This document shows, one piece after another, positions 1-52,350 of a stretch of 52,350 nt of DNA. Positions within the stretch are counted from its first letter, which is position 1; each line of letters starts with the position of its first letter. The position numbers were made by a program, and so were the translations under genes. Under the pieces are notes generated by a model. That model saw only the letters and a list, made by a program, of their open reading frames with translations. It was not told the DNA's origin and made no database searches. Origin of the DNA: Bacillus sp. (in: firmicutes) (GTDB taxonomy: Bacteria > Bacillota > Bacilli > Bacillales > Bacillaceae); NCBI GenBank assembly GCA_031180805.1, contig JAPSLL010000025.1:5083-57432 (forward strand), in the 5' to 3' direction.

Positions 1-14
1 GGGGACTGTCCCCC
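1..14. repeat. GGGGACTGTCCCC palindromic element
   Basis: The window opens with GGGGACTGTCCCC, a 13-bp near-perfect palindrome (GGGGAC-T-GTCCCC), directly after the stop of the permease gene. The same element recurs at 5441-5453 and 5498-5510, with a variant at 5352-5364. Confidence 0.7.
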
Positions 15-1403
15 CTACTTCCCTACTTTAAGAATTGGATATAGGACAATTCCCGCTACGAATAGTCCGATTCCTAGTAGGAATGTTTTTAGGTCGGATA
101 CTCCTGAGATGATGACCCAGAAAGAGTAGATTAGTGCGAGTATCGCGATGATTCCGTCTGTTATTCTTGGGCGTTTATCTAGTTCATAGGTTTTGCCCTT
201 TACTATTAGCTTTAAAAAGAATAGGGCAGATACTAAGTATGGGATTAGATAGGCAAGCGTTGCGGAGGTTGTTAAAAAGGTATATGCTTCGCTTATCGTC
301 CCTGATATGACAGAAAAAATAAATATTTGCGACATTGCATTTGTCATTGTTAAGGCACGGACTGGGTTGCCTTTTTTATTCACTTTTGCAAAGTATGCTG
401 GAAAAACGCCTTTTGTTGCTGCTTGAAAAGGAACCTCAGCGCTTAAAAGAATCCAGCCGATTGTTGAGCCAAATAGAGATACTACCGCGAGTATCGCCAT
501 AACAGCTGCTCCATTGTCGCCAATCATTACCGATAAGGCATCTACAAAAGGTTTATCAGATGCTCTTAATTCATCTTGTGGTAATACACCCATAATTAAT
601 AATGTAATCCCCATATAAATAGCTAATGCAATCAATAATCCAAACACCGTTGCCCGACTTACATCTCGTGGCGATTTCGCTCTACCTGATAAAATAACAG
701 CAGACTCGATTCCGACAAATGCCCACAGCGTTGAGATAATCGCCATATTCACTTGACTCGGTAGCCCATAGGTTTCCCCATCTGAAGCAACAATCGGTGT
801 AAAAAAATCACCTAGATTGGCCTTTTGAAATGTAAATAAAGCAGCAACAATAAATAGGGCAAAGCCAATGATTTTTGTAATCGTCGCAACGGCATTTAAT
901 TTTCCCGCTACATTTAAATTCGTCACTAAAATAAAATGAGTTCCCCATAATAAAACAGTACAAATAATAAATGTGACAAATCTCCCTAGCTCAATTTCCT
1001 GATTACCGAAAACAAATAATATAGACGGATCTCTCATTACCGGAAAAAAAGTTGAAAGATACCCGGCAAAGCTAGTAATAATTGCAACATTGCTAATCCA
1101 ATTCGCAATCCAGTATCCCCATACCATTGAAAACCCAGCGATATTCCCGTTACGGGGAGAATCAAATAATTCCCGTGCATAGCTTTGTGGTCCAGTTGTT
1201 AAGTCAGGTCTTCTCATTGATAATTTGCCAAAAACGAGGGCAATCATCAGAACTCCAGCTCCTGTCAAAAGCCAGGCAAAGGTCACACCTAAAGGGCTTG
1301 CTGTCTGAGCAAGCGTACTTGGCAGCATAAAAATTCCGGAGCCTACCATGTTACCGACTACTAACGAAGTTAAAATTAAAAGACCCCATTTTTTCTCTTT
1401 CAT
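15..1403 (-). CDS. APA-family amino acid permease
   Basis: Integral membrane amino acid transporter of the APC superfamily, basic amino acid/polyamine antiporter type (462 aa). The N-terminal TM1 motif GSGIFMLPSTLA is the characteristic unwound substrate-binding helix, and about twelve hydrophobic segments follow. The motif around GVFPAYFAKVNKKGNP is typical of arginine/ornithine-type antiporters, but the substrate cannot be fixed from sequence. The start at 1403 is preferred over an upstream in-frame codon because GGAGG lies 7 nt before it. It is a monocistronic minus-strand gene; its promoter must lie in the 350-nt gap towards secDF. Confidence 0.88.
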   Translation of the reverse strand: MKEKKWGLLILTSLVVGNMVGSGIFMLPSTLAQTASPLGVTFAWLLTGAGVLMIALVFGKLSMRRPDLTTGPQSYARELFDSPRNGNIAGFSMVWGYWIANWISNVAIITSFAGYLSTFFPVMRDPSILFVFGNQEIELGRFVTFIICTVLLWGTHFILVTNLNVAGKLNAVATITKIIGFALFIVAALFTFQKANLGDFFTPIVASDGETYGLPSQVNMAIISTLWAFVGIESAVILSGRAKSPRDVSRATVFGLLIALAIYMGITLLIMGVLPQDELRASDKPFVDALSVMIGDNGAAVMAILAVVSLFGSTIGWILLSAEVPFQAATKGVFPAYFAKVNKKGNPVRALTMTNAMSQIFIFSVISGTISEAYTFLTTSATLAYLIPYLVSALFFLKLIVKGKTYELDKRPRITDGIIAILALIYSFWVIISGVSDLKTFLLGIGLFVAGIVLYPILKVGK

Positions 1404-1670
1404 GATGTATCCTCCAAATAAGCTAGATATTTCTACGTTATCTATCAATTTCCACCACTAGATAACTCCTAGTATTCCAATAAATCTCGATCATAATCTA
1501 AGGCTTCCTCCTCCTATTAAAAAAGAGGAGATGTTAATCTTGATCGTTTTTTCTGCGGCCGTTCGAGACTCTCCACTTAATTAGTACCTGTTATGTCTCC
1601 ACGTTTTCTCACCAACAATTAGATTGTTAAGAAATCAACAATATTCTTTAACATAGCCAAATAGAAAAAA
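1404..1670. other. Gene-free leader of the permease gene
   Basis: This gap holds the 5' region of the permease and ends at the secDF terminator. On the minus strand there is a small CTCCTC/GAGGAG hairpin near 1508-1532 without a U-tract. I see no T-box, lysine-riboswitch or other known leader motif. The 13-mer TTAACATAGCCAA at 1648-1660 recurs at 12540-12552, again next to a terminator. Confidence 0.4.
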
Positions 1671-1735
1671 GAGTTAGACACCTTATAAATTGACCGTCGT
1701 CAAGCATTGATCAATCTTATAGAAGTGTCTAACTC
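1665..1735 (-). terminator. secDF terminator
   Basis: GAGTTAGACAC (1671-1681) pairs perfectly with GTGTCTAACTC (1725-1735). On the minus strand the stem is followed by six U. The loop is unusually long, about 43 nt. Confidence 0.75.
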
Positions 1736-1752
1736 TTGATTACTATCAATGA

Positions 1753-4017
1753 TTATACTTGTGGTTCATCAGAATACGTACGTTTTTCTTTAAATGTTTT
1801 TATAACGCCCTTCTTCTTCAGCTCTTTATTCTTCCATTCTACCCAGAGCTGTGCTGCGATAAAAATAGAAGAATATGTTCCAACAATTAACCCAACAAGC
1901 AAGGCGATTGAAAATGGTCGAATTGCTTCACTACCAAAAATCATTAAGGAAACGACCGTTATCGCAACCATTAATACTGTATTAACAGAGCGACCTAATG
2001 TTTGACGAAGACTTGTATTCACGACATCAACGATATCCTCGTACGTCTTTAGATACCTTCTCCGCTGCATATTTTCACGCATTCGGTCAAAGGTTACGAT
2101 TGTATCATTAATCGAATAACCAACAACCGTTAGTAACGCAGCAATGAAGGTAATATCAACCTCTAGACCTGTAACACTAAAGAACGGGATGATAAAGAAT
2201 GTCGCATATAAAAGAGCAATAACTGCTGCAACTGCCATGCGAAGCTCAAATCGGAACGTTACAAAAATAATTAAGCCAACGACTGCAATAAGCAACGCCT
2301 TCATTGCGTTTTTCGCAAGCTCTTCGCCGACTGTCGGTGTTACACTGCTTACATTTGGCTCTGCTCCAAATTCATCAGTGAAATGGCTCTTTAATGAGGC
2401 AATTTCTGCTTTTGAGAGATTACCTTTGAAACGAGCAACAGCCATGTTATTCTCATCACCTGAGATGACGATATCATCTGTAGGTAAATCTAGTTTTTCA
2501 AGCTGCTCTGCCACCATTTCTGTTTTAAGAGTTTTATCAGCAAGCAGCTCAACCCTTGTCCCACTTGTAAAGTCAATTCCAAGATTTAAACGAAGCACGA
2601 CTAAGCAAATAATCCCGGCAACTAGTAAAATGCCAGAGAACGCAAAAAACTTACGACGGTGTTTTACGAAATCAAATCGGTCAAATTTTGTTGGCAAATC
2701 AAGCGTATCGAAGTTTTCGGAAATATCGTGTATTTCCTTTTTCTTGACACCAAACCAGCCCGGTCTTTTATTAAAGATTCCACTTTTCACCCATAGACCT
2801 AGTAACCATCTAGAAAGGTATACGTTTGTGATGAAGCTTCCGAGAATCCCGATTATTAAGCTTGTTGCAAAGCCTTTTACAGAGCTTGTTCCATAAAAGA
2901 ATAGAACAGCTGATGCTAATAATGTAGTTAAGTTTGCATCTGTAACAGCAGAAAATGAACTTTGGTTCCCTGCTTTAAAGGCAGCTTTAATCGATTTTCC
3001 GACTTTTATTTCCTCTTTTATCCGCTCATACGTGATAATATTCGCGTCAACGGCCATACCAACACCTAAAATAAGTGCCGCTATACCTGGTAATGTTAAG
3101 ACAACATTCATCCAATCGAAAACCAATAATGTTAAATAACTGTATACTGTTAACGTAATTGTAGCGATAAAGCCAGGAAATCTATAATAGAAAATCATAA
3201 ATAGGAATACGGCCAATACGCCAATTACCCCTGCAAATACGGTTTTATCCATGGCCTGTAGTCCAAATGAAGCACCAACAGAAGTGGAATAAATTTCATC
3301 AAGCTTTACTGGCAATGCCCCTGCATTAAGAATGTCTGCAAGATTTTTCGCTTCATCAACTGTAAAATCACCGACAATTGACACGGTATCTTGGCTAAAG
3401 ACTTGGTTAACGACTGGAGCAGAAATGTATTTTGGCGTAGCCTTTTGACTTTCAGCTACAAAGGAGTCCTTTCCTTCTTCATGGTCTAGCCAAATAACTA
3501 ACACATTGTTTGGTGCTTGATTAACAATTTCTTGTGTTACTTGTTTAAATTTGTCAGCACTTTTCAATTCAATAGAAACGCTAGGCTTTCCATTTTCATC
3601 AAAGGTTTGCTTCGCTCCACCCTCTTTTAGGTCAGTACCATCCATCATTAGCTTATCATTTGCGTCTCGGAACGATAGATTGGCTTCAGTAGATAGAATC
3701 TCGCGCGCTTCATTTTGATCCTCAACTCCGGCTAATTGAACACGGATGCGATTATCACCTTCGATTTGGATAACCGGCTCACTTACACCTAAAATATTGA
3801 CACGCTTATCTAATGCTTCTGCTGTCGCAGCAAGTGCCTGCTCGTCAATAACTTGTCCCTTTTTAGCAGGATTTACTTCATAAAGTATTTCAAAGCCACC
3901 CTGTAAATCAAGGCCTAGCTTAATATTTTTTAAAATCCCGCTAGATGAGGCGACCATCACACTTGTAAAAGCAATAAGAAAAATAAAAAAGGCAATAATT
4001 CGATTTTTTTTAACCAT
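1753..4017 (-). CDS. secDF: Protein translocase fusion SecDF
   Basis: Fused SecD-SecF (754 aa), the proton-driven accessory of the SecYEG channel that promotes late steps of export. The SecD half starts with a TM helix and the D1 motif LGLDLQGG (about residues 30-40), followed by a large extracytoplasmic P1 domain and five TM segments. The SecF half begins around residue 450 with the LGIDFTSGTR motif and ends with five more TM segments. Length is close to the 737 aa of B. subtilis SecDF. The start at 4017 has AGGAG 9 nt upstream, whereas the in-frame codon at 4041 has none. The gene is separated from its usual yajC/recJ neighbourhood, so this may be a relocated or second copy. Confidence 0.95.
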   Translation of the reverse strand: MVKKNRIIAFFIFLIAFTSVMVASSSGILKNIKLGLDLQGGFEILYEVNPAKKGQVIDEQALAATAEALDKRVNILGVSEPVIQIEGDNRIRVQLAGVEDQNEAREILSTEANLSFRDANDKLMMDGTDLKEGGAKQTFDENGKPSVSIELKSADKFKQVTQEIVNQAPNNVLVIWLDHEEGKDSFVAESQKATPKYISAPVVNQVFSQDTVSIVGDFTVDEAKNLADILNAGALPVKLDEIYSTSVGASFGLQAMDKTVFAGVIGVLAVFLFMIFYYRFPGFIATITLTVYSYLTLLVFDWMNVVLTLPGIAALILGVGMAVDANIITYERIKEEIKVGKSIKAAFKAGNQSSFSAVTDANLTTLLASAVLFFYGTSSVKGFATSLIIGILGSFITNVYLSRWLLGLWVKSGIFNKRPGWFGVKKKEIHDISENFDTLDLPTKFDRFDFVKHRRKFFAFSGILLVAGIICLVVLRLNLGIDFTSGTRVELLADKTLKTEMVAEQLEKLDLPTDDIVISGDENNMAVARFKGNLSKAEIASLKSHFTDEFGAEPNVSSVTPTVGEELAKNAMKALLIAVVGLIIFVTFRFELRMAVAAVIALLYATFFIIPFFSVTGLEVDITFIAALLTVVGYSINDTIVTFDRMRENMQRRRYLKTYEDIVDVVNTSLRQTLGRSVNTVLMVAITVVSLMIFGSEAIRPFSIALLVGLIVGTYSSIFIAAQLWVEWKNKELKKKGVIKTFKEKRTYSDEPQV

Positions 4018-4077
4018 TAAGTAAATTCTCCTTATTTTCATTATGAATTTGTTTCATTTTGTAATGTGATTTTTTAG

Positions 4078-4401
4078 TTAGATGAGATAATTCGATTGAA
4101 ATTTCTTCACAATGAAAAACGGTTTATCATGAGAAAAAAATTCGATTACATTAAGTATTAGTTGATCATGTAATACTAATTGAATCGCATTCTGATCATA
4201 TCCTCGATAGGCGAGCAAAAGCTTTGATGCCTGCAATTCAAGGAGAGACGCGATTTGTGTCATTTCAAATTCATGATCAAAAAGGAGTGAGGTAAAGGAG
4301 GTTTGTTTTAAAGGATCAACATTAGGCTGGTCCTTTAAATTAAGAACAGGGATTATGAACATTACGATTGATACGATTAAAATTGAAAAAAACTTCATCA
4401 T
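4078..4401 (-). CDS. Small membrane-anchored protein of unknown function
   Basis: I do not recognise this 107-residue protein. It begins with a hydrophobic segment (roughly residues 3-20) that could be a signal anchor. A mostly hydrophilic domain with leucine-rich helical stretches (IASLLELQASKLLLAY) follows. No cysteine follows the hydrophobic segment, so it is not a lipoprotein. Start choice is uncertain: ATG at 4401 has AGGTG 6 nt upstream, and GTG at 4410 or ATG at 4398 are alternatives. It lies 60 nt upstream of secDF on the same strand with no terminator between, so co-transcription with secDF is likely. Confidence 0.6.
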   Translation of the reverse strand: MMKFFSILIVSIVMFIIPVLNLKDQPNVDPLKQTSFTSLLFDHEFEMTQIASLLELQASKLLLAYRGYDQNAIQLVLHDQLILNVIEFFSHDKPFFIVKKFQSNYLI

Positions 4402-4505
4402 GCAAATCACCTATCCTTTCCTTTTCCTTAACCCTAGTAATTATACTATAAGAATAATAAAAAGAATATTATCGTTCTATTTTTATCCAATTTCCTTATA
4501 GAAAA

Positions 4506-4536
4506 AGCAGTGACTTCACTAGTTGAAATCACCGCT
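4506..4536 (-). terminator. Esterase gene terminator
   Basis: On the minus strand AGCGGTGA pairs with TCACTGCT (one G-U) around a 15-nt loop, followed by UUUUUC. It lies just after the esterase stop codon. Confidence 0.65.
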
Positions 4537-4550
4537 CTTTTGTTTTGTAG

Positions 4551-5333
4551 TTATTTTTGCTCCAAAGGTAGCCATTTTAAAACATCTTGGATTTTGTCGT
4601 CCCAATAGCCCCATTCATGAGAACCAGGGCCAAAATCAGTTGTTAACGAATAGCTTGTTTGCTCACACTTCGTTTTAAACACTAGGTTGCTCTCATATAA
4701 AAAATCCTCTGTACCACAGCATTGATAGAGGGCTGGCTTTGGTTGTTCAGGATTCCGTTCTCCTTGTTCAAGTAACCATAGCAAGTCATTATCCGTATTT
4801 TTAATATCTTCATTGCCATAAATAAGCTTAAATACGTCATCTAAATGCCCTTCTTGCTTTATCCAATTTGCCATATCAACAGCGCCTGATAGACTTGCAG
4901 CAGCGGCAATTTTATCTGGTTGGCGAAGTGCCCATTTAAAAGCACCATAGCCCCCCATTGATAACCCCGCGACAAAGTTATCCTCTCTTTTTTCTGATAA
5001 TGGGAAGAAGGAGCGTGCGATTTCAGGCAATTCCTCTGTTAGGAATGTCCAATACTTGTTACCATATTTCATATCAGTATAAAAGCTTTGATGTACTTGT
5101 GGCATGACAACCGCTAAACCTAATGGTGCCACATAGCGTTCAATCGAAGTACGACGCGTCCAAATCGTATCATCATCACTAAAGCCATGAAGAAGATAAA
5201 GCGTTTTATGTTTATCAGACATTAGCCGATTTTGCATACCGATTTGCGAAGACGTTTGCTGCGGCAAAATAACCGTCATCGATGTACTTAATGATAAAAC
5301 CTCCGAAAAAAACTGACATTGAATAAGCGCCAT
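4551..5333 (-). CDS. Esterase of the tributyrin esterase/EstA family
   Basis: Cytoplasmic alpha/beta-hydrolase (260 aa) of the esterase D/tributyrin esterase family, expected to hydrolyse short-chain acyl esters. The nucleophile elbow is [10 protein letters not shown] (Ser near residue 120). The acid is probably the Asp in CCGTEDF, and the base the His in [10 protein letters not shown] near the C-terminus. [12 protein letters not shown] upstream forms the oxyanion region. The start at 5333 is set by AAAGGAGG 7 nt upstream; a longer in-frame extension reads through repeat DNA. That ribosome binding site is entirely inside a 14-bp hairpin, described separately. No signal peptide is present. Confidence 0.88.
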
Positions 5334-5341
5334 TTTGTTTC

Positions 5342-5374
5342 TCCTCCTTTTGGGGTCAGTCCCCAAAAGGAGGA
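5342..5374 (-). promoter_or_regulatory. Hairpin sequestering the esterase ribosome binding site
   Basis: On the minus-strand transcript UCCUCCUUUUGGGG (5374-5361) pairs over 14 bp without mismatch with CCCCAAAAGGAGGA (5355-5342) around the loop ACUGA. The 3' arm contains the whole Shine-Dalgarno sequence of the esterase gene, 7 nt before its AUG. The core GGGGACTGACCCC is a variant of the GGGGACWGTCCCC repeat. Control of translation is an inference. Confidence 0.7.
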
Positions 5375-5440
5375 AAAAAGCCACAATAAACTGTTTTTCA
5401 ACAATTGAGATTGGTGTGAGATAAGGCTTCAACTCCTAAT

Positions 5441-5510
5441 GGGGACAGTCCCCGCTTTAATAGTGACTGTCCTATTTTCTACTTTTCACTTGTTTTTGGG
5501 GACTGTCCCC
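5441..5510. repeat. Two GGGGACWGTCCCC elements and a decayed copy
   Basis: GGGGACAGTCCCC occupies 5441-5453 and GGGGACTGTCCCC 5498-5510. Between them GTGACTGTCCT (5463-5473) looks like a degraded copy. With the elements at 1-13 and 5352-5364 this is an intergenic repeat family in this genome. Confidence 0.7.
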
Positions 5511-5553
5511 CAAGCGTATCGTTATTGTAAAGTTGATTTTATTTAGCTGTCAA

Positions 5554-6186
5554 TTAATCTAGGGCTTCGTTTTCTTCTAAGAATATCAATTTATGACCTA
5601 TTGCATTCATCGGGCCTTTTGTTATGATGTTTCCTAGCTTGTCTGCCATAAAATCAACGCTATATTTTTTATCGTTATTAAGCCACCACTTCAAAACTCC
5701 GATATATGCTGAGCTAATAAAACAAAGGATTAACTCGTATGGGATGTTTAAATTGTTCAAATCCCCTAATATCTCTTTAAAGCTTCCTTTAAATTTATCA
5801 TATAAGCATTTTTCTATTTTGCTAGAAAAGTTAGGAATCCCATTTTCCCCTAGCATCACTTTATAAAAATGACTATTTTCTTCAATATTCCTTAGAATTC
5901 TTTTTAACGTTATTTTAAATTTTTTTACATTTACCTCCCCTTTTTTCAAATGAAAGGAAATATTCAATACATCCATTAGCTCCTTTAAATAGGAATCACT
6001 GAGTTGTTCAAGCAAATCGTATTTATCCTGATAATGCAAATAAAATGTCGCCCGATTAATGACAGCCTCATCGGCTATATCTTGAATTGTTATTGCTTCA
6101 AACCCCTTTCTTTCTATTAACGTTAAAAATGCTTCCTTTATTAGCTTTTGTGTTCTTATTACCCGAAGGTCTGTCTTTTTTGCCAT
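5554..6186 (-). CDS. TetR-family transcriptional regulator
   Basis: TetR-type repressor (210 aa). The N-terminal helix-turn-helix lies around residues 10-55 (TIQDIADEAVINRATFYLHYQDKYDLL). The C-terminal ligand domain ends in two hydrophobic helices of the kind found in the Dhaf4-like TetR group. The start at 6186 follows a GGGGGAG box; the upstream in-frame codon has none. It is divergent from the YhgE-like membrane protein gene across a 174-nt gap containing a perfect inverted repeat. It is therefore the obvious candidate regulator of itself and that neighbour. Confidence 0.88.
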   Translation of the reverse strand: MAKKTDLRVIRTQKLIKEAFLTLIERKGFEAITIQDIADEAVINRATFYLHYQDKYDLLEQLSDSYLKELMDVLNISFHLKKGEVNVKKFKITLKRILRNIEENSHFYKVMLGENGIPNFSSKIEKCLYDKFKGSFKEILGDLNNLNIPYELILCFISSAYIGVLKWWLNNDKKYSVDFMADKLGNIITKGPMNAIGHKLIFLEENEALD

Positions 6187-6240
6187 AAAAAAACTCCCCC
6201 TACCCTTTTTTTGTAAAATAGACGACAATTTCGTTTTGTC

Positions 6241-6264
6241 TGTTGTTTATTATACGAAACAACA
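6241..6264. promoter_or_regulatory. Candidate TetR operator
   Basis: TGTTGTTT-N8-AAACAACA is a perfect 24-bp inverted repeat between the divergent TetR and YhgE-like genes. A second imperfect dyad (GACATATAGT at 6311-6320, ACTATGTC at 6333-6340) lies just before the ribosome binding site of the plus-strand gene. Assignment to the TetR protein is inferred from position. Confidence 0.55.
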
Positions 6265-6360
6265 TATATTGCTCATTGATTGCTGAAATAGATTTTTTAT
6301 AATTATAAACGACATATAGTTATTTATTCAACACTATGTCTAAAAAAGGAGGATAATGAT

Positions 6361-7542
6361 ATGAAACAATTTTTCCGCAACAAATTTCTATGGATTGGCT
6401 TAGGAGGAATCGCTCTTCTTACAACGATTTTCACCTTTGCTTTTATGGGATCAACTGTTAATCCGAAACCAAAGGATTTACCAATAGCCATCGTTGCAGA
6501 GGACGCTGGAGTCACGTTACCAAATGGTCATAAGATCAATATTAGTAAAGCTTTAGTTGAGCAATTAAAAAAGAATGATCCTAAAGAGGTGGAATGGGCC
6601 TTCGTTTCAGAGGAAGATGCACTTGAAGCAATGAATGAAAAAGAAATCTATGCGACAATTTTATTACCTAAGGATTTATCGCAAAACATCTTTTCGTTAT
6701 TGACGGAAACCCCTAATACTCCTACAGCCTCAATTACAATTAATGAAGGGCTAAATCAAACCGGAGCAAATGTTGCGGCACAACTATCAAATGGTGTAGT
6801 AACAAATTTAAACACACAAGTTCAAGCACAGCTCTATACGCAAATCGAAGAAATGAAAATCCCAATATCAGTTGATTTAGCAAAATCACTTGCAAATCCA
6901 ATTACAATTAAAACCGAAAAAATCAATGCTGTAGCCGAAAACAATGCAAACGGAAATACACCAGCATTATTTACCCAATTACTGTGGATAACAACCTTTT
7001 TCAGCTCTATGGTGCTTTATACACTGCTGAAGAAAAGCTCTGACGGAAAATGGACAGCTAAAACAGTTGCTAGGCAAATCGTGGCTGGACTTGTTTACGT
7101 ATCAGCGATCTCAGCTATTATTCTATTTTTTGCGACACAGGTTTTAGATGTAACGGTCCCACATTCAGGTGAACTGTTTCTCCTATTAATGTTTATCGGC
7201 CTATGCTTTTTCTTTTTGCAAAATGCAGTGCTTAATTGGATTGGTTACCCAGCGGCACCATTGTTTATTTTACTATTATTTTTCTCGATGCCAATCTTAA
7301 CGATTGCACCAGAAATGCTCCCACAGATTACAATGGATTATCTTTATTCATGGATTCCATTTCGATTTAGTATTGACCAGCTGAAGGATTTCTTATTTTT
7401 TGATAAAGCGGTATTTGCGAACGGTATTGGCACGCTCGGCGTTATCGGTATTGTATCCTTCCTTGTTATGAGCCTTGCGATTTTTAAGCCAACAAAAGGG
7501 AAGGATTCAGCAAGGGAGAAGCAGACAGCTACGATTCATTGA
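6361..7542 (+). CDS. YhgE/Pip- or DUF3533-like ABC-2-type membrane protein
   Basis: Membrane protein (393 aa) with one TM segment at residues 11-31, an extracytoplasmic domain to about residue 200 and five further TM segments in the C-terminal half. The layout and the motif PIAIVAEDAG followed by AMNEKEIYATILLP match the YhgE/Pip and DUF3533 proteins, which resemble ABC-2 permeases but have no ATPase of their own. No ATP-binding protein gene is adjacent. The start has GGAGG 8 nt upstream. Adjacent TetR regulation suggests an inducible efflux or cell-surface role; the substrate is unknown. Confidence 0.75.
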   Translation: MKQFFRNKFLWIGLGGIALLTTIFTFAFMGSTVNPKPKDLPIAIVAEDAGVTLPNGHKINISKALVEQLKKNDPKEVEWAFVSEEDALEAMNEKEIYATILLPKDLSQNIFSLLTETPNTPTASITINEGLNQTGANVAAQLSNGVVTNLNTQVQAQLYTQIEEMKIPISVDLAKSLANPITIKTEKINAVAENNANGNTPALFTQLLWITTFFSSMVLYTLLKKSSDGKWTAKTVARQIVAGLVYVSAISAIILFFATQVLDVTVPHSGELFLLLMFIGLCFFFLQNAVLNWIGYPAAPLFILLLFFSMPILTIAPEMLPQITMDYLYSWIPFRFSIDQLKDFLFFDKAVFANGIGTLGVIGIVSFLVMSLAIFKPTKGKDSAREKQTATIH

Positions 7543-7546
7543 GAAT

Positions 7547-7584
7547 AAAAAAAGAGAAGGCACCCTTATTCGATGCCTTCTCTT
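7547..7584 (-). terminator. Bidirectional terminator between YhgE-like gene and ppaC
   Basis: AAGAGAAGGC (7552-7561) pairs perfectly with GCCTTCTCTT (7575-7584). The U-tract is seven long for the minus-strand ppaC transcript and weaker for the plus strand. Confidence 0.8.
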
Positions 7585-7589
7585 CTCTA

Positions 7590-8519
7590 TTAATTTGTAA
7601 AAGCCTCTGTTAAAACAGGGACGATTTGCTTTTTACGAGATACTACACCTTTAAGTGTTGCTTGATTATTATCAAGCGTTACATTGAATGCTTTCTCAAC
7701 TTTTGCAGCTTCTTTACCAATTGCAACAGCAACTGAATCGTTTGTTAAAATATCTGTTACAACGAATAGGAATAAATCTAAGCCTTTGCTAGCAACGACA
7801 TTTGATAAAGCAGCTTCAATTTCTTCTTTTTTCACAAGTACATCATTTGTATCAACAGCGTTTACTTGAGCAATTTCCACTTTGCTTGAACCCATTTGGA
7901 ATTCCTTCGCATCAAGTGAGATTAATTGCTCCACTGTTTTGTCACTTAAATCAGCACCGGCTTTTAACATATCTAAGCCATATGTATTTGCATCAACACC
8001 AGCAATCTCAGCTAATTCCTTTGCAGCATCGATATCTTCCTGTGTGCATGTTGGTGATTTGAATAGTAGAGAGTCTGAGATAATAGCAGATAGCATTAAA
8101 CCAGCCGTTTCCTTCTCAATTTGTACACCTTTTTCCTTGTACAATTTGTTTAAAATTGTTGCCGTACAGCCAACTGGCTCTGCACGATAATATAAAGGAT
8201 CACTTGTTTCAAAATTAGCAATACGGTGATGGTCAATAACTTCAAGAACACGTACCTCTGTAATGTCGTCGGCACTTTGTTGACGCTCATTATGGTCAAC
8301 TAAAATAACTTCCTTCGCTTCACCCGCTACTTTTTCCACTAAACGAGGAGCTTCTTTTTTGAAGAAATCAAGTGCATATTGAGTTTCCCCATTCACTTCA
8401 CCTAAGCGAACTGGCTCTGCATTTTGACCAATCTTATTTTTTAATTCAGCATACGCAATTGCAGAACAGATTGTATCTGTATCTGGGTTTTTATGACCAA
8501 AAACAAGTACTTTTTCCAT
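7590..8519 (-). CDS. ppaC: Manganese-dependent inorganic pyrophosphatase
   Basis: Family II (DHH superfamily) pyrophosphatase of 309 aa, the normal length. It hydrolyses pyrophosphate to two phosphates in the cytosol and so drives biosynthetic reactions forward. Metal-binding motifs are GHKNPDTD at residues 8-15, VDHNE near residue 74 and the DHH signature EVIDHHRI near residue 95. The C-terminal DHHA2 domain carries the SRKKQ substrate-binding segment. AAGGAG lies 6 nt before the ATG. It is transcribed alone, ending at the hairpin at 7552-7584. Confidence 0.97.
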
Positions 8520-8609
8520 AATAATCTCCTTTACACTGTAAAATATACTCTATTCTATCATAGTTTGCTTTATGAGAATAACCCACTTGCAGGAAAAAAT
8601 GAACGAAAT

Positions 8610-9503
8610 TTACCGTTCCCTTTCGAAGGAGATTGTAACCCATTCATTCGTTTGCGCTCTTTCCCGTATCGTAAAGCCGCCTTTTTCAAACAACGCTAAT
8701 AGCTCATCCAAATTCCATTCAACAAGTCCAGAAATAATAAACTGATCACTATTTTTTAATAAATCATGACGATTGATAATCTTAACCGTTTCATTTGCCC
8801 CGATATTAATAAAAATGACATCATAGGTATCGCTAATTTGGTAATCTCCTGTAATTAAATCTGCTTGGATGACTTGAATATCATTTTCTAGCCCATTTAA
8901 TTCTGCATTATGATAGAGCTCTCTGGCAACATCCTCATAATCAACGGCGACAACCTTTTTTGCTCCCTTAAGTGAAGCAGCAATCGTGAGCATTCCCGAT
9001 CCTGTCCCTAAATCAAGGACTGTTTTATTCGTTAAATCTGAATCTAGGATCATTCGCAAACAGCCTTGGGTCGTTTCATGTAAACCTGTACCAAATGCTG
9101 CAAGTGGATCGAATTTTAAAAGATTCTTTCCTTCATATTTTTCCGTAGAATTCGGATAGACTATGACCCAATCGTTTCCTAAATCGATATCTTCAAATTC
9201 ATACGTTTGCTCCCATGCTGTTTCATTCCCTGACGAGTACTTGATTTCATCTCTTGCTACAGAAAATGTATCCTCTAGTAGTGTAAAATAAGCTTCAGGC
9301 AGCCCTTCTACCTCAGCATCACTAGCATAAACTTTCAGCTCTACTTGTTCATCCTCCTTTTCCTCGTAACCATATCCATTCTGAACTTTTATAATTTCAA
9401 TCGGAGATTCATAGTAGAGATTATAGACCCCTACAGAATTCAACTTATCTGTATATTGATCAATTTCTTTATATGGGATAGTTAAAATAAATTCATGTAA
9501 CAT
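8610..9503 (-). CDS. PrmA-like class I SAM-dependent methyltransferase
   Basis: Methyltransferase (297 aa) resembling ribosomal protein L11 methyltransferase PrmA. An N-terminal substrate-recognition region precedes a Rossmann domain with motif I VLDLGTGSGMLTIAA (about residue 160), followed by VVAVDYED and a post-I INIGANET segment where PrmA proteins usually have N-x-x-x-x-L. The PrmA signature FGTGLHETT is present as AFGTGLHETTQGC. Canonical prmA belongs to the dnaK region, and this divergent, stand-alone copy probably has another target. GAGAGGA lies about 9 nt before the start at 9503; an upstream in-frame ATG lacks a site. Confidence 0.8.
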   Translation of the reverse strand: MLHEFILTIPYKEIDQYTDKLNSVGVYNLYYESPIEIIKVQNGYGYEEKEDEQVELKVYASDAEVEGLPEAYFTLLEDTFSVARDEIKYSSGNETAWEQTYEFEDIDLGNDWVIVYPNSTEKYEGKNLLKFDPLAAFGTGLHETTQGCLRMILDSDLTNKTVLDLGTGSGMLTIAASLKGAKKVVAVDYEDVARELYHNAELNGLENDIQVIQADLITGDYQISDTYDVIFINIGANETVKIINRHDLLKNSDQFIISGLVEWNLDELLALFEKGGFTIRERAQTNEWVTISFERER

Positions 9504-9730
9504 GTATCGTTTCCTCTCATCTAAATTCTTCCTTAATGCCATTCACCATACAACATCATAGCATATTCTTTCATGACTTTTACATTCCACTGTTCGTATT
9601 ATTTACTGATGTTACGATTATTGCCATATTTGTCTCATGATAAAGGCTGATTGAGGCAATTTAATTGCGCATTAATTGTTTTTTTGTTGCATTTGCAATA
9701 TTTTTTCGTTAAACTACTGATCGAATGTTA

Positions 9731-9753
9731 ATCACTTCCAATTGTGATAAAAT
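9731..9753 (+). promoter_or_regulatory. Candidate MarR operator/promoter
   Basis: ATCAC-N8-GTGAT (9731-9748) overlaps a TGATAAAAT -10-like element (9745-9753) 27 nt upstream of the MarR start codon. The placement suits autorepression; this is inferred. Confidence 0.35.
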
Positions 9754-9779
9754 AGATAAAAAATAGGGAGTCAAATTCT

Positions 9780-10232
9780 ATGAAGCATATTCTTAGAGAA
9801 ATTGGTATGATTGCAAGATGCCTAGAATCAATTGCAAATATTGAATTTAAAGACTTAAATTTAAATAAAGGACAATTTTTATATTTAGTAAGAATTTGCG
9901 AGAATCCTGGAATTATCCAAGAAAAAGTAGCTGAAATGATTAAAGTCGATCGAACAACAGCTGCTAGAGCAATAAAAAAATTAGAGCAACAAGGGTTTAT
10001 CGTCAAGGTAAGTGATGAGGAAAATAAGAAAATTAAAAAGCTATATGCTACTGAAAAAGGGATGCAGCTTAATCCTTTCTTTGAAAGAGAATTAGAACAC
10101 TCTTCAAATGTCATTCTCAAGGATTTTACAGACGAGGACAAAGAAAAGATCTACCAATATTTAGTGAAAATGAGAAAGAATATTGAGGCAGATTGGGAAT
10201 ATGTAAAACGGGGGAATAAAAGGGATTATTAA
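9780..10232 (+). CDS. MarR-family transcriptional regulator
   Basis: Winged-helix regulator of 150 aa. The recognition region reads EKVAEMIKVDRTTAARAIKKLEQQGFI (about residues 60-86), followed by the wing with lysine-rich residues, flanked by long dimerisation helices. GGGAG precedes the ATG by 9 nt. The start region overlaps a dyad symmetric element likely to be its own operator. The next gene is convergent, so no obvious target is linked; the regulator may act only on itself or elsewhere. Confidence 0.88.
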   Translation: MKHILREIGMIARCLESIANIEFKDLNLNKGQFLYLVRICENPGIIQEKVAEMIKVDRTTAARAIKKLEQQGFIVKVSDEENKKIKKLYATEKGMQLNPFFERELEHSSNVILKDFTDEDKEKIYQYLVKMRKNIEADWEYVKRGNKRDY

Positions 10233-10307
10233 ATTCATTTAGAAAATGTATGACCAAAATACAAAAGCGCGTAGCTTGAAATTAAATTAAGCAAAATTTT
10301 AATCAAA

Positions 10308-10357
10308 CAGAAAACCTAAAAATGTTGAAATAATTAACACTTAGGTTTTCTGTTTTA
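10308..10357. terminator. Bidirectional terminator
   Basis: CAGAAAACCTAA (10308-10319) pairs perfectly over 12 bp with TTAGGTTTTCTG (10341-10352). It serves the convergent MarR and DUF2262 genes, with a U-rich tail on each strand. Confidence 0.75.
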
Positions 10358-10375
10358 ATACTTTAACATAGATTA

Positions 10376-11218
10376 CTATCCAGCTATTTCAGCTGATGTA
10401 AAGTTTCCATTAATATCCCCATTTACGATAATCGAATGTCCCCAGAACATATCGCCGTCTGAAAAGAAGATTTCAAATTCACCATCATTGTATACTGAAA
10501 TGCTGTCAATGCTCATAAGCTCTACAAATAGTTCCTTTTTAATTTCGTTTATTTCCGCTTCTTCATTATCCTGTAACCAATCATTTGCTAAATCTACAAG
10601 CTCTTTTGCAGCATAGTTTCGAATTGCTTTATCCCATTGCGCCTGATTATTAAAAAGTTCATGTGCAGTTTTCAAAGATTCGTCCATTGCAGCCTTATTT
10701 TCATCCCAATTGAAATATAAAGAGCAATCCTCATTTAGCCAAGTAATTTCTTTTTGAAAAAGATTAACCCTTTTATCTAATTCAAACTGACCAAGGATTT
10801 CATCATTATAATAAACAGGCTTCAATTCTTCATGTAATATCCTTTCTAATTCATCGTCTTGATAGTGATTATCTAGAACGCGAACAAGCATCATCATGTC
10901 TTCTGCTTTGCGGACCTGTAATTTGACAATCGAATGTTCTTGTAATAAATCTCTTGACTCCTCGAATTCTTCATCTGTAACTAACCAGTCTAAAGAAATC
11001 TCCTTCTTTACCACAGGCTGACCTTTATGTAGTTCCTTCCAGGCTAGCAAACTAATCGATGCAGTCCACAAACTACTCTCACCAAATTTACTACCACCAA
11101 CGCCTGAATGTCCAGTTAAAGCAATGATTTCAATGAGTTCTTCTGGGAACCTTTTTTCAAATTGTTTTTTCTCTAAAGTCGGATTCAATTTTATCATCCT
11201 TTCATTTATTGAAAACAT
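10376..11218 (-). CDS. DUF2262-like protein
   Basis: Soluble 280-aa protein. The C-terminal half (from about residue 138, LGQFELDKRVNLFQKEITW) through the terminal FWGHSIIVNGDINGNF-TSAEIAG matches what I know of the DUF2262 family, whose function is not established. The N-terminal 130 residues are acidic and helical without a recognisable motif. No signal peptide or TM segment is seen. Start is uncertain: the first ATG (11218) has no Shine-Dalgarno, and ATG at 11197 has GAAAGG directly adjacent. It ends at a shared terminator and appears monocistronic. Confidence 0.7.
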   Translation of the reverse strand: MFSINERMIKLNPTLEKKQFEKRFPEELIEIIALTGHSGVGGSKFGESSLWTASISLLAWKELHKGQPVVKKEISLDWLVTDEEFEESRDLLQEHSIVKLQVRKAEDMMMLVRVLDNHYQDDELERILHEELKPVYYNDEILGQFELDKRVNLFQKEITWLNEDCSLYFNWDENKAAMDESLKTAHELFNNQAQWDKAIRNYAAKELVDLANDWLQDNEEAEINEIKKELFVELMSIDSISVYNDGEFEIFFSDGDMFWGHSIIVNGDINGNFTSAEIAG

Positions 11219-11453
11219 TTATGTATGAAGAATAGTTTCTATATAACTATCATTCTCCCTTACATATATTAACATAAACACCTAGCAATCTTTCCCTTTT
11301 TTGTAAAAGTTATAATAATCGGGACGCTAGTGTAGACGATGCTGACAGGATAGCGTGGTTTCGATTAATTGATAGTTGAATAAACTAGATATAAAGTTAT
11401 CCTCCACCTAAGCAATTTCGTTTAGTTTGAACATACTCTGTTAAAGCAAATAA
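11219..11453. other. Gap between fnr terminator and DUF2262 gene
   Basis: Holds the upstream region of the DUF2262 gene. I see no ORF with a ribosome binding site, no clear sigma-A promoter and no dyad of note. Confidence 0.4.
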
Positions 11454-11483
11454 AAACAGCCTTCTATTAAAAAGACTGTTTTA
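11454..11483 (-). terminator. fnr terminator
   Basis: On the minus strand AAAACAGTCTT pairs with AAGGCTGTTTT (one mismatch) and runs into UUUUUAUUUG. Confidence 0.65.
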
Positions 11484-11511
11484 CGATAAAGCACCATTGG
11501 ATTTCTTTTAT

Positions 11512-12228
11512 TTATAATCGACAAACTTGTATTGGACAATCCTCACATTTACAAATACTGCGGAGTCCTTCCAGGTTAAGAATTGTAATATATCCCTTAT
11601 CATATGCTACAAGTCCATCTCTTCTATATTGATTTATGATCCGTGTCACTGTTTCTCTAGGGGTTCCTATTAAACAGGCGATTTCATCATGTGTAAACTT
11701 TTTGGTAATTTCCCATTTTTCATTGTTTTTAATACCATATGTGTTTGTCATACGAATGAGGACAGATGCCAATGCACCATTTTTCCCAAAAAACATTAAA
11801 TCTCTTAGCTTTGTTTGTGTTAAAAACTGGGAATAACTTACCCATTTTGTAAATTCAATTGAAAACTCACGATTACGCCACAAAAGCATTTCTATCTCTT
11901 GTATTTCGATCACACCAATAACAGAATCTTCAATTGCTTTCGCATTTTCCATAGCTCTTCCATCATCATGAGACATGTAATCTCCGAACATATCATCTTT
12001 CGTATAATAATTTAATGTTAACACTTTACCTTCATCATTGCTTTTATAAAGAGTAATTGTTCCTTTTACTAAATAAAAAAGCTTATTTACCTTTTCTCCT
12101 TCAGAATATAAATATTCACCAGCTTTTAGATGAATTGTATTCATTCTTTGTTTTAATTCATCCATGCTGTTATTCGATAAGAAATGGGTATTCACTACTT
12201 TTTCGTTCGCTTTCACTGCTGCTATCAT
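11512..12228 (-). CDS. fnr: Fnr, anaerobic regulator with C-terminal iron-sulfur cysteines
   Basis: Crp/Fnr-family regulator of 238 aa, the same length as B. subtilis Fnr. The N-terminal cyclic-nucleotide-like beta-roll (about residues 20-115) is followed by the dimer helix and the helix-turn-helix HDEIACLIGTPRETVTRIINQ (residues 180-200). The C-terminus ends in C226-K-C228-x2-C231-x4-C236. The C-x2-C-x4-C part matches the cluster ligands of B. subtilis Fnr (Cys227/230/235), which senses oxygen through a [4Fe-4S] cluster completed by an Asp. It is therefore of the Bacillus, not the E. coli, type. GGTGG precedes the ATG by about 7 nt. Upstream lie a perfect palindrome and a weak FNR-like site. 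Confidence 0.93.
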   Translation of the reverse strand: MIAAVKANEKVVNTHFLSNNSMDELKQRMNTIHLKAGEYLYSEGEKVNKLFYLVKGTITLYKSNDEGKVLTLNYYTKDDMFGDYMSHDDGRAMENAKAIEDSVIGVIEIQEIEMLLWRNREFSIEFTKWVSYSQFLTQTKLRDLMFFGKNGALASVLIRMTNTYGIKNNEKWEITKKFTHDEIACLIGTPRETVTRIINQYRRDGLVAYDKGYITILNLEGLRSICKCEDCPIQVCRL

Positions 12229-12255
12229 CTCATTGCCACCCCGCCGTTCTTTTGT

Positions 12256-12312
12256 CTTATATCTTCATTGTAAAGAGCTTACAGGAAAATTGTTATGAGG
12301 GAATTCCCTCAT
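12256..12312 (-). promoter_or_regulatory. fnr promoter region with 18-bp palindrome
   Basis: ATGAGGGAATTCCCTCAT (12295-12312) is perfectly palindromic. Its AGGG-N4-CCCT core resembles the TAGGG-N4-CCCTA site reported for staphylococcal NreC. On the minus strand a TATAAG hexamer (12261-12256) lacks a good -35, as expected for an activated promoter. The palindrome centre would be near -54. Promoter and factor assignment are inferences. Confidence 0.55.
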
Positions 12313-12337
12313 TTCGCTCCTGTTTTTCCCCTATGTA

Positions 12338-12353
12338 AGTGATAAATGTTACG
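12338..12353. promoter_or_regulatory. Weak FNR-like site upstream of fnr
   Basis: AGTGA-TAAATG-TTACG matches the TGTGA-N6-TCACA pattern at 7 of 10 arm positions. It lies about 110 nt upstream of fnr and may indicate autoregulation, but the match is poor in one half. Confidence 0.25.
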
Positions 12354-12558
12354 ATTTTGCAACAAAGAGCGAAAAATACGGGAAAGATGTTCTTGTTGAG
12401 GCCGATAAACTTTGAAAGAGGTAAGAGGAATATTTATTGACTAAAAGGCGCTTTTCAAACTCGAACATATGTGGGGCACGCTTCTTTAGCAGGAGTCTTA
12501 CGTACACTCAAAAAAGTGCTAACAATTCAATAAATAAGCTTAACATAGCCAACTAAAA
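12354..12558. other. Gap upstream of fnr
   Basis: No ORF with a ribosome binding site is visible between the fnr regulatory sites and the PAS-kinase terminator. The 13-mer TTAACATAGCCAA (12540-12552) directly after that terminator repeats one next to the secDF terminator. Confidence 0.4.
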
Positions 12559-12590
12559 AAGAGAGCATCACTGATTACCTATGCTCTCTT
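12559..12590 (-). terminator. PAS-kinase terminator overlapping the stop codon
   Basis: GAGAGCAT (12561-12568) pairs with ATGCTCTC (12581-12588), extended by AAA/UUU pairs and followed on the minus strand by UUUUUU. The stop codon of the kinase gene sits in the loop, so the last codons are part of the terminator. Confidence 0.8.
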
Positions 12591-14352
12591 TACTAAACGG
12601 TACTTTTAATGTAATGGTTGTACCTTTATTTTTGATTGATGATACGTTTAAATCAGCGTTTATCGTTCGTGCTCTTTCCTCCATACTAAATAGTCCGACT
12701 CCACTTTGTGTTTTCGTTGGATCAAAGCCAACCCCTTTATCAGTGATAGAAACTTCAAGATACTCTGTCCTTTCTACTATAGATAAGGCAAGCTCATCTG
12801 TTTTGGCATATTTGCGTGCATTTGTTATCGCCTCTTGCACAATTCGATAAATATTCGTTTCCACATCAGACGAAAGCCTTCTTTGGAGCTCATATGTAAA
12901 ATATGTTTTCAACCCATAATGCGTTGCAACCTTATTAATAAAGGAGCGGATAGCTGGGATTAATCCTAAATCATCCAATATCGATGGTCTTAGTTGCCAT
13001 GAAATTTGTCTTATTTCCTCAATTACATTTGAAATCTCCATTTCAATTTGATTAATAATTTCTGGGTCAGGTTTTGAACGTAAACGATTTGTCATGATAA
13101 GAAGACTATACAGATTTTGGCCAATTCCATCGTGAAGCTCTCTTGATAGTTTTTTCCGTTCATCCTCTTGTAAGCCGATAAGCTTTCTCATCATTTGCTG
13201 AAGTTCTTCCTCTGCCTGTTTTCTCGCTGTGATTTCATTACGTATCGCTAAAAATTGATATGGTTTCCCTTCATTATTAATAAATGGAATAATCGTCGTA
13301 TTAACCCAATAATACGTACCATCCTTCGCTTTATTTTTGATTTCACCCTTCCATACCTTTCCTTTACCGATAGTTCTCCAAAGCTCCTTAAAAAATTCAA
13401 GAGAGTGAAATCCTGAATTTATAATCCGATGACTATTGCCAATCAGCTCCTCCCTACTAAACTTCGAGATTTTGCAAAACGTATCATTTACATATGTGAT
13501 GATTCCACTTCGATCAGTAATTGCTACAATTGAAGATTCATCAATGGCAAATTTTAAATCATACAGTTCCGCAATTGTTTCCTCTAGCTCTGCTTCGGCC
13601 CGTTTTCTTGCTGTGATCTCATTGCGAATCGCTAAATATTGATATGGTTTCCCCTCTTTATTTAGAAATGGAACGATCGTTGTATCGACCCAATAATACG
13701 TACCATCCTTCGCTTTATTTTTGATCTCACCTTTCCATACCGTACCAGAGGCAATCGTCTGCCACAAATGGCGAAAAAAATCAGCTGAATGATAACCAGA
13801 GTTCACTAATCGATGGCTTTTTCCGATTAATTCTTCCCGCGAATATTTTGAAACCTCACAAAATTTATCATTTACATATGTGATAATCCCTTGTCTGTCT
13901 GTTATCGCAATGATTGAGGATTCGTCTAAGGCAAACTTCAAATCAACTAGCTCTGATAACGATGCTTGAAGCTCCTCATTTATTCCTTGATTTGATTGCA
14001 TCTCATCTTTATCATCAGCTACTGATAACATACAATAATGGTGATTTTCCAGCTCAATCAATTCGCTCGATAGAAGCCAGTTAGCCGATATCCCATTAAT
14101 TGAGGCTTTTGTCGTAAGTGTACAATGCTGAGCAGAAAATAATTTTTTTACATTAAGCAGAGGAAAAAGAGACTGAACGTCCTTGCCCTTCCATTCTGTT
14201 ATTTGCAAATTAAATCGTTCTTGCGCTGCTAGATTAATTGCATTGATCCTGCCCATCTCATCGATGATAATCAATGCAACAATTTTATTCCGAATCATTT
14301 GTAAATTCTTTTCCTTTCTCTTTGATTTCATACTCCTTCCATTATACACCAT
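12568..14352 (-). CDS. PAS-domain sensor histidine kinase, HisKA_3 type
   Basis: Soluble kinase (594 aa, no TM) of the NreB/NarX class. A degenerate PAS fold occupies about residues 20-115. Two nearly identical PAS-PAC units follow (about 137-259 and 266-388). HisKA_3 has the phospho-acceptor H407 in LSRELHDGIGQN, then a HATPase_c domain with N-box QEAITNARKYA and G-box DKGVGFD. The PAS motif WKGEIKNKAKDGTYYW resembles flavin- or haem-binding Aer-type PAS. The four-cysteine iron-sulfur cluster of true NreB is absent, so the signal may differ. The start overlaps the regulator gene by 11 nt; ATG at 14331 is an alternative. It probably phosphorylates the adjacent LuxR-type regulator. Confidence 0.9.
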   Translation of the reverse strand: MVYNGRSMKSKRKEKNLQMIRNKIVALIIIDEMGRINAINLAAQERFNLQITEWKGKDVQSLFPLLNVKKLFSAQHCTLTTKASINGISANWLLSSELIELENHHYCMLSVADDKDEMQSNQGINEELQASLSELVDLKFALDESSIIAITDRQGIITYVNDKFCEVSKYSREELIGKSHRLVNSGYHSADFFRHLWQTIASGTVWKGEIKNKAKDGTYYWVDTTIVPFLNKEGKPYQYLAIRNEITARKRAEAELEETIAELYDLKFAIDESSIVAITDRSGIITYVNDTFCKISKFSREELIGNSHRIINSGFHSLEFFKELWRTIGKGKVWKGEIKNKAKDGTYYWVNTTIIPFINNEGKPYQFLAIRNEITARKQAEEELQQMMRKLIGLQEDERKKLSRELHDGIGQNLYSLLIMTNRLRSKPDPEIINQIEMEISNVIEEIRQISWQLRPSILDDLGLIPAIRSFINKVATHYGLKTYFTYELQRRLSSDVETNIYRIVQEAITNARKYAKTDELALSIVERTEYLEVSITDKGVGFDPTKTQSGVGLFSMEERARTINADLNVSSIKNKGTTITLKVPFSKESIGNQ

Positions 14353-15001
14353 ACCCTAGTAAGCCCTTTTTCAAGGCGTATTCAACTAGCTCAGGTCTTG
14401 TTTTTAATTTTAATTTTTCCATAATATGCGATTTGTGATTTTCAATTGTTTTAACGCTTAGCACTAATTTTTCAGCTATTTCTTTATTTGAAAAACCTTT
14501 TGCAATTAGTGTTAGGACCTCTTTTTCGCGTTCCGTTAAGAGTGAATATGTATCCCGATCTGCCCCATTTTTTATTCGGTCAAGATAGTCTTCCATTAAT
14601 CTTTTTGTTGCTGTTGGATATAAATAAGCAGAGCCTTCTGCAACGATTTTGATTGCCTGTACTAATTCATGATGCAAGGCACTTTTCAAAATACAGCCAG
14701 AGGCTCCAGCTTGGATAACACGAAACAAATATTCTTCATCATCATGCATCGTTAATATTAAGATTTGTGTTTCAGGCCATCTTCTCTTTATTTCGATCGT
14801 TGCGGAAAGTCCATCTCTGCCATGGGGCATACTTAAATCCATTAACACAAGATGTGGCTGTAATTCCTCCACCTTTTTTATCGCTTCCTCTCCCTCTGAA
14901 GCCTCCCCAACAACTTCTACGCCATCAACTTCATTTAATAGCATTTTCAACCCTGAGCGTACGACTGCATGGTCATCCACTAATAAAATAGTTGTTGACA
15001 C
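14342..15001 (-). CDS. NarL/NreC-type response regulator
   Basis: Two-domain regulator of about 219 aa. The receiver domain has the acidic pair in LLVDDHAVV, phospho-acceptor Asp in LVLMDLSMP, Thr in LILTMHDDE and Lys in CILKSA. The C-terminal LuxR/GerE helix-turn-helix reads LTEREKEVLTLIAKGFSNKEIAEKL. GTG at 15001 is preferred because GGAGG lies 9 nt upstream; GTG at 15010, overlapping the preceding stop, has GGAGG immediately adjacent. It sits between a degenerate kinase and a full kinase. The palindrome upstream of fnr is a candidate target. Confidence 0.92.
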   Translation of the reverse strand: MSTTILLVDDHAVVRSGLKMLLNEVDGVEVVGEASEGEEAIKKVEELQPHLVLMDLSMPHGRDGLSATIEIKRRWPETQILILTMHDDEEYLFRVIQAGASGCILKSALHHELVQAIKIVAEGSAYLYPTATKRLMEDYLDRIKNGADRDTYSLLTEREKEVLTLIAKGFSNKEIAEKLVLSVKTIENHKSHIMEKLKLKTRPELVEYALKKGLLGYGV

Positions 15002-15006
15002 TTTCT

Positions 15007-15648
15007 TCACCCTCCGTTCGGTATCCGTATATTTACTTCTATCTCTTTATGATTTTTCTTAAAAAAACTAATGACCCCGCCTACTGCCTTAAGTCTTTTT
15101 TCAAGTGCCAACATAGTCAGGTTTAGCCTTTCAAAGCGATCGATTTCTCTTTCAGAACAAAAAGAAAAATCTACTTTTACATATAAAGCTTCTCCCCAAA
15201 GTCCGTATATCTCAACATGCTGTGGCAAGGAATATGATAAAGTCTGGTTCATAATATCTTTAACAGTACGATACACAATTAACTCTGTTAAAATTGGGTA
15301 ATCCTTTTTATCTCCCAGTTCTTTATACTCTACTACGAGTCCATATCGCTTCTCGATACTAATTAACAATGATTTCAACGTCCCATCGATTCCTTTATGA
15401 AAGAATGGATGCACATCATTTGATAATATTCGCAAATCCTCTATCGTTCTTTTTGTTAAGTTTACCATTTCATCTATGCCTACTCTATCTTTGCTATCAC
15501 CAGATTGTCTCTGTAAATATTGCAAATGATTAAATACTGCGTATAAATTTTGGGCAATATCTTCATGGAGAAAGCTTGCGATCCCCTTTAATTCATTTTC
15601 ATAGGCTTCAATGATGAGGGAATCCATTCGTTCTTGTTTGATATCCAT
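15007..15648 (-). CDS. Degenerate HisKA_3-type kinase-like protein
   Basis: First gene of the two-component operon (213 aa, soluble). A dimerisation/phospho-acceptor helix is clear: GIASFLHEDIAQNLYAVFNHL, with His in the HED position used by HisKA_3 kinases. The region that should be the ATPase domain keeps ELIVYRTVKDIMNQTL in place of the N-box, with the key Asn apparently replaced. No DxGxGF or GxGL G-box can be found. It may be a phosphotransfer intermediate, phosphatase or inhibitor rather than an active kinase. ATG at 15648 has AAGGTGG 5 nt upstream; GTG at 15657 is the alternative. A perfect FNR box lies about 100 nt upstream. Confidence 0.72.
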   Translation of the reverse strand: MDIKQERMDSLIIEAYENELKGIASFLHEDIAQNLYAVFNHLQYLQRQSGDSKDRVGIDEMVNLTKRTIEDLRILSNDVHPFFHKGIDGTLKSLLISIEKRYGLVVEYKELGDKKDYPILTELIVYRTVKDIMNQTLSYSLPQHVEIYGLWGEALYVKVDFSFCSEREIDRFERLNLTMLALEKRLKAVGGVISFFKKNHKEIEVNIRIPNGG

Positions 15649-15716
15649 AGTTTCCACCTTTATTCATGTATCATCTGATTAGGAATGGAGTATGTCTTGA
15701 AGTTTTACACATCCCC

Positions 15717-15764
15717 ATTATAGTTTAATCGTCTAAGAGAAATTTTCATGTGATCAATGTCACA
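15717..15764 (-). promoter_or_regulatory. FNR box and -10 element of the two-component operon
   Basis: TGTGA-TCAATG-TCACA (15749-15764) is a perfect match to the FNR/CRP-type consensus used by B. subtilis Fnr. On the minus strand TATAAT (15722-15717) follows 34 nt from the box centre, placing it near -46. No -35 hexamer is recognisable, consistent with activator dependence. Binding by the nearby Fnr is inferred. Confidence 0.7.
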
Positions 15765-15803
15765 TCATTACTAGATTGCAATATTGGAAGGGATGAAAAA
15801 AAA

Positions 15804-15937
15804 GGCTCTTTTCGTGGAGATTGTTATTTTTAGCATTGCTCAACTACTGCAAATAGTGTTGCCTAAGAGTGACTCATCGAGTTAGCGGACGAACTAGAAC
15901 ACTCCATGAGTAGTCCGCTTAAGAGCGAAAATCAGCC
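15804..15937. repeat. Palindromic intergenic element
   Basis: GGCTCTTTTCG (15804-15814) and CGAAAATCAGCC (15926-15937) are inverted ends. They enclose a nested AGCGGAC/GTCCGCT stem with additional ACT/AGT pairing. It resembles a short palindromic repeat element without coding capacity and fills the space between the FNR box and the trpB terminator. Confidence 0.45.
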
Positions 15938-15942
15938 AATAG

Positions 15943-15964
15943 AAAAAAGGATGCCTTAGCACCC
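15943..15964 (-). terminator. trpB terminator
   Basis: On the minus strand GGGTGC-TAAG-GCATCC forms a 6-bp stem (one G-U) followed by UUUUUU. Confidence 0.75.
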
Positions 15965-15971
15965 TATTATC

Positions 15972-17141
15972 TTATTTATCTTTAATCATTTTGTAAACTT
16001 GCTCAACATCTTTATCTCCACGGCCTGAAAGATTCACAATAATTACATCTTCCTTATCAAGAGTTTTCGCTAATTTGATCGCGTAAGCAACCGCATGTGC
16101 ACTTTCTAACGCTGGGATAATCCCTTCGACTTTTGATAATAACTGAAATGCTTCTAATGCTTCCTGACCTTTAATTGTGACATACTGTGCCCTGTTGGAT
16201 GTTTTTAAATAACTATGCTCAGGACCAATTCCTGGATAATCTAAACCAGCAGCAATTGAGTAGGTTGGTTGTGGTTCACCTTTTTCATCTAACAGTGTTA
16301 AGCATTTAAAACCATGGATAACAGCAGGAACGCCCTTTGTTAAAGTAGGGGCTTCCTCAGGCTCTACCCCAATAAGCTGAACATCCTCTTCATCTATATA
16401 ATGTGCAAATGAACCAATCGCATTGCTGCCACCACCAGCAACAGCAACTACTGCAGTTGGCAGCTTACCTTCCTTTTCAAGGATTTGCTTTTTTGATTCT
16501 TTACTTATAATCGATTGGAAATACTTCACCATTGTTGGGAATGGATGAGGTCCTACTGCCGATCCTAGTAGATAAAACGTATTTTCGTAGTTTTGTACTA
16601 GGTCAGTTAGCGCTTCATCAACAGCATCTTTTAAGCGTCCCTGACCTTTTTCAACAGGAATAACCTTTGCCCCTAACAGTTCCATTCGAAACACATTTAA
16701 TGCTTGTCTCTCTGTATCAAGCTTTCCCATGTAAATCGTGCAATCCATTCCACCAACAATTGCACATGCTGTTGCCGTCGCAACCCCGTGCTGACCTGCA
16801 CCAGTTTCCGCAATAATCCGAGTCGCTCCCATGCGTTTCGCTAATAGGATTTGACCGATTGCATTATTGATTTTATGAGCACCTGTATGATTTAAATCTT
16901 CTCGTTTTAAATAAATTTTCGCTCCGCCAACAAGTCTCGTTAAATTTTCTGCAAATGTTAATGGATTTTCTCGGCCAATATATTCTTTCATATAGTAATC
17001 AAATTCTTCGATGAATTCTGGGTCATTTTTATATTTTTCAAAGTTGTCATCCAAAATCTTTAATACATTATTTAATTCATCTGGTACAAAGCTTCCACCA
17101 AATTCTCCAAAATAACCTTTTTGTGCGACTTGTTTAGACAT
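15972..17141 (-). CDS. trpB: Tryptophan synthase beta chain, solitary
   Basis: PLP enzyme (389 aa) condensing indole with serine to tryptophan. The PLP lysine is K90 in LNHTGAHKINN, the catalytic Glu lies in AETGAGQHG, and the phosphate-binding loop is GGGSNAIG. The C-terminal SGRGDKD motif is intact, so the protein looks active. It is the TrpB1 length and type that normally pairs with TrpA. However, the flanking genes are regulatory and foldase genes, and trpA and the other trp genes are absent. It may be a second copy used for indole salvage. An AGGAG-like site precedes the ATG and its own terminator follows. Confidence 0.95.
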   Translation of the reverse strand: MSKQVAQKGYFGEFGGSFVPDELNNVLKILDDNFEKYKNDPEFIEEFDYYMKEYIGRENPLTFAENLTRLVGGAKIYLKREDLNHTGAHKINNAIGQILLAKRMGATRIIAETGAGQHGVATATACAIVGGMDCTIYMGKLDTERQALNVFRMELLGAKVIPVEKGQGRLKDAVDEALTDLVQNYENTFYLLGSAVGPHPFPTMVKYFQSIISKESKKQILEKEGKLPTAVVAVAGGGSNAIGSFAHYIDEEDVQLIGVEPEEAPTLTKGVPAVIHGFKCLTLLDEKGEPQPTYSIAAGLDYPGIGPEHSYLKTSNRAQYVTIKGQEALEAFQLLSKVEGIIPALESAHAVAYAIKLAKTLDKEDVIIVNLSGRGDKDVEQVYKMIKDK

Positions 17142-17220
17142 ATTGGATTCTCCTTTTAAAATATCGAATTTTCAGAATATAAATTCATTATATCATTAAA
17201 GAAGAAAGGTTTGTCTCACA

Positions 17221-17316
17221 TTATGCACTAATTACAAATAAGCACCAAAGGATTAGTCCAAATAAAATTGCATTCGTCCATAAAAGAAAATGTAGATATG
17301 AATTCGCTTTTCTCAT
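17221..17316 (-). CDS. 31-residue single-span membrane peptide
   Basis: Small ORF with start ATG at 17316 and an AAGGAG box 11 nt upstream. The product has a basic N-terminus (MRKANSYLHF) followed by one hydrophobic span (about residues 11-30) rich in Leu, Ile and Trp, and ends in ISA. This looks like a genuine tiny membrane protein rather than noise, but I recognise no family. It lies between prsA and trpB; transcription with trpB is possible, since no terminator separates them. Confidence 0.45.
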   Translation of the reverse strand: MRKANSYLHFLLWTNAILFGLILWCLFVISA

Positions 17317-17442
17317 AGAAAAAAACACTCCTTAGCCATTGCGTTCTACCTGTAAGACGAATGAATTTTAGGATTGTTACAACTTTTTTCATTTTTTATT
17401 TCAAAATTTTTTAGTGAGGCGAACTATAAAATCTTTTAAACG

Positions 17443-17472
17443 AAAAAAACGGACCCATTAGGATCCGTTTTT
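17443..17472 (-). terminator. prsA terminator
   Basis: AAAAACGGA (17445-17453) pairs with TCCGTTTTT (17464-17472). The minus-strand stem ends in a long U-tract. Confidence 0.8.
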
Positions 17473-17481
17473 GAAAAGAGC

Positions 17482-18465
17482 TTATTTATCTGTTTCCTCA
17501 GTTGATTCAGATGATGATGAATCTTCTTTATCAGCTGAATCTGTAGATTTTTCAGTTGAAGACTCTTCTTTCTCTTTCTTATCATCAGTTAAATAATTTT
17601 TAATATCATAATCTTCTTTTTTATCTTCTAACCAAGTTGGGTATTCTGTTTGAAGCTTTTGTTGGAATAAAGTATCTTTAATTTCTTCTTTACTCTTTTC
17701 AAAGTTTGCTTCTTCAGCTTCCTGTTTATCTGTTACTTTAATAATGTGATACCCATAATCAGATTTAACTGGTGCTGAGATTTCGCCAACTTTCATTGAA
17801 AAAGCCTTATCTTCAAATGCTTTAACCATTGCGCCCTTACCAAAGAAGCCTAGGTCACCGCCATTTTGTGCTGTTCCTGTATCAGTTGAATATTCCTTAG
17901 CTAGCTCGGCAAAATCTCCACCTTCATCAAGCTTCTTTTTCACTTCGTTAGCTGTTTTCTCATCCGCAACTAAAATATGACTTGCTTTTACTTGCTCTTC
18001 TTTAGCAAATTCTGCTTTGTTTTCATCAAAAAATGTTTTCATTTCTTCATCAGAAATTTTGATTTTTGATTCTAATAATTTTTCAATTTGTAGATTTGTT
18101 TTTATATTATCCTTTAAATCATCTTCAGAAATACCATTTGTTTCAAGCGCAGATTGGTATGCTTCCTCGCCACCAACGCTATCGACTGTCTTTTTAAGCT
18201 CTTCATCAATTTCTTTATCAGAAATCTTAACCTTTTGTTTTTCAGCTTCTTGTTCAATAATGTTTTTCGTAATTAAAGAATCTAGCGCAGCCTCACCGTT
18301 TTGCTCGACGAAATACGTATATAAATCATCCTTTGTAATGGATTCCTTCCCAACCTTTGCTACAACATCACTTTTTGTTGATAGAAAGATAAAAACTGCA
18401 ATTGCTACTACAACAAGTACTGCTAAAATACCTAGAGTTTTTTTGCTAGAAATCAATTTCTCCAT
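17482..18465 (-). CDS. prsA: PrsA-type peptidyl-prolyl isomerase foldase
   Basis: Extracytoplasmic foldase (327 aa). A short cytoplasmic N-terminus is followed by one TM segment (about residues 11-30). A SurA-like chaperone region flanks a parvulin PPIase domain (about 155-250) with KASHILV, GGDLGFFGKGAMV and VKSDYGYHIIKV. The tail from about 295 is almost entirely Ser, Glu, Asp, Lys and Thr. Unlike classic PrsA there is no lipobox cysteine after the hydrophobic segment, so it is probably anchored as a type II membrane protein. It would act at the membrane-wall interface on secreted proteins. Its neighbour is an OmpR/HisKA pair on the same strand. Confidence 0.88.
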   Translation of the reverse strand: MEKLISSKKTLGILAVLVVVAIAVFIFLSTKSDVVAKVGKESITKDDLYTYFVEQNGEAALDSLITKNIIEQEAEKQKVKISDKEIDEELKKTVDSVGGEEAYQSALETNGISEDDLKDNIKTNLQIEKLLESKIKISDEEMKTFFDENKAEFAKEEQVKASHILVADEKTANEVKKKLDEGGDFAELAKEYSTDTGTAQNGGDLGFFGKGAMVKAFEDKAFSMKVGEISAPVKSDYGYHIIKVTDKQEAEEANFEKSKEEIKDTLFQQKLQTEYPTWLEDKKEDYDIKNYLTDDKKEKEESSTEKSTDSADKEDSSSSESTEETDK

Positions 18466-18589
18466 TCTGTATTATCTCCTTAATATGAATTCTACTATTT
18501 TTCTATTGTACAGAATAAATATGAATAAACTATGAACAAACCTTAAAAAATCTAAAAAGTTTGTACCAGCATTTCATATTTTACATGAA

Positions 18590-19993
18590 TTACCCATGAA
18601 TTGGAATGATAATTGAAAACTTTGTTCCCTTATTTTGTGTACTTTCAATGAAAATTTCACCATTATGAAGCTCTACTAATCGCTTCACGATCGATAACCC
18701 TAAACCAAATTCACCAAATTGATTGCTTGTCCTTGAAATATCAGCTTTATAAAATCTTCGCCAAATCAACTCAATTTCCTGCTTATCCATTCCAATTCCA
18801 GTATCCTCAATTTCAATCATCGTAACATCATCCAATTGTTTTCCCCGGAGCCACACCGTTCCTTCATTTGTAAATTGGATGCTGTTTTTTGTTATATTAA
18901 TTAAAATTTGGATAAGACGATCATAGTCTGCATAAACGATACTTTTTTCATCAACATCTAATTTTAATTCAATTCCTTTATTCTCTACTTGTTGGTATAA
19001 ATGATCTTTAATGATCTCTAAAACCTCACTAAGAAGAATGTTCTCTCTATTAAGCTTGACTTGGTTTGAGCGAATTCGTTCATAATCTAAGTTTTCATTC
19101 ACAAGCCGTATAAGTCTTCTTGTTTCCTGACTTATTAATTGAACCCCTTTTTCCTTTTCAGCCTCTGGAATCATATCGTTTTTTAAACCTTCAATTAAAC
19201 CGCTAATCGTCGTTAACGGCGTCCGCATTTCATGAGATACATCTGCAATAAACTGACGACGTCGTTTTTCAAGACGATCAATTTCTTCATTTTGCTCCCT
19301 TAATTTATTGATCATTTCATTAAAGTCATTGGCCATTTCACCAATTTCATCAAAATTCGTTGAAGGAATATCGACATCATAGTTTCCTTGAGCAATTTTC
19401 GATGTCGCCTTGCGAATTTTTTCAATCCGATTTACATGAACTTTTGAAAGCAACCAACTAAGTAAAAAGGAAACTGATAGGGCAATAAGGACGGTATATA
19501 ACAAATACCGATTTAATTCACTAATCATTTCCCTTGTGCCGCTAATCGGTGAAATGAGTAAAATTCCTCCTGCCATTTCACCGCGATTAATGTATGGAAT
19601 CGCAACTAATGATACCTCTTGGTCCGCCCATTTAATATTATGCTTTGTAACAACCTTTTCCCCGCTTGTAAGCTTTCTCCAATCCTCCTCAGTTACACTT
19701 GCTATTGGTGAATTAGGAGCGATTGAATAAACAATTCGTCCACTTCGATCAAATATACTAAAAAACACGTCTTGTGAGCTTAACACATGCTGATATTGTG
19801 CAAGAACATATTCCTCACCAATCTGCTCAAAGTCATATAATATGTTTTCACCATACCTAGTTAAATCAGAGACTTTATTTTCATAAACAAGATTTTCGAC
19901 ATAATGAGTAAATAATAGACTCAGGATTAAAAACGCAATGATGATGATGCTAATATGGCTTAAAATAAGCTGATAAATATATTTAATTCTCAT
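18590..19993 (-). CDS. HAMP-domain sensor histidine kinase
   Basis: Membrane kinase (467 aa) with TM1 around residues 10-30 and an extracytoplasmic sensor of about 135 residues. TM2 lies around 165-185 and is followed by HAMP. HisKA has His255 in FIADVSHEMRTPL, and HATPase_c carries DYDRLIQILINITKNSIQF (N-box), DTGIGMDKQEIE (G1) and GEFGLGLSI (G2). The start at 19993 overlaps the regulator gene by 11 nt, which is translational coupling. An upstream in-frame codon at 20029 lies well inside the regulator gene and is unlikely. The signal is unknown; domain order is like ResE/YkoH. Confidence 0.92.
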   Translation of the reverse strand: MRIKYIYQLILSHISIIIIAFLILSLLFTHYVENLVYENKVSDLTRYGENILYDFEQIGEEYVLAQYQHVLSSQDVFFSIFDRSGRIVYSIAPNSPIASVTEEDWRKLTSGEKVVTKHNIKWADQEVSLVAIPYINRGEMAGGILLISPISGTREMISELNRYLLYTVLIALSVSFLLSWLLSKVHVNRIEKIRKATSKIAQGNYDVDIPSTNFDEIGEMANDFNEMINKLREQNEEIDRLEKRRRQFIADVSHEMRTPLTTISGLIEGLKNDMIPEAEKEKGVQLISQETRRLIRLVNENLDYERIRSNQVKLNRENILLSEVLEIIKDHLYQQVENKGIELKLDVDEKSIVYADYDRLIQILINITKNSIQFTNEGTVWLRGKQLDDVTMIEIEDTGIGMDKQEIELIWRRFYKADISRTSNQFGEFGLGLSIVKRLVELHNGEIFIESTQNKGTKFSIIIPIHG

Positions 19994-20687
19994 CTTCTTT
20001 AGCCGACTCATCAAACTTATAACCAACACCCCAAACAGTATGGAAAAATGGTTGCGAAGGTGTTTCGATTTTTTTCCGTAATCGTTTTATATGAACATCA
20101 ACGGTTCGTTCATCTCCATAAAATTGATAGCCCCAAACTCTCTCTAAAAGCTGATCCCTTGTGAAGACTTGCCGTGGATTTTTTAAAAAATAATATAGCA
20201 AATCGAACTCTTTTGGCGTGAGGTTTTCGATTTTCTTTCCTTGTAAAAATACCTCTCTCGTTGTCTTGCTTATTTTAAAAAACTCTGTTTCTAAAAAAGA
20301 GGAATGTTGCTTCTGCTCCTGATCAGCTGCTTGGTAACGGCGGGTGACTGCTTTAATTCTAGCCATCAGTGCCAATGGACTAAATGGCTTTGTGACATAA
20401 TCATCTGCTCCCATTTCAAGACCTAGCACTTGCTCAGACTCGCTATCCTTTGCAGTAAGGATGATAATTGGCACCGTGCTTTCCTCTCTAATTTTGCGGC
20501 AGAGTGTTACCCCATCCATTCCAGGAAGCATCCAATCTAAAATGATTAAATCCCATTCCGCTTCCTTAAATCTTTTATATCCTTCAAGACCATCGTGAAC
20601 AAATTCCCCGCTAATCTCTTCCTTTGAAAAAAACATTTCAATCATTGAGCACACACTTAAATTATCTTCAACAACTAATACCTTCAT
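19983..20687 (-). CDS. OmpR-family response regulator
   Basis: Regulator of 234 aa. The receiver domain has Glu-Asp in VVEDNLSV, phospho-acceptor D51 in IILDWMLPG, Thr in IILTAKDS and Lys in YVTKPFSP. The C-terminal winged helix has LTPKEFDLLYYFLKNP, RDQLLERVWG and RTVDVHIKRLRKKI. AGGTGG lies 3-4 nt before ATG 20687. It forms an operon with the overlapping kinase gene. Target genes are not indicated in the window; prsA immediately downstream is a possibility by position only. Confidence 0.94.
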   Translation of the reverse strand: MKVLVVEDNLSVCSMIEMFFSKEEISGEFVHDGLEGYKRFKEAEWDLIILDWMLPGMDGVTLCRKIREESTVPIIILTAKDSESEQVLGLEMGADDYVTKPFSPLALMARIKAVTRRYQAADQEQKQHSSFLETEFFKISKTTREVFLQGKKIENLTPKEFDLLYYFLKNPRQVFTRDQLLERVWGYQFYGDERTVDVHIKRLRKKIETPSQPFFHTVWGVGYKFDESAKEDEN

Positions 20688-20759
20688 TTTCCACCTACCG
20701 TTTATGTAACTGTTACTACTCTACATACCCATTTTAGCCTTTTCTTAGACAAGCTACAA

Positions 20760-21198
20760 CGAAAAGCGGAAGCGCCTGTTCAGCGACGTATAAACTGGAG
20801 CAATCCGTATGAGATAAAGGAAACACGAAGAGCGATAGCGATTCGATGTTGACTTATCGTAAGGAGGATTGTGAAGTTTACTAGTCGCTAGGCGCTGCAG
20901 CTAGACATCTCGAAAAGCGGAAGTGCCTCGTTCAGCGACAAAATGCACTCATTTCGTATGAGATAAAGGAAATATGTAGAGTGATAGTGATTCGACGCCC
21001 GCTTATCGTAAGGAGGATTGTGAAGTTTAGTATTCGCTAGGGGCTGGAGCTAGACATTTCGAAACTTGGAAGGATCTTAATCAGCGACGTAAAAATGAAA
21101 GCACTCCATATGAGATAAAGGAAACACGTAGTGCGATAGTGATTCGAAGCTCGCATATCGTAAGGAGGATTGTGAAGTTTAATAGTCGTTAAGCGCTA
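20760..21198. repeat. Three tandem copies of a ~150-bp palindromic repeat
   Basis: Copies start at 20760, 20911 and 21060. Each begins with a GAAAAGCGGAAG-like end and AGCGAC, shares ATGAGATAAAGGAAA and the core TATCGTAAGGAGGATTGTGA, and ends with a GCGCT/CTAGACAT-like end. Ends pair in inverted orientation (AGCGCCT with AGGCGCT, AGCGAC with GTCGCT), so each copy can fold into a long hairpin. The third copy has diverged ends. The termini match the elements at 28041 and 42511. Confidence 0.8.
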
Positions 21199-21530
21199 AA
21201 ACAGTTTATGAGTATATGGATCATTTACTACAGTTAAAGGAAGCAATTGACGTAAAAGTTTGACTACGTAAGGTTAGAAGAGGCATCTCATCGCTATTTT
21301 TAGCAATCTTATATTGATAAGATAATAATTTAAAATAAAGACATAGTATGGATTAATACCTATATATTGAGTTAAATACCTAAAAAAAGCAAAGGAATTA
21401 GAGAGTTTATTGTGATACTAGTTAGTAATGGTGATGTTTTTAATGCCTATTAAAGCTACAAAGGATCAATTAATTTAAATTAATAGGATGCGATTCTACA
21501 TATACTAGTATTATTTATTGAATAACGATG
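21199..21530. other. Gene-free, AT-rich stretch
   Basis: No complete gene is seen. A short open stretch (21192-21263) ending in TGA could encode a peptide ending EYMDHLLQLKEAIDVKV, possibly a remnant of a truncated gene. The rest is AT-rich without dyads or promoters I can support. Confidence 0.35.
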
Positions 21531-21929
21531 TTATTTAGGAAACTCTTTAATTTCATTCAGTTGAATAAATTTAAACTTCCATAAATCATCTTCCCTTATT
21601 AAATACGTTTTTTGTTCTTCTTCTTTTCCATTTTTCATCTTAGCTAAATAATGTACAGTCGCTCTATTTCCCTCAATTACTTCTTTTATAATACTAATCG
21701 ATCTAATACTTCCATTATCAGTAACATCATTAACATACTCTTCCATTCCATAACTTTCCTCAACTATCTCCAAAAGTTGTTTATTCATATGAATTTTCAT
21801 TTTTGAATAATTTCCATTAAATGCATATTCAAAAAAAGCTTTAGTCGATTCTGAAGGACTACTTGGCTTTTCTTGATTACAACCTGACAAAAGTAGAACT
21901 AATATGAAAAGTAATTTAAGAAACCTCAC
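21531..21929 (-). CDS. Small lipoprotein, DUF4878-like
   Basis: Predicted lipoprotein (132 aa). The signal peptide ends in lipobox LLSGC (Cys near residue 16), followed by a Ser/Pro-rich linker. A compact domain comes next, with FFEYAFNGNYSKMKIHM and, at its end, REDDLWKFKFI. This fold layout (helical start, then beta strands ending in a W-K strand) resembles the NTF2-like DUF4878 lipoproteins; that is a family resemblance only. GTG at 21929 is chosen because GGAGG lies 10 nt upstream and the signal peptide begins there. Substrate or role is unknown. Confidence 0.7.
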   Translation of the reverse strand: MRFLKLLFILVLLLSGCNQEKPSSPSESTKAFFEYAFNGNYSKMKIHMNKQLLEIVEESYGMEEYVNDVTDNGSIRSISIIKEVIEGNRATVHYLAKMKNGKEEEQKTYLIREDDLWKFKFIQLNEIKEFPK

Positions 21930-22096
21930 TAGATAATTACCTCCATTTTGTATTGGGATACAAAGCACAAGTTGTCTATAAATTTAGACACAACCAATTG
22001 AGTTATGTTTAACAATCGGGGTGAAGCTCGAATTAGAAGGTTAACTCGGTATAATCTTGATAAAAAACAAAATCATTATCATAAGTACTAAATTAA

Positions 22097-22402
22097 CTAT
22101 TTTAGAACTTTAGAATTATTTCTATCAATCAAAAAACCCGAAATTAAAAGACTTATAATGTTAATAGTTAACGTAATACCCATTTGTATTAAATAATACT
22201 CACTATACATGATTGTTCCTGGAATAGATATTCCAATACATACATAGATAAGAAACAACCCCATTACAATAACTCCGTTCCACTGTTTGGACCAATTTCT
22301 TATATAGCTTAATACTGAAACTAAGATAGAAAAACTTAATAATAACAAAATAATAAAAAATATATTAATAAACCAGAATAGTCTACCCGGAAAGAAAATC
22401 AA
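22097..22402 (-). CDS. C-terminal part of a frameshifted membrane protein
   Basis: ORF of 101 aa with three hydrophobic segments (about residues 8-32, 43-63 and 72-92) and a basic end. It starts from a TTG without a good ribosome binding site, 4 nt inside the preceding ORF. One extra T in the 7-T run at 22421-22427 (minus strand) would join the preceding ORF to this one through FLFFESQVYNLIFFPGR, giving a natural helix continuation. I therefore regard it as the downstream half of one broken gene. No family is recognised. Confidence 0.5.
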   Translation of the reverse strand: MIFFPGRLFWFINIFFIILLLLSFSILVSVLSYIRNWSKQWNGVIVMGLFLIYVCIGISIPGTIMYSEYYLIQMGITLTINIISLLISGFLIDRNNSKVLK

Positions 22403-22740
22403 GTTATAAACCTGACTTTCAAAAAAAGAAAGCCCAAAAAATCCAATAATAATAAGGATAGCGTATAAAGCAAAAAAATAAACCGTGGAATAAAGCGTTT
22501 AATTACTATTTTAAGCCCTTTAGAATCGTTTCCCTTTCCCCACACCTTTTCCAATTCCTCATTAGAAAGTTTAACAAATGATGCAGAAGCTGCCATAGGA
22601 GCAAAATAAATGCCAAATAGTAAATAAACCGAATAAGTTACACCCTTTTGGACAAGAACATTAGCACAAATAAATAGTGCAATAAATGTTATAAAAGTAA
22701 AAATAAAAGATGGGATCAGTAATTTTATATCCTTTTGCAA
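22399..22740 (-). CDS. N-terminal part of a frameshifted membrane protein
   Basis: ORF of 113 aa with hydrophobic segments at about residues 8-30, 35-52 and 85-105. It ends abruptly in KVRFIT straight after a poly-T tract inside its last helix. TTG at 22740 is the likely start, with AAGGAG 8 nt upstream; the GTG at 22761 lies before that ribosome binding site. Together with the following ORF it would make a protein of about 213 aa with five or six TM helices. It could be a pseudogene, a phase-variable gene or a sequencing error in the homopolymer. Confidence 0.5.
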   Translation of the reverse strand: MQKDIKLLIPSFIFTFITFIALFICANVLVQKGVTYSVYLLFGIYFAPMAASASFVKLSNEELEKVWGKGNDSKGLKIVIKRFIPRFIFLLYTLSLLLLDFLGFLFLKVRFIT

Positions 22741-22891
22741 AAAAACACTCCTTGTAGTCACTTGTTAATTAAATACTATCACCTACAAAGTTTCATTGTA
22801 ATAACAAAAAATTTTAAAGGTAATTACAAATTATTGAAGATGTAGCTATTTCGAAAAATTGTAGTACAAGATTAATATATTTTTTCCACAC

Positions 22892-22922
22892 AAAAAAAGA
22901 CCCCATAAATGGAGTCTTTTTA
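22892..22922 (-). terminator. Cold-shock gene terminator
   Basis: AAAAAGACCCCAT pairs with ATGGAGTCTTTTT (one mismatch) around a 2-nt loop; the minus-strand transcript ends in a U-rich tail. Confidence 0.75.
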
Positions 22923-22948
22923 TAAGAGCTGCTTATGCAGCGTTAAGC

Positions 22949-23146
22949 TTATTTTTGTACGTTAGCAGCTTGTGGTCCACGAGCTCCTTGCTCAACTTCA
23001 AAAGTTACTGTTTGGCCTTCTTCTAAAGTTTTGAAGCCATCACCTTGGATTGCAGAGAAGTGTACGAATACATCGTCTTGACCTTCAACTTCGATAAATC
23101 CGAAACCTTTTTCTGAGTTAAACCATTTTACTTTACCTTCTAACAT
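22949..23146 (-). CDS. Cold-shock protein, CspA/CspB family
   Basis: Single-stranded nucleic-acid binding protein of 65 aa, the usual length. RNP1 is KGFGFIEV and RNP2 is VFVHFSAI. The N-terminus [11 protein letters not shown] and C-terminus GPQAANV are typical. It acts as an RNA chaperone at low temperature and in stationary phase. AGGAGG lies 7 nt before ATG 23146; the longer in-frame reading upstream covers the leader. The 85-nt region before it may hold a cold-responsive leader, which I cannot model. Confidence 0.96.
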
Positions 23147-23384
23147 TGCTTTTCCTCCTGTGTGGAATGAATATGTCCACATGTATTACTATTCTTGCTA
23201 GACAACGATCGTTTTAAGAGGAGGAAACTTTTTGAAGCAACTTCCATCTAACATCCTTATCCGAACAAAAATAATTACTTTCATTTTATCACCAATTGGA
23301 AACGAATGCAAGGATAGAAAAGTCCCTTTACCATTTATTCTAATAGGTATTATCTCTCAATTTTTCCCATTAACCATTCCTACT

Positions 23385-26300
23385 TTACGCCCGTTTAAAA
23401 GGCCACCAGTTTCCTGAGCCAAAATTTTTCACCAATACTGGAATTAATAACGGTAATACGATGAACGCATATAGCAATAGCCCTGTTAAGATAATCGCTG
23501 CAATTTGGATAAGTGATAGCATACCAGATGGAATCATCGCTGCAAATGTCCCGCCTAAAATGACAACCGCAGATATAATAACAGTTCCCATCTTTTTCAT
23601 CGCGAGTAGCATCGCTTCTCCAACTGATAAATCTTTATATTCATTAAAGCGATCCATTAGGAAAATACTATAATCAACACCAAGCGCTACTAAAATAACA
23701 AAAGCAAAGAACGGAACAGCCCAGCTAATCCCTGAATAGCCTAATATATTTACAAAGATTACTTCGTTAATTCCCATCGCTGTGTAATACGTTAAAATTA
23801 ATGAAGCGATCAAGTAAAGCGGCATAATAATGGATCTGAACAAGAAAACAAGGATAAACGCGATACCGACAAGCATAAGCACAACCGTACGTGTGTAATC
23901 ATTGTTTGACATCGTACTTAAGTCAGCATTCGTGCTCGTTATTCCACCGATTGCAACCTTTGCATTTTCAAGCTTCGTATCCTTTGTTACTCGTTCAACA
24001 GCTTCGTTTAACTCATCTACTTGATTTATAGCCTCATTTGAGTAAGGATTTGCTTTAAAAATAACATCAATTGTCATCACTTTACGGTCCGCGGATAAAT
24101 ACGTATCCAACGATTCTTTAAATTCATCACTTGCTAACACATCTTCTGGTAAATAAAATCCTGTAGAATCATCTGTTTTTGAGAGGTCTGTTAAATATTG
24201 CTGTGCAGAGCCTAACCCATCAGAAACTTGATTTAAGCCGTCAACGCTTTGGCCAAGTCCATCCGTTAATTGATTCATTTGTCCATTAAGGTCACCAAAG
24301 CCAGCTAATAATTGCTTTTGACCATCTGCAACACCAGATAATCCATCAGAAAGCTTAGGCATATTGCTGACAATTTGTCCTTGACCGTCAGCTAATTGAT
24401 TCAATCCTGCTTGCTGTTGTTCAATTCCTGCAATTAATTGTGTGAGACCATTGGAAATTTGTGATTGACCTTCAATTAGTGCTGCAAAACCTTCATTTGC
24501 AGTCGTAACACCACTGGTTGCTTCCGTTAATTTTTGATTTAATGTATTTAAACCCGTTACCATTGCTGGTAGTTTATCCTTCTGCGTCACAGTTTCCACA
24601 GTGAACTTAATTTTCCCAAAAGTTTGTTGGAAATTCGGGTCAGCTAATAATTTGGCGTATTCTTGGTTTCCTTTAAGATTTTTCTCAAGAGTAGAAATAT
24701 CTTTATTAAGGTCTATTAGTGTTGTAGAAATTTCTCCAAGCCCTTTCGCAACCTTTCCGTACTCTGTACTCAATGTGTTCAATCCAACAGCTACATCTTT
24801 GTATCCCTTTAATAGCAGACTGCTTTTTTCCTGAATTTGGAGAGCTCCCGCCTTTGCGTCAGCTAAGCCCTTTTTAATTTCGTCCGCTCCCGCTGAGCCT
24901 TGGCGGATTCCATCTTCAATTTTCGCTAAGTTTGTTTGAATTTCTGTTAATCCTGAATTAATTTCTGTCGTTCCATCAATTAATTGGGTAATTCCATCTG
25001 TTGCCTCTTTAAGCTGTGGAGATGATTTTGATAATTCACTTTCTGCCTCTGATAAGCCATCGCTTATTTCAACGAGACCTTCCTTCCCTTCACCAAGTCC
25101 TTCCTCTAATGTCTTAGCTTGGTTCGAAACATAGAAATCTTCAATTTTCTCGCCAGTTGGTCTCGTTACAGAGCGAACTGTATCAACTAGGTCAACCTTT
25201 TCCAGCTCTTTAGAAATATTTTCTGCGAGACTGATATATTCCGTTGAATCCATCGCTTCATCGTTTTCTAATACAATTTGCGTTGGCATTGATTCACCTG
25301 GACCAAATCCTTCAGCAATTGCATTAAATGCTTTTATCGAATTTACATCACCGCTTATTTCTTCTAGCGAGTTATATGATAGCTCACCATCATATTGCAC
25401 AAGAAATGGCACGGAAACCGCAGCAACGATAAGCAGCGCAATAAGTGGTCTTGAAAGGGAAAACTTCCCGACAACACCCCATAATTTACTATCACTATGC
25501 TCTAGCTTTCCTTTTGCAGGCCAAAATATTTTGCTTCCTAATACAGCCATAAAAAACGGAACAACAGTGAATAAGGCAATAATTAAAACCGCGACACCTA
25601 CAGCTACAGCAGCAGCTGATTGATAAAGCTTAAACTGAGAAAATCCAATTGCGGCAAACCCAATCATAACTGCTAAGCCACTGAAAAACACTGTACGACC
25701 AGCGTTACGATAAGTCTCAACAATCGCTTCTGTAATGCTCTCCCTATGAGCTAACTCTTCTTTAAAACGACTTAAAAGTAAAATACAATAATCAGTTCCG
25801 ATTCCAAATAAGACGGCTACTAAAAAGATTTGCGTAAAGTTAGAAATCGGGAAGTTTAATTTATCGACTAAAATTGCGACAATTGATTGTGATGCCAAAT
25901 AAGTAATCCCAACTGTGATAAGAGGAATAAGTGGGGCAATCACAGAGCGGAAAACTAGAAGTAATACAGCCAGAATGAATACAACCGTAATTCCCTCTGT
26001 CTTCTTCAAGCCTTCCTCTGAGCTGTTCATTACATCTTCATCAATCATCCAAGCACTAGTGTAATAATGTTCTACATCAATATCCTCTATCGTTTCGTAT
26101 AATAAATCAGATAGCTCCTTTGCTTCACGGTCATTCCATGTAACTGTAACAGAAGCTAGGAGCGTTTTTCCATCTTCTGAAACCAGCTGATCCTTTAAGC
26201 TTTCTTCATGAAAATGAGTAAGAATGCTTGAAACACCTAGCTTTTTATTATCCTCTAATAAAGTAATCGCCTTTTCAGCCTCACTTATTTCATGTTCAGT

Positions 26301-26537
26301 AAGACCCTTCTCATTATGAAAGACTAAGGCAACATCTGTTTCATCCTTTGCATTTTCTTGATTTTGTACATCCTCTAATATTTCAGATGCAAGTGAGGAT
26401 GAATACCCTTCAGGAACACTAATTTGCCCTTTTTCCCTTACAAGATCAGCCATACTCGGTGCAAGCAAAAACAATCCTAAAACAATGGCAATCCATGCAG
26501 CAATGACAACCCATTTTCCTTTAATAATCGAATTCAC
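23385..26537 (-). CDS. MMPL/RND-family exporter, YdgH-like
   Basis: Large transporter (1050 aa) with two MMPL halves. TM1 lies at about residues 8-27. The first block of TM helices (about 180-370) contains GIGTDYCILLLSRFKEE; the second (about 885-1045) contains ALGVDYSIFLMDRFNEY. These Asp-Tyr motifs are the proton-relay signatures of the family. Between them an extracytoplasmic region (about 470-770) is built of heptad-like repeats with recurring D/NGL-x-x-I/L-x-x-G patterns, predicting a long coiled-coil stalk. Start is GTG 26537 with GGAGG 7 nt upstream, 2 nt after the MarR stop. Substrates could be lipids or hydrophobic drugs; B. subtilis YdgH is the closest named relative I know. Confidence 0.9.
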   Translation of the reverse strand: MNSIIKGKWVVIAAWIAIVLGLFLLAPSMADLVREKGQISVPEGYSSSLASEILEDVQNQENAKDETDVALVFHNEKGLTEHEISEAEKAITLLEDNKKLGVSSILTHFHEESLKDQLVSEDGKTLLASVTVTWNDREAKELSDLLYETIEDIDVEHYYTSAWMIDEDVMNSSEEGLKKTEGITVVFILAVLLLVFRSVIAPLIPLITVGITYLASQSIVAILVDKLNFPISNFTQIFLVAVLFGIGTDYCILLLSRFKEELAHRESITEAIVETYRNAGRTVFFSGLAVMIGFAAIGFSQFKLYQSAAAVAVGVAVLIIALFTVVPFFMAVLGSKIFWPAKGKLEHSDSKLWGVVGKFSLSRPLIALLIVAAVSVPFLVQYDGELSYNSLEEISGDVNSIKAFNAIAEGFGPGESMPTQIVLENDEAMDSTEYISLAENISKELEKVDLVDTVRSVTRPTGEKIEDFYVSNQAKTLEEGLGEGKEGLVEISDGLSEAESELSKSSPQLKEATDGITQLIDGTTEINSGLTEIQTNLAKIEDGIRQGSAGADEIKKGLADAKAGALQIQEKSSLLLKGYKDVAVGLNTLSTEYGKVAKGLGEISTTLIDLNKDISTLEKNLKGNQEYAKLLADPNFQQTFGKIKFTVETVTQKDKLPAMVTGLNTLNQKLTEATSGVTTANEGFAALIEGQSQISNGLTQLIAGIEQQQAGLNQLADGQGQIVSNMPKLSDGLSGVADGQKQLLAGFGDLNGQMNQLTDGLGQSVDGLNQVSDGLGSAQQYLTDLSKTDDSTGFYLPEDVLASDEFKESLDTYLSADRKVMTIDVIFKANPYSNEAINQVDELNEAVERVTKDTKLENAKVAIGGITSTNADLSTMSNNDYTRTVVLMLVGIAFILVFLFRSIIMPLYLIASLILTYYTAMGINEVIFVNILGYSGISWAVPFFAFVILVALGVDYSIFLMDRFNEYKDLSVGEAMLLAMKKMGTVIISAVVILGGTFAAMIPSGMLSLIQIAAIILTGLLLYAFIVLPLLIPVLVKNFGSGNWWPFKRA

Positions 26538-26539
26538 TA

Positions 26540-27001
26540 CTATTCCTCCAATTGACAGTCTTTTATATTCGTTAAAATGTTATTTAGCTTCTCATATGTT
26601 TCAATGAAAGAAACAATCTCTTGTGCATCGAAACTAGTAATAAATGTTTTTACTAAATTCTGAATATTTTTTTCTGCTTTAGAATAATATTCGATTCCTT
26701 TGTCCGTAAGAGTCAAATAAATCACTCTGCGGTCTGATTCATCCCTCGTTCGTTTAATCAATTCCTTTTCTGTAAGTCGATTAATAATCGCAGTTATTGC
26801 ACTTTTCTTGACCTGAAAAACTTCCGCTAATTCAGTGGAAGTGCATCTCTTATGTAAGTAAATGTAGCGCAATGTGTACTGTTGATCGTACGTAATAAAA
26901 TCCCCAATGATTCCCTTTATAAGATTTTCCCCACTTTTAGTTACGGAGAAGGAAACATTAATATACCGATTAATTAATTCTTCGATCAGTTTTTCATCCA
27001 T
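26540..27001 (-). CDS. MarR-family repressor of the MMPL exporter operon
   Basis: Winged-helix protein of 153 aa. The DNA-binding region STELAEVFQVKKSAITAIINRLTEKELI (about residues 50-78) is followed by wing residues RTRDESDRRVIYLTLTDKG, which are classic MarR. Start 27001 has AAGGTGG 8 nt upstream. It is the first gene of a two-gene operon with the exporter. A strong promoter at 27117-27145 is overlapped by TTTAACTA half-sites, so it very likely represses its own operon. Confidence 0.92.
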   Translation of the reverse strand: MDEKLIEELINRYINVSFSVTKSGENLIKGIIGDFITYDQQYTLRYIYLHKRCTSTELAEVFQVKKSAITAIINRLTEKELIKRTRDESDRRVIYLTLTDKGIEYYSKAEKNIQNLVKTFITSFDAQEIVSFIETYEKLNNILTNIKDCQLEE

Positions 27002-27085
27002 GAAAGGAGCCACCTTCCTTTTGTTCATACATGCCCGCTTTCACTTCAGGCGTTAATTTTAATAACTCATGCTTAAAATACATTT

Positions 27086-27145
27086 TAGTTAAACAATTTA
27101 ACTATTCACGTGTTTAACTATAAAATGGTCATTGGTAATTGTCAA
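27086..27145 (-). promoter_or_regulatory. marR-MMPL promoter and MarR operator
   Basis: On the minus strand TTGACA (27145-27140), a 17-nt spacer and TATAGT (27122-27117) form a near-consensus sigma-A promoter. TAGTTAAA-CAA-TTTAACTA (27086-27104) is a perfect 19-bp inverted repeat just downstream, and a third TTTAACTA half-site (27113-27120) overlaps the -10. Repressor binding here would block initiation; the repressor identity is inferred from the adjacent MarR gene. Confidence 0.8.
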
Positions 27146-27231
27146 TCTATCCATTCATTTTTATTGCTTGTCATACTCCATAACACTTTATGAAATACTA
27201 AATTAGATATGACAAATTGGAGGTAAATGAA

Positions 27232-28041
27232 TTGGAAAAAATGCCATTAACATCGATTTCGAGTGGACTTGGTATCGAGGTCATGCCAGATCTTTATTGC
27301 TTCAATGTCCAAATTGTGAATGTTTGTTTTATCGGGAATCCTAATGAAGGCAATACATTTATATTAGTTGATGCAGGTATGCCTGGCTCTGGAGAGATGA
27401 TTATTCAGGAGGCTGAAAAGAGATTCGGTAAGGGATGCAAGCTTACAAACATTATCCTTACACATGGACATTTCGATCATGTCGGTGCAATCGAGCAATT
27501 ACTAGAAAAATGGGATGTCCCTATTTATGCACACCCATTAGAGGAGCCGTACTTAACAGGAAAAGAGGATTATCCGCCACCAAACAATGAAGTGGAAGGT
27601 CTCGTGGCAAAAATGTCGCCAATGTTTCCAAGACATAGCATTAACATTAGCTCTAATTTACAGCTTTTAAGTGATGATGGAACAATTCCTCCACTTCCAG
27701 ATTGGCGTTACATCCGAACACCAGGACATACACCAGGACATATTTCACTTTTCAGAGATTTAGACAGAGCGTTAATTGCTGGTGATGCGATTACAAATGT
27801 TGAGCAGGAATCATTATATGAAGTGTTAACGCAAAAACAAGAAATGCACGGTCCTCCCCCTTATTTCACAACGGATTGGCAAGCGGCATTTGCATCTGTC
27901 AAAGCGATCGAAGCATTGGAGCCACAAATCGCAATAACAGGTCACGGATTCCCAATCACAGACGATGAGCTCCACACAAATCTTAAAAAGCTTGTAACAA
28001 ACTTTGAACAAACAGAAATTCCAGAAAACTACCGGGAATAA
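27232..28041 (+). CDS. Metallo-beta-lactamase-fold hydrolase
   Basis: Zinc hydrolase of the glyoxalase II-like MBL group (269 aa). The signature THGHFDHVGA (about residue 80) supplies four metal ligands. Further ligands are His in TPGHTPGHIS, Asp in AGDAITNV and His in ITGHGFPI. No signal peptide is present, so it is cytosolic. TTG at 27232 is favoured, with GGAGG 8 nt upstream; ATG 27241 is an alternative. It is divergent from the MarR-exporter operon and could share its regulation. Substrate is unknown. Confidence 0.86.
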   Translation: MEKMPLTSISSGLGIEVMPDLYCFNVQIVNVCFIGNPNEGNTFILVDAGMPGSGEMIIQEAEKRFGKGCKLTNIILTHGHFDHVGAIEQLLEKWDVPIYAHPLEEPYLTGKEDYPPPNNEVEGLVAKMSPMFPRHSINISSNLQLLSDDGTIPPLPDWRYIRTPGHTPGHISLFRDLDRALIAGDAITNVEQESLYEVLTQKQEMHGPPPYFTTDWQAAFASVKAIEALEPQIAITGHGFPITDDELHTNLKKLVTNFEQTEIPENYRE

Positions 28042-28165
28042 GAAAAGCAGAAGCGCCTCGTTCAGCCCCGACAAGCATAAGGCGAGAAAGAATTGAAGGT
28101 GTTCTTTACCTTCTATTCTTTCTTGACTTATGACCTCGAGGGGCTAGGCGCTGGAGCTAGACATT
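28041..28165. repeat. Dispersed palindromic repeat, full copy
   Basis: AGAAAAGCAGAAGCGCCTCG at the left and the mirrored GGGGCTAGGCGCTGGAGCTAGACA at the right pair as AGCGCCT/AGGCGCT and AGCCCC/GGGGCT. Inner arms AAGCATAAG and CTTATGACC with GAAAGAAT/ATTCTTTC extend the stem. It follows the MBL gene directly and can act as its transcript end. Confidence 0.75.
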
Positions 28166-28168
28166 TTA

Positions 28169-28259
28169 GAAAAGCGGAAGCGACTGTTTAGCCCCGACAA
28201 GCATAAGCTCCATAGGAATTCTCCCTTCAATTCTATGGAGCCAATCGCTTTCCTTTCTT
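28169..28259. repeat. Dispersed palindromic repeat, rearranged copy
   Basis: Starts like the preceding element (GAAAAGCGGAAGCGACTG, AGCCCCGACAAGCATAAG). It then switches to CTCCATAG/CTATGGAG arms (28208-28215, 28233-28240) and ends CAATCGCTTTCC, which pairs with GGAAGCGA. It has lost the usual right end. Confidence 0.6.
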
Positions 28260-28338
28260 ATAAAAGTTATAAGTTCTATTACTATTTTCTCCCTCCTTCT
28301 CCATATATATTAGAGAGCATGAAAAAAGGAGGGAGTCG

Positions 28339-29160
28339 ATGATTTTCATTGGAAATACTGCCGCATACGCTATACAGCTTAAAAACCCCTCAAATACAGC
28401 AGTTGAAAACGAAATGATTAACAAAATGGCCAACTACCAAACAACATATTCCTTTTATAATCTTGAGCATTTCCATTTTACGCTAAAGCTTCGATCAGCA
28501 ATTATTCAAGCTGCAAAAGAGTTACTCGCAAGCAAGGCGGAGTTTACGGTATTCGAGGATTCTAAATGTAATGAACGTTATTGGATATTAACGAGAACCG
28601 GCGGGTTTCAATTAAGAGATGGAATTCAGCCATCTAATGCGATTCATGATATTTTTGTCAATGGAAAACAATATGGCTTTGAATGCGCGACTGCAATCGT
28701 TATTATCTTTTATAAAGCTGTTCTCCAGGTATTCGGTAACAGTCTATTTAATCGGTTATATCAAGGAATTTATTTAAGGGATTGGCGTTCTGATGAAGAT
28801 TTGCCGATTGTAACAACAAGAGGAAATGATTATTTGCCTGGTGACTGCGTCTACTTTAATAATCCGGAATTTGATCCTAATAAATCATATTGGCGTGGAG
28901 AAAACGCAATCGATTTAGGGAATGGAACGTTTTATGGCCACGGAGTCGGAATTAAAACATCAGAAGAAATGATCGAAGCATTAAATAAACAACGCAAGCC
29001 ATATGCAACTCAATCTGCGTATTTATTATCACAAGTAACTCGGCTAGATGATCGGTATCTTTTTCAATTTTCCCCTCGCTCTACAGAGGAGCCTCTTCCT
29101 CGCTTCCTTGCAGCAAATGAAATTGTTGGGAAAATTGGTCAGGTTACCTTTAACCTCTAG
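28339..29160 (+). CDS. tgl: Protein-glutamine gamma-glutamyltransferase Tgl
   Basis: Spore-coat transglutaminase (273 aa), which cross-links coat proteins through glutamyl-lysine bonds in sporulating cells. The catalytic Cys is residue 116 in GFECATAIVIIFY, the same position as in B. subtilis Tgl. The family blocks GDCVYFNNPEFDP-WRGENAIDLG and QSAYLLSQVTRLD are conserved. It is about 28 residues longer than the 245-aa B. subtilis protein, mainly at the C-terminus. AAAGGAGGG lies a few nt before the ATG. CATATATAT upstream (28303-28311) loosely resembles a sigma-K -10, but I cannot place a -35. Confidence 0.95.
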   Translation: MIFIGNTAAYAIQLKNPSNTAVENEMINKMANYQTTYSFYNLEHFHFTLKLRSAIIQAAKELLASKAEFTVFEDSKCNERYWILTRTGGFQLRDGIQPSNAIHDIFVNGKQYGFECATAIVIIFYKAVLQVFGNSLFNRLYQGIYLRDWRSDEDLPIVTTRGNDYLPGDCVYFNNPEFDPNKSYWRGENAIDLGNGTFYGHGVGIKTSEEMIEALNKQRKPYATQSAYLLSQVTRLDDRYLFQFSPRSTEEPLPRFLAANEIVGKIGQVTFNL

Positions 29161-29190
29161 TTTCAAAGTAAAGATTTACTTAAAGCTAAG

Positions 29191-29219
29191 GTTGACCCCT
29201 ATTTATTTGAGGGGTCAAC
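29191..29219. terminator. Terminator hairpin between tgl and yugU
   Basis: GTTGACCCC (29191-29199) pairs perfectly with GGGGTCAAC (29211-29219) between convergent genes; U-tracts are weak on both strands. Confidence 0.6.
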
Positions 29220-29235
29220 TACTTTATGTCATGTC

Positions 29236-29637
29236 CTATTTCCCTTGAATTTTCACATAAAATGTACGCCTTCTTGGACCGTCGAATTCACAAAAGTATA
29301 TTCCTTGCCAAGTACCTAGTAATAATCTTCCCCCAGTAACGATAACGGTTTGGGAAGCTCCGACCGTGCTAGCCTTCATATGTGCTGCCGTATTTCCTTC
29401 CATATGTAAATCCTTTTCATCATCCCATGGATATACCTCATCGAAGCGGCGAATCATATCTGTTTTTACATCAGGATCTGCATTTTCATTTATCGTAATA
29501 CCAGCTGTCGTATGTGGGCAATAAATAAGAACAGTTCCTTCTTGTAGACCAGATTCGATTACATCTCTTTGAACTAAGCTAGTCACCTCAACCATTTCAT
29601 CGCGATTGTTTGTTTTTAATTCATGTTTGATTAGCAT
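29236..29637 (-). CDS. yugU: YjbQ/UPF0047 family protein YugU
   Basis: Small cytosolic protein (133 aa) of the UPF0047 (YjbQ) family. The conserved blocks are [18 protein letters not shown] (about residues 40-57), [16 protein letters not shown] and [18 protein letters not shown]. YjbQ proteins have weak thiamine-phosphate synthase activity in vitro; the physiological role is not settled. Start 29637 has AGAGGGAAG 6 nt upstream; the upstream in-frame reading is not supported. It begins the block that is syntenic with the B. subtilis yug region. Confidence 0.92.
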
Positions 29638-29830
29638 GTGACACTTCCCTCTTTTCATGAAATAAGTCAACCTAAATCTATTTATTACTATACATGAAAG
29701 ACGTCACTGGATGAAGACATTGATATTTGCTTGTTTTTAAGTTGTACAAACAGTTCTTCTCAATAAGAATAGGATGATTTGAGCATACTACTAATGGAAA
29801 AAGATTGATGTTAAGGAAAGTGGTGGTCAC

Positions 29831-30091
29831 TTGAAAGTAAGTGAAGATGAAAAGAAACTGCTAAGTGAAGCAATTGATAAAATGAATGAAGGCTTAGATA
29901 CTTTTATTGGTTTTTATAATGATTCAGAGGAAGACAGGCCACTAATTGAGTTTACTGATGAAACGATCGAAACGATTCAACGCGCCATTGATGTATATGG
30001 AAAAGATGAAGTTACAGCAAAAATAAATACAATTATTAGGGAGGTGTTATCCTTCCTACCGAATAATAAGAAAGGAAAGGATGGAGATTAA
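29831..30091 (+). CDS. mstX: MstX (Mistic) homologue, short form
   Basis: 86-aa protein resembling residues from about 27 onward of B. subtilis Mistic. The aligned parts are MKVSEDEKKLLSEAIDKMNEGLD, FYNDSEEDRPLIEF and KINTIIREVL. Mistic is a highly acidic, signal-less protein that associates with membranes and is encoded just upstream of yugO; its short homologues lack the first helix. The context here is identical: the TAA stop overlaps the yugO ATG by 1 nt. TTG 29831 with GGTGG 4 nt upstream is the start. It is expected to assist insertion or expression of the YugO channel. Confidence 0.85.
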   Translation: MKVSEDEKKLLSEAIDKMNEGLDTFIGFYNDSEEDRPLIEFTDETIETIQRAIDVYGKDEVTAKINTIIREVLSFLPNNKKGKDGD

Positions 30092-31086
30092 TGACCAAAT
30101 CAAACAAAACAATGATTCAATGGCTTAAGTGGCCGCTCTATTTTCAAATCTCATTTGTCGTCATCCTTATCATTCTAGTATTTGGCACAATTATTTCTTT
30201 TGTTGAACCTACTGAATTCCCCTCTACATTTGATGGAATCTGGTGGGCGCTAGTTACGGTGTCTACAGTTGGCTTTGGCGATTATTCCCCACAAACAATT
30301 GGTGGTAGAATTATTGCGATGATTATGATCATGATCGGAGCTAGTATGGTTAGTGCGTACTTCGCAACGATTTCAGCAGCAGCAATTCGAAAACAGCATG
30401 CTTATGTCGAAGGGGATTTAACCTTTAAAGGGAGCAACCATGTGATTTTAATCGGCTGGAACGAAAAGGTAAAAGAAATGATCGATTCGTTGCATTCCGT
30501 TAAACCATACAAGCAAATTGTCTTAATTGATGAAACATTAAAAAGTGGACCACTTATAGAAAATGTTTATTTTGTTAAAGGCGATCCAACAGATGAACGA
30601 GTTTTAGCCAAAGCGAATATTACATATGCAGATGCAGCAATTATTACTGCTGACCAAAATAAAAATGAGCATGACGCTGATATGAATTCAATACTTATAC
30701 TCCTTACATTAAAAGGGGTTAACCCAAGCTTGTATTGTGTCATTGAGGTACTGACAGAGAAACAAACGAATAATGCGAATCGAGCAGGTGCTGATGAAAT
30801 TATAAAAACGTATAAGCTAACAAGTCACTTTATTATGAGTAGCTATTTAGCCAAAAACGGATTGTCCCAAGTTTATTCCGAATTAAATCCTGCAAAAGGA
30901 AATCTGTTTCAAATCATCCCTGTAAAACAGGAAGATGTAGGTAAAACCTTTCGAACGATTAGCCATGAGTTATTAGAAAATGAATCGATATTAATTGGCA
31001 TAAAAAAAGGAGAGGAAACGAAACTAAATCCACCCCTCACCTATACAATCGAGAATGAAGACTCATTAATTGTCTTTAGCCATTAA
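30091..31086 (+). CDS. yugO: YugO-type potassium channel
   Basis: Two-TM potassium channel (331 aa). TM1 lies at about residues 15-38, the pore helix and selectivity filter TVSTVGFGDYSP at about 62-75, and TM2 at about 80-105. A cytosolic RCK/TrkA-N domain (HVILIGWNEKVKEM, VLIDETL) is followed by TrkA-C. In B. subtilis YugO mediates potassium efflux and electrical signalling in biofilms. It is co-translated with mstX, with GGATGGAG before its ATG. Its stop codon directly abuts that of the convergent yugN. Confidence 0.95.
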   Translation: MTKSNKTMIQWLKWPLYFQISFVVILIILVFGTIISFVEPTEFPSTFDGIWWALVTVSTVGFGDYSPQTIGGRIIAMIMIMIGASMVSAYFATISAAAIRKQHAYVEGDLTFKGSNHVILIGWNEKVKEMIDSLHSVKPYKQIVLIDETLKSGPLIENVYFVKGDPTDERVLAKANITYADAAIITADQNKNEHDADMNSILILLTLKGVNPSLYCVIEVLTEKQTNNANRAGADEIIKTYKLTSHFIMSSYLAKNGLSQVYSELNPAKGNLFQIIPVKQEDVGKTFRTISHELLENESILIGIKKGEETKLNPPLTYTIENEDSLIVFSH

Positions 31087-31488
31087 CTATAGCAGCGTAT
31101 CCTCAAGCTGCTTAACAAGCTCCTTCCCATTCTCGATATATTCACTTGGGAAGGTTGCATCTTTATCCTCCGGCTCCTGAAACTGGTTAAATGATGCACT
31201 CACATTCCCGATGCGTGCGTGATCATCTAAGCCAATTTGATATTTATGTGATAACAGAAAAGGTGTACCGATTTGAACCTCTACTCCCGGTGTATCAAGC
31301 TCTCCATTGATTGCTTGAAACGGGACTCTTAAAAATTGATAGCCAACCTTGGAATCAATTTTATAATCTAAATAGCCATGATCATATTCCCAATTCCCGC
31401 CTATATCATATCCTAAAGGCTTTAATTTTTGTTCGAGCTCATATAAAGAAAATGATTTTCCTTCTAGCCTTGATTGTATTTCAAGCAT
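31087..31488 (-). CDS. yugN: YugN family protein
   Basis: Cytosolic 133-aa protein of the YugN family, function unknown. It has a single alpha/beta domain with GGNWEYDHGYLDYKI and VPFQAINGELDTPGV as conserved stretches. Start 31488 follows a GGGGGG box by 7 nt. It is convergent with yugO with no nucleotides between the two stop codons and no hairpin, so the transcripts must overlap. Confidence 0.9.
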   Translation of the reverse strand: MLEIQSRLEGKSFSLYELEQKLKPLGYDIGGNWEYDHGYLDYKIDSKVGYQFLRVPFQAINGELDTPGVEVQIGTPFLLSHKYQIGLDDHARIGNVSASFNQFQEPEDKDATFPSEYIENGKELVKQLEDTLL

Positions 31489-31563
31489 AATAAAACCCCC
31501 CTTTTTCAATTAGATTTTCCAATTACGTAAAAAACATGCTTATTCGTCCATTATAAAACAATA

Positions 31564-31612
31564 TTGACAATTGAAATGAAACAACCGATAATGATATTGA
31601 GAATCATTATCA
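31564..31612 (+). promoter_or_regulatory. Promoter with overlapping Fur box
   Basis: TTGACA (31564-31569), a 17-nt spacer and GATAAT (31587-31592) form a sigma-A promoter. TGAGAAT-C-ATTATCA (31598-31612) fits the 7-1-7 Fur box with one deviation, and GATAATGAT...ATCATTATC (31587-31611) makes a larger perfect-arm dyad covering the -10 and start site. Iron repression of the reductase gene downstream is strongly suggested. Confidence 0.85.
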
Positions 31613-31740
31613 TATTAAACGTTATCAAAAACTTATAATCACATCCTTACATCTATCTTCATGAACATACTTTTTCGGCTTTATAGTGAGGATTTAACAA
31701 TTTATATGAAAGAAAAGAAAACGAAGGAGCGTGCACAATA

Positions 31741-32796
31741 TTGATAAATCATGAAGAGCTATTTGATGTAACGATTATCGGTGGTGGACCAGCAGGCTGT
31801 TACTCTGCATTTTATAGCGGAATGCGAGAAATGAAGACAAAAATTATTGATTTCCAACCAAATTTAGGTGGAAAAGTTCACGTTTACCCAGAGAAAATGA
31901 TTTGGGATGTCGGTGCGGTTACACCAGTTACTGGTGAACAATTAATTAAGCAAATGGTTCAACAAGCATTAACCTTTGACCCTGCGGTTGTTCTAAATGA
32001 AAAAATCATTCGAATCGAAAAAACGGCTGATACTTTTATATTGACGGCAGAAAGCGGAAAACAGCATTTTAGCAAAACCGTCATTTTAGCTGTTGGTGGC
32101 GGGATTCTAAAGCCAATTAAATTAGACATTGAAGGTGCCGATCGTTTTGAGGTAACGAATCTTCATTATGTAGTTCAAAGCTTGAGTAAATTTAAAAACA
32201 AAGATGTCGTTATCTGTGGCGGGGGTAATTCAGCAATTGATTGGGCAGTTAGTATCGCGCCTGTTGTTAAAAGCCTACATATTGTTCATAGACGAGACAA
32301 ATTCGATTGTCACGAGGCACAGCTTTCACTTTTAGACCAATACCCTCATGAAAAACATGTAAATACAACAATAAAAAAGTTTGTTTCTACTACAGATAAC
32401 ACAAAAATCCGTTCAGTCATTCTCGAAAACAAGCTTACAGGCGAAGAATCAGCAATTGAAATTGATGATGTCATCATTAGCTATGGATTTGAACGAGAGC
32501 TTTCTTTTATTAAAGAAAGTCCATTACAAATTGAGCTTGTTGACGAGTTCTATATAAAAGGTAGCAGCAAAGCACAATCATCTATTGAGGGACTTTTCGC
32601 AGCAGGCGATATTCTTTCGTTTGACGGAAAAGTGCATCTTATCCTTGGAGCATTTGCCGATGCAGCAAATGCAGTAAATCAAGCGAAATTATACTTAGAC
32701 CCTAACTCACCTGCTAAAGCAAGGGTTTCGTCACACAACAGTCGTTTCGAGGAAAAAAATAAGGAGTTACTTCAACATTTGTTTGTAAATTCGTGA
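31741..32796 (+). CDS. Ferredoxin/flavodoxin-NADP reductase, YcgT/YumC type
   Basis: Thioredoxin-reductase-like flavoprotein (351 aa) that transfers electrons between NADPH and ferredoxin. The FAD-binding motif IIGGGPAGCYSA is at residues 12-23 and the NADPH motif VVICGGGNSAIDWA near residue 155. The C-terminal FAD contact is GLFAAGDILSFDGKVHLI. No CxxC redox pair is present, which separates it from thioredoxin reductase. The overlapping Fur box and family similarity to the iron-regulated YcgT of B. subtilis suggest a role under iron limitation. TTG start, with GAAGGAG 11 nt upstream. It interrupts otherwise yug-like gene order. Confidence 0.93.
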   Translation: MINHEELFDVTIIGGGPAGCYSAFYSGMREMKTKIIDFQPNLGGKVHVYPEKMIWDVGAVTPVTGEQLIKQMVQQALTFDPAVVLNEKIIRIEKTADTFILTAESGKQHFSKTVILAVGGGILKPIKLDIEGADRFEVTNLHYVVQSLSKFKNKDVVICGGGNSAIDWAVSIAPVVKSLHIVHRRDKFDCHEAQLSLLDQYPHEKHVNTTIKKFVSTTDNTKIRSVILENKLTGEESAIEIDDVIISYGFERELSFIKESPLQIELVDEFYIKGSSKAQSSIEGLFAAGDILSFDGKVHLILGAFADAANAVNQAKLYLDPNSPAKARVSSHNSRFEEKNKELLQHLFVNS

Positions 32797-32798
32797 AT

Positions 32799-32918
32799 TG
32801 AAAGTAACTTTTTAAAATTGAAAGTATTTTTATTTTTATGAAAGTATTCACCTAGATTTGAAAGTATTTTTTCTTAAATGAAAGTATTCTCCGGAAATTG
32901 AAAGTATTTCACCTTTTT
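32799..32918. repeat. Six 20-nt-period direct repeats
   Basis: TGAAAGTA occurs at 32799, 32819, 32839, 32859, 32879 and 32899, exactly 20 nt apart. Copies 2-6 extend to TGAAAGTATT. The other 10 nt of each unit are variable and AT-rich. The array starts 3 nt after the reductase stop codon and ends just before the pgi terminator. Confidence 0.9.
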
Positions 32919-32920
32919 GA

Positions 32921-32970
32921 ACAAAAAAGAAGCTGTCCTTGGTCAATTTTGACTCAAGGACAGCTTCTTT
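32921..32970. terminator. Bidirectional terminator between reductase gene and pgi
   Basis: AAGAAGCTGTCCTTG (32927-32941) pairs perfectly over 15 bp with CAAGGACAGCTTCTT (32955-32969); AAAAAA on the left gives a U-tract for pgi. Confidence 0.85.
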
Positions 32971-32976
32971 TCATGT

Positions 32977-34329
32977 TTATTTATTTAAGCGTGCTTCTAA
33001 TTCAGCTTTTTTCTCTTCAAAGCCAGGTTTGCCGAGTAATGCGAACATATTAACTTTGTACGCCTCAACACCTGGTTGGTCGAATGGGTTAACTCCTAAT
33101 AGGTAACCGCTCATTGCACATGCTTTTTCAAAGAAGTACACTAAGTAACCGAATGTATACTCGTCCATCTCTGGAATTGAAACAACTAAGTTAGGCACTC
33201 CTCCGTCAGTATGTGCAAGCATTGTTCCTTGGAATGCTTTTTTGTTAACGAAGTCAACAGATTTTCCTGCTAAATAATTTAAGCCATCTAAATCGCTATC
33301 TTCTTTTTCAACAAGAAGTTCATGACGTGGTTTTTCAACATTAATAACTGTTTCAAAAATGTCACGTCTACCTTCTTGTACGTATTGACCTAATGAGTGA
33401 AGGTCTGTTGAGAAGTTTGCAGAAGAAGGATAAATTCCTTTTTGGTCTTTTCCTTCACTTTCACCAAATAACTGCTTCCACCATTCAGCAAAATATTGAA
33501 GGCCTGGCTCATAGTTAATAAGCATTTCAATTGTTTTTCCTTTGTTGTAAAGAACGTTACGAACAACCGCATATTGGTATGCAGGGTTTTCTTCTAGCTC
33601 AGACTTACCAAAGTCTTCACTTGCTGCAGCAGCACCCTTCATCATCGCTTCAATATCAACACCTGTTACAGCGATAGGAAGTAAGCCAACTGCTGTTAAG
33701 ACAGAATAACGGCCACCGACATCATCTGGAATAATGAATGATTCATAGCCTTCCTCTGTTGCTAATGTCTTTAATGCACCACGTGCTTTATCAGTTGTCG
33801 CATAGATACGTTGTTTTGCTTCTGCCTTACCATATTTTTCTTCCAGAAGCTTTCTGAAAATGCGGAATGCTAAAGCAGGCTCTGTTGTTGTACCTGATTT
33901 AGAAATGACATTAATTGAGAAGTCTTTTCCTTCAAGTAGATCATGTAAATCCTTCATATATGTAGAGCTAATATTATTTCCAACAAAAATGACTTGTGGA
34001 GTTTTTCTTTGCTCTTTTGATAAAGAGTTGTAGAAAGAATGGTTAAGCATTTCAATCGCTGCACGAGCTCCTAAATATGAGCCACCGATTCCAATTACAA
34101 GAAGTACATCTGAATCAGATTTAATTTTCTCTGCACTTTTTTGAATGCGAGCAAATTCTTCTTTGTCATAGTTCTTTGGCAGATCAACCCAGCCTAAGAA
34201 ATCACTTCCAGCTCCAGTTTGCTCATGGATTGAATGGTGGGCTACCTTTACAAAATCACGTAAGTATGTAATTTCATGTTCGTTGAAAAAAGTTAATGCA
34301 TTAGAATAATCAAAACGTACATGTGTCAT
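32977..34329 (-). CDS. pgi: Glucose-6-phosphate isomerase
   Basis: Glycolytic enzyme (450 aa) interconverting glucose-6-phosphate and fructose-6-phosphate. The SIS-type sugar-phosphate sites are [13 protein letters not shown] (about residue 80) and [12 protein letters not shown] (about 142). The catalytic Glu lies in [13 protein letters not shown] and the Lys near the C-terminus in [17 protein letters not shown]. Length equals the B. subtilis enzyme. GGAGG precedes the ATG by 9 nt. The terminator hairpin at 32927-32969 follows closely. Confidence 0.98.
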
Positions 34330-34504
34330 AAAACATTTCCTCCATATACTTCAATATTATTATAACTATCTTCACTTTATCTAAACTACTCTAGTAAATC
34401 AAGCTAAGTTATTAATGTAAGCGTAAACAACAAAGAAAATTGTCTGAACTTTCATTTTTTGGAATAAGAGTTAGAAGCTGGATCACTCCATAAAAAATAG
34501 CTAA

Positions 34505-34531
34505 GCTACAGAGTGGCAACCACTCTGTAGC
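34505..34531 (-). terminator. yugJ terminator
   Basis: GCTACAGAGTGG and CCACTCTGTAGC pair over 12 bp around a 3-nt loop; UUAGCUAUUUUUU follows on the minus strand. Confidence 0.75.
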
Positions 34532-34538
34532 TTCAAGT

Positions 34539-35702
34539 TTATAAGGAAGCACGATAAATCGCTACAACATCATCTCTAGTCAGCTTTTTGAAATTACCAA
34601 ATTCTCCATTTGCCATTGCTTTATCAGCCATAACATCAATGCTTTCCTCACCGATATCATAGTCCTTTAAGCGGCTTGGTGCGCCAATACTGCTCCAAAA
34701 TTCACGAAGTTTTTCAATTCCTTCAGTTGCGATTGCTTCTTTATCCTTTCCGCTAGGATCTACATCAAATACGTTTACCGCCATTTGTACAAAACGGTCG
34801 ACGTTTTCTGACATCGTATGCTTCATCCAGTTTGGAAATAAAATCGCTAAACCGCCACCGTGTGGAATGTCGTGAACCGCTGAAACTGCATGTTCAATAT
34901 TATGTGTTGCCCAGTCACCGCGATAGCCCATTTGCAGCTGACCATTTAACGCGATTGTTCCCGCATAAAGAATCGTTTCGCGCAGCTCATAATTTTCTAA
35001 ATCTTCGACTAATTTTGGCGCAGCTTCAATAACAGTTCTTAATGTTGATTCACAAAATTTATCCTGTAACGGTGTATTCTTTGTATGATGGAAATATTGT
35101 TCAAATACATGTGACATCATATCAACAATTCCATAAATTGTTTGGTTTTTCGGAACTGTGTATGTATTTACAGGATCAAGGATTGAAAATTTCGGGAATA
35201 CTAATGGGCTTCCCCAGCCATACTTTTCTTGCGTTTCCCAATTTGTAATAACTGAGCCTGAATTCATTTCAGAACCAGTAGCAGCAATCGTAAGCACTGT
35301 TCCAAATGGTAATGCTTCTGTTGGAATATGTTTTTTCGTCACAATATCCCATGGATTCCCTTCATACTTCGCACCTACTGCAATTGCTTTTGTACAATCG
35401 ATAACACTTCCTCCACCAACTGCAAGTAAAAAGTCAATTTTCTCATTCTTACAGATGTCCACACCACGTTGTACAGTTGAAAGTCTCGGATTAGGTTCAA
35501 CACCTGATAGTTCAAAAATTTCAATTTGCTTATCTTTTAAAATATTCACAACTTGGTCATAAAGTCCATTACGTTTAATACTGCCTCCACCATAAACTAG
35601 CAATACTCTATTTCCATATGATGGTAATTCAGTAGTTAATTGCTCAACCTGTCCTTTACCAAAAATCAATTTTGTTGGGTTATAGTATGTAAAATTATCC
35701 AT
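34539..35702 (-). CDS. yugJ: Iron-containing alcohol dehydrogenase, YugJ/butanol dehydrogenase type
   Basis: Fe-ADH of 387 aa, predicted NAD(P)H-dependent, acting on short-chain aldehydes/alcohols. The cofactor region is [11 protein letters not shown] and [15 protein letters not shown] (about residues 35-105). The metal-binding residues come from [12 protein letters not shown], the ADH signature around [20 protein letters not shown], and the downstream His. The N-terminus [13 protein letters not shown] is typical of YugJ/YugK. Gene order pgi-yugJ-yuzA matches B. subtilis, although only one of its two paralogues is present. Confidence 0.93.
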
Positions 35703-35845
35703 TTATTATCGCCTCCATACTTAAATTATGTATAGTCATTTATTTCTTGTAAAGAAAAGTGCTTCACACAACAATTTCCAACGAATAGGATTTACCTTTT
35801 TATCACATTCTAATCATGCAAAGAAAATATTTTAGGAGGTTGCAT

Positions 35846-36073
35846 ATGAGCGCAATTCAACGTATCGCATTAGTGTTAACCATTATTGGTGCAATCAACT
35901 GGGGACTTATAGGATTTTTTGGTTTCAACTTAGTAGCAGCCATTTTTGGGGATGGTACATTTCTTTCAAGAGTGATATATGGCTTAGTTGGAATTGCTGG
36001 TTTAATTAACCTTGGATTACTCTTTAAACCATCCGAAGAAGTAGCGAGAGAGCCTCGTCCTGAAGCTCGATAA
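35846..36073 (+). CDS. yuzA: DUF378 membrane protein YuzA
   Basis: Small membrane protein (75 aa) of the DUF378 family, with two TM helices (about residues 6-28 and 40-60). The hallmark INWGLIGFFGFNLVAAIFG connects them. Function is unknown. Start 35846 has GGAGG 6 nt upstream; the reading frame is open further upstream but without a site. It has its own terminator. Confidence 0.92.
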   Translation: MSAIQRIALVLTIIGAINWGLIGFFGFNLVAAIFGDGTFLSRVIYGLVGIAGLINLGLLFKPSEEVAREPRPEAR

Positions 36074-36083
36074 GCTTCTAAAG

Positions 36084-36118
36084 AAGAGCTAACAAGATAA
36101 CGTGTTGGCTCTTTTTTA
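36084..36118 (+). terminator. yuzA terminator
   Basis: AAGAGCTAACA (36084-36094) pairs with TGTTGGCTCTT (one G-U), followed by a U6 tract. Confidence 0.8.
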
Positions 36119-36183
36119 TTTCTTCCTTTCATAAACATAGGAGAACGTGGGAGCTCGGGCAGGATAAGTATCCTTTCCGTTAC

Positions 36184-36286
36184 TTGATACGAGTTCCTAA
36201 CTCCCAAACAAAAAAGGATACCTTATCACAAGGCCATTACAACGCAATGGGCTTAATGATAAAGGTATCCTTTTTAGCCGTATCAA
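36184..36286 (-). terminator. Nested hairpin terminator of yugI
   Basis: GGATACCTTATCA and TGATAAAGGTATCC (36216-36270) form the minus-strand terminator stem with U-tracts. Outside it TTGATACG (36184-36191) pairs with CGTATCAA (36279-36286), and inside it AAGGCCATT nearly pairs with AATGGGCTT. The whole is an about 100-nt nested palindrome. Confidence 0.65.
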
Positions 36287-36290
36287 GATA

Positions 36291-36689
36291 TTATTTATTA
36301 ACTTCCTCACGTTTTGATTGCTCGATCCATTCTTCAAGCTTATCTTTTAACGTATTGAAACCTTGTGGAGTTTCTGTTTCTGTTTTCACAGTTGCTTGAC
36401 GCTTTTTAGGCTTTCTTGGTGCTTCCTTCTTTTCTTCAGCAGGTGCTTCTTGAGTTGCACGAATTGATAAGCTGATTTTTCCTGTATTTTCGTCAATAGA
36501 AAGGACTTTTACTTGAACTTCATCATTTAATTTTAAATGCTCGTTAACATCCTTTACAAACCCGTGAGTAATTTCTGAAATGTGAACTAAACCTTGTGTT
36601 TCTTCGTCAAGAGCTACGAATGCTCCGTATGGTTGAATTCCTGTTACTTTACCCGTATGCACGCTACCTACTTCATATTTTGTTGTCAT
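36291..36689 (-). CDS. yugI: S1-domain general stress protein 13 (YugI)
   Basis: RNA-binding protein of 132 aa. The S1 domain occupies residues 6-75 (GSVHTGKVTGIQPYGAFVAL, LVHISEI, VKVLSIDENTGKISLSIRA). A lysine-rich linker follows and then a helical C-terminal tail (FNTLKDKLEEWIEQSK), as in B. subtilis GSP13. It is associated with ribosomes and stress in that organism. AGGAG lies 7-8 nt before the ATG. Its position between yuzA and alaT fits conserved synteny. Confidence 0.95.
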   Translation of the reverse strand: MTTKYEVGSVHTGKVTGIQPYGAFVALDEETQGLVHISEITHGFVKDVNEHLKLNDEVQVKVLSIDENTGKISLSIRATQEAPAEEKKEAPRKPKKRQATVKTETETPQGFNTLKDKLEEWIEQSKREEVNK

Positions 36690-36823
36690 GATAACACTCC
36701 TAATTTCTTATATTTATATGTCCATTTATACGCAATATAAAATTATACCACAACAATAGGTATAATTCAAAAAGATTTATTGTCTTTAATTAGTATACCC
36801 AATGTCTCTATAACAATTACGTA

Positions 36824-36847
36824 AGGAGCGCCACTTTAGGCGCTCCT
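36824..36847 (-). terminator. Hairpin after the sigma-partner gene
   Basis: AGGAGCGCC and GGCGCTCCT form a perfect 9-bp stem just after the stop codon; the U-tract on the minus strand is weak. Confidence 0.55.
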
Positions 36848-36849
36848 CT

Positions 36850-38466
36850 TTAGGGAGATGGTGGATAGACAATTTCAGGAAAATCATTTTCATCTACTCT
36901 CATTTGAAGAATAAGCTTTTCACCATTATTGTTTATGAAGGTATTATTAATGATGAATTGCTCATCAAATTCCCATTCTTGATTAACATATACAAAATCA
37001 TTTAATAATTGTTCATTCTCTACTTGCCATAAGCTCATTTTGGTTTTAAATGTATTAAAATCAGGTAGTGTTGCTCTATCCCCATTATACAAGAGAGCAT
37101 AGGCTGTTTCGTAATCCCCTTGCTTAAGGGCATATAAGTAAATTCTAACAGTTGTTAGTGGATAAGTACCATTAACTCCAATTATTCCTTCTAATGTCTT
37201 GATATCCTTACTTACTTTAAACTCCTTATATTTCCCCTCCAAATAATCACTCAATGGAAACAAAGACATTGCTTCACCTTGAAAAGTCGGCATTAATTCA
37301 GCTGGAATTGCCGAAATAACCTTTAGTTTTATTTCATCGTTCAATGCACTATTTGTAGCGCGATATTGTAGAGCCATTTTCACGACCTCAGTTGTTAACG
37401 CATCTGGATATTGTGCTGTAAATTTCTTTAGCAAGGCTTCGTCCATATCAAATAAAAAATGTGTCAATGCAGCATGATATACCTTTTTTAAATCCTCTTT
37501 ATTTCTAAAGTTTTCATTTTGTAATATAAAGGTTTCAAGCTGTTCAATATGTTTTAGCATATTTTCATCATCATATTGCTCTTTTGAAATATCTAGTACA
37601 TCTTGGACATAGTCTTTTAAATATAAATAGCTTTCTAATTCGTCACTTATATGACCTGTAAATTCATTGACAATTTTGTCTATACTAATTTGAATTGAAA
37701 TAATTCCCTCGCCCTCTAAGTTAAAACGATATCCATACGTCATTATTCGATCTGCAAAATCGATAATTTCTTTGGAAGCAAAGGATAGATTTTTATTATT
37801 TAGTCCTTCCACATTTTCTTTTGTTGGCATTATATCTCCGCTATTATATTCAAGTCGCCATTCGCTCAAGATATTTTCACTCATTGCTTCTAATTTATCT
37901 AAGTAATCTAAAATAAAATCATCCTGGATAGGTTCGTTATCCTCTACCTTCTTTTTTATATATGCATATTCCTCATTTGGTAAGGAAACTCTTCGATTAA
38001 TTTCTTCTTCTACCTTTTCCATATATGTTTTAAGTTCTTTTTCGTTTTTATAGCTGCTTCTTTCCTCAAATCTATCAACTGTCTCTTCAACATCCTGGAT
38101 AAACAGGTACTGTTCGACTTGATCAAAATCAAGCTTTTCTCCCAATTCATCGACCTTTCGTTCAAAAAGGCCACGAATTTCATTTTTAGCTGACTCTACT
38201 TGTTCTACTGTAATCTTGGCAGGATTCTTCTCTTCTTTGTCAGTAACCAGGCTATGTTGTGAAATAAATTGACCGCCAATTAATCCACCTATGAGTAATA
38301 CGCCTATGAAAGAAGCGACATATGGAAGTTTAAACGTTTTTCTTTTCTTTGGCTTCTCCTGCTGAACGATATGCTTCATTATTGCATCTGGAGCTGATTT
38401 AGTTGGGATGTTTTCATAGGATTTCTTTAATTGCTTCATCCGTTCCTCAAATTGTTTATCATCCAT
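36850..38466 (-). CDS. Large single-pass membrane protein, probable anti-sigma factor
   Basis: Protein of 538 aa with a short basic cytoplasmic N-terminus (about residues 1-45) and one TM helix (about 46-68, PYVASFIGVLLIGGLIGGQFI). A large acidic, largely helical extracytoplasmic domain of about 470 residues follows. The gene overlaps the ECF sigma gene by 8 nt, the standard sigma/anti-sigma arrangement. The zinc-finger anti-sigma motif (H-x3-C-x2-C) is absent, and I do not recognise the extracytoplasmic domain. Repeated ELETFI/EVIN-type helices suggest a helical-repeat sensor. Start 38466 has AAGGTGA 6 nt upstream. Confidence 0.65.
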   Translation of the reverse strand: MDDKQFEERMKQLKKSYENIPTKSAPDAIMKHIVQQEKPKKRKTFKLPYVASFIGVLLIGGLIGGQFISQHSLVTDKEEKNPAKITVEQVESAKNEIRGLFERKVDELGEKLDFDQVEQYLFIQDVEETVDRFEERSSYKNEKELKTYMEKVEEEINRRVSLPNEEYAYIKKKVEDNEPIQDDFILDYLDKLEAMSENILSEWRLEYNSGDIMPTKENVEGLNNKNLSFASKEIIDFADRIMTYGYRFNLEGEGIISIQISIDKIVNEFTGHISDELESYLYLKDYVQDVLDISKEQYDDENMLKHIEQLETFILQNENFRNKEDLKKVYHAALTHFLFDMDEALLKKFTAQYPDALTTEVVKMALQYRATNSALNDEIKLKVISAIPAELMPTFQGEAMSLFPLSDYLEGKYKEFKVSKDIKTLEGIIGVNGTYPLTTVRIYLYALKQGDYETAYALLYNGDRATLPDFNTFKTKMSLWQVENEQLLNDFVYVNQEWEFDEQFIINNTFINNNGEKLILQMRVDENDFPEIVYPPSP

Positions 38467-39019
38467 GAATGTCACCTTCCTTCCGATTTTGCTCTTCGAT
38501 TAGCTTTTTCAGCATCGTCTTCCCACGTAAAATTCGCGTCTTAACTGTTGATAATGTTACCCCCATTATTTCAGCTATTTCCTCATATTTTTTTTCATGA
38601 AAATAAAATAGAATGATCGGAACACGGTATTTTTCATCGAGCATTTGAATGGCTATATGAAGCGTTCGGTCCTCTTCGTTTTGAATCACTGCTGATTCAA
38701 TTTCGATATAGTCATCCTTTTTCGTATTTTGTTGAATTTTAAATACTTTACGGATGTTTGATTGACGCTTTCTTGCAAAATCTCGGGTAACATTTAGCGT
38801 TATTTTATATAACCACGTTGAAAATTTCGCTTTTGTGAATTGATCAAGAAAACGGTAGACACGAATGAATACTTCCTGTGTGATGTCCTCTATTTCATCA
38901 TGGCGATTTCCTAATTGATAGGCGAATCTTTCAACAGTCGGATAGTACATTTCCACTAGTTGCCCAAATGCAACCATATTTCCTTGTTGCGCCCTTTTTA
39001 TTAGCTCTTCCTCTGTCAT
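38459..39019 (-). CDS. ECF-type RNA polymerase sigma factor
   Basis: Extracytoplasmic-function sigma factor (186 aa). Region 2 reads FGQLVEMYYPTVERFAYQLGNRHDEIEDITQEVFIRVYRFL, including the DITQEVF core-binding motif, then FSTWLYKITLNVTRDFARKR. Region 4 reads VPIILFYFHEKKYEEIAEIMGVTLSTVKTRILRGK. A GGGGGG box precedes ATG 39019. An ECF-like promoter lies about 25 nt upstream of the start codon, which indicates autoregulation. The pair sits as an insertion between yugI and alaT relative to B. subtilis. Confidence 0.94.
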   Translation of the reverse strand: MTEEELIKRAQQGNMVAFGQLVEMYYPTVERFAYQLGNRHDEIEDITQEVFIRVYRFLDQFTKAKFSTWLYKITLNVTRDFARKRQSNIRKVFKIQQNTKKDDYIEIESAVIQNEEDRTLHIAIQMLDEKYRVPIILFYFHEKKYEEIAEIMGVTLSTVKTRILRGKTMLKKLIEEQNRKEGDIHG

Positions 39020-39046
39020 TCGTCTACCCCCCTTTTTTCTACATAT

Positions 39047-39075
39047 TAAACGGAACAAGCAATTAAATTGTTTCA
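39047..39075 (-). promoter_or_regulatory. Autoregulatory ECF promoter
   Basis: On the minus strand TGAAAC (39075-39070), a 17-nt spacer and CGTTTA (39052-39047) match the TGAAAC-N16/17-CGTn pattern of Bacillus ECF sigma factors. It would give a leader of about 22 nt before the sigma gene. Confidence 0.7.
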
Positions 39076-39144
39076 TAGGAGTATAATTTGAAGAATATAT
39101 ATAAGAGGAACATGTGGAATTTCTGGATATGTTGTTTAAAACAA

Positions 39145-39191
39145 ACAAAAAAGGGGAATAAATACCAGCATAAGGCTTTCTAGTATTCCCC
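39145..39191 (-). terminator. alaT terminator
   Basis: GGGGAATA (39153-39160) pairs with TATTCCCC (39184-39191), and on the minus strand UUUUUU follows. Confidence 0.7.
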
Positions 39192-39209
39192 CTTTTGTTT
39201 CTCTATATG

Positions 39210-39239
39210 GCTGACCAATATATGGTCAGCTTTTTTTTT
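39210..39239 (+). terminator. Strong plus-strand terminator without an upstream gene
   Basis: GCTGACC-N7-GGTCAGC followed by nine T (39231-39239) is a textbook intrinsic terminator on the plus strand. All annotated genes around it are on the minus strand; the nearest plus-strand gene upstream is yuzA, 3 kb away. It suggests an unannotated plus-strand RNA. Confidence 0.7.
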
Positions 39240-39243
39240 GCTA

Positions 39244-40413
39244 TTAAGCTCGACTTTGAACAAAGCGTTGCATTCTTTTTAGTGCTTCTTGGAGCTGGTC
39301 AAGTGATGATGCATAGGAACAACGCACATAGCCTTCACCGCTTTCCCCAAATACACTACCCGGAACAACCGCAACCTTTTCTTCTTTTAACAATTGCTCA
39401 GCAAATTCCTCTGAAGTGAGATTTGTACTTTGAATTGATGGGAATGCATAGAACGCACCACCAGGAACATGACATGTTAAACCAATGTCATTTAATGCAC
39501 TAACAAATAAATTGCGGCGCTGTTTATAGCTTTTCTTCATATGAAGAACATCCTCTTTGCCATTTTTCATCGCCTCAATTGCAGCATATTGTGCCATTGT
39601 TGGTGCACACATCATTGAATATTGATGGATTTTTAACATAGCGCTTAAAAACTCTGGACGTGCAGCAACATAGCCTAAACGCCAGCCTGTCATCGCAAAT
39701 CCTTTTGAAAATCCAGAGATAAGCAATGTTCGATCAGCCATTCCTTCAATAGAAACAAAGCTTGAGTATGCTTCATCATACGTTAGCTCAGCATAAATTT
39801 CATCCGAAATCACAAGCAAATCGTACTTCTCAATGATACTAGCGATTTTCGTTAGTTCTTCTTTATTTAAAAGCGTTCCAGTCGGATTATTTGGTGAACA
39901 TAAAATAATCGCCTTTGTTTTGTTAGTTATTGCTTCTTCTAGCTCATCCGGCTGAAGCTTGAATTCCATTTCTCCTTTTGTCTGAATCGGAACAGGAACA
40001 CCACCCGCTAGCGAGACGAGAGCAGCATAGGAGACAAAGCTTGGCTCAATGACAATTACTTCATCACCAGGATTAATAATCGCTCTTAATGCAAGGTCAA
40101 GTGCCTGACTCGCACCAACTGTTACTAATAGCTCAGTTTCGGGATCATATTGAACTGTTGTCGTTTCGTTCAAATATGCACTAATTTCTCTTCTTAATTC
40201 TAATAAACCAGCATTTGCTGTATAGGATGTATAGCCTTGCTCAAGTGAAAGAATACATGCTTCCCTAATATTCCATGAGGTAACAAAATCAGGCTCACCT
40301 ACCCCTAACGAGATGACACCTTCCATACCAGCTGCTAAATCAAAAAACTTACGAATTCCTGAAGGTTTTAAATCTTTGACTGAACTTGAGAGGTAATGTG
40401 ATGTTTCAATCAT
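39244..40413 (-). CDS. alaT: Alanine-forming aminotransferase AlaT
   Basis: Class I/II PLP aminotransferase (389 aa) corresponding to B. subtilis AlaT (YugH), which makes alanine from pyruvate. The substrate loop is SLGVGEPDF, and PLP contacts are NPTGTLL and ISDEIYAELTY. The PLP lysine lies in SGFSKGFAMTGWRLGY, with Arg in YVRCSYAS. Its start overlaps the alaR stop by 4 nt, so the two are translationally coupled. It ends at a hairpin at 39153-39191. Confidence 0.93.
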   Translation of the reverse strand: MIETSHYLSSSVKDLKPSGIRKFFDLAAGMEGVISLGVGEPDFVTSWNIREACILSLEQGYTSYTANAGLLELRREISAYLNETTTVQYDPETELLVTVGASQALDLALRAIINPGDEVIVIEPSFVSYAALVSLAGGVPVPIQTKGEMEFKLQPDELEEAITNKTKAIILCSPNNPTGTLLNKEELTKIASIIEKYDLLVISDEIYAELTYDEAYSSFVSIEGMADRTLLISGFSKGFAMTGWRLGYVAARPEFLSAMLKIHQYSMMCAPTMAQYAAIEAMKNGKEDVLHMKKSYKQRRNLFVSALNDIGLTCHVPGGAFYAFPSIQSTNLTSEEFAEQLLKEEKVAVVPGSVFGESGEGYVRCSYASSLDQLQEALKRMQRFVQSRA

Positions 40414-40910
40414 GGGGACACCACAATTCTCTTATCCTCATCATCTTGCTCAAATATTGTGCCATCATGCTTATATTTTTTTAAGATAAAATGAGTTGTA
40501 GTTGATAAGACAGAGTCTAATGTCGAAAGTTTCTCTGATACAAATTGAGCAATTGCAGACATCGATTTTCCTTCTATAATAACGGACAGGTCGTAAGCTC
40601 CTGACATTAAATAAACAGATTTTACTTCATTAAAACGATAGATACGGCTTGCGATTTCATCGAATCCAACACCACGCTTAGGCTGAACCTTTACATCAAT
40701 CATCGCTTTAACACCTTCATGGCCATCAACTTTTCGCCAGTTCACTTGTGCAGTATAATCAACGATAATGCGTTGGTCTTCAAGGTTTTTTATAATTTTT
40801 TTCGTTTCTTCCTCAGTTAAATCAATCATTTTGGCGATTTGTTCCGCAGATAAGCGACAGTCATTTTCTAAGATTTCTAAAATCTCGACTTCCTTGTCTG
40901 TAAACTTCAT
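40410..40910 (-). CDS. alaR: Lrp/AsnC-family regulator AlaR
   Basis: Feast/famine regulator (166 aa). The N-terminal helix-turn-helix (about residues 5-55) contains EILENDCRLSAEQIAKMIDLTEEE. The RAM ligand-binding domain (about 70-150) has GVGFDEIASRIYRFNEVKSVYLMSGAYDLSV. In B. subtilis AlaR (YugG) controls the alaRT operon. GGAGTGGTG precedes ATG 40910; the upstream in-frame start is not supported. Confidence 0.92.
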   Translation of the reverse strand: MKFTDKEVEILEILENDCRLSAEQIAKMIDLTEEETKKIIKNLEDQRIIVDYTAQVNWRKVDGHEGVKAMIDVKVQPKRGVGFDEIASRIYRFNEVKSVYLMSGAYDLSVIIEGKSMSAIAQFVSEKLSTLDSVLSTTTHFILKKYKHDGTIFEQDDEDKRIVVSP

Positions 40911-41197
40911 TTTCACCACTCCCACTTTTCAAATCTTCAGATAATTATACCACTTAAAAATCCTTTTTCCTACGATTAGACAAAAGAATTATGGGTAAGT
41001 TTTTACAGGTGTTTTTTCCTTGTGCTAAGCTAAAACTAACAGCAATTAGTGGATTATTTTTGCCTGCTCTGGGCTCTTATAGCTACCCTTCCTTTATTCC
41101 ATTTTGTTAGCCCGTAAGAATCATGATATTTACCTGAGTAAAACTTAATTTTATCATATATTACCATACTATTTATAGGAAAAATGGAGTGAATAAT
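40911..41197. other. alaR-yugF divergent intergenic region
   Basis: This 287-nt region contains the promoters of alaR and yugF. I see no ORF, no strong dyad and no consensus -35/-10 pair that I would defend. Confidence 0.4.
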
Positions 41198-42028
41198 ATG
41201 GAGAATCATTATTATGCAAATACAATGAAAATTCTTGGCGTGAATGTGCATTATGAGGTTTATGAAAGGGATCCATCAAAGCCAACGCTTGTCTTATTAC
41301 ATGGTTTCTTGTCTTCAACCTTTTGCTATCGAAAAATTATCCCTATGCTTAAGAATGAATTTAATTTGCTTGCGATCGATCTACCTCCATTTGGAAAATC
41401 AGAAAAATCAACAAGGTTTGTTCATTCCTACTCAAATATGGCAAATTTAGTCATTCAATTAGTTGAAAGTTTGCGCATCAAAAGAGCGTTTATTTTAGGT
41501 CATTCGATGGGTGGACAAGTTTCTCTCGTAGCAGCTAATAAAAGACCAGACTTATTTGAAAAGGTTATCCTCCTATGCAGCTCAAGCTATATGAAACGGA
41601 TTAGCGGAACGCTAAAATTCGGCTCATATATTCCCTACTTTTATTTAGGTATCAAACATTGGCTTGCGAAACAAGGTGTCCTAAAAAACTTATATAATGT
41701 TGTTTATGACCGTTCACTTATTGATGAAGAAATGATGCAAGGGTATTTAGAGCCTTTTCATGACAATGGGATATTTAGAGCTTTGAATCGAATGATTCGT
41801 GACCATGAAGGAGATTTAGCACCAGAGGAATTAAAGCGTATCGAACAGCCAAGTCTCCTCATTTGGGGAAATGAAGACAAGGTTGTTCCAGTTCATATCG
41901 GTGAAAGATTAAAAAATGATTTACCTAATTCGATCTTCTATTCATTAAAGGACACTGGGCACCTAGTTCCTGAGGAGCGTCCAGAATATGTAACGGAAAA
42001 GATTCTCGACTTCTGTCATGCTAATTAA
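41198..42028 (+). CDS. yugF: Alpha/beta-hydrolase YugF
   Basis: Serine hydrolase (276 aa) of the alpha/beta fold, probably an esterase of unknown substrate. The oxyanion motif is LLHGFLSST, the nucleophile elbow GHSMGGQVS (Ser near residue 105), the acid Asp in IWGNEDKVVP and the base His in DTGHLVPEE. There is no signal peptide. ATG 41198 has GGAG 8 nt upstream. Position and length match B. subtilis yugF. Confidence 0.92.
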   Translation: MENHYYANTMKILGVNVHYEVYERDPSKPTLVLLHGFLSSTFCYRKIIPMLKNEFNLLAIDLPPFGKSEKSTRFVHSYSNMANLVIQLVESLRIKRAFILGHSMGGQVSLVAANKRPDLFEKVILLCSSSYMKRISGTLKFGSYIPYFYLGIKHWLAKQGVLKNLYNVVYDRSLIDEEMMQGYLEPFHDNGIFRALNRMIRDHEGDLAPEELKRIEQPSLLIWGNEDKVVPVHIGERLKNDLPNSIFYSLKDTGHLVPEERPEYVTEKILDFCHAN

Positions 42029-42035
42029 AAGAGTC

Positions 42036-42109
42036 GCGCCTTACTTAGCCCCTTACAAGGATACAAATCCATTTACAAAAATGCCTTTAGATCAGATGGG
42101 GCTAGGCGC
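42036..42109. repeat. Shortened copy of the dispersed palindromic repeat
   Basis: GCGCC and AGCCCC (42036-42052) pair with GGGGCT-A-GGCGC (42098-42109). It follows yugF immediately and may serve as its transcript end, although no U-tract follows. Confidence 0.55.
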
Positions 42110-42172
42110 ACTATATAAATAACTAGCTGTTTATTTATACTTGAGAGTATGTTTATACTCCCACCAAATTAT

Positions 42173-42433
42173 TTAAATTTCACAGCTACTTGTCTGTTTA
42201 ATAAATAGTAATTGCTTCGCAAGTTTTTCACATGTCTGGAGTGGAATGATTTCTTCAAATGAAAACTCATAAATTGCTTGAATTTTTCTAGCAAGAAGCA
42301 TTACATCATCAAAGGCATACACTGCTTGTAACACATCAACAACTTCCGTTTCATAGCTTCCTTCTCCATACCCTAGCGGATCCCATTGTAGTAAAACTTC
42401 CATTAATTTAAGATTCGTTTGTTGAGCTTCCAT
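42173..42433 (-). CDS. yugE: DUF1871 protein YugE
   Basis: Small cytosolic helical protein of 86 aa, the same length as B. subtilis YugE (DUF1871). The conserved segment is LLQWDPLGYGEGSYETEVVDVLQAV. Function is unknown. AAGGTG lies 6 nt before the ATG. It sits between two repeat elements on the strand opposite to yugF and patB. Confidence 0.92.
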   Translation of the reverse strand: MEAQQTNLKLMEVLLQWDPLGYGEGSYETEVVDVLQAVYAFDDVMLLARKIQAIYEFSFEEIIPLQTCEKLAKQLLFIKQTSSCEI

Positions 42434-42510
42434 TTTTTCACCTTATTAAATCTTATTTTTTGCACTGTCATTGTAACATATATATGATGAAAGAGAACAA
42501 TTAGAAATGT

Positions 42511-42592
42511 GAAAGCGCCTCGTTTAGCCTAGGGCAAAAAACCGAATCAAAATAGAAGGTGCTCTTTGGGCTTGGCGTGGAGCTAGACACAA
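42511..42592. repeat. Dispersed palindromic repeat upstream of patB
   Basis: GAAAGCGCCTCGTTTAGCC at the left and GGCTTGGCGTGGAGCTAGACA-type right end are those of the element at 28041, with a shortened centre. It lies 38 nt upstream of patB. Confidence 0.65.
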
Positions 42593-42629
42593 GAAAAAAG
42601 CAATTAAAAAATACTTAAGCGAGGTGTGA

Positions 42630-43799
42630 ATGGTGAATCGATTTGATGAAATCATAAATCGAAGAGAAACAAATTCCGTAAAGTGGAATACGAAGGAAAT
42701 GTTTGGTGATGAGGAAATTTTGCCAATGTGGGTTGCAGATATGGACTTTCCGGCTCCAGCTGAGGTCATCGAAGCCATTAAAAATCGAGCAGACCACGGG
42801 ATATTCGGGTATACGATGCCAGGAGAAGGAACAGAGAAAGCGATACGAAGCTGGTTGAAAAATCGCCATCACTGGGAAATAGAGGAGAATATTCTTACCT
42901 ACAGCCCTGGAATCGTAACAGCTATTAGTATGGCGATTCAAACATATACTGGACCTGAAGACAAAATTGTCGTGCAGCCACCTGTATATTATCCTTTCTT
43001 TGAAATGGCGAAAAAGCATAAACGTGAAGTTCTTTACAACGAGCTTTTACTAAATGAGCATCATCGTTATGAAATCAATTTTGATGATTTTGAAGCAAAG
43101 CTTGCAGATCCGAATACAAAAATGTTTATCCTCTGTAATCCTCATAATCCTGGGGGAAGAGTGTGGAGTAAAGAGGAATTAACGAAAATAGGGGAATTGT
43201 GTTTAAAGCATGATGTTTTAATCATCTCAGATGATATTCACTCTGATTTATTATTATTCGGTAATGAATACACACCAATCGCATCGATTAGTAAAGAAAT
43301 TGCTGACAATACAATAACATGCATTGCACCTAGTAAAACATTCAACCTTGCTGGCTTACAGGCTTCTGTACTCATCATTCCGAATGCTTCTCTAAGAAGA
43401 AAATTCAATTCAACTCTTCAGCTACATGGGTTATTTGGATTAAATACACTTGGAACAGATGCAATGGAAGCCGCATATAATTACGGTAATGACTGGCTTG
43501 ATAAATTAATTACGTACTTAGAGGAAAATGTTACTGAAGTAGAAAAGGTTATAAACGAAAAACTGCCACAGTTAAACGTTATGAGACCTGAATCTACTTA
43601 TTTAATTTGGATAGATGCTAGAAGTCTACATAAAACAGATGATGAAATAAAGGAATTACTTTATAAAAAGGGAAAATTAGCTTTAGAGCCAGGCTCAAAA
43701 TTTGGCGAAAACGGTGCTGGCTTCCTCCGCATGAATATCGCTTGTCCAAAGGAAACATTACAGGAAGGACTTAAACGCCTCGTTCATGCATTGACATAA
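42630..43799 (+). CDS. patB: PatB, C-S lyase / aminotransferase-fold enzyme
   Basis: PLP enzyme (389 aa) of the MalY/PatB group, cleaving cystathionine or related thioethers at the C-S bond. The N-terminal signature is MWVADMDFPAP. PLP contacts are CNPHNPGGRVW and ISDDIHSDLL; the PLP lysine lies in APSKTFNLAGLQ and the carboxylate Arg in FLRMNIACP. GAGGTG lies 3 nt before ATG 42630 and 6 nt before GTG 42633, so the start may be either. It occurs in the same order in B. subtilis. A terminator follows. Confidence 0.94.
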   Translation: MVNRFDEIINRRETNSVKWNTKEMFGDEEILPMWVADMDFPAPAEVIEAIKNRADHGIFGYTMPGEGTEKAIRSWLKNRHHWEIEENILTYSPGIVTAISMAIQTYTGPEDKIVVQPPVYYPFFEMAKKHKREVLYNELLLNEHHRYEINFDDFEAKLADPNTKMFILCNPHNPGGRVWSKEELTKIGELCLKHDVLIISDDIHSDLLLFGNEYTPIASISKEIADNTITCIAPSKTFNLAGLQASVLIIPNASLRRKFNSTLQLHGLFGLNTLGTDAMEAAYNYGNDWLDKLITYLEENVTEVEKVINEKLPQLNVMRPESTYLIWIDARSLHKTDDEIKELLYKKGKLALEPGSKFGENGAGFLRMNIACPKETLQEGLKRLVHALT

Positions 43800-43830
43800 G
43801 AAAGCAAATGATATTCCGTTAAGATTAGTC

Positions 43831-43877
43831 AGGTCTGATCCTTTTCCAACGCTTGGATGTTAGGTATCAGACCTTTT
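43831..43877 (+). terminator. patB terminator
   Basis: AGGTCTGAT (43831-43839) pairs perfectly with ATCAGACCT (43866-43874), followed by TTTTT. The loop is 26 nt. Confidence 0.75.
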
Positions 43878-43882
43878 TGCAG

Positions 43883-44086
43883 TTATTCCTTTTCTTCACT
43901 TTTAACTGATTGTTGGAAATGCTTGTCCACTTCTCCTTCCTCTTTTTTTGATAGTTTTACGATAAAACGAAAGGCAAAAAACGCTCCGATTCCAAAAATA
44001 ACCATAGTGATAACTGCTGGTATATACTCTGTTTTATCCTCTGGGAAGTATAGAAATAATCCTACTATTAATTGAAGCTGCTCCAT
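43883..44086 (-). CDS. Small single-span membrane protein
   Basis: 67-aa protein with one TM helix (about residues 22-43, IPAVITMVIFGIGAFFAFRFIV) and a charged C-terminal tail rich in Lys and Glu. Start ATG 44086 has AAAGG about 10 nt upstream; the longer frame is not supported. It is convergent with patB and divergent from kapB. I do not recognise the family. Confidence 0.62.
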   Translation of the reverse strand: MEQLQLIVGLFLYFPEDKTEYIPAVITMVIFGIGAFFAFRFIVKLSKKEEGEVDKHFQQSVKSEEKE

Positions 44087-44207
44087 ATATTCACAACCTT
44101 TCATTATTACTATAGCAAGCTTTTCGCAAATTACAAATGTGATTCTCTTAGCTGAACATGTTATGATGAACATATCATAAACTACTGATTAAAAGGAATG
44201 ATTTTAA

Positions 44208-44594
44208 ATGGAAGAACGAATGATTGGGGATATCGTAACTGGTATTTACAAAACAGGAAAATATATTGGGGAAATTACCGATATTCGGCCGATGCATTAC
44301 CTTGTTAAAGTGAAAGCTGTTCTAAAGCATCCTCAGCAAGGTGACCTACATCATCCAAAAGATGCTGATGTTCAGTTCTTTCATGAACGCCGCGCCCTAG
44401 CTTTCAATGAACAAACAAATGTTCCAAAGAAAATGGTTAAGCCTTTCGATGGGGATATCCCTGACTATCAGGAATCATTAAAAAACGCATTAACCGAATT
44501 AAGAGAAGAGCTTATGCAATTGAACACTCCTTGGGCAGAGCAATCTTTAAGCAATCTTTCTCGTTTAGAAGCAGATTATTTCCCGAATAAATGA
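44208..44594 (+). CDS. kapB: Sporulation kinase-associated protein KapB
   Basis: 128-aa protein of the KapB family, which in B. subtilis is needed for KinB to feed the sporulation phosphorelay. The N-terminal SH3-like beta region GDIVTGIYKTGKYIGEITDIRP...YLVKVKAVLKHP is followed by a helical C-terminus. There is no signal peptide and no cysteine at all, so the traditional name 'lipoprotein B' cannot describe this protein; it should be cytosolic. AAAGGA lies 11 nt before the ATG. It is followed by convergent kapD. Confidence 0.93.
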   Translation: MEERMIGDIVTGIYKTGKYIGEITDIRPMHYLVKVKAVLKHPQQGDLHHPKDADVQFFHERRALAFNEQTNVPKKMVKPFDGDIPDYQESLKNALTELREELMQLNTPWAEQSLSNLSRLEADYFPNK

Positions 44595-44604
44595 GGCTTA
44601 TATC

Positions 44605-44667
44605 TACTCAATAACAATATTTGTTTTAACTCTTACAATCTTCATATACAAATAATGTTATTGAGTA
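44605..44667. terminator. Long inverted repeat between kapB and kapD
   Basis: TACTCAATAACAATATTTG (44605-44623) pairs with CAAATAATGTTATTGAGTA (44649-44667) over 19 bp with one mismatch. It lies between convergent genes without a U-tract, so it may be a bidirectional terminator or mRNA-stabilising stem. Confidence 0.5.
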
Positions 44668-44711
44668 AGCCAGCCAAAATAACATTAATTTATAAACGAG
44701 ATTCCTCTCCT

Positions 44712-45338
44712 TTATGTTGCATATTTACCTAAAACCTTCGTTAAATCAATTCTGTCTCCGATTGTTGGTGGTTCTGGTTTTTGCAAATAACGCTTATCCT
44801 CTTCAACGAGCTTGAATAAATGATATGTTGTTAGAGCATCATCTAATGCACGATGATGTTTACCTGTCGCCTTTTTCCCGTAATCCTCAACAGCCTTCCA
44901 AAGGCCTGTTTGATTACGGTCTCCGAAAAATTTTTTATATTCCATCGAAAGGTCTCTACATTCGCCTGTAAAAGGGAATTCTTCACCATTCATTTTGCAG
45001 TTGTGCCGCAGTACTTTCATATCCATATTCCCCCATGTAATAATCGTCGCAGGGGAATCGTTCGTATATTTTTTTAATACAGTTAATAATTCTTGAAAGG
45101 TTATACCAGAATCAATTTTAGATTGGGAAATTTGGAGAAAGGTTTTACACCTTTCACTCAATAACGGAAAACGATTTGGTTTTACGTAAGAGGAAAATTG
45201 GTCTTCAATTTTTTGATTACGAACAGCTACGAGCCCTACTTCAATTATTTCAGGATAAAATCCAACAGGATCAGATTTCCCCTCTGGCATCGTAAACTCA
45301 AAATCAATAAATAATAATAATGGTTCTTGTCCCTCCAA
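44712..45338 (-). CDS. kapD: KapD, DEDDh exonuclease-fold sporulation inhibitor
   Basis: Protein of 208 aa with the DnaQ-like 3'-5' exonuclease fold: ExoI FIDFEFT (residues 10-16), ExoII ITWGNMDMKVL and ExoIII HHRALDDALTT. All DEDDh catalytic residues appear present, so nuclease activity is plausible. In B. subtilis KapD inhibits the KinA sporulation pathway. TTG start at 45338, with GAGGGGTG about 7 nt upstream. Confidence 0.93.
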   Translation of the reverse strand: MEGQEPLLLFIDFEFTMPEGKSDPVGFYPEIIEVGLVAVRNQKIEDQFSSYVKPNRFPLLSERCKTFLQISQSKIDSGITFQELLTVLKKYTNDSPATIITWGNMDMKVLRHNCKMNGEEFPFTGECRDLSMEYKKFFGDRNQTGLWKAVEDYGKKATGKHHRALDDALTTYHLFKLVEEDKRYLQKPEPPTIGDRIDLTKVLGKYAT

Positions 45339-45609
45339 CCTATTTCACCCCTCTTTCTTCAACTTTCCATTTTTTATTATTATATCATCGACGCTTCTGA
45401 TTAACTTCAAATTTTCGAAAAATAATGAATTATCCCTTGTCTATTTTTTTACTTTATGGACGGTTGTTTCAGGTTTCATTTTGAAGCTACTATTAAGTAG
45501 AAAAATGGATAAATTAGAAAAATCAGCAAAATAATATTGCTCCTAAGTTGGTCAAGATCGGTTACAATAAAGAAAAGAATCATAACGTGAGAAAGAGTGT
45601 GAATGTAAT

Positions 45610-47472
45610 TTGAGGAGAATAGTTGGATGGATTTGTATCATCTTCATGATTCCGATTTTCTTATTATGTGGCTTTGTTGCCGGAAAGGAATCAAAGGCTG
45701 TAAAAGGATTAGGAACCGTTTTAGATGAAAAACTCCCCTTAAGTAATGTTGAGTTATCACAAAATAGTTTTATTTTCGATAGTGAGGGTCAATTAGTTTC
45801 AGAAGTAATTTCAAATCAACAAAATCGCAATTATATTGCTTATCATGATGTCCCTGATCCCGTTAAAAACATTTTTATTACATCAGAGGATCAGCGTTTT
45901 TTTGAGCATCTAGGGTTTGATCCGGCCGGGATGTTACGAGCAGTGTTTATAAATGCACAATCGCAATCTGTTGAACAAGGCGGCAGTACGATTACCCAGC
46001 AGCTAGCACGTAACGTCTATTTAAATCATGACAGAACCTATAACAGAAAGCTGAGTGAATTACTTTATTCCTATCAGCTTGAAAGAACCTTTACGAAGGA
46101 GCAAATATTCGAGGGATATTTAAATGCGATTTATTTCGGTCATGGCGCTTATGGGATTGGAACAGCAGCAACCTATTATTTTAGCAAGCAATTACAGGAG
46201 CTAAACCTTGCTGAGCTAGCATTTATAAGTGCTATCCCGAACAATCCATCGTTATATGACCCAGTCAAAAACTTTAAGAATACAAAGCAACGTCAGGAAC
46301 GATTACTAACAATGCTGCATGAAAACGGCACTATAACAAAGCAGGAGCTTGATGAAGCAAAAGCTTATAAAATAACCCTATCAATTAAAAAGCCTGTGGA
46401 TACAAATCCACACTATGTCACATATGTCCACCAGGAATTAAAGCAATTAATTTCTGAAACGGAAGGCTTTTCTGATAGATTGGCAAATGCCAAGCAAGCA
46501 AAGGAAAAAGAAAAGATCCAAACTGAATTAACAGATCGTGTAAATGATGTTTTAAGCAAGGGCGTTATTATTTATACAGGCTTGGATTCATCAATTCAAG
46601 CAAAATTAGAGCAAGCCGTTGCCACACATCTTCCTGATCAAAATGTCCAAAGTGCTGCGGCAGTCGTTGATCACGAATCACATCGCATTGTTGCTTTATA
46701 TGGCGGAAAGGATTACGAAAAGTTTTCATTTAATCGTGCTTACCAGGCATATCGACAGCCAGGCTCCGCAATAAAGCCATTATTAGACTATGCTCCATAT
46801 ATTGATATAACAGGTGTAACAGCAAAATCAAAAATCGATGCGAGCGAATTTTGTAAAGGTGATTATTGCCCTGAGAATTATAGTAAACAAGATTATGGAA
46901 CAGTCTCAATTGATACAGCATTAAAATATTCGTATAATGCCGCAGCAGTAAGACTTTTGGATACAATCGGCATTGAAAAAGGCTTTTCCTATTTAAAGCC
47001 TTTCGGATTTAATTCGATAGTTCCAGATGATTATACTCACCTTGCAACGGCAATAGGAGGTTTTAAGGTTGGGCTATCTCCTTTAGAAATAACAAATGCC
47101 TATTCAACCTTTGGTAACAACGGAGCTTATTACGAAAATCACGCGATAACAAAGGTGACCGATTTATCAGGAAAAACGCTTTATGAATGGAAGGTGCAGC
47201 CTGTTCAAGTTTGGAAGGAGTCAACAAACGATGAAATGCGCTCATTGCTATCATCAGTTGTTAAAAGTGGCACAGGGCAGAAAGCGAGAGTCTCCGGTGA
47301 TTATGTTGGCGGAAAAACAGGAACGACAAATGATTACGCTGATATATGGTTTGTCGGTTTAAAGGACCAGTATACCGCAGGAGTATGGGTTGGTGAAGAT
47401 TCTAATAGTGATGTTAGTCATCTATATCATCAAGGACCCCAAATGCTTATATGGAGAGATACGATGAAATAG
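45610..47472 (+). CDS. pbpD: Class A penicillin-binding protein 4
   Basis: Bifunctional peptidoglycan synthase (620 aa) similar in length to B. subtilis PBP4. A signal anchor lies at about residues 5-24. The GT51 glycosyltransferase has the catalytic Glu in TSEDQRFFEHLGFD (about 93) and GGSTITQQLARN. The transpeptidase has SxxK in GSAIKPL, SxN in YSYNAAA and KTG in GGKTGTTNDYAD. TTG start at 45610 with a weak ribosome binding site. It shares an operon with yuxK, 14 nt downstream. No promoter could be assigned in the 270-nt gap before it. Confidence 0.95.
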   Translation: MRRIVGWICIIFMIPIFLLCGFVAGKESKAVKGLGTVLDEKLPLSNVELSQNSFIFDSEGQLVSEVISNQQNRNYIAYHDVPDPVKNIFITSEDQRFFEHLGFDPAGMLRAVFINAQSQSVEQGGSTITQQLARNVYLNHDRTYNRKLSELLYSYQLERTFTKEQIFEGYLNAIYFGHGAYGIGTAATYYFSKQLQELNLAELAFISAIPNNPSLYDPVKNFKNTKQRQERLLTMLHENGTITKQELDEAKAYKITLSIKKPVDTNPHYVTYVHQELKQLISETEGFSDRLANAKQAKEKEKIQTELTDRVNDVLSKGVIIYTGLDSSIQAKLEQAVATHLPDQNVQSAAAVVDHESHRIVALYGGKDYEKFSFNRAYQAYRQPGSAIKPLLDYAPYIDITGVTAKSKIDASEFCKGDYCPENYSKQDYGTVSIDTALKYSYNAAAVRLLDTIGIEKGFSYLKPFGFNSIVPDDYTHLATAIGGFKVGLSPLEITNAYSTFGNNGAYYENHAITKVTDLSGKTLYEWKVQPVQVWKESTNDEMRSLLSSVVKSGTGQKARVSGDYVGGKTGTTNDYADIWFVGLKDQYTAGVWVGEDSNSDVSHLYHQGPQMLIWRDTMK

Positions 47473-47486
47473 AAAGAAGGTTTACG

Positions 47487-47894
47487 ATGGATAAAGAACA
47501 ACAACCGGTCATTTTGTTTGATGGTATTTGTCATTTCTGCAATAAGGCTGTGCAATTCATTATTCGCCATGATAAAAAGGAGCAAACAGTATTCGCTGCT
47601 CTCCAATCACCAATTGGGCAAAAATTATTACTACAATATGAGCTCCCAACTGATGAATTTGACAGCTTTATCTTCATTCATAATGGTAAGCTTTATCAAA
47701 AGTCCCAAGCCGCCCTTCAATTGTGTTTACTTTTTGGAGGAGGCTGGAGGCTGCTATATCTCTTTATTATCATTCCAAAGCCAATTAGAGATGGAATTTA
47801 TCAATACATTGCTAAAAATCGTTACAAATGGTTCGGTAAAGCAAACCAATGTATGCTCCCAAGCGCAAAGGTACGAAGCAGATTTTTGTCTTAA
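47487..47894 (+). CDS. yuxK: DCC-family thiol-disulfide oxidoreductase-like protein YuxK
   Basis: DUF393 protein (135 aa) with the N-terminal DGICHFCNKAV motif containing a CxxC pair (residues about 14-17), then RHDKKEQTVFAAL and a C-terminal YRWFG-like ending (NRYKWFGKANQCMLPS). The family has a thioredoxin-like fold; its substrate is unknown. Start 47487 has AAGAAGG 8 nt upstream. It is co-transcribed with pbpD. Confidence 0.9.
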   Translation: MDKEQQPVILFDGICHFCNKAVQFIIRHDKKEQTVFAALQSPIGQKLLLQYELPTDEFDSFIFIHNGKLYQKSQAALQLCLLFGGGWRLLYLFIIIPKPIRDGIYQYIAKNRYKWFGKANQCMLPSAKVRSRFLS

Positions 47895-47912
47895 AATAAC
47901 TTAACTTCAAAT

Positions 47913-47948
47913 AAAAAAGCTGGTTCCTTTGATGGAACCAGCTTTTTT
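47913..47948. terminator. Bidirectional terminator between yuxK and yufK
   Basis: AAAAAAGCTGGTTCC pairs perfectly over 15 bp with GGAACCAGCTTTTTT around a 6-nt loop; U6 on both strands. Confidence 0.9.
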
Positions 47949-47968
47949 AAGTACTCTAAAATCTCCAA

Positions 47969-48532
47969 TTAAATAGGCAAGCTAGCCATGATGCTATTAT
48001 ATAGGCGAAAGCATATATATAAAGTACCTAGTATAAATGAAAACCAAAATAAAACATGGAATAAAACTAAACCAATTAAAGAAGCAGATGTCAATGAGCT
48101 ACTAATTTTATAAACAATAAAAATAAAATAGCAAAGCGTTGCAAGCAAAAATATCCCAATAATTGCAATTGGAAATTGAACCGCAGCTAACGAAAGCGCA
48201 CCTGCTACAAGATAGAAGGATGAGCCACCTCTAATTTTCGTTAAGTTCTCACCTACAATATCCTTTGAAAAAAATAATAATGATAGCTCTGTTACCGTAT
48301 CAGCAATTAGCTTTAATGCAGAAAAGACCATGAAATAAAGCAATGCAAATATGATAAACAACGCCAGCTTAATCCCGTTATTCGAGAAAAATTCTAGCAT
48401 TCCCTCGTAAATTCCCAAAACTTGTAAATAATCTATCACGATCATAACTGTAGCAATTGATAAAGATGTGCTAAATAACAAAATCGTGATAAGTGGAAAA
48501 TAGCTTGTAAAATAAGTGTTTTTCATTTTCAT
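47969..48532 (-). CDS. yufK: YufK family membrane protein
   Basis: Integral membrane protein (187 aa) with five predicted TM segments (about residues 10-35, 50-75, 105-130, 130-150 and 160-182). The N-terminus KNTYFTSYFPLITILLFS resembles B. subtilis YufK, which occupies the same position. Function is unknown. Start 48532 has AAAGGAAC about 7 nt upstream; ATG 48526 is possible. Confidence 0.85.
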   Translation of the reverse strand: MKMKNTYFTSYFPLITILLFSTSLSIATVMIVIDYLQVLGIYEGMLEFFSNNGIKLALFIIFALLYFMVFSALKLIADTVTELSLLFFSKDIVGENLTKIRGGSSFYLVAGALSLAAVQFPIAIIGIFLLATLCYFIFIVYKISSSLTSASLIGLVLFHVLFWFSFILGTLYICFRLYNSIMASLPI

Positions 48533-48716
48533 ATAATAAGTTCCTTTATCAAAGTAAATTGTAACATTATTATGAATTATTACGTTCATTTTGACAAGGG
48601 ATTGAAAGGTGTTTACTTTGTTTTACAGCAAGATTATCTAGTGCTTGAGCGTTATTTTAGCAAGCTATTTACTAATTACTAGACGCTTTTACTTTTTATC
48701 AGATTTTCAAAAATAA

Positions 48717-48741
48717 AACAGGATGTACCTTCCATCCTGTT
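48717..48741 (-). terminator. Terminator overlapping the stop codon of the small secreted-protein gene
   Basis: AACAGGATG (48717-48725) pairs with CATCCTGTT (48733-48741); on the minus strand UUUUAUUUUUG follows. It overlaps the last codon. Confidence 0.75.
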
Positions 48742-48973
48742 AACGTGCAATTACACGAACATATTCGCGTGGTTTAAATTTTTCAATTGCCTTTACTTCC
48801 TCAACTACAATTTCAGAAGGAATAGTAGTTTCGTTATTTAAAAGCTGAGCAGCTGGTCCTTGCAATTCTTCGGGATCAACATAATGTCTATTTAGCTTTG
48901 CATCAACATACCAAGCACTGCAAAACATACTTGAAAACAAACAACCGGCAACTAAAATTTTCCGTTTTGGCAT
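48740..48973 (-). CDS. Small exported or membrane-anchored protein
   Basis: 77-aa protein with a basic start (MPKRK), a hydrophobic stretch to about residue 20 and an acidic, hydrophilic remainder (YVDPEELQGPAAQLLNN...). The sequence LVAGC resembles a lipobox, but the Cys is residue 11, too early for a normal lipoprotein signal. A conventional signal or anchor is more likely. GAGGTGG lies 4 nt before the ATG. No family is recognised. It lies between yufK and mrpA. Confidence 0.62.
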   Translation of the reverse strand: MPKRKILVAGCLFSSMFCSAWYVDAKLNRHYVDPEELQGPAAQLLNNETTIPSEIVVEEVKAIEKFKPREYVRVIAR

Positions 48974-49341
48974 GGAACCACCTCATCTTTATCATGCTCA
49001 CGAAATTTTTAGAATATACAAGTTGAGAAAAATTTGTTATCATTTTTATGTTCATATGAACTTGAAATTGCGAATAAGTATGTATTATTTCATAGTCATA
49101 ATGAAACTCGTGCATAATACACAAATAGGATCATTTTGTAATCTGACTCATTTAGCTGTTAATTTTCTTACATTGTTTCAAATGTAGAGATCGTACAAGC
49201 ATTGAAGCTGTTTTGCAATGAAACTCTAACTGTCTCAGAATGAATTGGACTTATCATGTTTTATGTATCCATTATTTCTTTAGGTTGAAAGACCTCTCAT
49301 AATAAAGAATGGAAATGATTTTATAAGGAGGTTTGCTTTTT
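48974..49341. other. Intergenic region upstream of the mrp operon
   Basis: No gene is supported here. GTTCATATGAAC (49050-49061) is a perfect 12-bp palindrome that could be a regulatory site. The mrp promoter must be here, but I cannot assign it with confidence. Confidence 0.4.
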
Positions 49342-51747
49342 ATGACATTACTACATTTGGCTATCGTAGCCCCTTTTCTTTTTGCAATACTCGTTCCATT
49401 TCTCTATAAGTATTTCCGGCAAATACATACAGGATGGTTCGTCTTAATTTTACCGATTTTATTATTTAGCTATTTTGTTCCATTTATCGGCGATATGATG
49501 GATGGTAACACAATTACCCAAACGGCCAAATGGATTCCGTCTCTCGGGATTAATTTTACTGCATACATTGATGGATTAGGCCTACTGTTCGCTTTATTAA
49601 TAACTGGTATTGGATCGCTTGTTGTCCTTTATTCGATTTTTTATTTATCAAAGGAAAAAGAGCAGCTTCATCATTTCTACGTTTACTTGTTAATGTTTAT
49701 GGGAGCCATGCTCGGGGTTGTCCTTTCTGATAACGTCATTGTTTTATATACGTTTTGGGAATTTACCTCCCTTTCTTCCTTTCTGTTAATTGGCTTTTGG
49801 TATAAACGGGAAAAATCTCGGTATGGTGCGCAAAAGTCGATGATGATTACAATATTCGGTGGACTATTGATGCTTGGTGGATTTGTCCTGCTTTACCTTA
49901 TGACAAATACATTTAGCATCCGCGAAATGATTAGCCAAGTTCCAACTATTATTGATGATAAATTATTTGTGCCAGCGTTAATTCTTATTCTATTCGGTGC
50001 GTTTACGAAGTCGGCTCAATTTCCGTTTTATATTTGGTTGCCAGATGCCATGGAAGCGCCGACTCCTGTTAGCGCATATCTTCATTCGGCGACAATGGTA
50101 AAGGCCGGAATTTATCTAGTTGCACGCTTTAGTCCTGTTTTTGCCGGTACAGCAGAATGGTTTTGGATCGTGTCATCAATTGGGCTATTCACGATGTTCT
50201 GGGGATCATTTAATGCAGTGAAGCAGACTGATTTAAAGGGAATCCTTGCCTTTTCAACTGTGAGTCAATTAGGAATGATCATGTCGATGCTAGGTGTTGG
50301 TTCTGCAGCATTAGTGCTTGATTCAGTATCTGACACCTATTATTCCGTTGCTATCGTTGCTGCAGTTTTTCACTTAATCAACCATGCCACATTTAAAGGA
50401 AGCCTATTTATGGTTGTCGGTATTATCGATCATGAAACAGGTACACGTGATATTCGGAAATTAGGCGGTTTGATGAGCCTCATGCCTATCTCATTTACGA
50501 TTTCGATTATCGGCGCATTTTCGATGGCAGGATTGCCACCATTTAACGGATTTCTAAGTAAAGAAATGTTCTTTACAAGTATGGTTCGAATAACTGAGCT
50601 AAATATCTTAAATTTAGAAACACTCGGGCTATTGTTCCCAATTATTGCGTGGATCGCGAGTATATTCACCTTCATTTACAGTATGATTATTGTGTTCAAG
50701 ACGTTTACTGGAAAGTTCCAGCCTGAGAAGCTTAAAACAAAACCACATGAGGCACCAATCGGAATGTTAATTTCGCCAATTATTCTTGCTTCACTTGTGA
50801 TTATTTTCTTCTTCTTTCCAAGCTTGCTTGAATATACGATCATTGAGCCAGCGATTGCTTCGATCATCCCTGGAATGCTTGGTGCAGAAGAAAAGTTTCA
50901 TGTTCATATTCAGCCATGGCATGGTTTTAATCTTGAGCTATGGATGACAATTGGTGTTGTCCTAATTGGTTTACTCGCCTTTCTTTCGTTATCAAAATGG
51001 AGTGGAATTTACCGGTTTACTCCACAGAAATTAACGTTAAATAAAGGCTATGATGCAGCAATAAAAGGTCTAGATAAATCATCATCTACGTTTACACGTT
51101 TTTATATGACTGGATTTATTCGCGATTATCTTGCATATATCTTTATTTTTATGATTGTCATTGTTGGCACATCACTTGTTGTTAAAAATGGCTTTTCCTT
51201 TAATTTACGCAATACCGCTCCTGTTGGGATTTACGAAGCAGTGCTTGCAGCCGTAATGGTCATTGGTACAATTACCGTGCTGTTTGCGAAATCACGCCTA
51301 ACATCAATTATTGCACTTGGATCAGTTGGCTACTCTCTCTCACTGTTTTTCGTGCTATTTAGAGCACCAGATTTAGCTTTGACTCAGTTATGTGTAGAAA
51401 CGGTTTCTGTCGCTTTATTCCTGCTTTGCTTCTATTATTTACCAGAGTTGAAAAAGCGTGAGAAAAAGCTGCCATTTAAGTTAACAAATCTCATCATTTC
51501 CTTAGGCGTAGGGGCAATCGTTACCTTGATTGGATTAGCTGCGAACAGCCAGAGGGTTTCAGAAACAATTTCAAGCTACTTTATCGAAAATAGCTATGAG
51601 CTTGCAGGCGGTAAAAATATGGTCAATGTCATTCTCGTAGACTTTAGAGGCTTTGATACATTGTTTGAAATCGCTGTTTTATGTATTGCTGCATTAGGAA
51701 TTTATGGCATGATCCGCCTACAGGCTAAAAAGGAGGGAGAAGAGTGA
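49342..51747 (+). CDS. mrpA: Na+/H+ antiporter subunit MrpA
   Basis: First and largest subunit (801 aa, as in B. subtilis) of the multisubunit Mrp cation/proton antiporter for sodium resistance and pH homeostasis. It is related to NuoL. About 20 TM helices are expected, with the conserved FWEFTSLSSFLLIGFW, TKSAQFPFYIWLPDAMEAPTPVSAYLHSA (residues near 220-245, broken across a helix) and the C-terminal MrpB-like region FRAPDLALTQLCVE. ATG 49342 has AAGGAGG 10 nt upstream. The stop overlaps mrpB by 4 nt. Confidence 0.97.
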   Translation: MTLLHLAIVAPFLFAILVPFLYKYFRQIHTGWFVLILPILLFSYFVPFIGDMMDGNTITQTAKWIPSLGINFTAYIDGLGLLFALLITGIGSLVVLYSIFYLSKEKEQLHHFYVYLLMFMGAMLGVVLSDNVIVLYTFWEFTSLSSFLLIGFWYKREKSRYGAQKSMMITIFGGLLMLGGFVLLYLMTNTFSIREMISQVPTIIDDKLFVPALILILFGAFTKSAQFPFYIWLPDAMEAPTPVSAYLHSATMVKAGIYLVARFSPVFAGTAEWFWIVSSIGLFTMFWGSFNAVKQTDLKGILAFSTVSQLGMIMSMLGVGSAALVLDSVSDTYYSVAIVAAVFHLINHATFKGSLFMVVGIIDHETGTRDIRKLGGLMSLMPISFTISIIGAFSMAGLPPFNGFLSKEMFFTSMVRITELNILNLETLGLLFPIIAWIASIFTFIYSMIIVFKTFTGKFQPEKLKTKPHEAPIGMLISPIILASLVIIFFFFPSLLEYTIIEPAIASIIPGMLGAEEKFHVHIQPWHGFNLELWMTIGVVLIGLLAFLSLSKWSGIYRFTPQKLTLNKGYDAAIKGLDKSSSTFTRFYMTGFIRDYLAYIFIFMIVIVGTSLVVKNGFSFNLRNTAPVGIYEAVLAAVMVIGTITVLFAKSRLTSIIALGSVGYSLSLFFVLFRAPDLALTQLCVETVSVALFLLCFYYLPELKKREKKLPFKLTNLIISLGVGAIVTLIGLAANSQRVSETISSYFIENSYELAGGKNMVNVILVDFRGFDTLFEIAVLCIAALGIYGMIRLQAKKEGEE

Positions 51748-52181
51748 AGAAAACGAACTTAAAAACAAACGATCTTATCTTTCAAACTGCAACGAAAGTG
51801 ATCGTGTTTCTTATAATCATTTATTCCTGGCATCTCTTCTTTTCCGGTCATTATACTCCAGGTGGCGGTTTTATCGGCGGACTTATGACATCATGTGCCA
51901 TCGTCCTGTTGCTGCTTGCGTACGATATTAAAACAGTCGTAAGTATTTTACCTTTCGATTATATAAAAATGGCTGCATTAGGCTTGCTGATTGCTTTATT
52001 AACAGGAATTGGCTCCCTATTCTATAATGTTCCGTTTTTAACCCAAACATTTGGTTATGTTGAGCTACCATTGCTAGGAGAAACAGCATTGGCTACCGCT
52101 GTCCTTTTTGACCTTGGTGTATATCTCGTTGTTATCGGTGTAACAATGACGATTATTCAAACGATAGGGGAGACGGAATAA
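51744..52181 (+). CDS. mrpB: Na+/H+ antiporter subunit MrpB
   Basis: Membrane subunit (145 aa) of the Mrp complex with four TM helices. The signature HYTPGGGFIGGLMTS is near residues 37-51. GTG start at 51744 overlaps the mrpA stop (GTGA), and its own TAA overlaps the ATG of mrpC by 1 nt, so mrpA-B-C are translationally coupled. Confidence 0.97.
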   Translation: MKKTNLKTNDLIFQTATKVIVFLIIIYSWHLFFSGHYTPGGGFIGGLMTSCAIVLLLLAYDIKTVVSILPFDYIKMAALGLLIALLTGIGSLFYNVPFLTQTFGYVELPLLGETALATAVLFDLGVYLVVIGVTMTIIQTIGETE

Positions 52182-52350
52182 TGGAAATATTAATGTGTAT
52201 CGTTGCTGGCATTTTATTTACAGCAGCAACCTATCTTATGCTATCTAAAAGTATTCTACGGATTATTATCGGCACTGGTCTTTTAAGTCATGGTGCACAT
52301 CTACTTATTTTAACAATGGGCGGGTTAAAAAAAGGAGCAGCACCTCTTCT
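52181..52350 (+). CDS. mrpC: Na+/H+ antiporter subunit MrpC, partial
   Basis: First 56 codons of MrpC, a NuoK-like three-TM subunit, cut by the window end. The start MEILMCIVAGILF and the following IIIGTGLLSHGAHLLILTMG match the family. ATG overlaps the mrpB stop by 1 nt. Confidence 0.95.
   Translation, partial: MEILMCIVAGILFTAATYLMLSKSILRIIIGTGLLSHGAHLLILTMGGLKKGAAPL

Follow-up and report, generated by a model that had tools for sequence, protein, structure and literature searches.

In some Metabacillus, an NreBC-derived two-component system and the transcription factor Fnr probably activate each other, with the first protein of the two-component operon acting as a brake, whereas in other Bacillales the regulator would act directly on a nitrate-reductase-like operon. 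In the circuit that we propose, low oxygen or a reduced state would be sensed by the flavin-type PAS domains of the kinase, which would then phosphorylate the NreC-like response regulator. The regulator would bind a palindrome just upstream of the −10 hexamer of fnr and activate fnr. Fnr of Bacillus subtilis is active once its Fe–S cluster forms without oxygen. Active Fnr would in turn switch on the two-component operon from an Fnr box, closing a mutual positive feedback, and would drive output genes. The first protein, a former kinase without ATP-binding boxes, would probably be a phosphatase or phosphotransferase brake, judged from its His and HExxxQ motif. If this holds, the cell would have two independent oxygen/redox sensors in series and coupled by mutual feedback, a design that could make the change between aerobic and anaerobic states sharp or bistable. 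The original prediction had been a reciprocal loop of this kind: conservation, motif transfer and promoter geometry speak for both of its arms, but control of classical nitrate respiration found no support.

The operon, fnr and their candidate sites

The window, the whole stretch of 52,350 nucleotides that was analysed, comes from a genome of 4.58 Mb in 119 contigs. On the minus strand, it encodes in order the first protein (15007–15657, 216 aa), the NreC-like response regulator (14342–15010, 222 aa, REC and GerE domains), a sensor histidine kinase (12568–14352, 594 aa, two PAS domains, HisKA_3 and an intact HATPase) and then Fnr (11512–12228, 238 aa, Pfam cNMP_binding and HTH_Crp_2). The first protein is a degenerate second kinase that retains His31 and HExxxQ and has lost its ATP-binding boxes. 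The C-terminus of Fnr, CKCEDCPIQVCRL, carries a CxCxxCx4C cysteine cluster, which together with the CRP-type HTH marks it as a Bacillus-type Fnr.

A perfect FNR box before the operon and a perfect AGGG-N4-CCCT palindrome before fnr had been claimed, and both are there. The candidate Fnr box, TGTGATCAATGTCACA, is at 15749–15764, 92–107 bp upstream of the start of the first operon gene. The candidate proximal box of the response regulator, ATGAGGGAATTCCCTCAT, is a perfect 18-bp palindrome at 12295–12312, 67–84 bp upstream of the fnr start. Each is the sole exact match of its motif in the 52-kb window, and mismatched versions of both are about as frequent as in shuffles (7 versus 6.3; 21 versus 24.6). 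The −10 hexamer of the fnr promoter, TACAAT (12267–12272, minus strand), follows TTCCC at 26 nt. A candidate operon −10, TATAAT (15717–15722, minus strand), lies 26 nt past the Fnr box; the alternative TAAACT (15722–15727, minus strand), at 21 nt, is weak, with 4 of 6 letters. At 12318–12335 there is a degenerate distal second box, of which the ATAGGGGAA half alone remains in the window genome; by alignment, this box is fuller in G054, G057, G058, G059 and G068.

Searching 80 genomes of the family with the first protein (E ≤ 1e-10) yielded nine genomes, all Metabacillus (9 of 21 of the genus), and a search of the same 80 for Fnr (E ≤ 1e-40) yielded 11, again all Metabacillus. A scan of genome contigs gave four Metabacillus matches and two weak proteobacterial ones. 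The operon and fnr are close neighbours in 9/9 operon genomes, and the Fnr cysteine pattern is conserved in all nine. These nine form about four sets of close relatives, so the counts overstate their independence. G061 is of the same genus as the window genome, and the two first proteins are 94% identical.

For a wider comparison, a profile of the first protein was run against 397 genomes of the order. It matched 232, mostly via longer kinases. As comparison loci we took all 20 among the matches listed (own genome excluded) that had the match in a frame of less than 270 aa. All 20 share the order first protein, regulator, a protein of 143–163 aa, kinase. Nineteen adjoin an operon for a NasC-like molybdoenzyme, an Fe–S protein and a Rieske protein; a NarI-like protein is also encoded wherever the sequence extends that far, and NarK in 17 of the 19 (by eye). 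Family tests of the linked genes were run on one locus (L135), plus the NarK-PAS protein of L146. The L135 molybdoenzyme reached 867 bits with NasC, under the cut-off of 1100; Rieske protein and NarK were also identified, and the NreA-like protein scored 101.8 bits, under the cut-off of 175.

Sensor proteins and the question of nitrate

The N and G1 boxes of the first protein are present in all 19 listed linked systems, a pattern search found G2 in 18, and in L134 the alignment alone shows it. All three boxes are absent in the nine Metabacillus genomes and in G165, that is, in 10/10 detached systems. HExxxQ around the His is present in 29/29 first proteins compared; the phosphatase motif of HisKA_3 proteins is H[E/D]xxxQ. 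In the reductase-linked relatives, the first protein is apparently an active second kinase. Since the Metabacillus protein has kept the His and HExxxQ but lost the ATP-binding boxes, its sequence suggests a stand-alone phosphatase or phosphotransferase. An AlphaFold model of moderate confidence (pLDDT 71) is nearest to histidine kinases, with DesK among the top matches, at a TM score of about 0.5. Kinases of the DesK/NarX type are kinase-phosphatases, and Spo0B is a phosphotransferase that descends from a kinase and whose ATP domain is dead. The first protein resembles these proteins in its modelled histidine kinase fold and its dead ATP domain, but it is encoded beside a complete second kinase, and its phosphatase or phosphotransferase role is putative. 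The locus thus offers a genetic setting to ask what a histidine kinase without ATP binding still does.

The sensor kinase begins with a PAS-like region (by eye), ahead of its two PAS domains. The second and third PAS regions are most like those of MmoS and Aer, and the PAS domain of NifL follows among the next matches. As MmoS, Aer and NifL are flavoproteins, the kinase is likely a flavin redox sensor, unlike the Fe–S type of NreB. PAS domains of the NreB Fe–S type have clustered cysteines; the kinase has four isolated ones (77, 107, 165 and 293) and no CxxC. The expectation that the sensor arm differs from NreAB was therefore borne out by the FAD-like PAS domains, the lack of clustered cysteines and the failure to find NreA at the locus. 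As for the regulator, no listed NCBIfam model scored above its cut-off, but the label NreC-like is apt: it shares 72% identity with a regulator whose gene has NreA- and NreB-like neighbours.

This identity, and the reductase-like operon with NarK next to that relative, would also fit a true NreABC circuit that senses nitrate and oxygen and runs nitrate respiration. The own genome encodes a NarK-PAS protein as well, and an Fnr box stands before the broken gene that precedes it. Against this reading, NarG was above the family cut-off in 0/9 operon genomes and was rejected as an output. Tblastn with an NreA relative, run on the window and on 12 loci of the other eight operon genomes, found no NreA at any of them. 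The reductase-like operon is present in four of the nine, at 86% (G053), 85% (G054), 63% (G063) and 61% (G061, partial) identity. It was not found in the own genome, where the best matches were 46% and 32%, nor in the 12 Metabacillus genomes without the two-component operon (matches ≤ 49%). We therefore consider it unlikely that nitrate respiration of the classical kind is under the control of this system. The sulfide response of B. licheniformis NreBC, as described in the accessible part of the report (PMC9918477), also argues against a nitrate circuit.

Three known systems invite comparison with the loop. In NreABC of Staphylococcus, according to the accessible parts of two papers, a response regulator acts on a GC-rich palindrome, together with a PAS kinase, in oxygen and nitrate control (PMC8139620, PMC5694512). 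The Metabacillus system is alike in its GC-rich palindrome (here a putative target), its PAS kinase and a proposed role in oxygen/nitrate control. It differs in that no NreA was found at its loci, in FAD-like rather than Fe–S PAS domains, in the extra degenerate kinase and in the apparent target, fnr instead of nar. ResDE is of a different regulator family from the NreC type. In B. subtilis, ResDE controls fnr, and Fnr controls nitrate genes, as far as the accessible text goes (PMC8139620), so two-component control of fnr is in itself already known. In Metabacillus, a two-component system would likewise control fnr, but an Fnr box also precedes the two-component operon. We recognised no report of fnr control by an NreC-type regulator, or of the return arm, in a literature search that covered few subscription journals and some sources only in part. 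NreBC of B. licheniformis also has a regulator of the NreC type, and its DNA site is like that of staphylococci; it controls sqr and pdo, and the accessible part of that paper shows no link to fnr (PMC9918477). Because that system senses sulfide, the signal of the Metabacillus system may not be nitrate either.

The NarK-PAS protein combines a nitrate transporter of the NarK type with a PAS domain, fused at the C-terminus, like that of the sensor kinase. In the own genome, it is encoded on contig C13 (L041:9474-11000). Upstream of it, a ric/ScdA-like gene (by eye; L041:8285-9050, also C13) contains an in-frame stop as well as a frame change, and this broken gene is the one preceded by the Fnr box. 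Further fusions are found at L146:5189-6703, L168:10767-12281 and L170:3658-5193, and at least 10 of the 20 listed loci of the order have a frame of this type, 504–512 aa long, ahead of the first protein. The gene is downstream of the reductase-like operon in G053 and in G054, where it is in pieces. Several genes of the two-component and reductase operons appear split in G054 as well (L047, L169), possibly by sequencing error or decay. No report of such a fusion was recognised in the same literature search, with its few subscription journals and partly accessible sources.

The proposed Fnr arm

The Fnr box is at the same time a consensus of the CRP family. Its exact form occurs at 13 places in the 4.58-Mb genome versus one in the reversed control. 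Two of the 13 are intragenic (by eye), and five also match the Rex consensus TGTGAAN4TTCACA, which the operon's box does not fit. Judged by eye, the genes near other exact Fnr/Rex-type boxes of the own genome (L020, L021, L023, L027, L029-L031) resemble ywiC, hemY, ldh, qoxA, DoxX and a second CRP-family gene.

Upstream of the first operon gene, 6/9 genomes have an Fnr box that is exact (three) or has one mismatch (three). The other three (G053, G057, G059) have none in the 340 bp upstream of this gene and carry an exact box before adh, which is directly upstream of the operon on the same strand. Either the operon or the adjacent adh is thus preceded by an Fnr box in 9/9 genomes, and the position of the box shifts between lineages. 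Among the 19 listed reductase-linked systems, where the first-protein gene is internal to a long gene cluster, no Fnr box was found within 300 bp upstream of the first protein. A −10-like hexamer stands 21 nt past the box in all six direct operon cases (4 or 5 of 6 letters) and at 3/3 Metabacillus reductase-like promoters. It is weak in the adh cases (3 of 6 letters), and G165 has no −10 at this distance. As a yardstick, 5 of 28 genome-box rows reach four letters at 21 nt, the own operon among them; the window operon has its better −10, the perfect TATAAT, at 26 nt instead.

The operon's box might instead serve Rex or a CRP-family protein other than Fnr. The second CRP-family gene adjoins another such box (L031, by eye), and the Rex and Fnr motifs overlap, according to the accessible part of the source (PMC2883068). 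But in the boxes of the operon and of the reductase-like promoters, the Rex GAA/TTC ends are missing from at least one side, and the operon was never seen without Fnr in the 80 family genomes, being present in nine. We regard use of the box by such a protein as improbable and favour Fnr itself.

The candidate regulator box at fnr and at reductase-like promoters

The own genome has a single copy of AGGGAATTCCCT, the 12-bp palindrome core, and this copy is the one at fnr. GAGGGN4CCCTC occurs three times versus none in the control, and one of the two places away from fnr resembles a terminator (by eye). The staphylococcal form of NreC-type sites is TAGGGN4CCCTA. It was rejected as a motif: it is not enriched in the own genome (656 versus 1075 in the control, ≤ 2 mismatches), and neither of its two exact places there adjoins nitrate genes (by eye). 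The genome scan suggested with the original prediction did not reveal any other group of palindromes near nar, nas or nir genes among the places examined. Nor did pattern counts in the genus genomes give any sign of a larger palindrome regulon. Among the matches listed, mean forward counts of AGGGRAN{0,2}TYCCCY were 6.1 in the nine operon genomes versus 6.7 in ten without the operon, both above the reversed control; the own genome has five such places among the matches listed, and the one inspected besides fnr (L188) is intragenic. TNAGGGN4CCCTNA averaged 2.4 in the nine (1.4 minus the fnr site) versus 1.3 in the ten. Some palindrome places away from fnr look common to close relatives; of four palindrome places inspected, two (L086, L099) are intragenic and two (L093 in G061, L100 in the own genome) lie between sufU-like and sufB-like genes. 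Since the bare pattern is weak as proof, the weight of the argument rests on conservation.

AGGGAATTCCCT is found upstream of fnr in 9/9 operon genomes versus 0/2 genomes that have fnr and lack the first protein (G060, G055), a weak contrast pair, as G060 was classed by the first protein, without a regulator search, and G055 holds a related system elsewhere. In G060, where the operon is absent and fnr adjoins a trpB-like gene, both flanks of the fnr promoter align with those of the other Metabacillus promoters, and the palindrome itself has decayed. Across the 21 genomes of the genus, AGGGAATTCCCT occurs 10 times in the nine operon genomes (nine at fnr; the extra site, in G057, is intragenic) and seven times in the other 12. 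Two of these seven were inspected. The G065 site is intragenic, and that of G055 lies 69–80 bp upstream of the kinase-like third gene of a distant system (L220:12314-15234). This exact site, a membrane-type kinase and a regulator of 55% identity show that G055 possesses its own, distantly related system; in the kinase-like protein of that system, the His of HExxxQ is apparently replaced by Tyr (by eye).

To score these sites independently of Metabacillus, we used the reductase-like promoters of the comparison loci. GGG...CCC boxes are present in all 17 with upstream DNA (of the 19 listed), and 13 of the 17 have two boxes 20–22 bp apart by the pattern used. A two-half weight matrix built from 25 boxes of these 17 promoters, with no Metabacillus sequence in it, scored 19.4 to 25.3 at the nine Metabacillus fnr promoters versus −1.4 (G060) and −4.7 (G055) in the contrast genomes. 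Resampled sequences matched the fnr promoter scores in 0/150 cases in eight genomes and in 1/150 in G058. Within the 52-kb window, the matrix ranks 12295–12312 top; the next independent site scores 17.5. The DNA-binding domains of the regulators are closely similar between the Metabacillus and the reductase-linked groups. The promoter geometry is shared too. TTCCC is followed by the −10 (TACAAT or TAAAAT) at 26 nt in 9/9 Metabacillus fnr promoters, and the same spacing is found at fnr of G165 and at 15/17 reductase-like promoters (including G368 and G426), the other two having 27 nt. At the G434 reductase-like promoter, the hexamer at 26 nt has just 4 of 6 letters, and a better one lies at 29.

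A regulator bound at the palindrome could also repress fnr, which would make the feedback negative. Sites abutting the −35 region can serve repression, and a −35-like hexamer lies at the box edge in the fnr promoter. However, the geometry is common to the reductase-like promoters and the −35 is poor; both are typical of activation, and repression seems to us to have little chance of being the true sign. Still less credible is a reading in which some other factor recognises the palindrome, or the site works in the RNA as a hairpin or terminator, and only synteny connects it with the operon: palindrome and operon are indeed neighbours, and RNA of 12275–12345 folds better than shuffles (z −2.6), but the site is not terminator-like and lies upstream of the −10, the perfect palindrome is limited to the 12-bp core in 7/9 operon genomes, the box also marks reductase-like promoters of other genera, and in G060 it decayed while its flanks persisted. 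We thus retain activation of fnr by the NreC-like regulator as the preferred reading.

The reductase-like operon itself appears to have changed control. In G053, G054 and G063, which provide the three Metabacillus promoters available, it is located apart from the two-component system. Fnr boxes are present at 3/3 of these promoters (one with a mismatch) versus 0/17 of those listed elsewhere, and regulator boxes at 0/3 versus 17/17 (Fisher 0.0009). The link therefore appears rewired in Metabacillus, from regulator acting directly on the reductase-like operon, as in the relatives, to regulator acting on fnr and Fnr on the target. The comparison would be a natural case of one regulator passing its target promoter to another. 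A fuller history, for which we put the chances at about even, is that an NreBC-type system once directly ran a nitrate-reductase-like operon and in Metabacillus was cut down to about one target, fnr; Fnr boxes then closed a loop of mutual activation, the second kinase became a pseudokinase phosphatase and the nitrate sensor was lost.

Outside Metabacillus, a search of 22 genomes gave 25 Fnr homologues, spread over 19 of the genomes. Just two of the 25 promoters score at least 19, those of G168 and G165, and the next scores 13.9; by the weight matrix, the fnr promoters of G440, G383 and G434 have no regulator box. G268 and G234 have a linked system and no Fnr match at 1e-25. The swap is not universal, since in G168 the reductase and fnr each have a regulator box. 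In G165, which belongs to another family, an NreA-containing two-component system lies near fnr; a regulator box precedes fnr, and the system is preceded by an exact Fnr box. Cytochrome-oxidase-like genes (by eye) are also near the G165 system (L138) and adjoin fnr in 7/9 Metabacillus loci (L045-L051, L054-L056), the exceptions being the window and G061.
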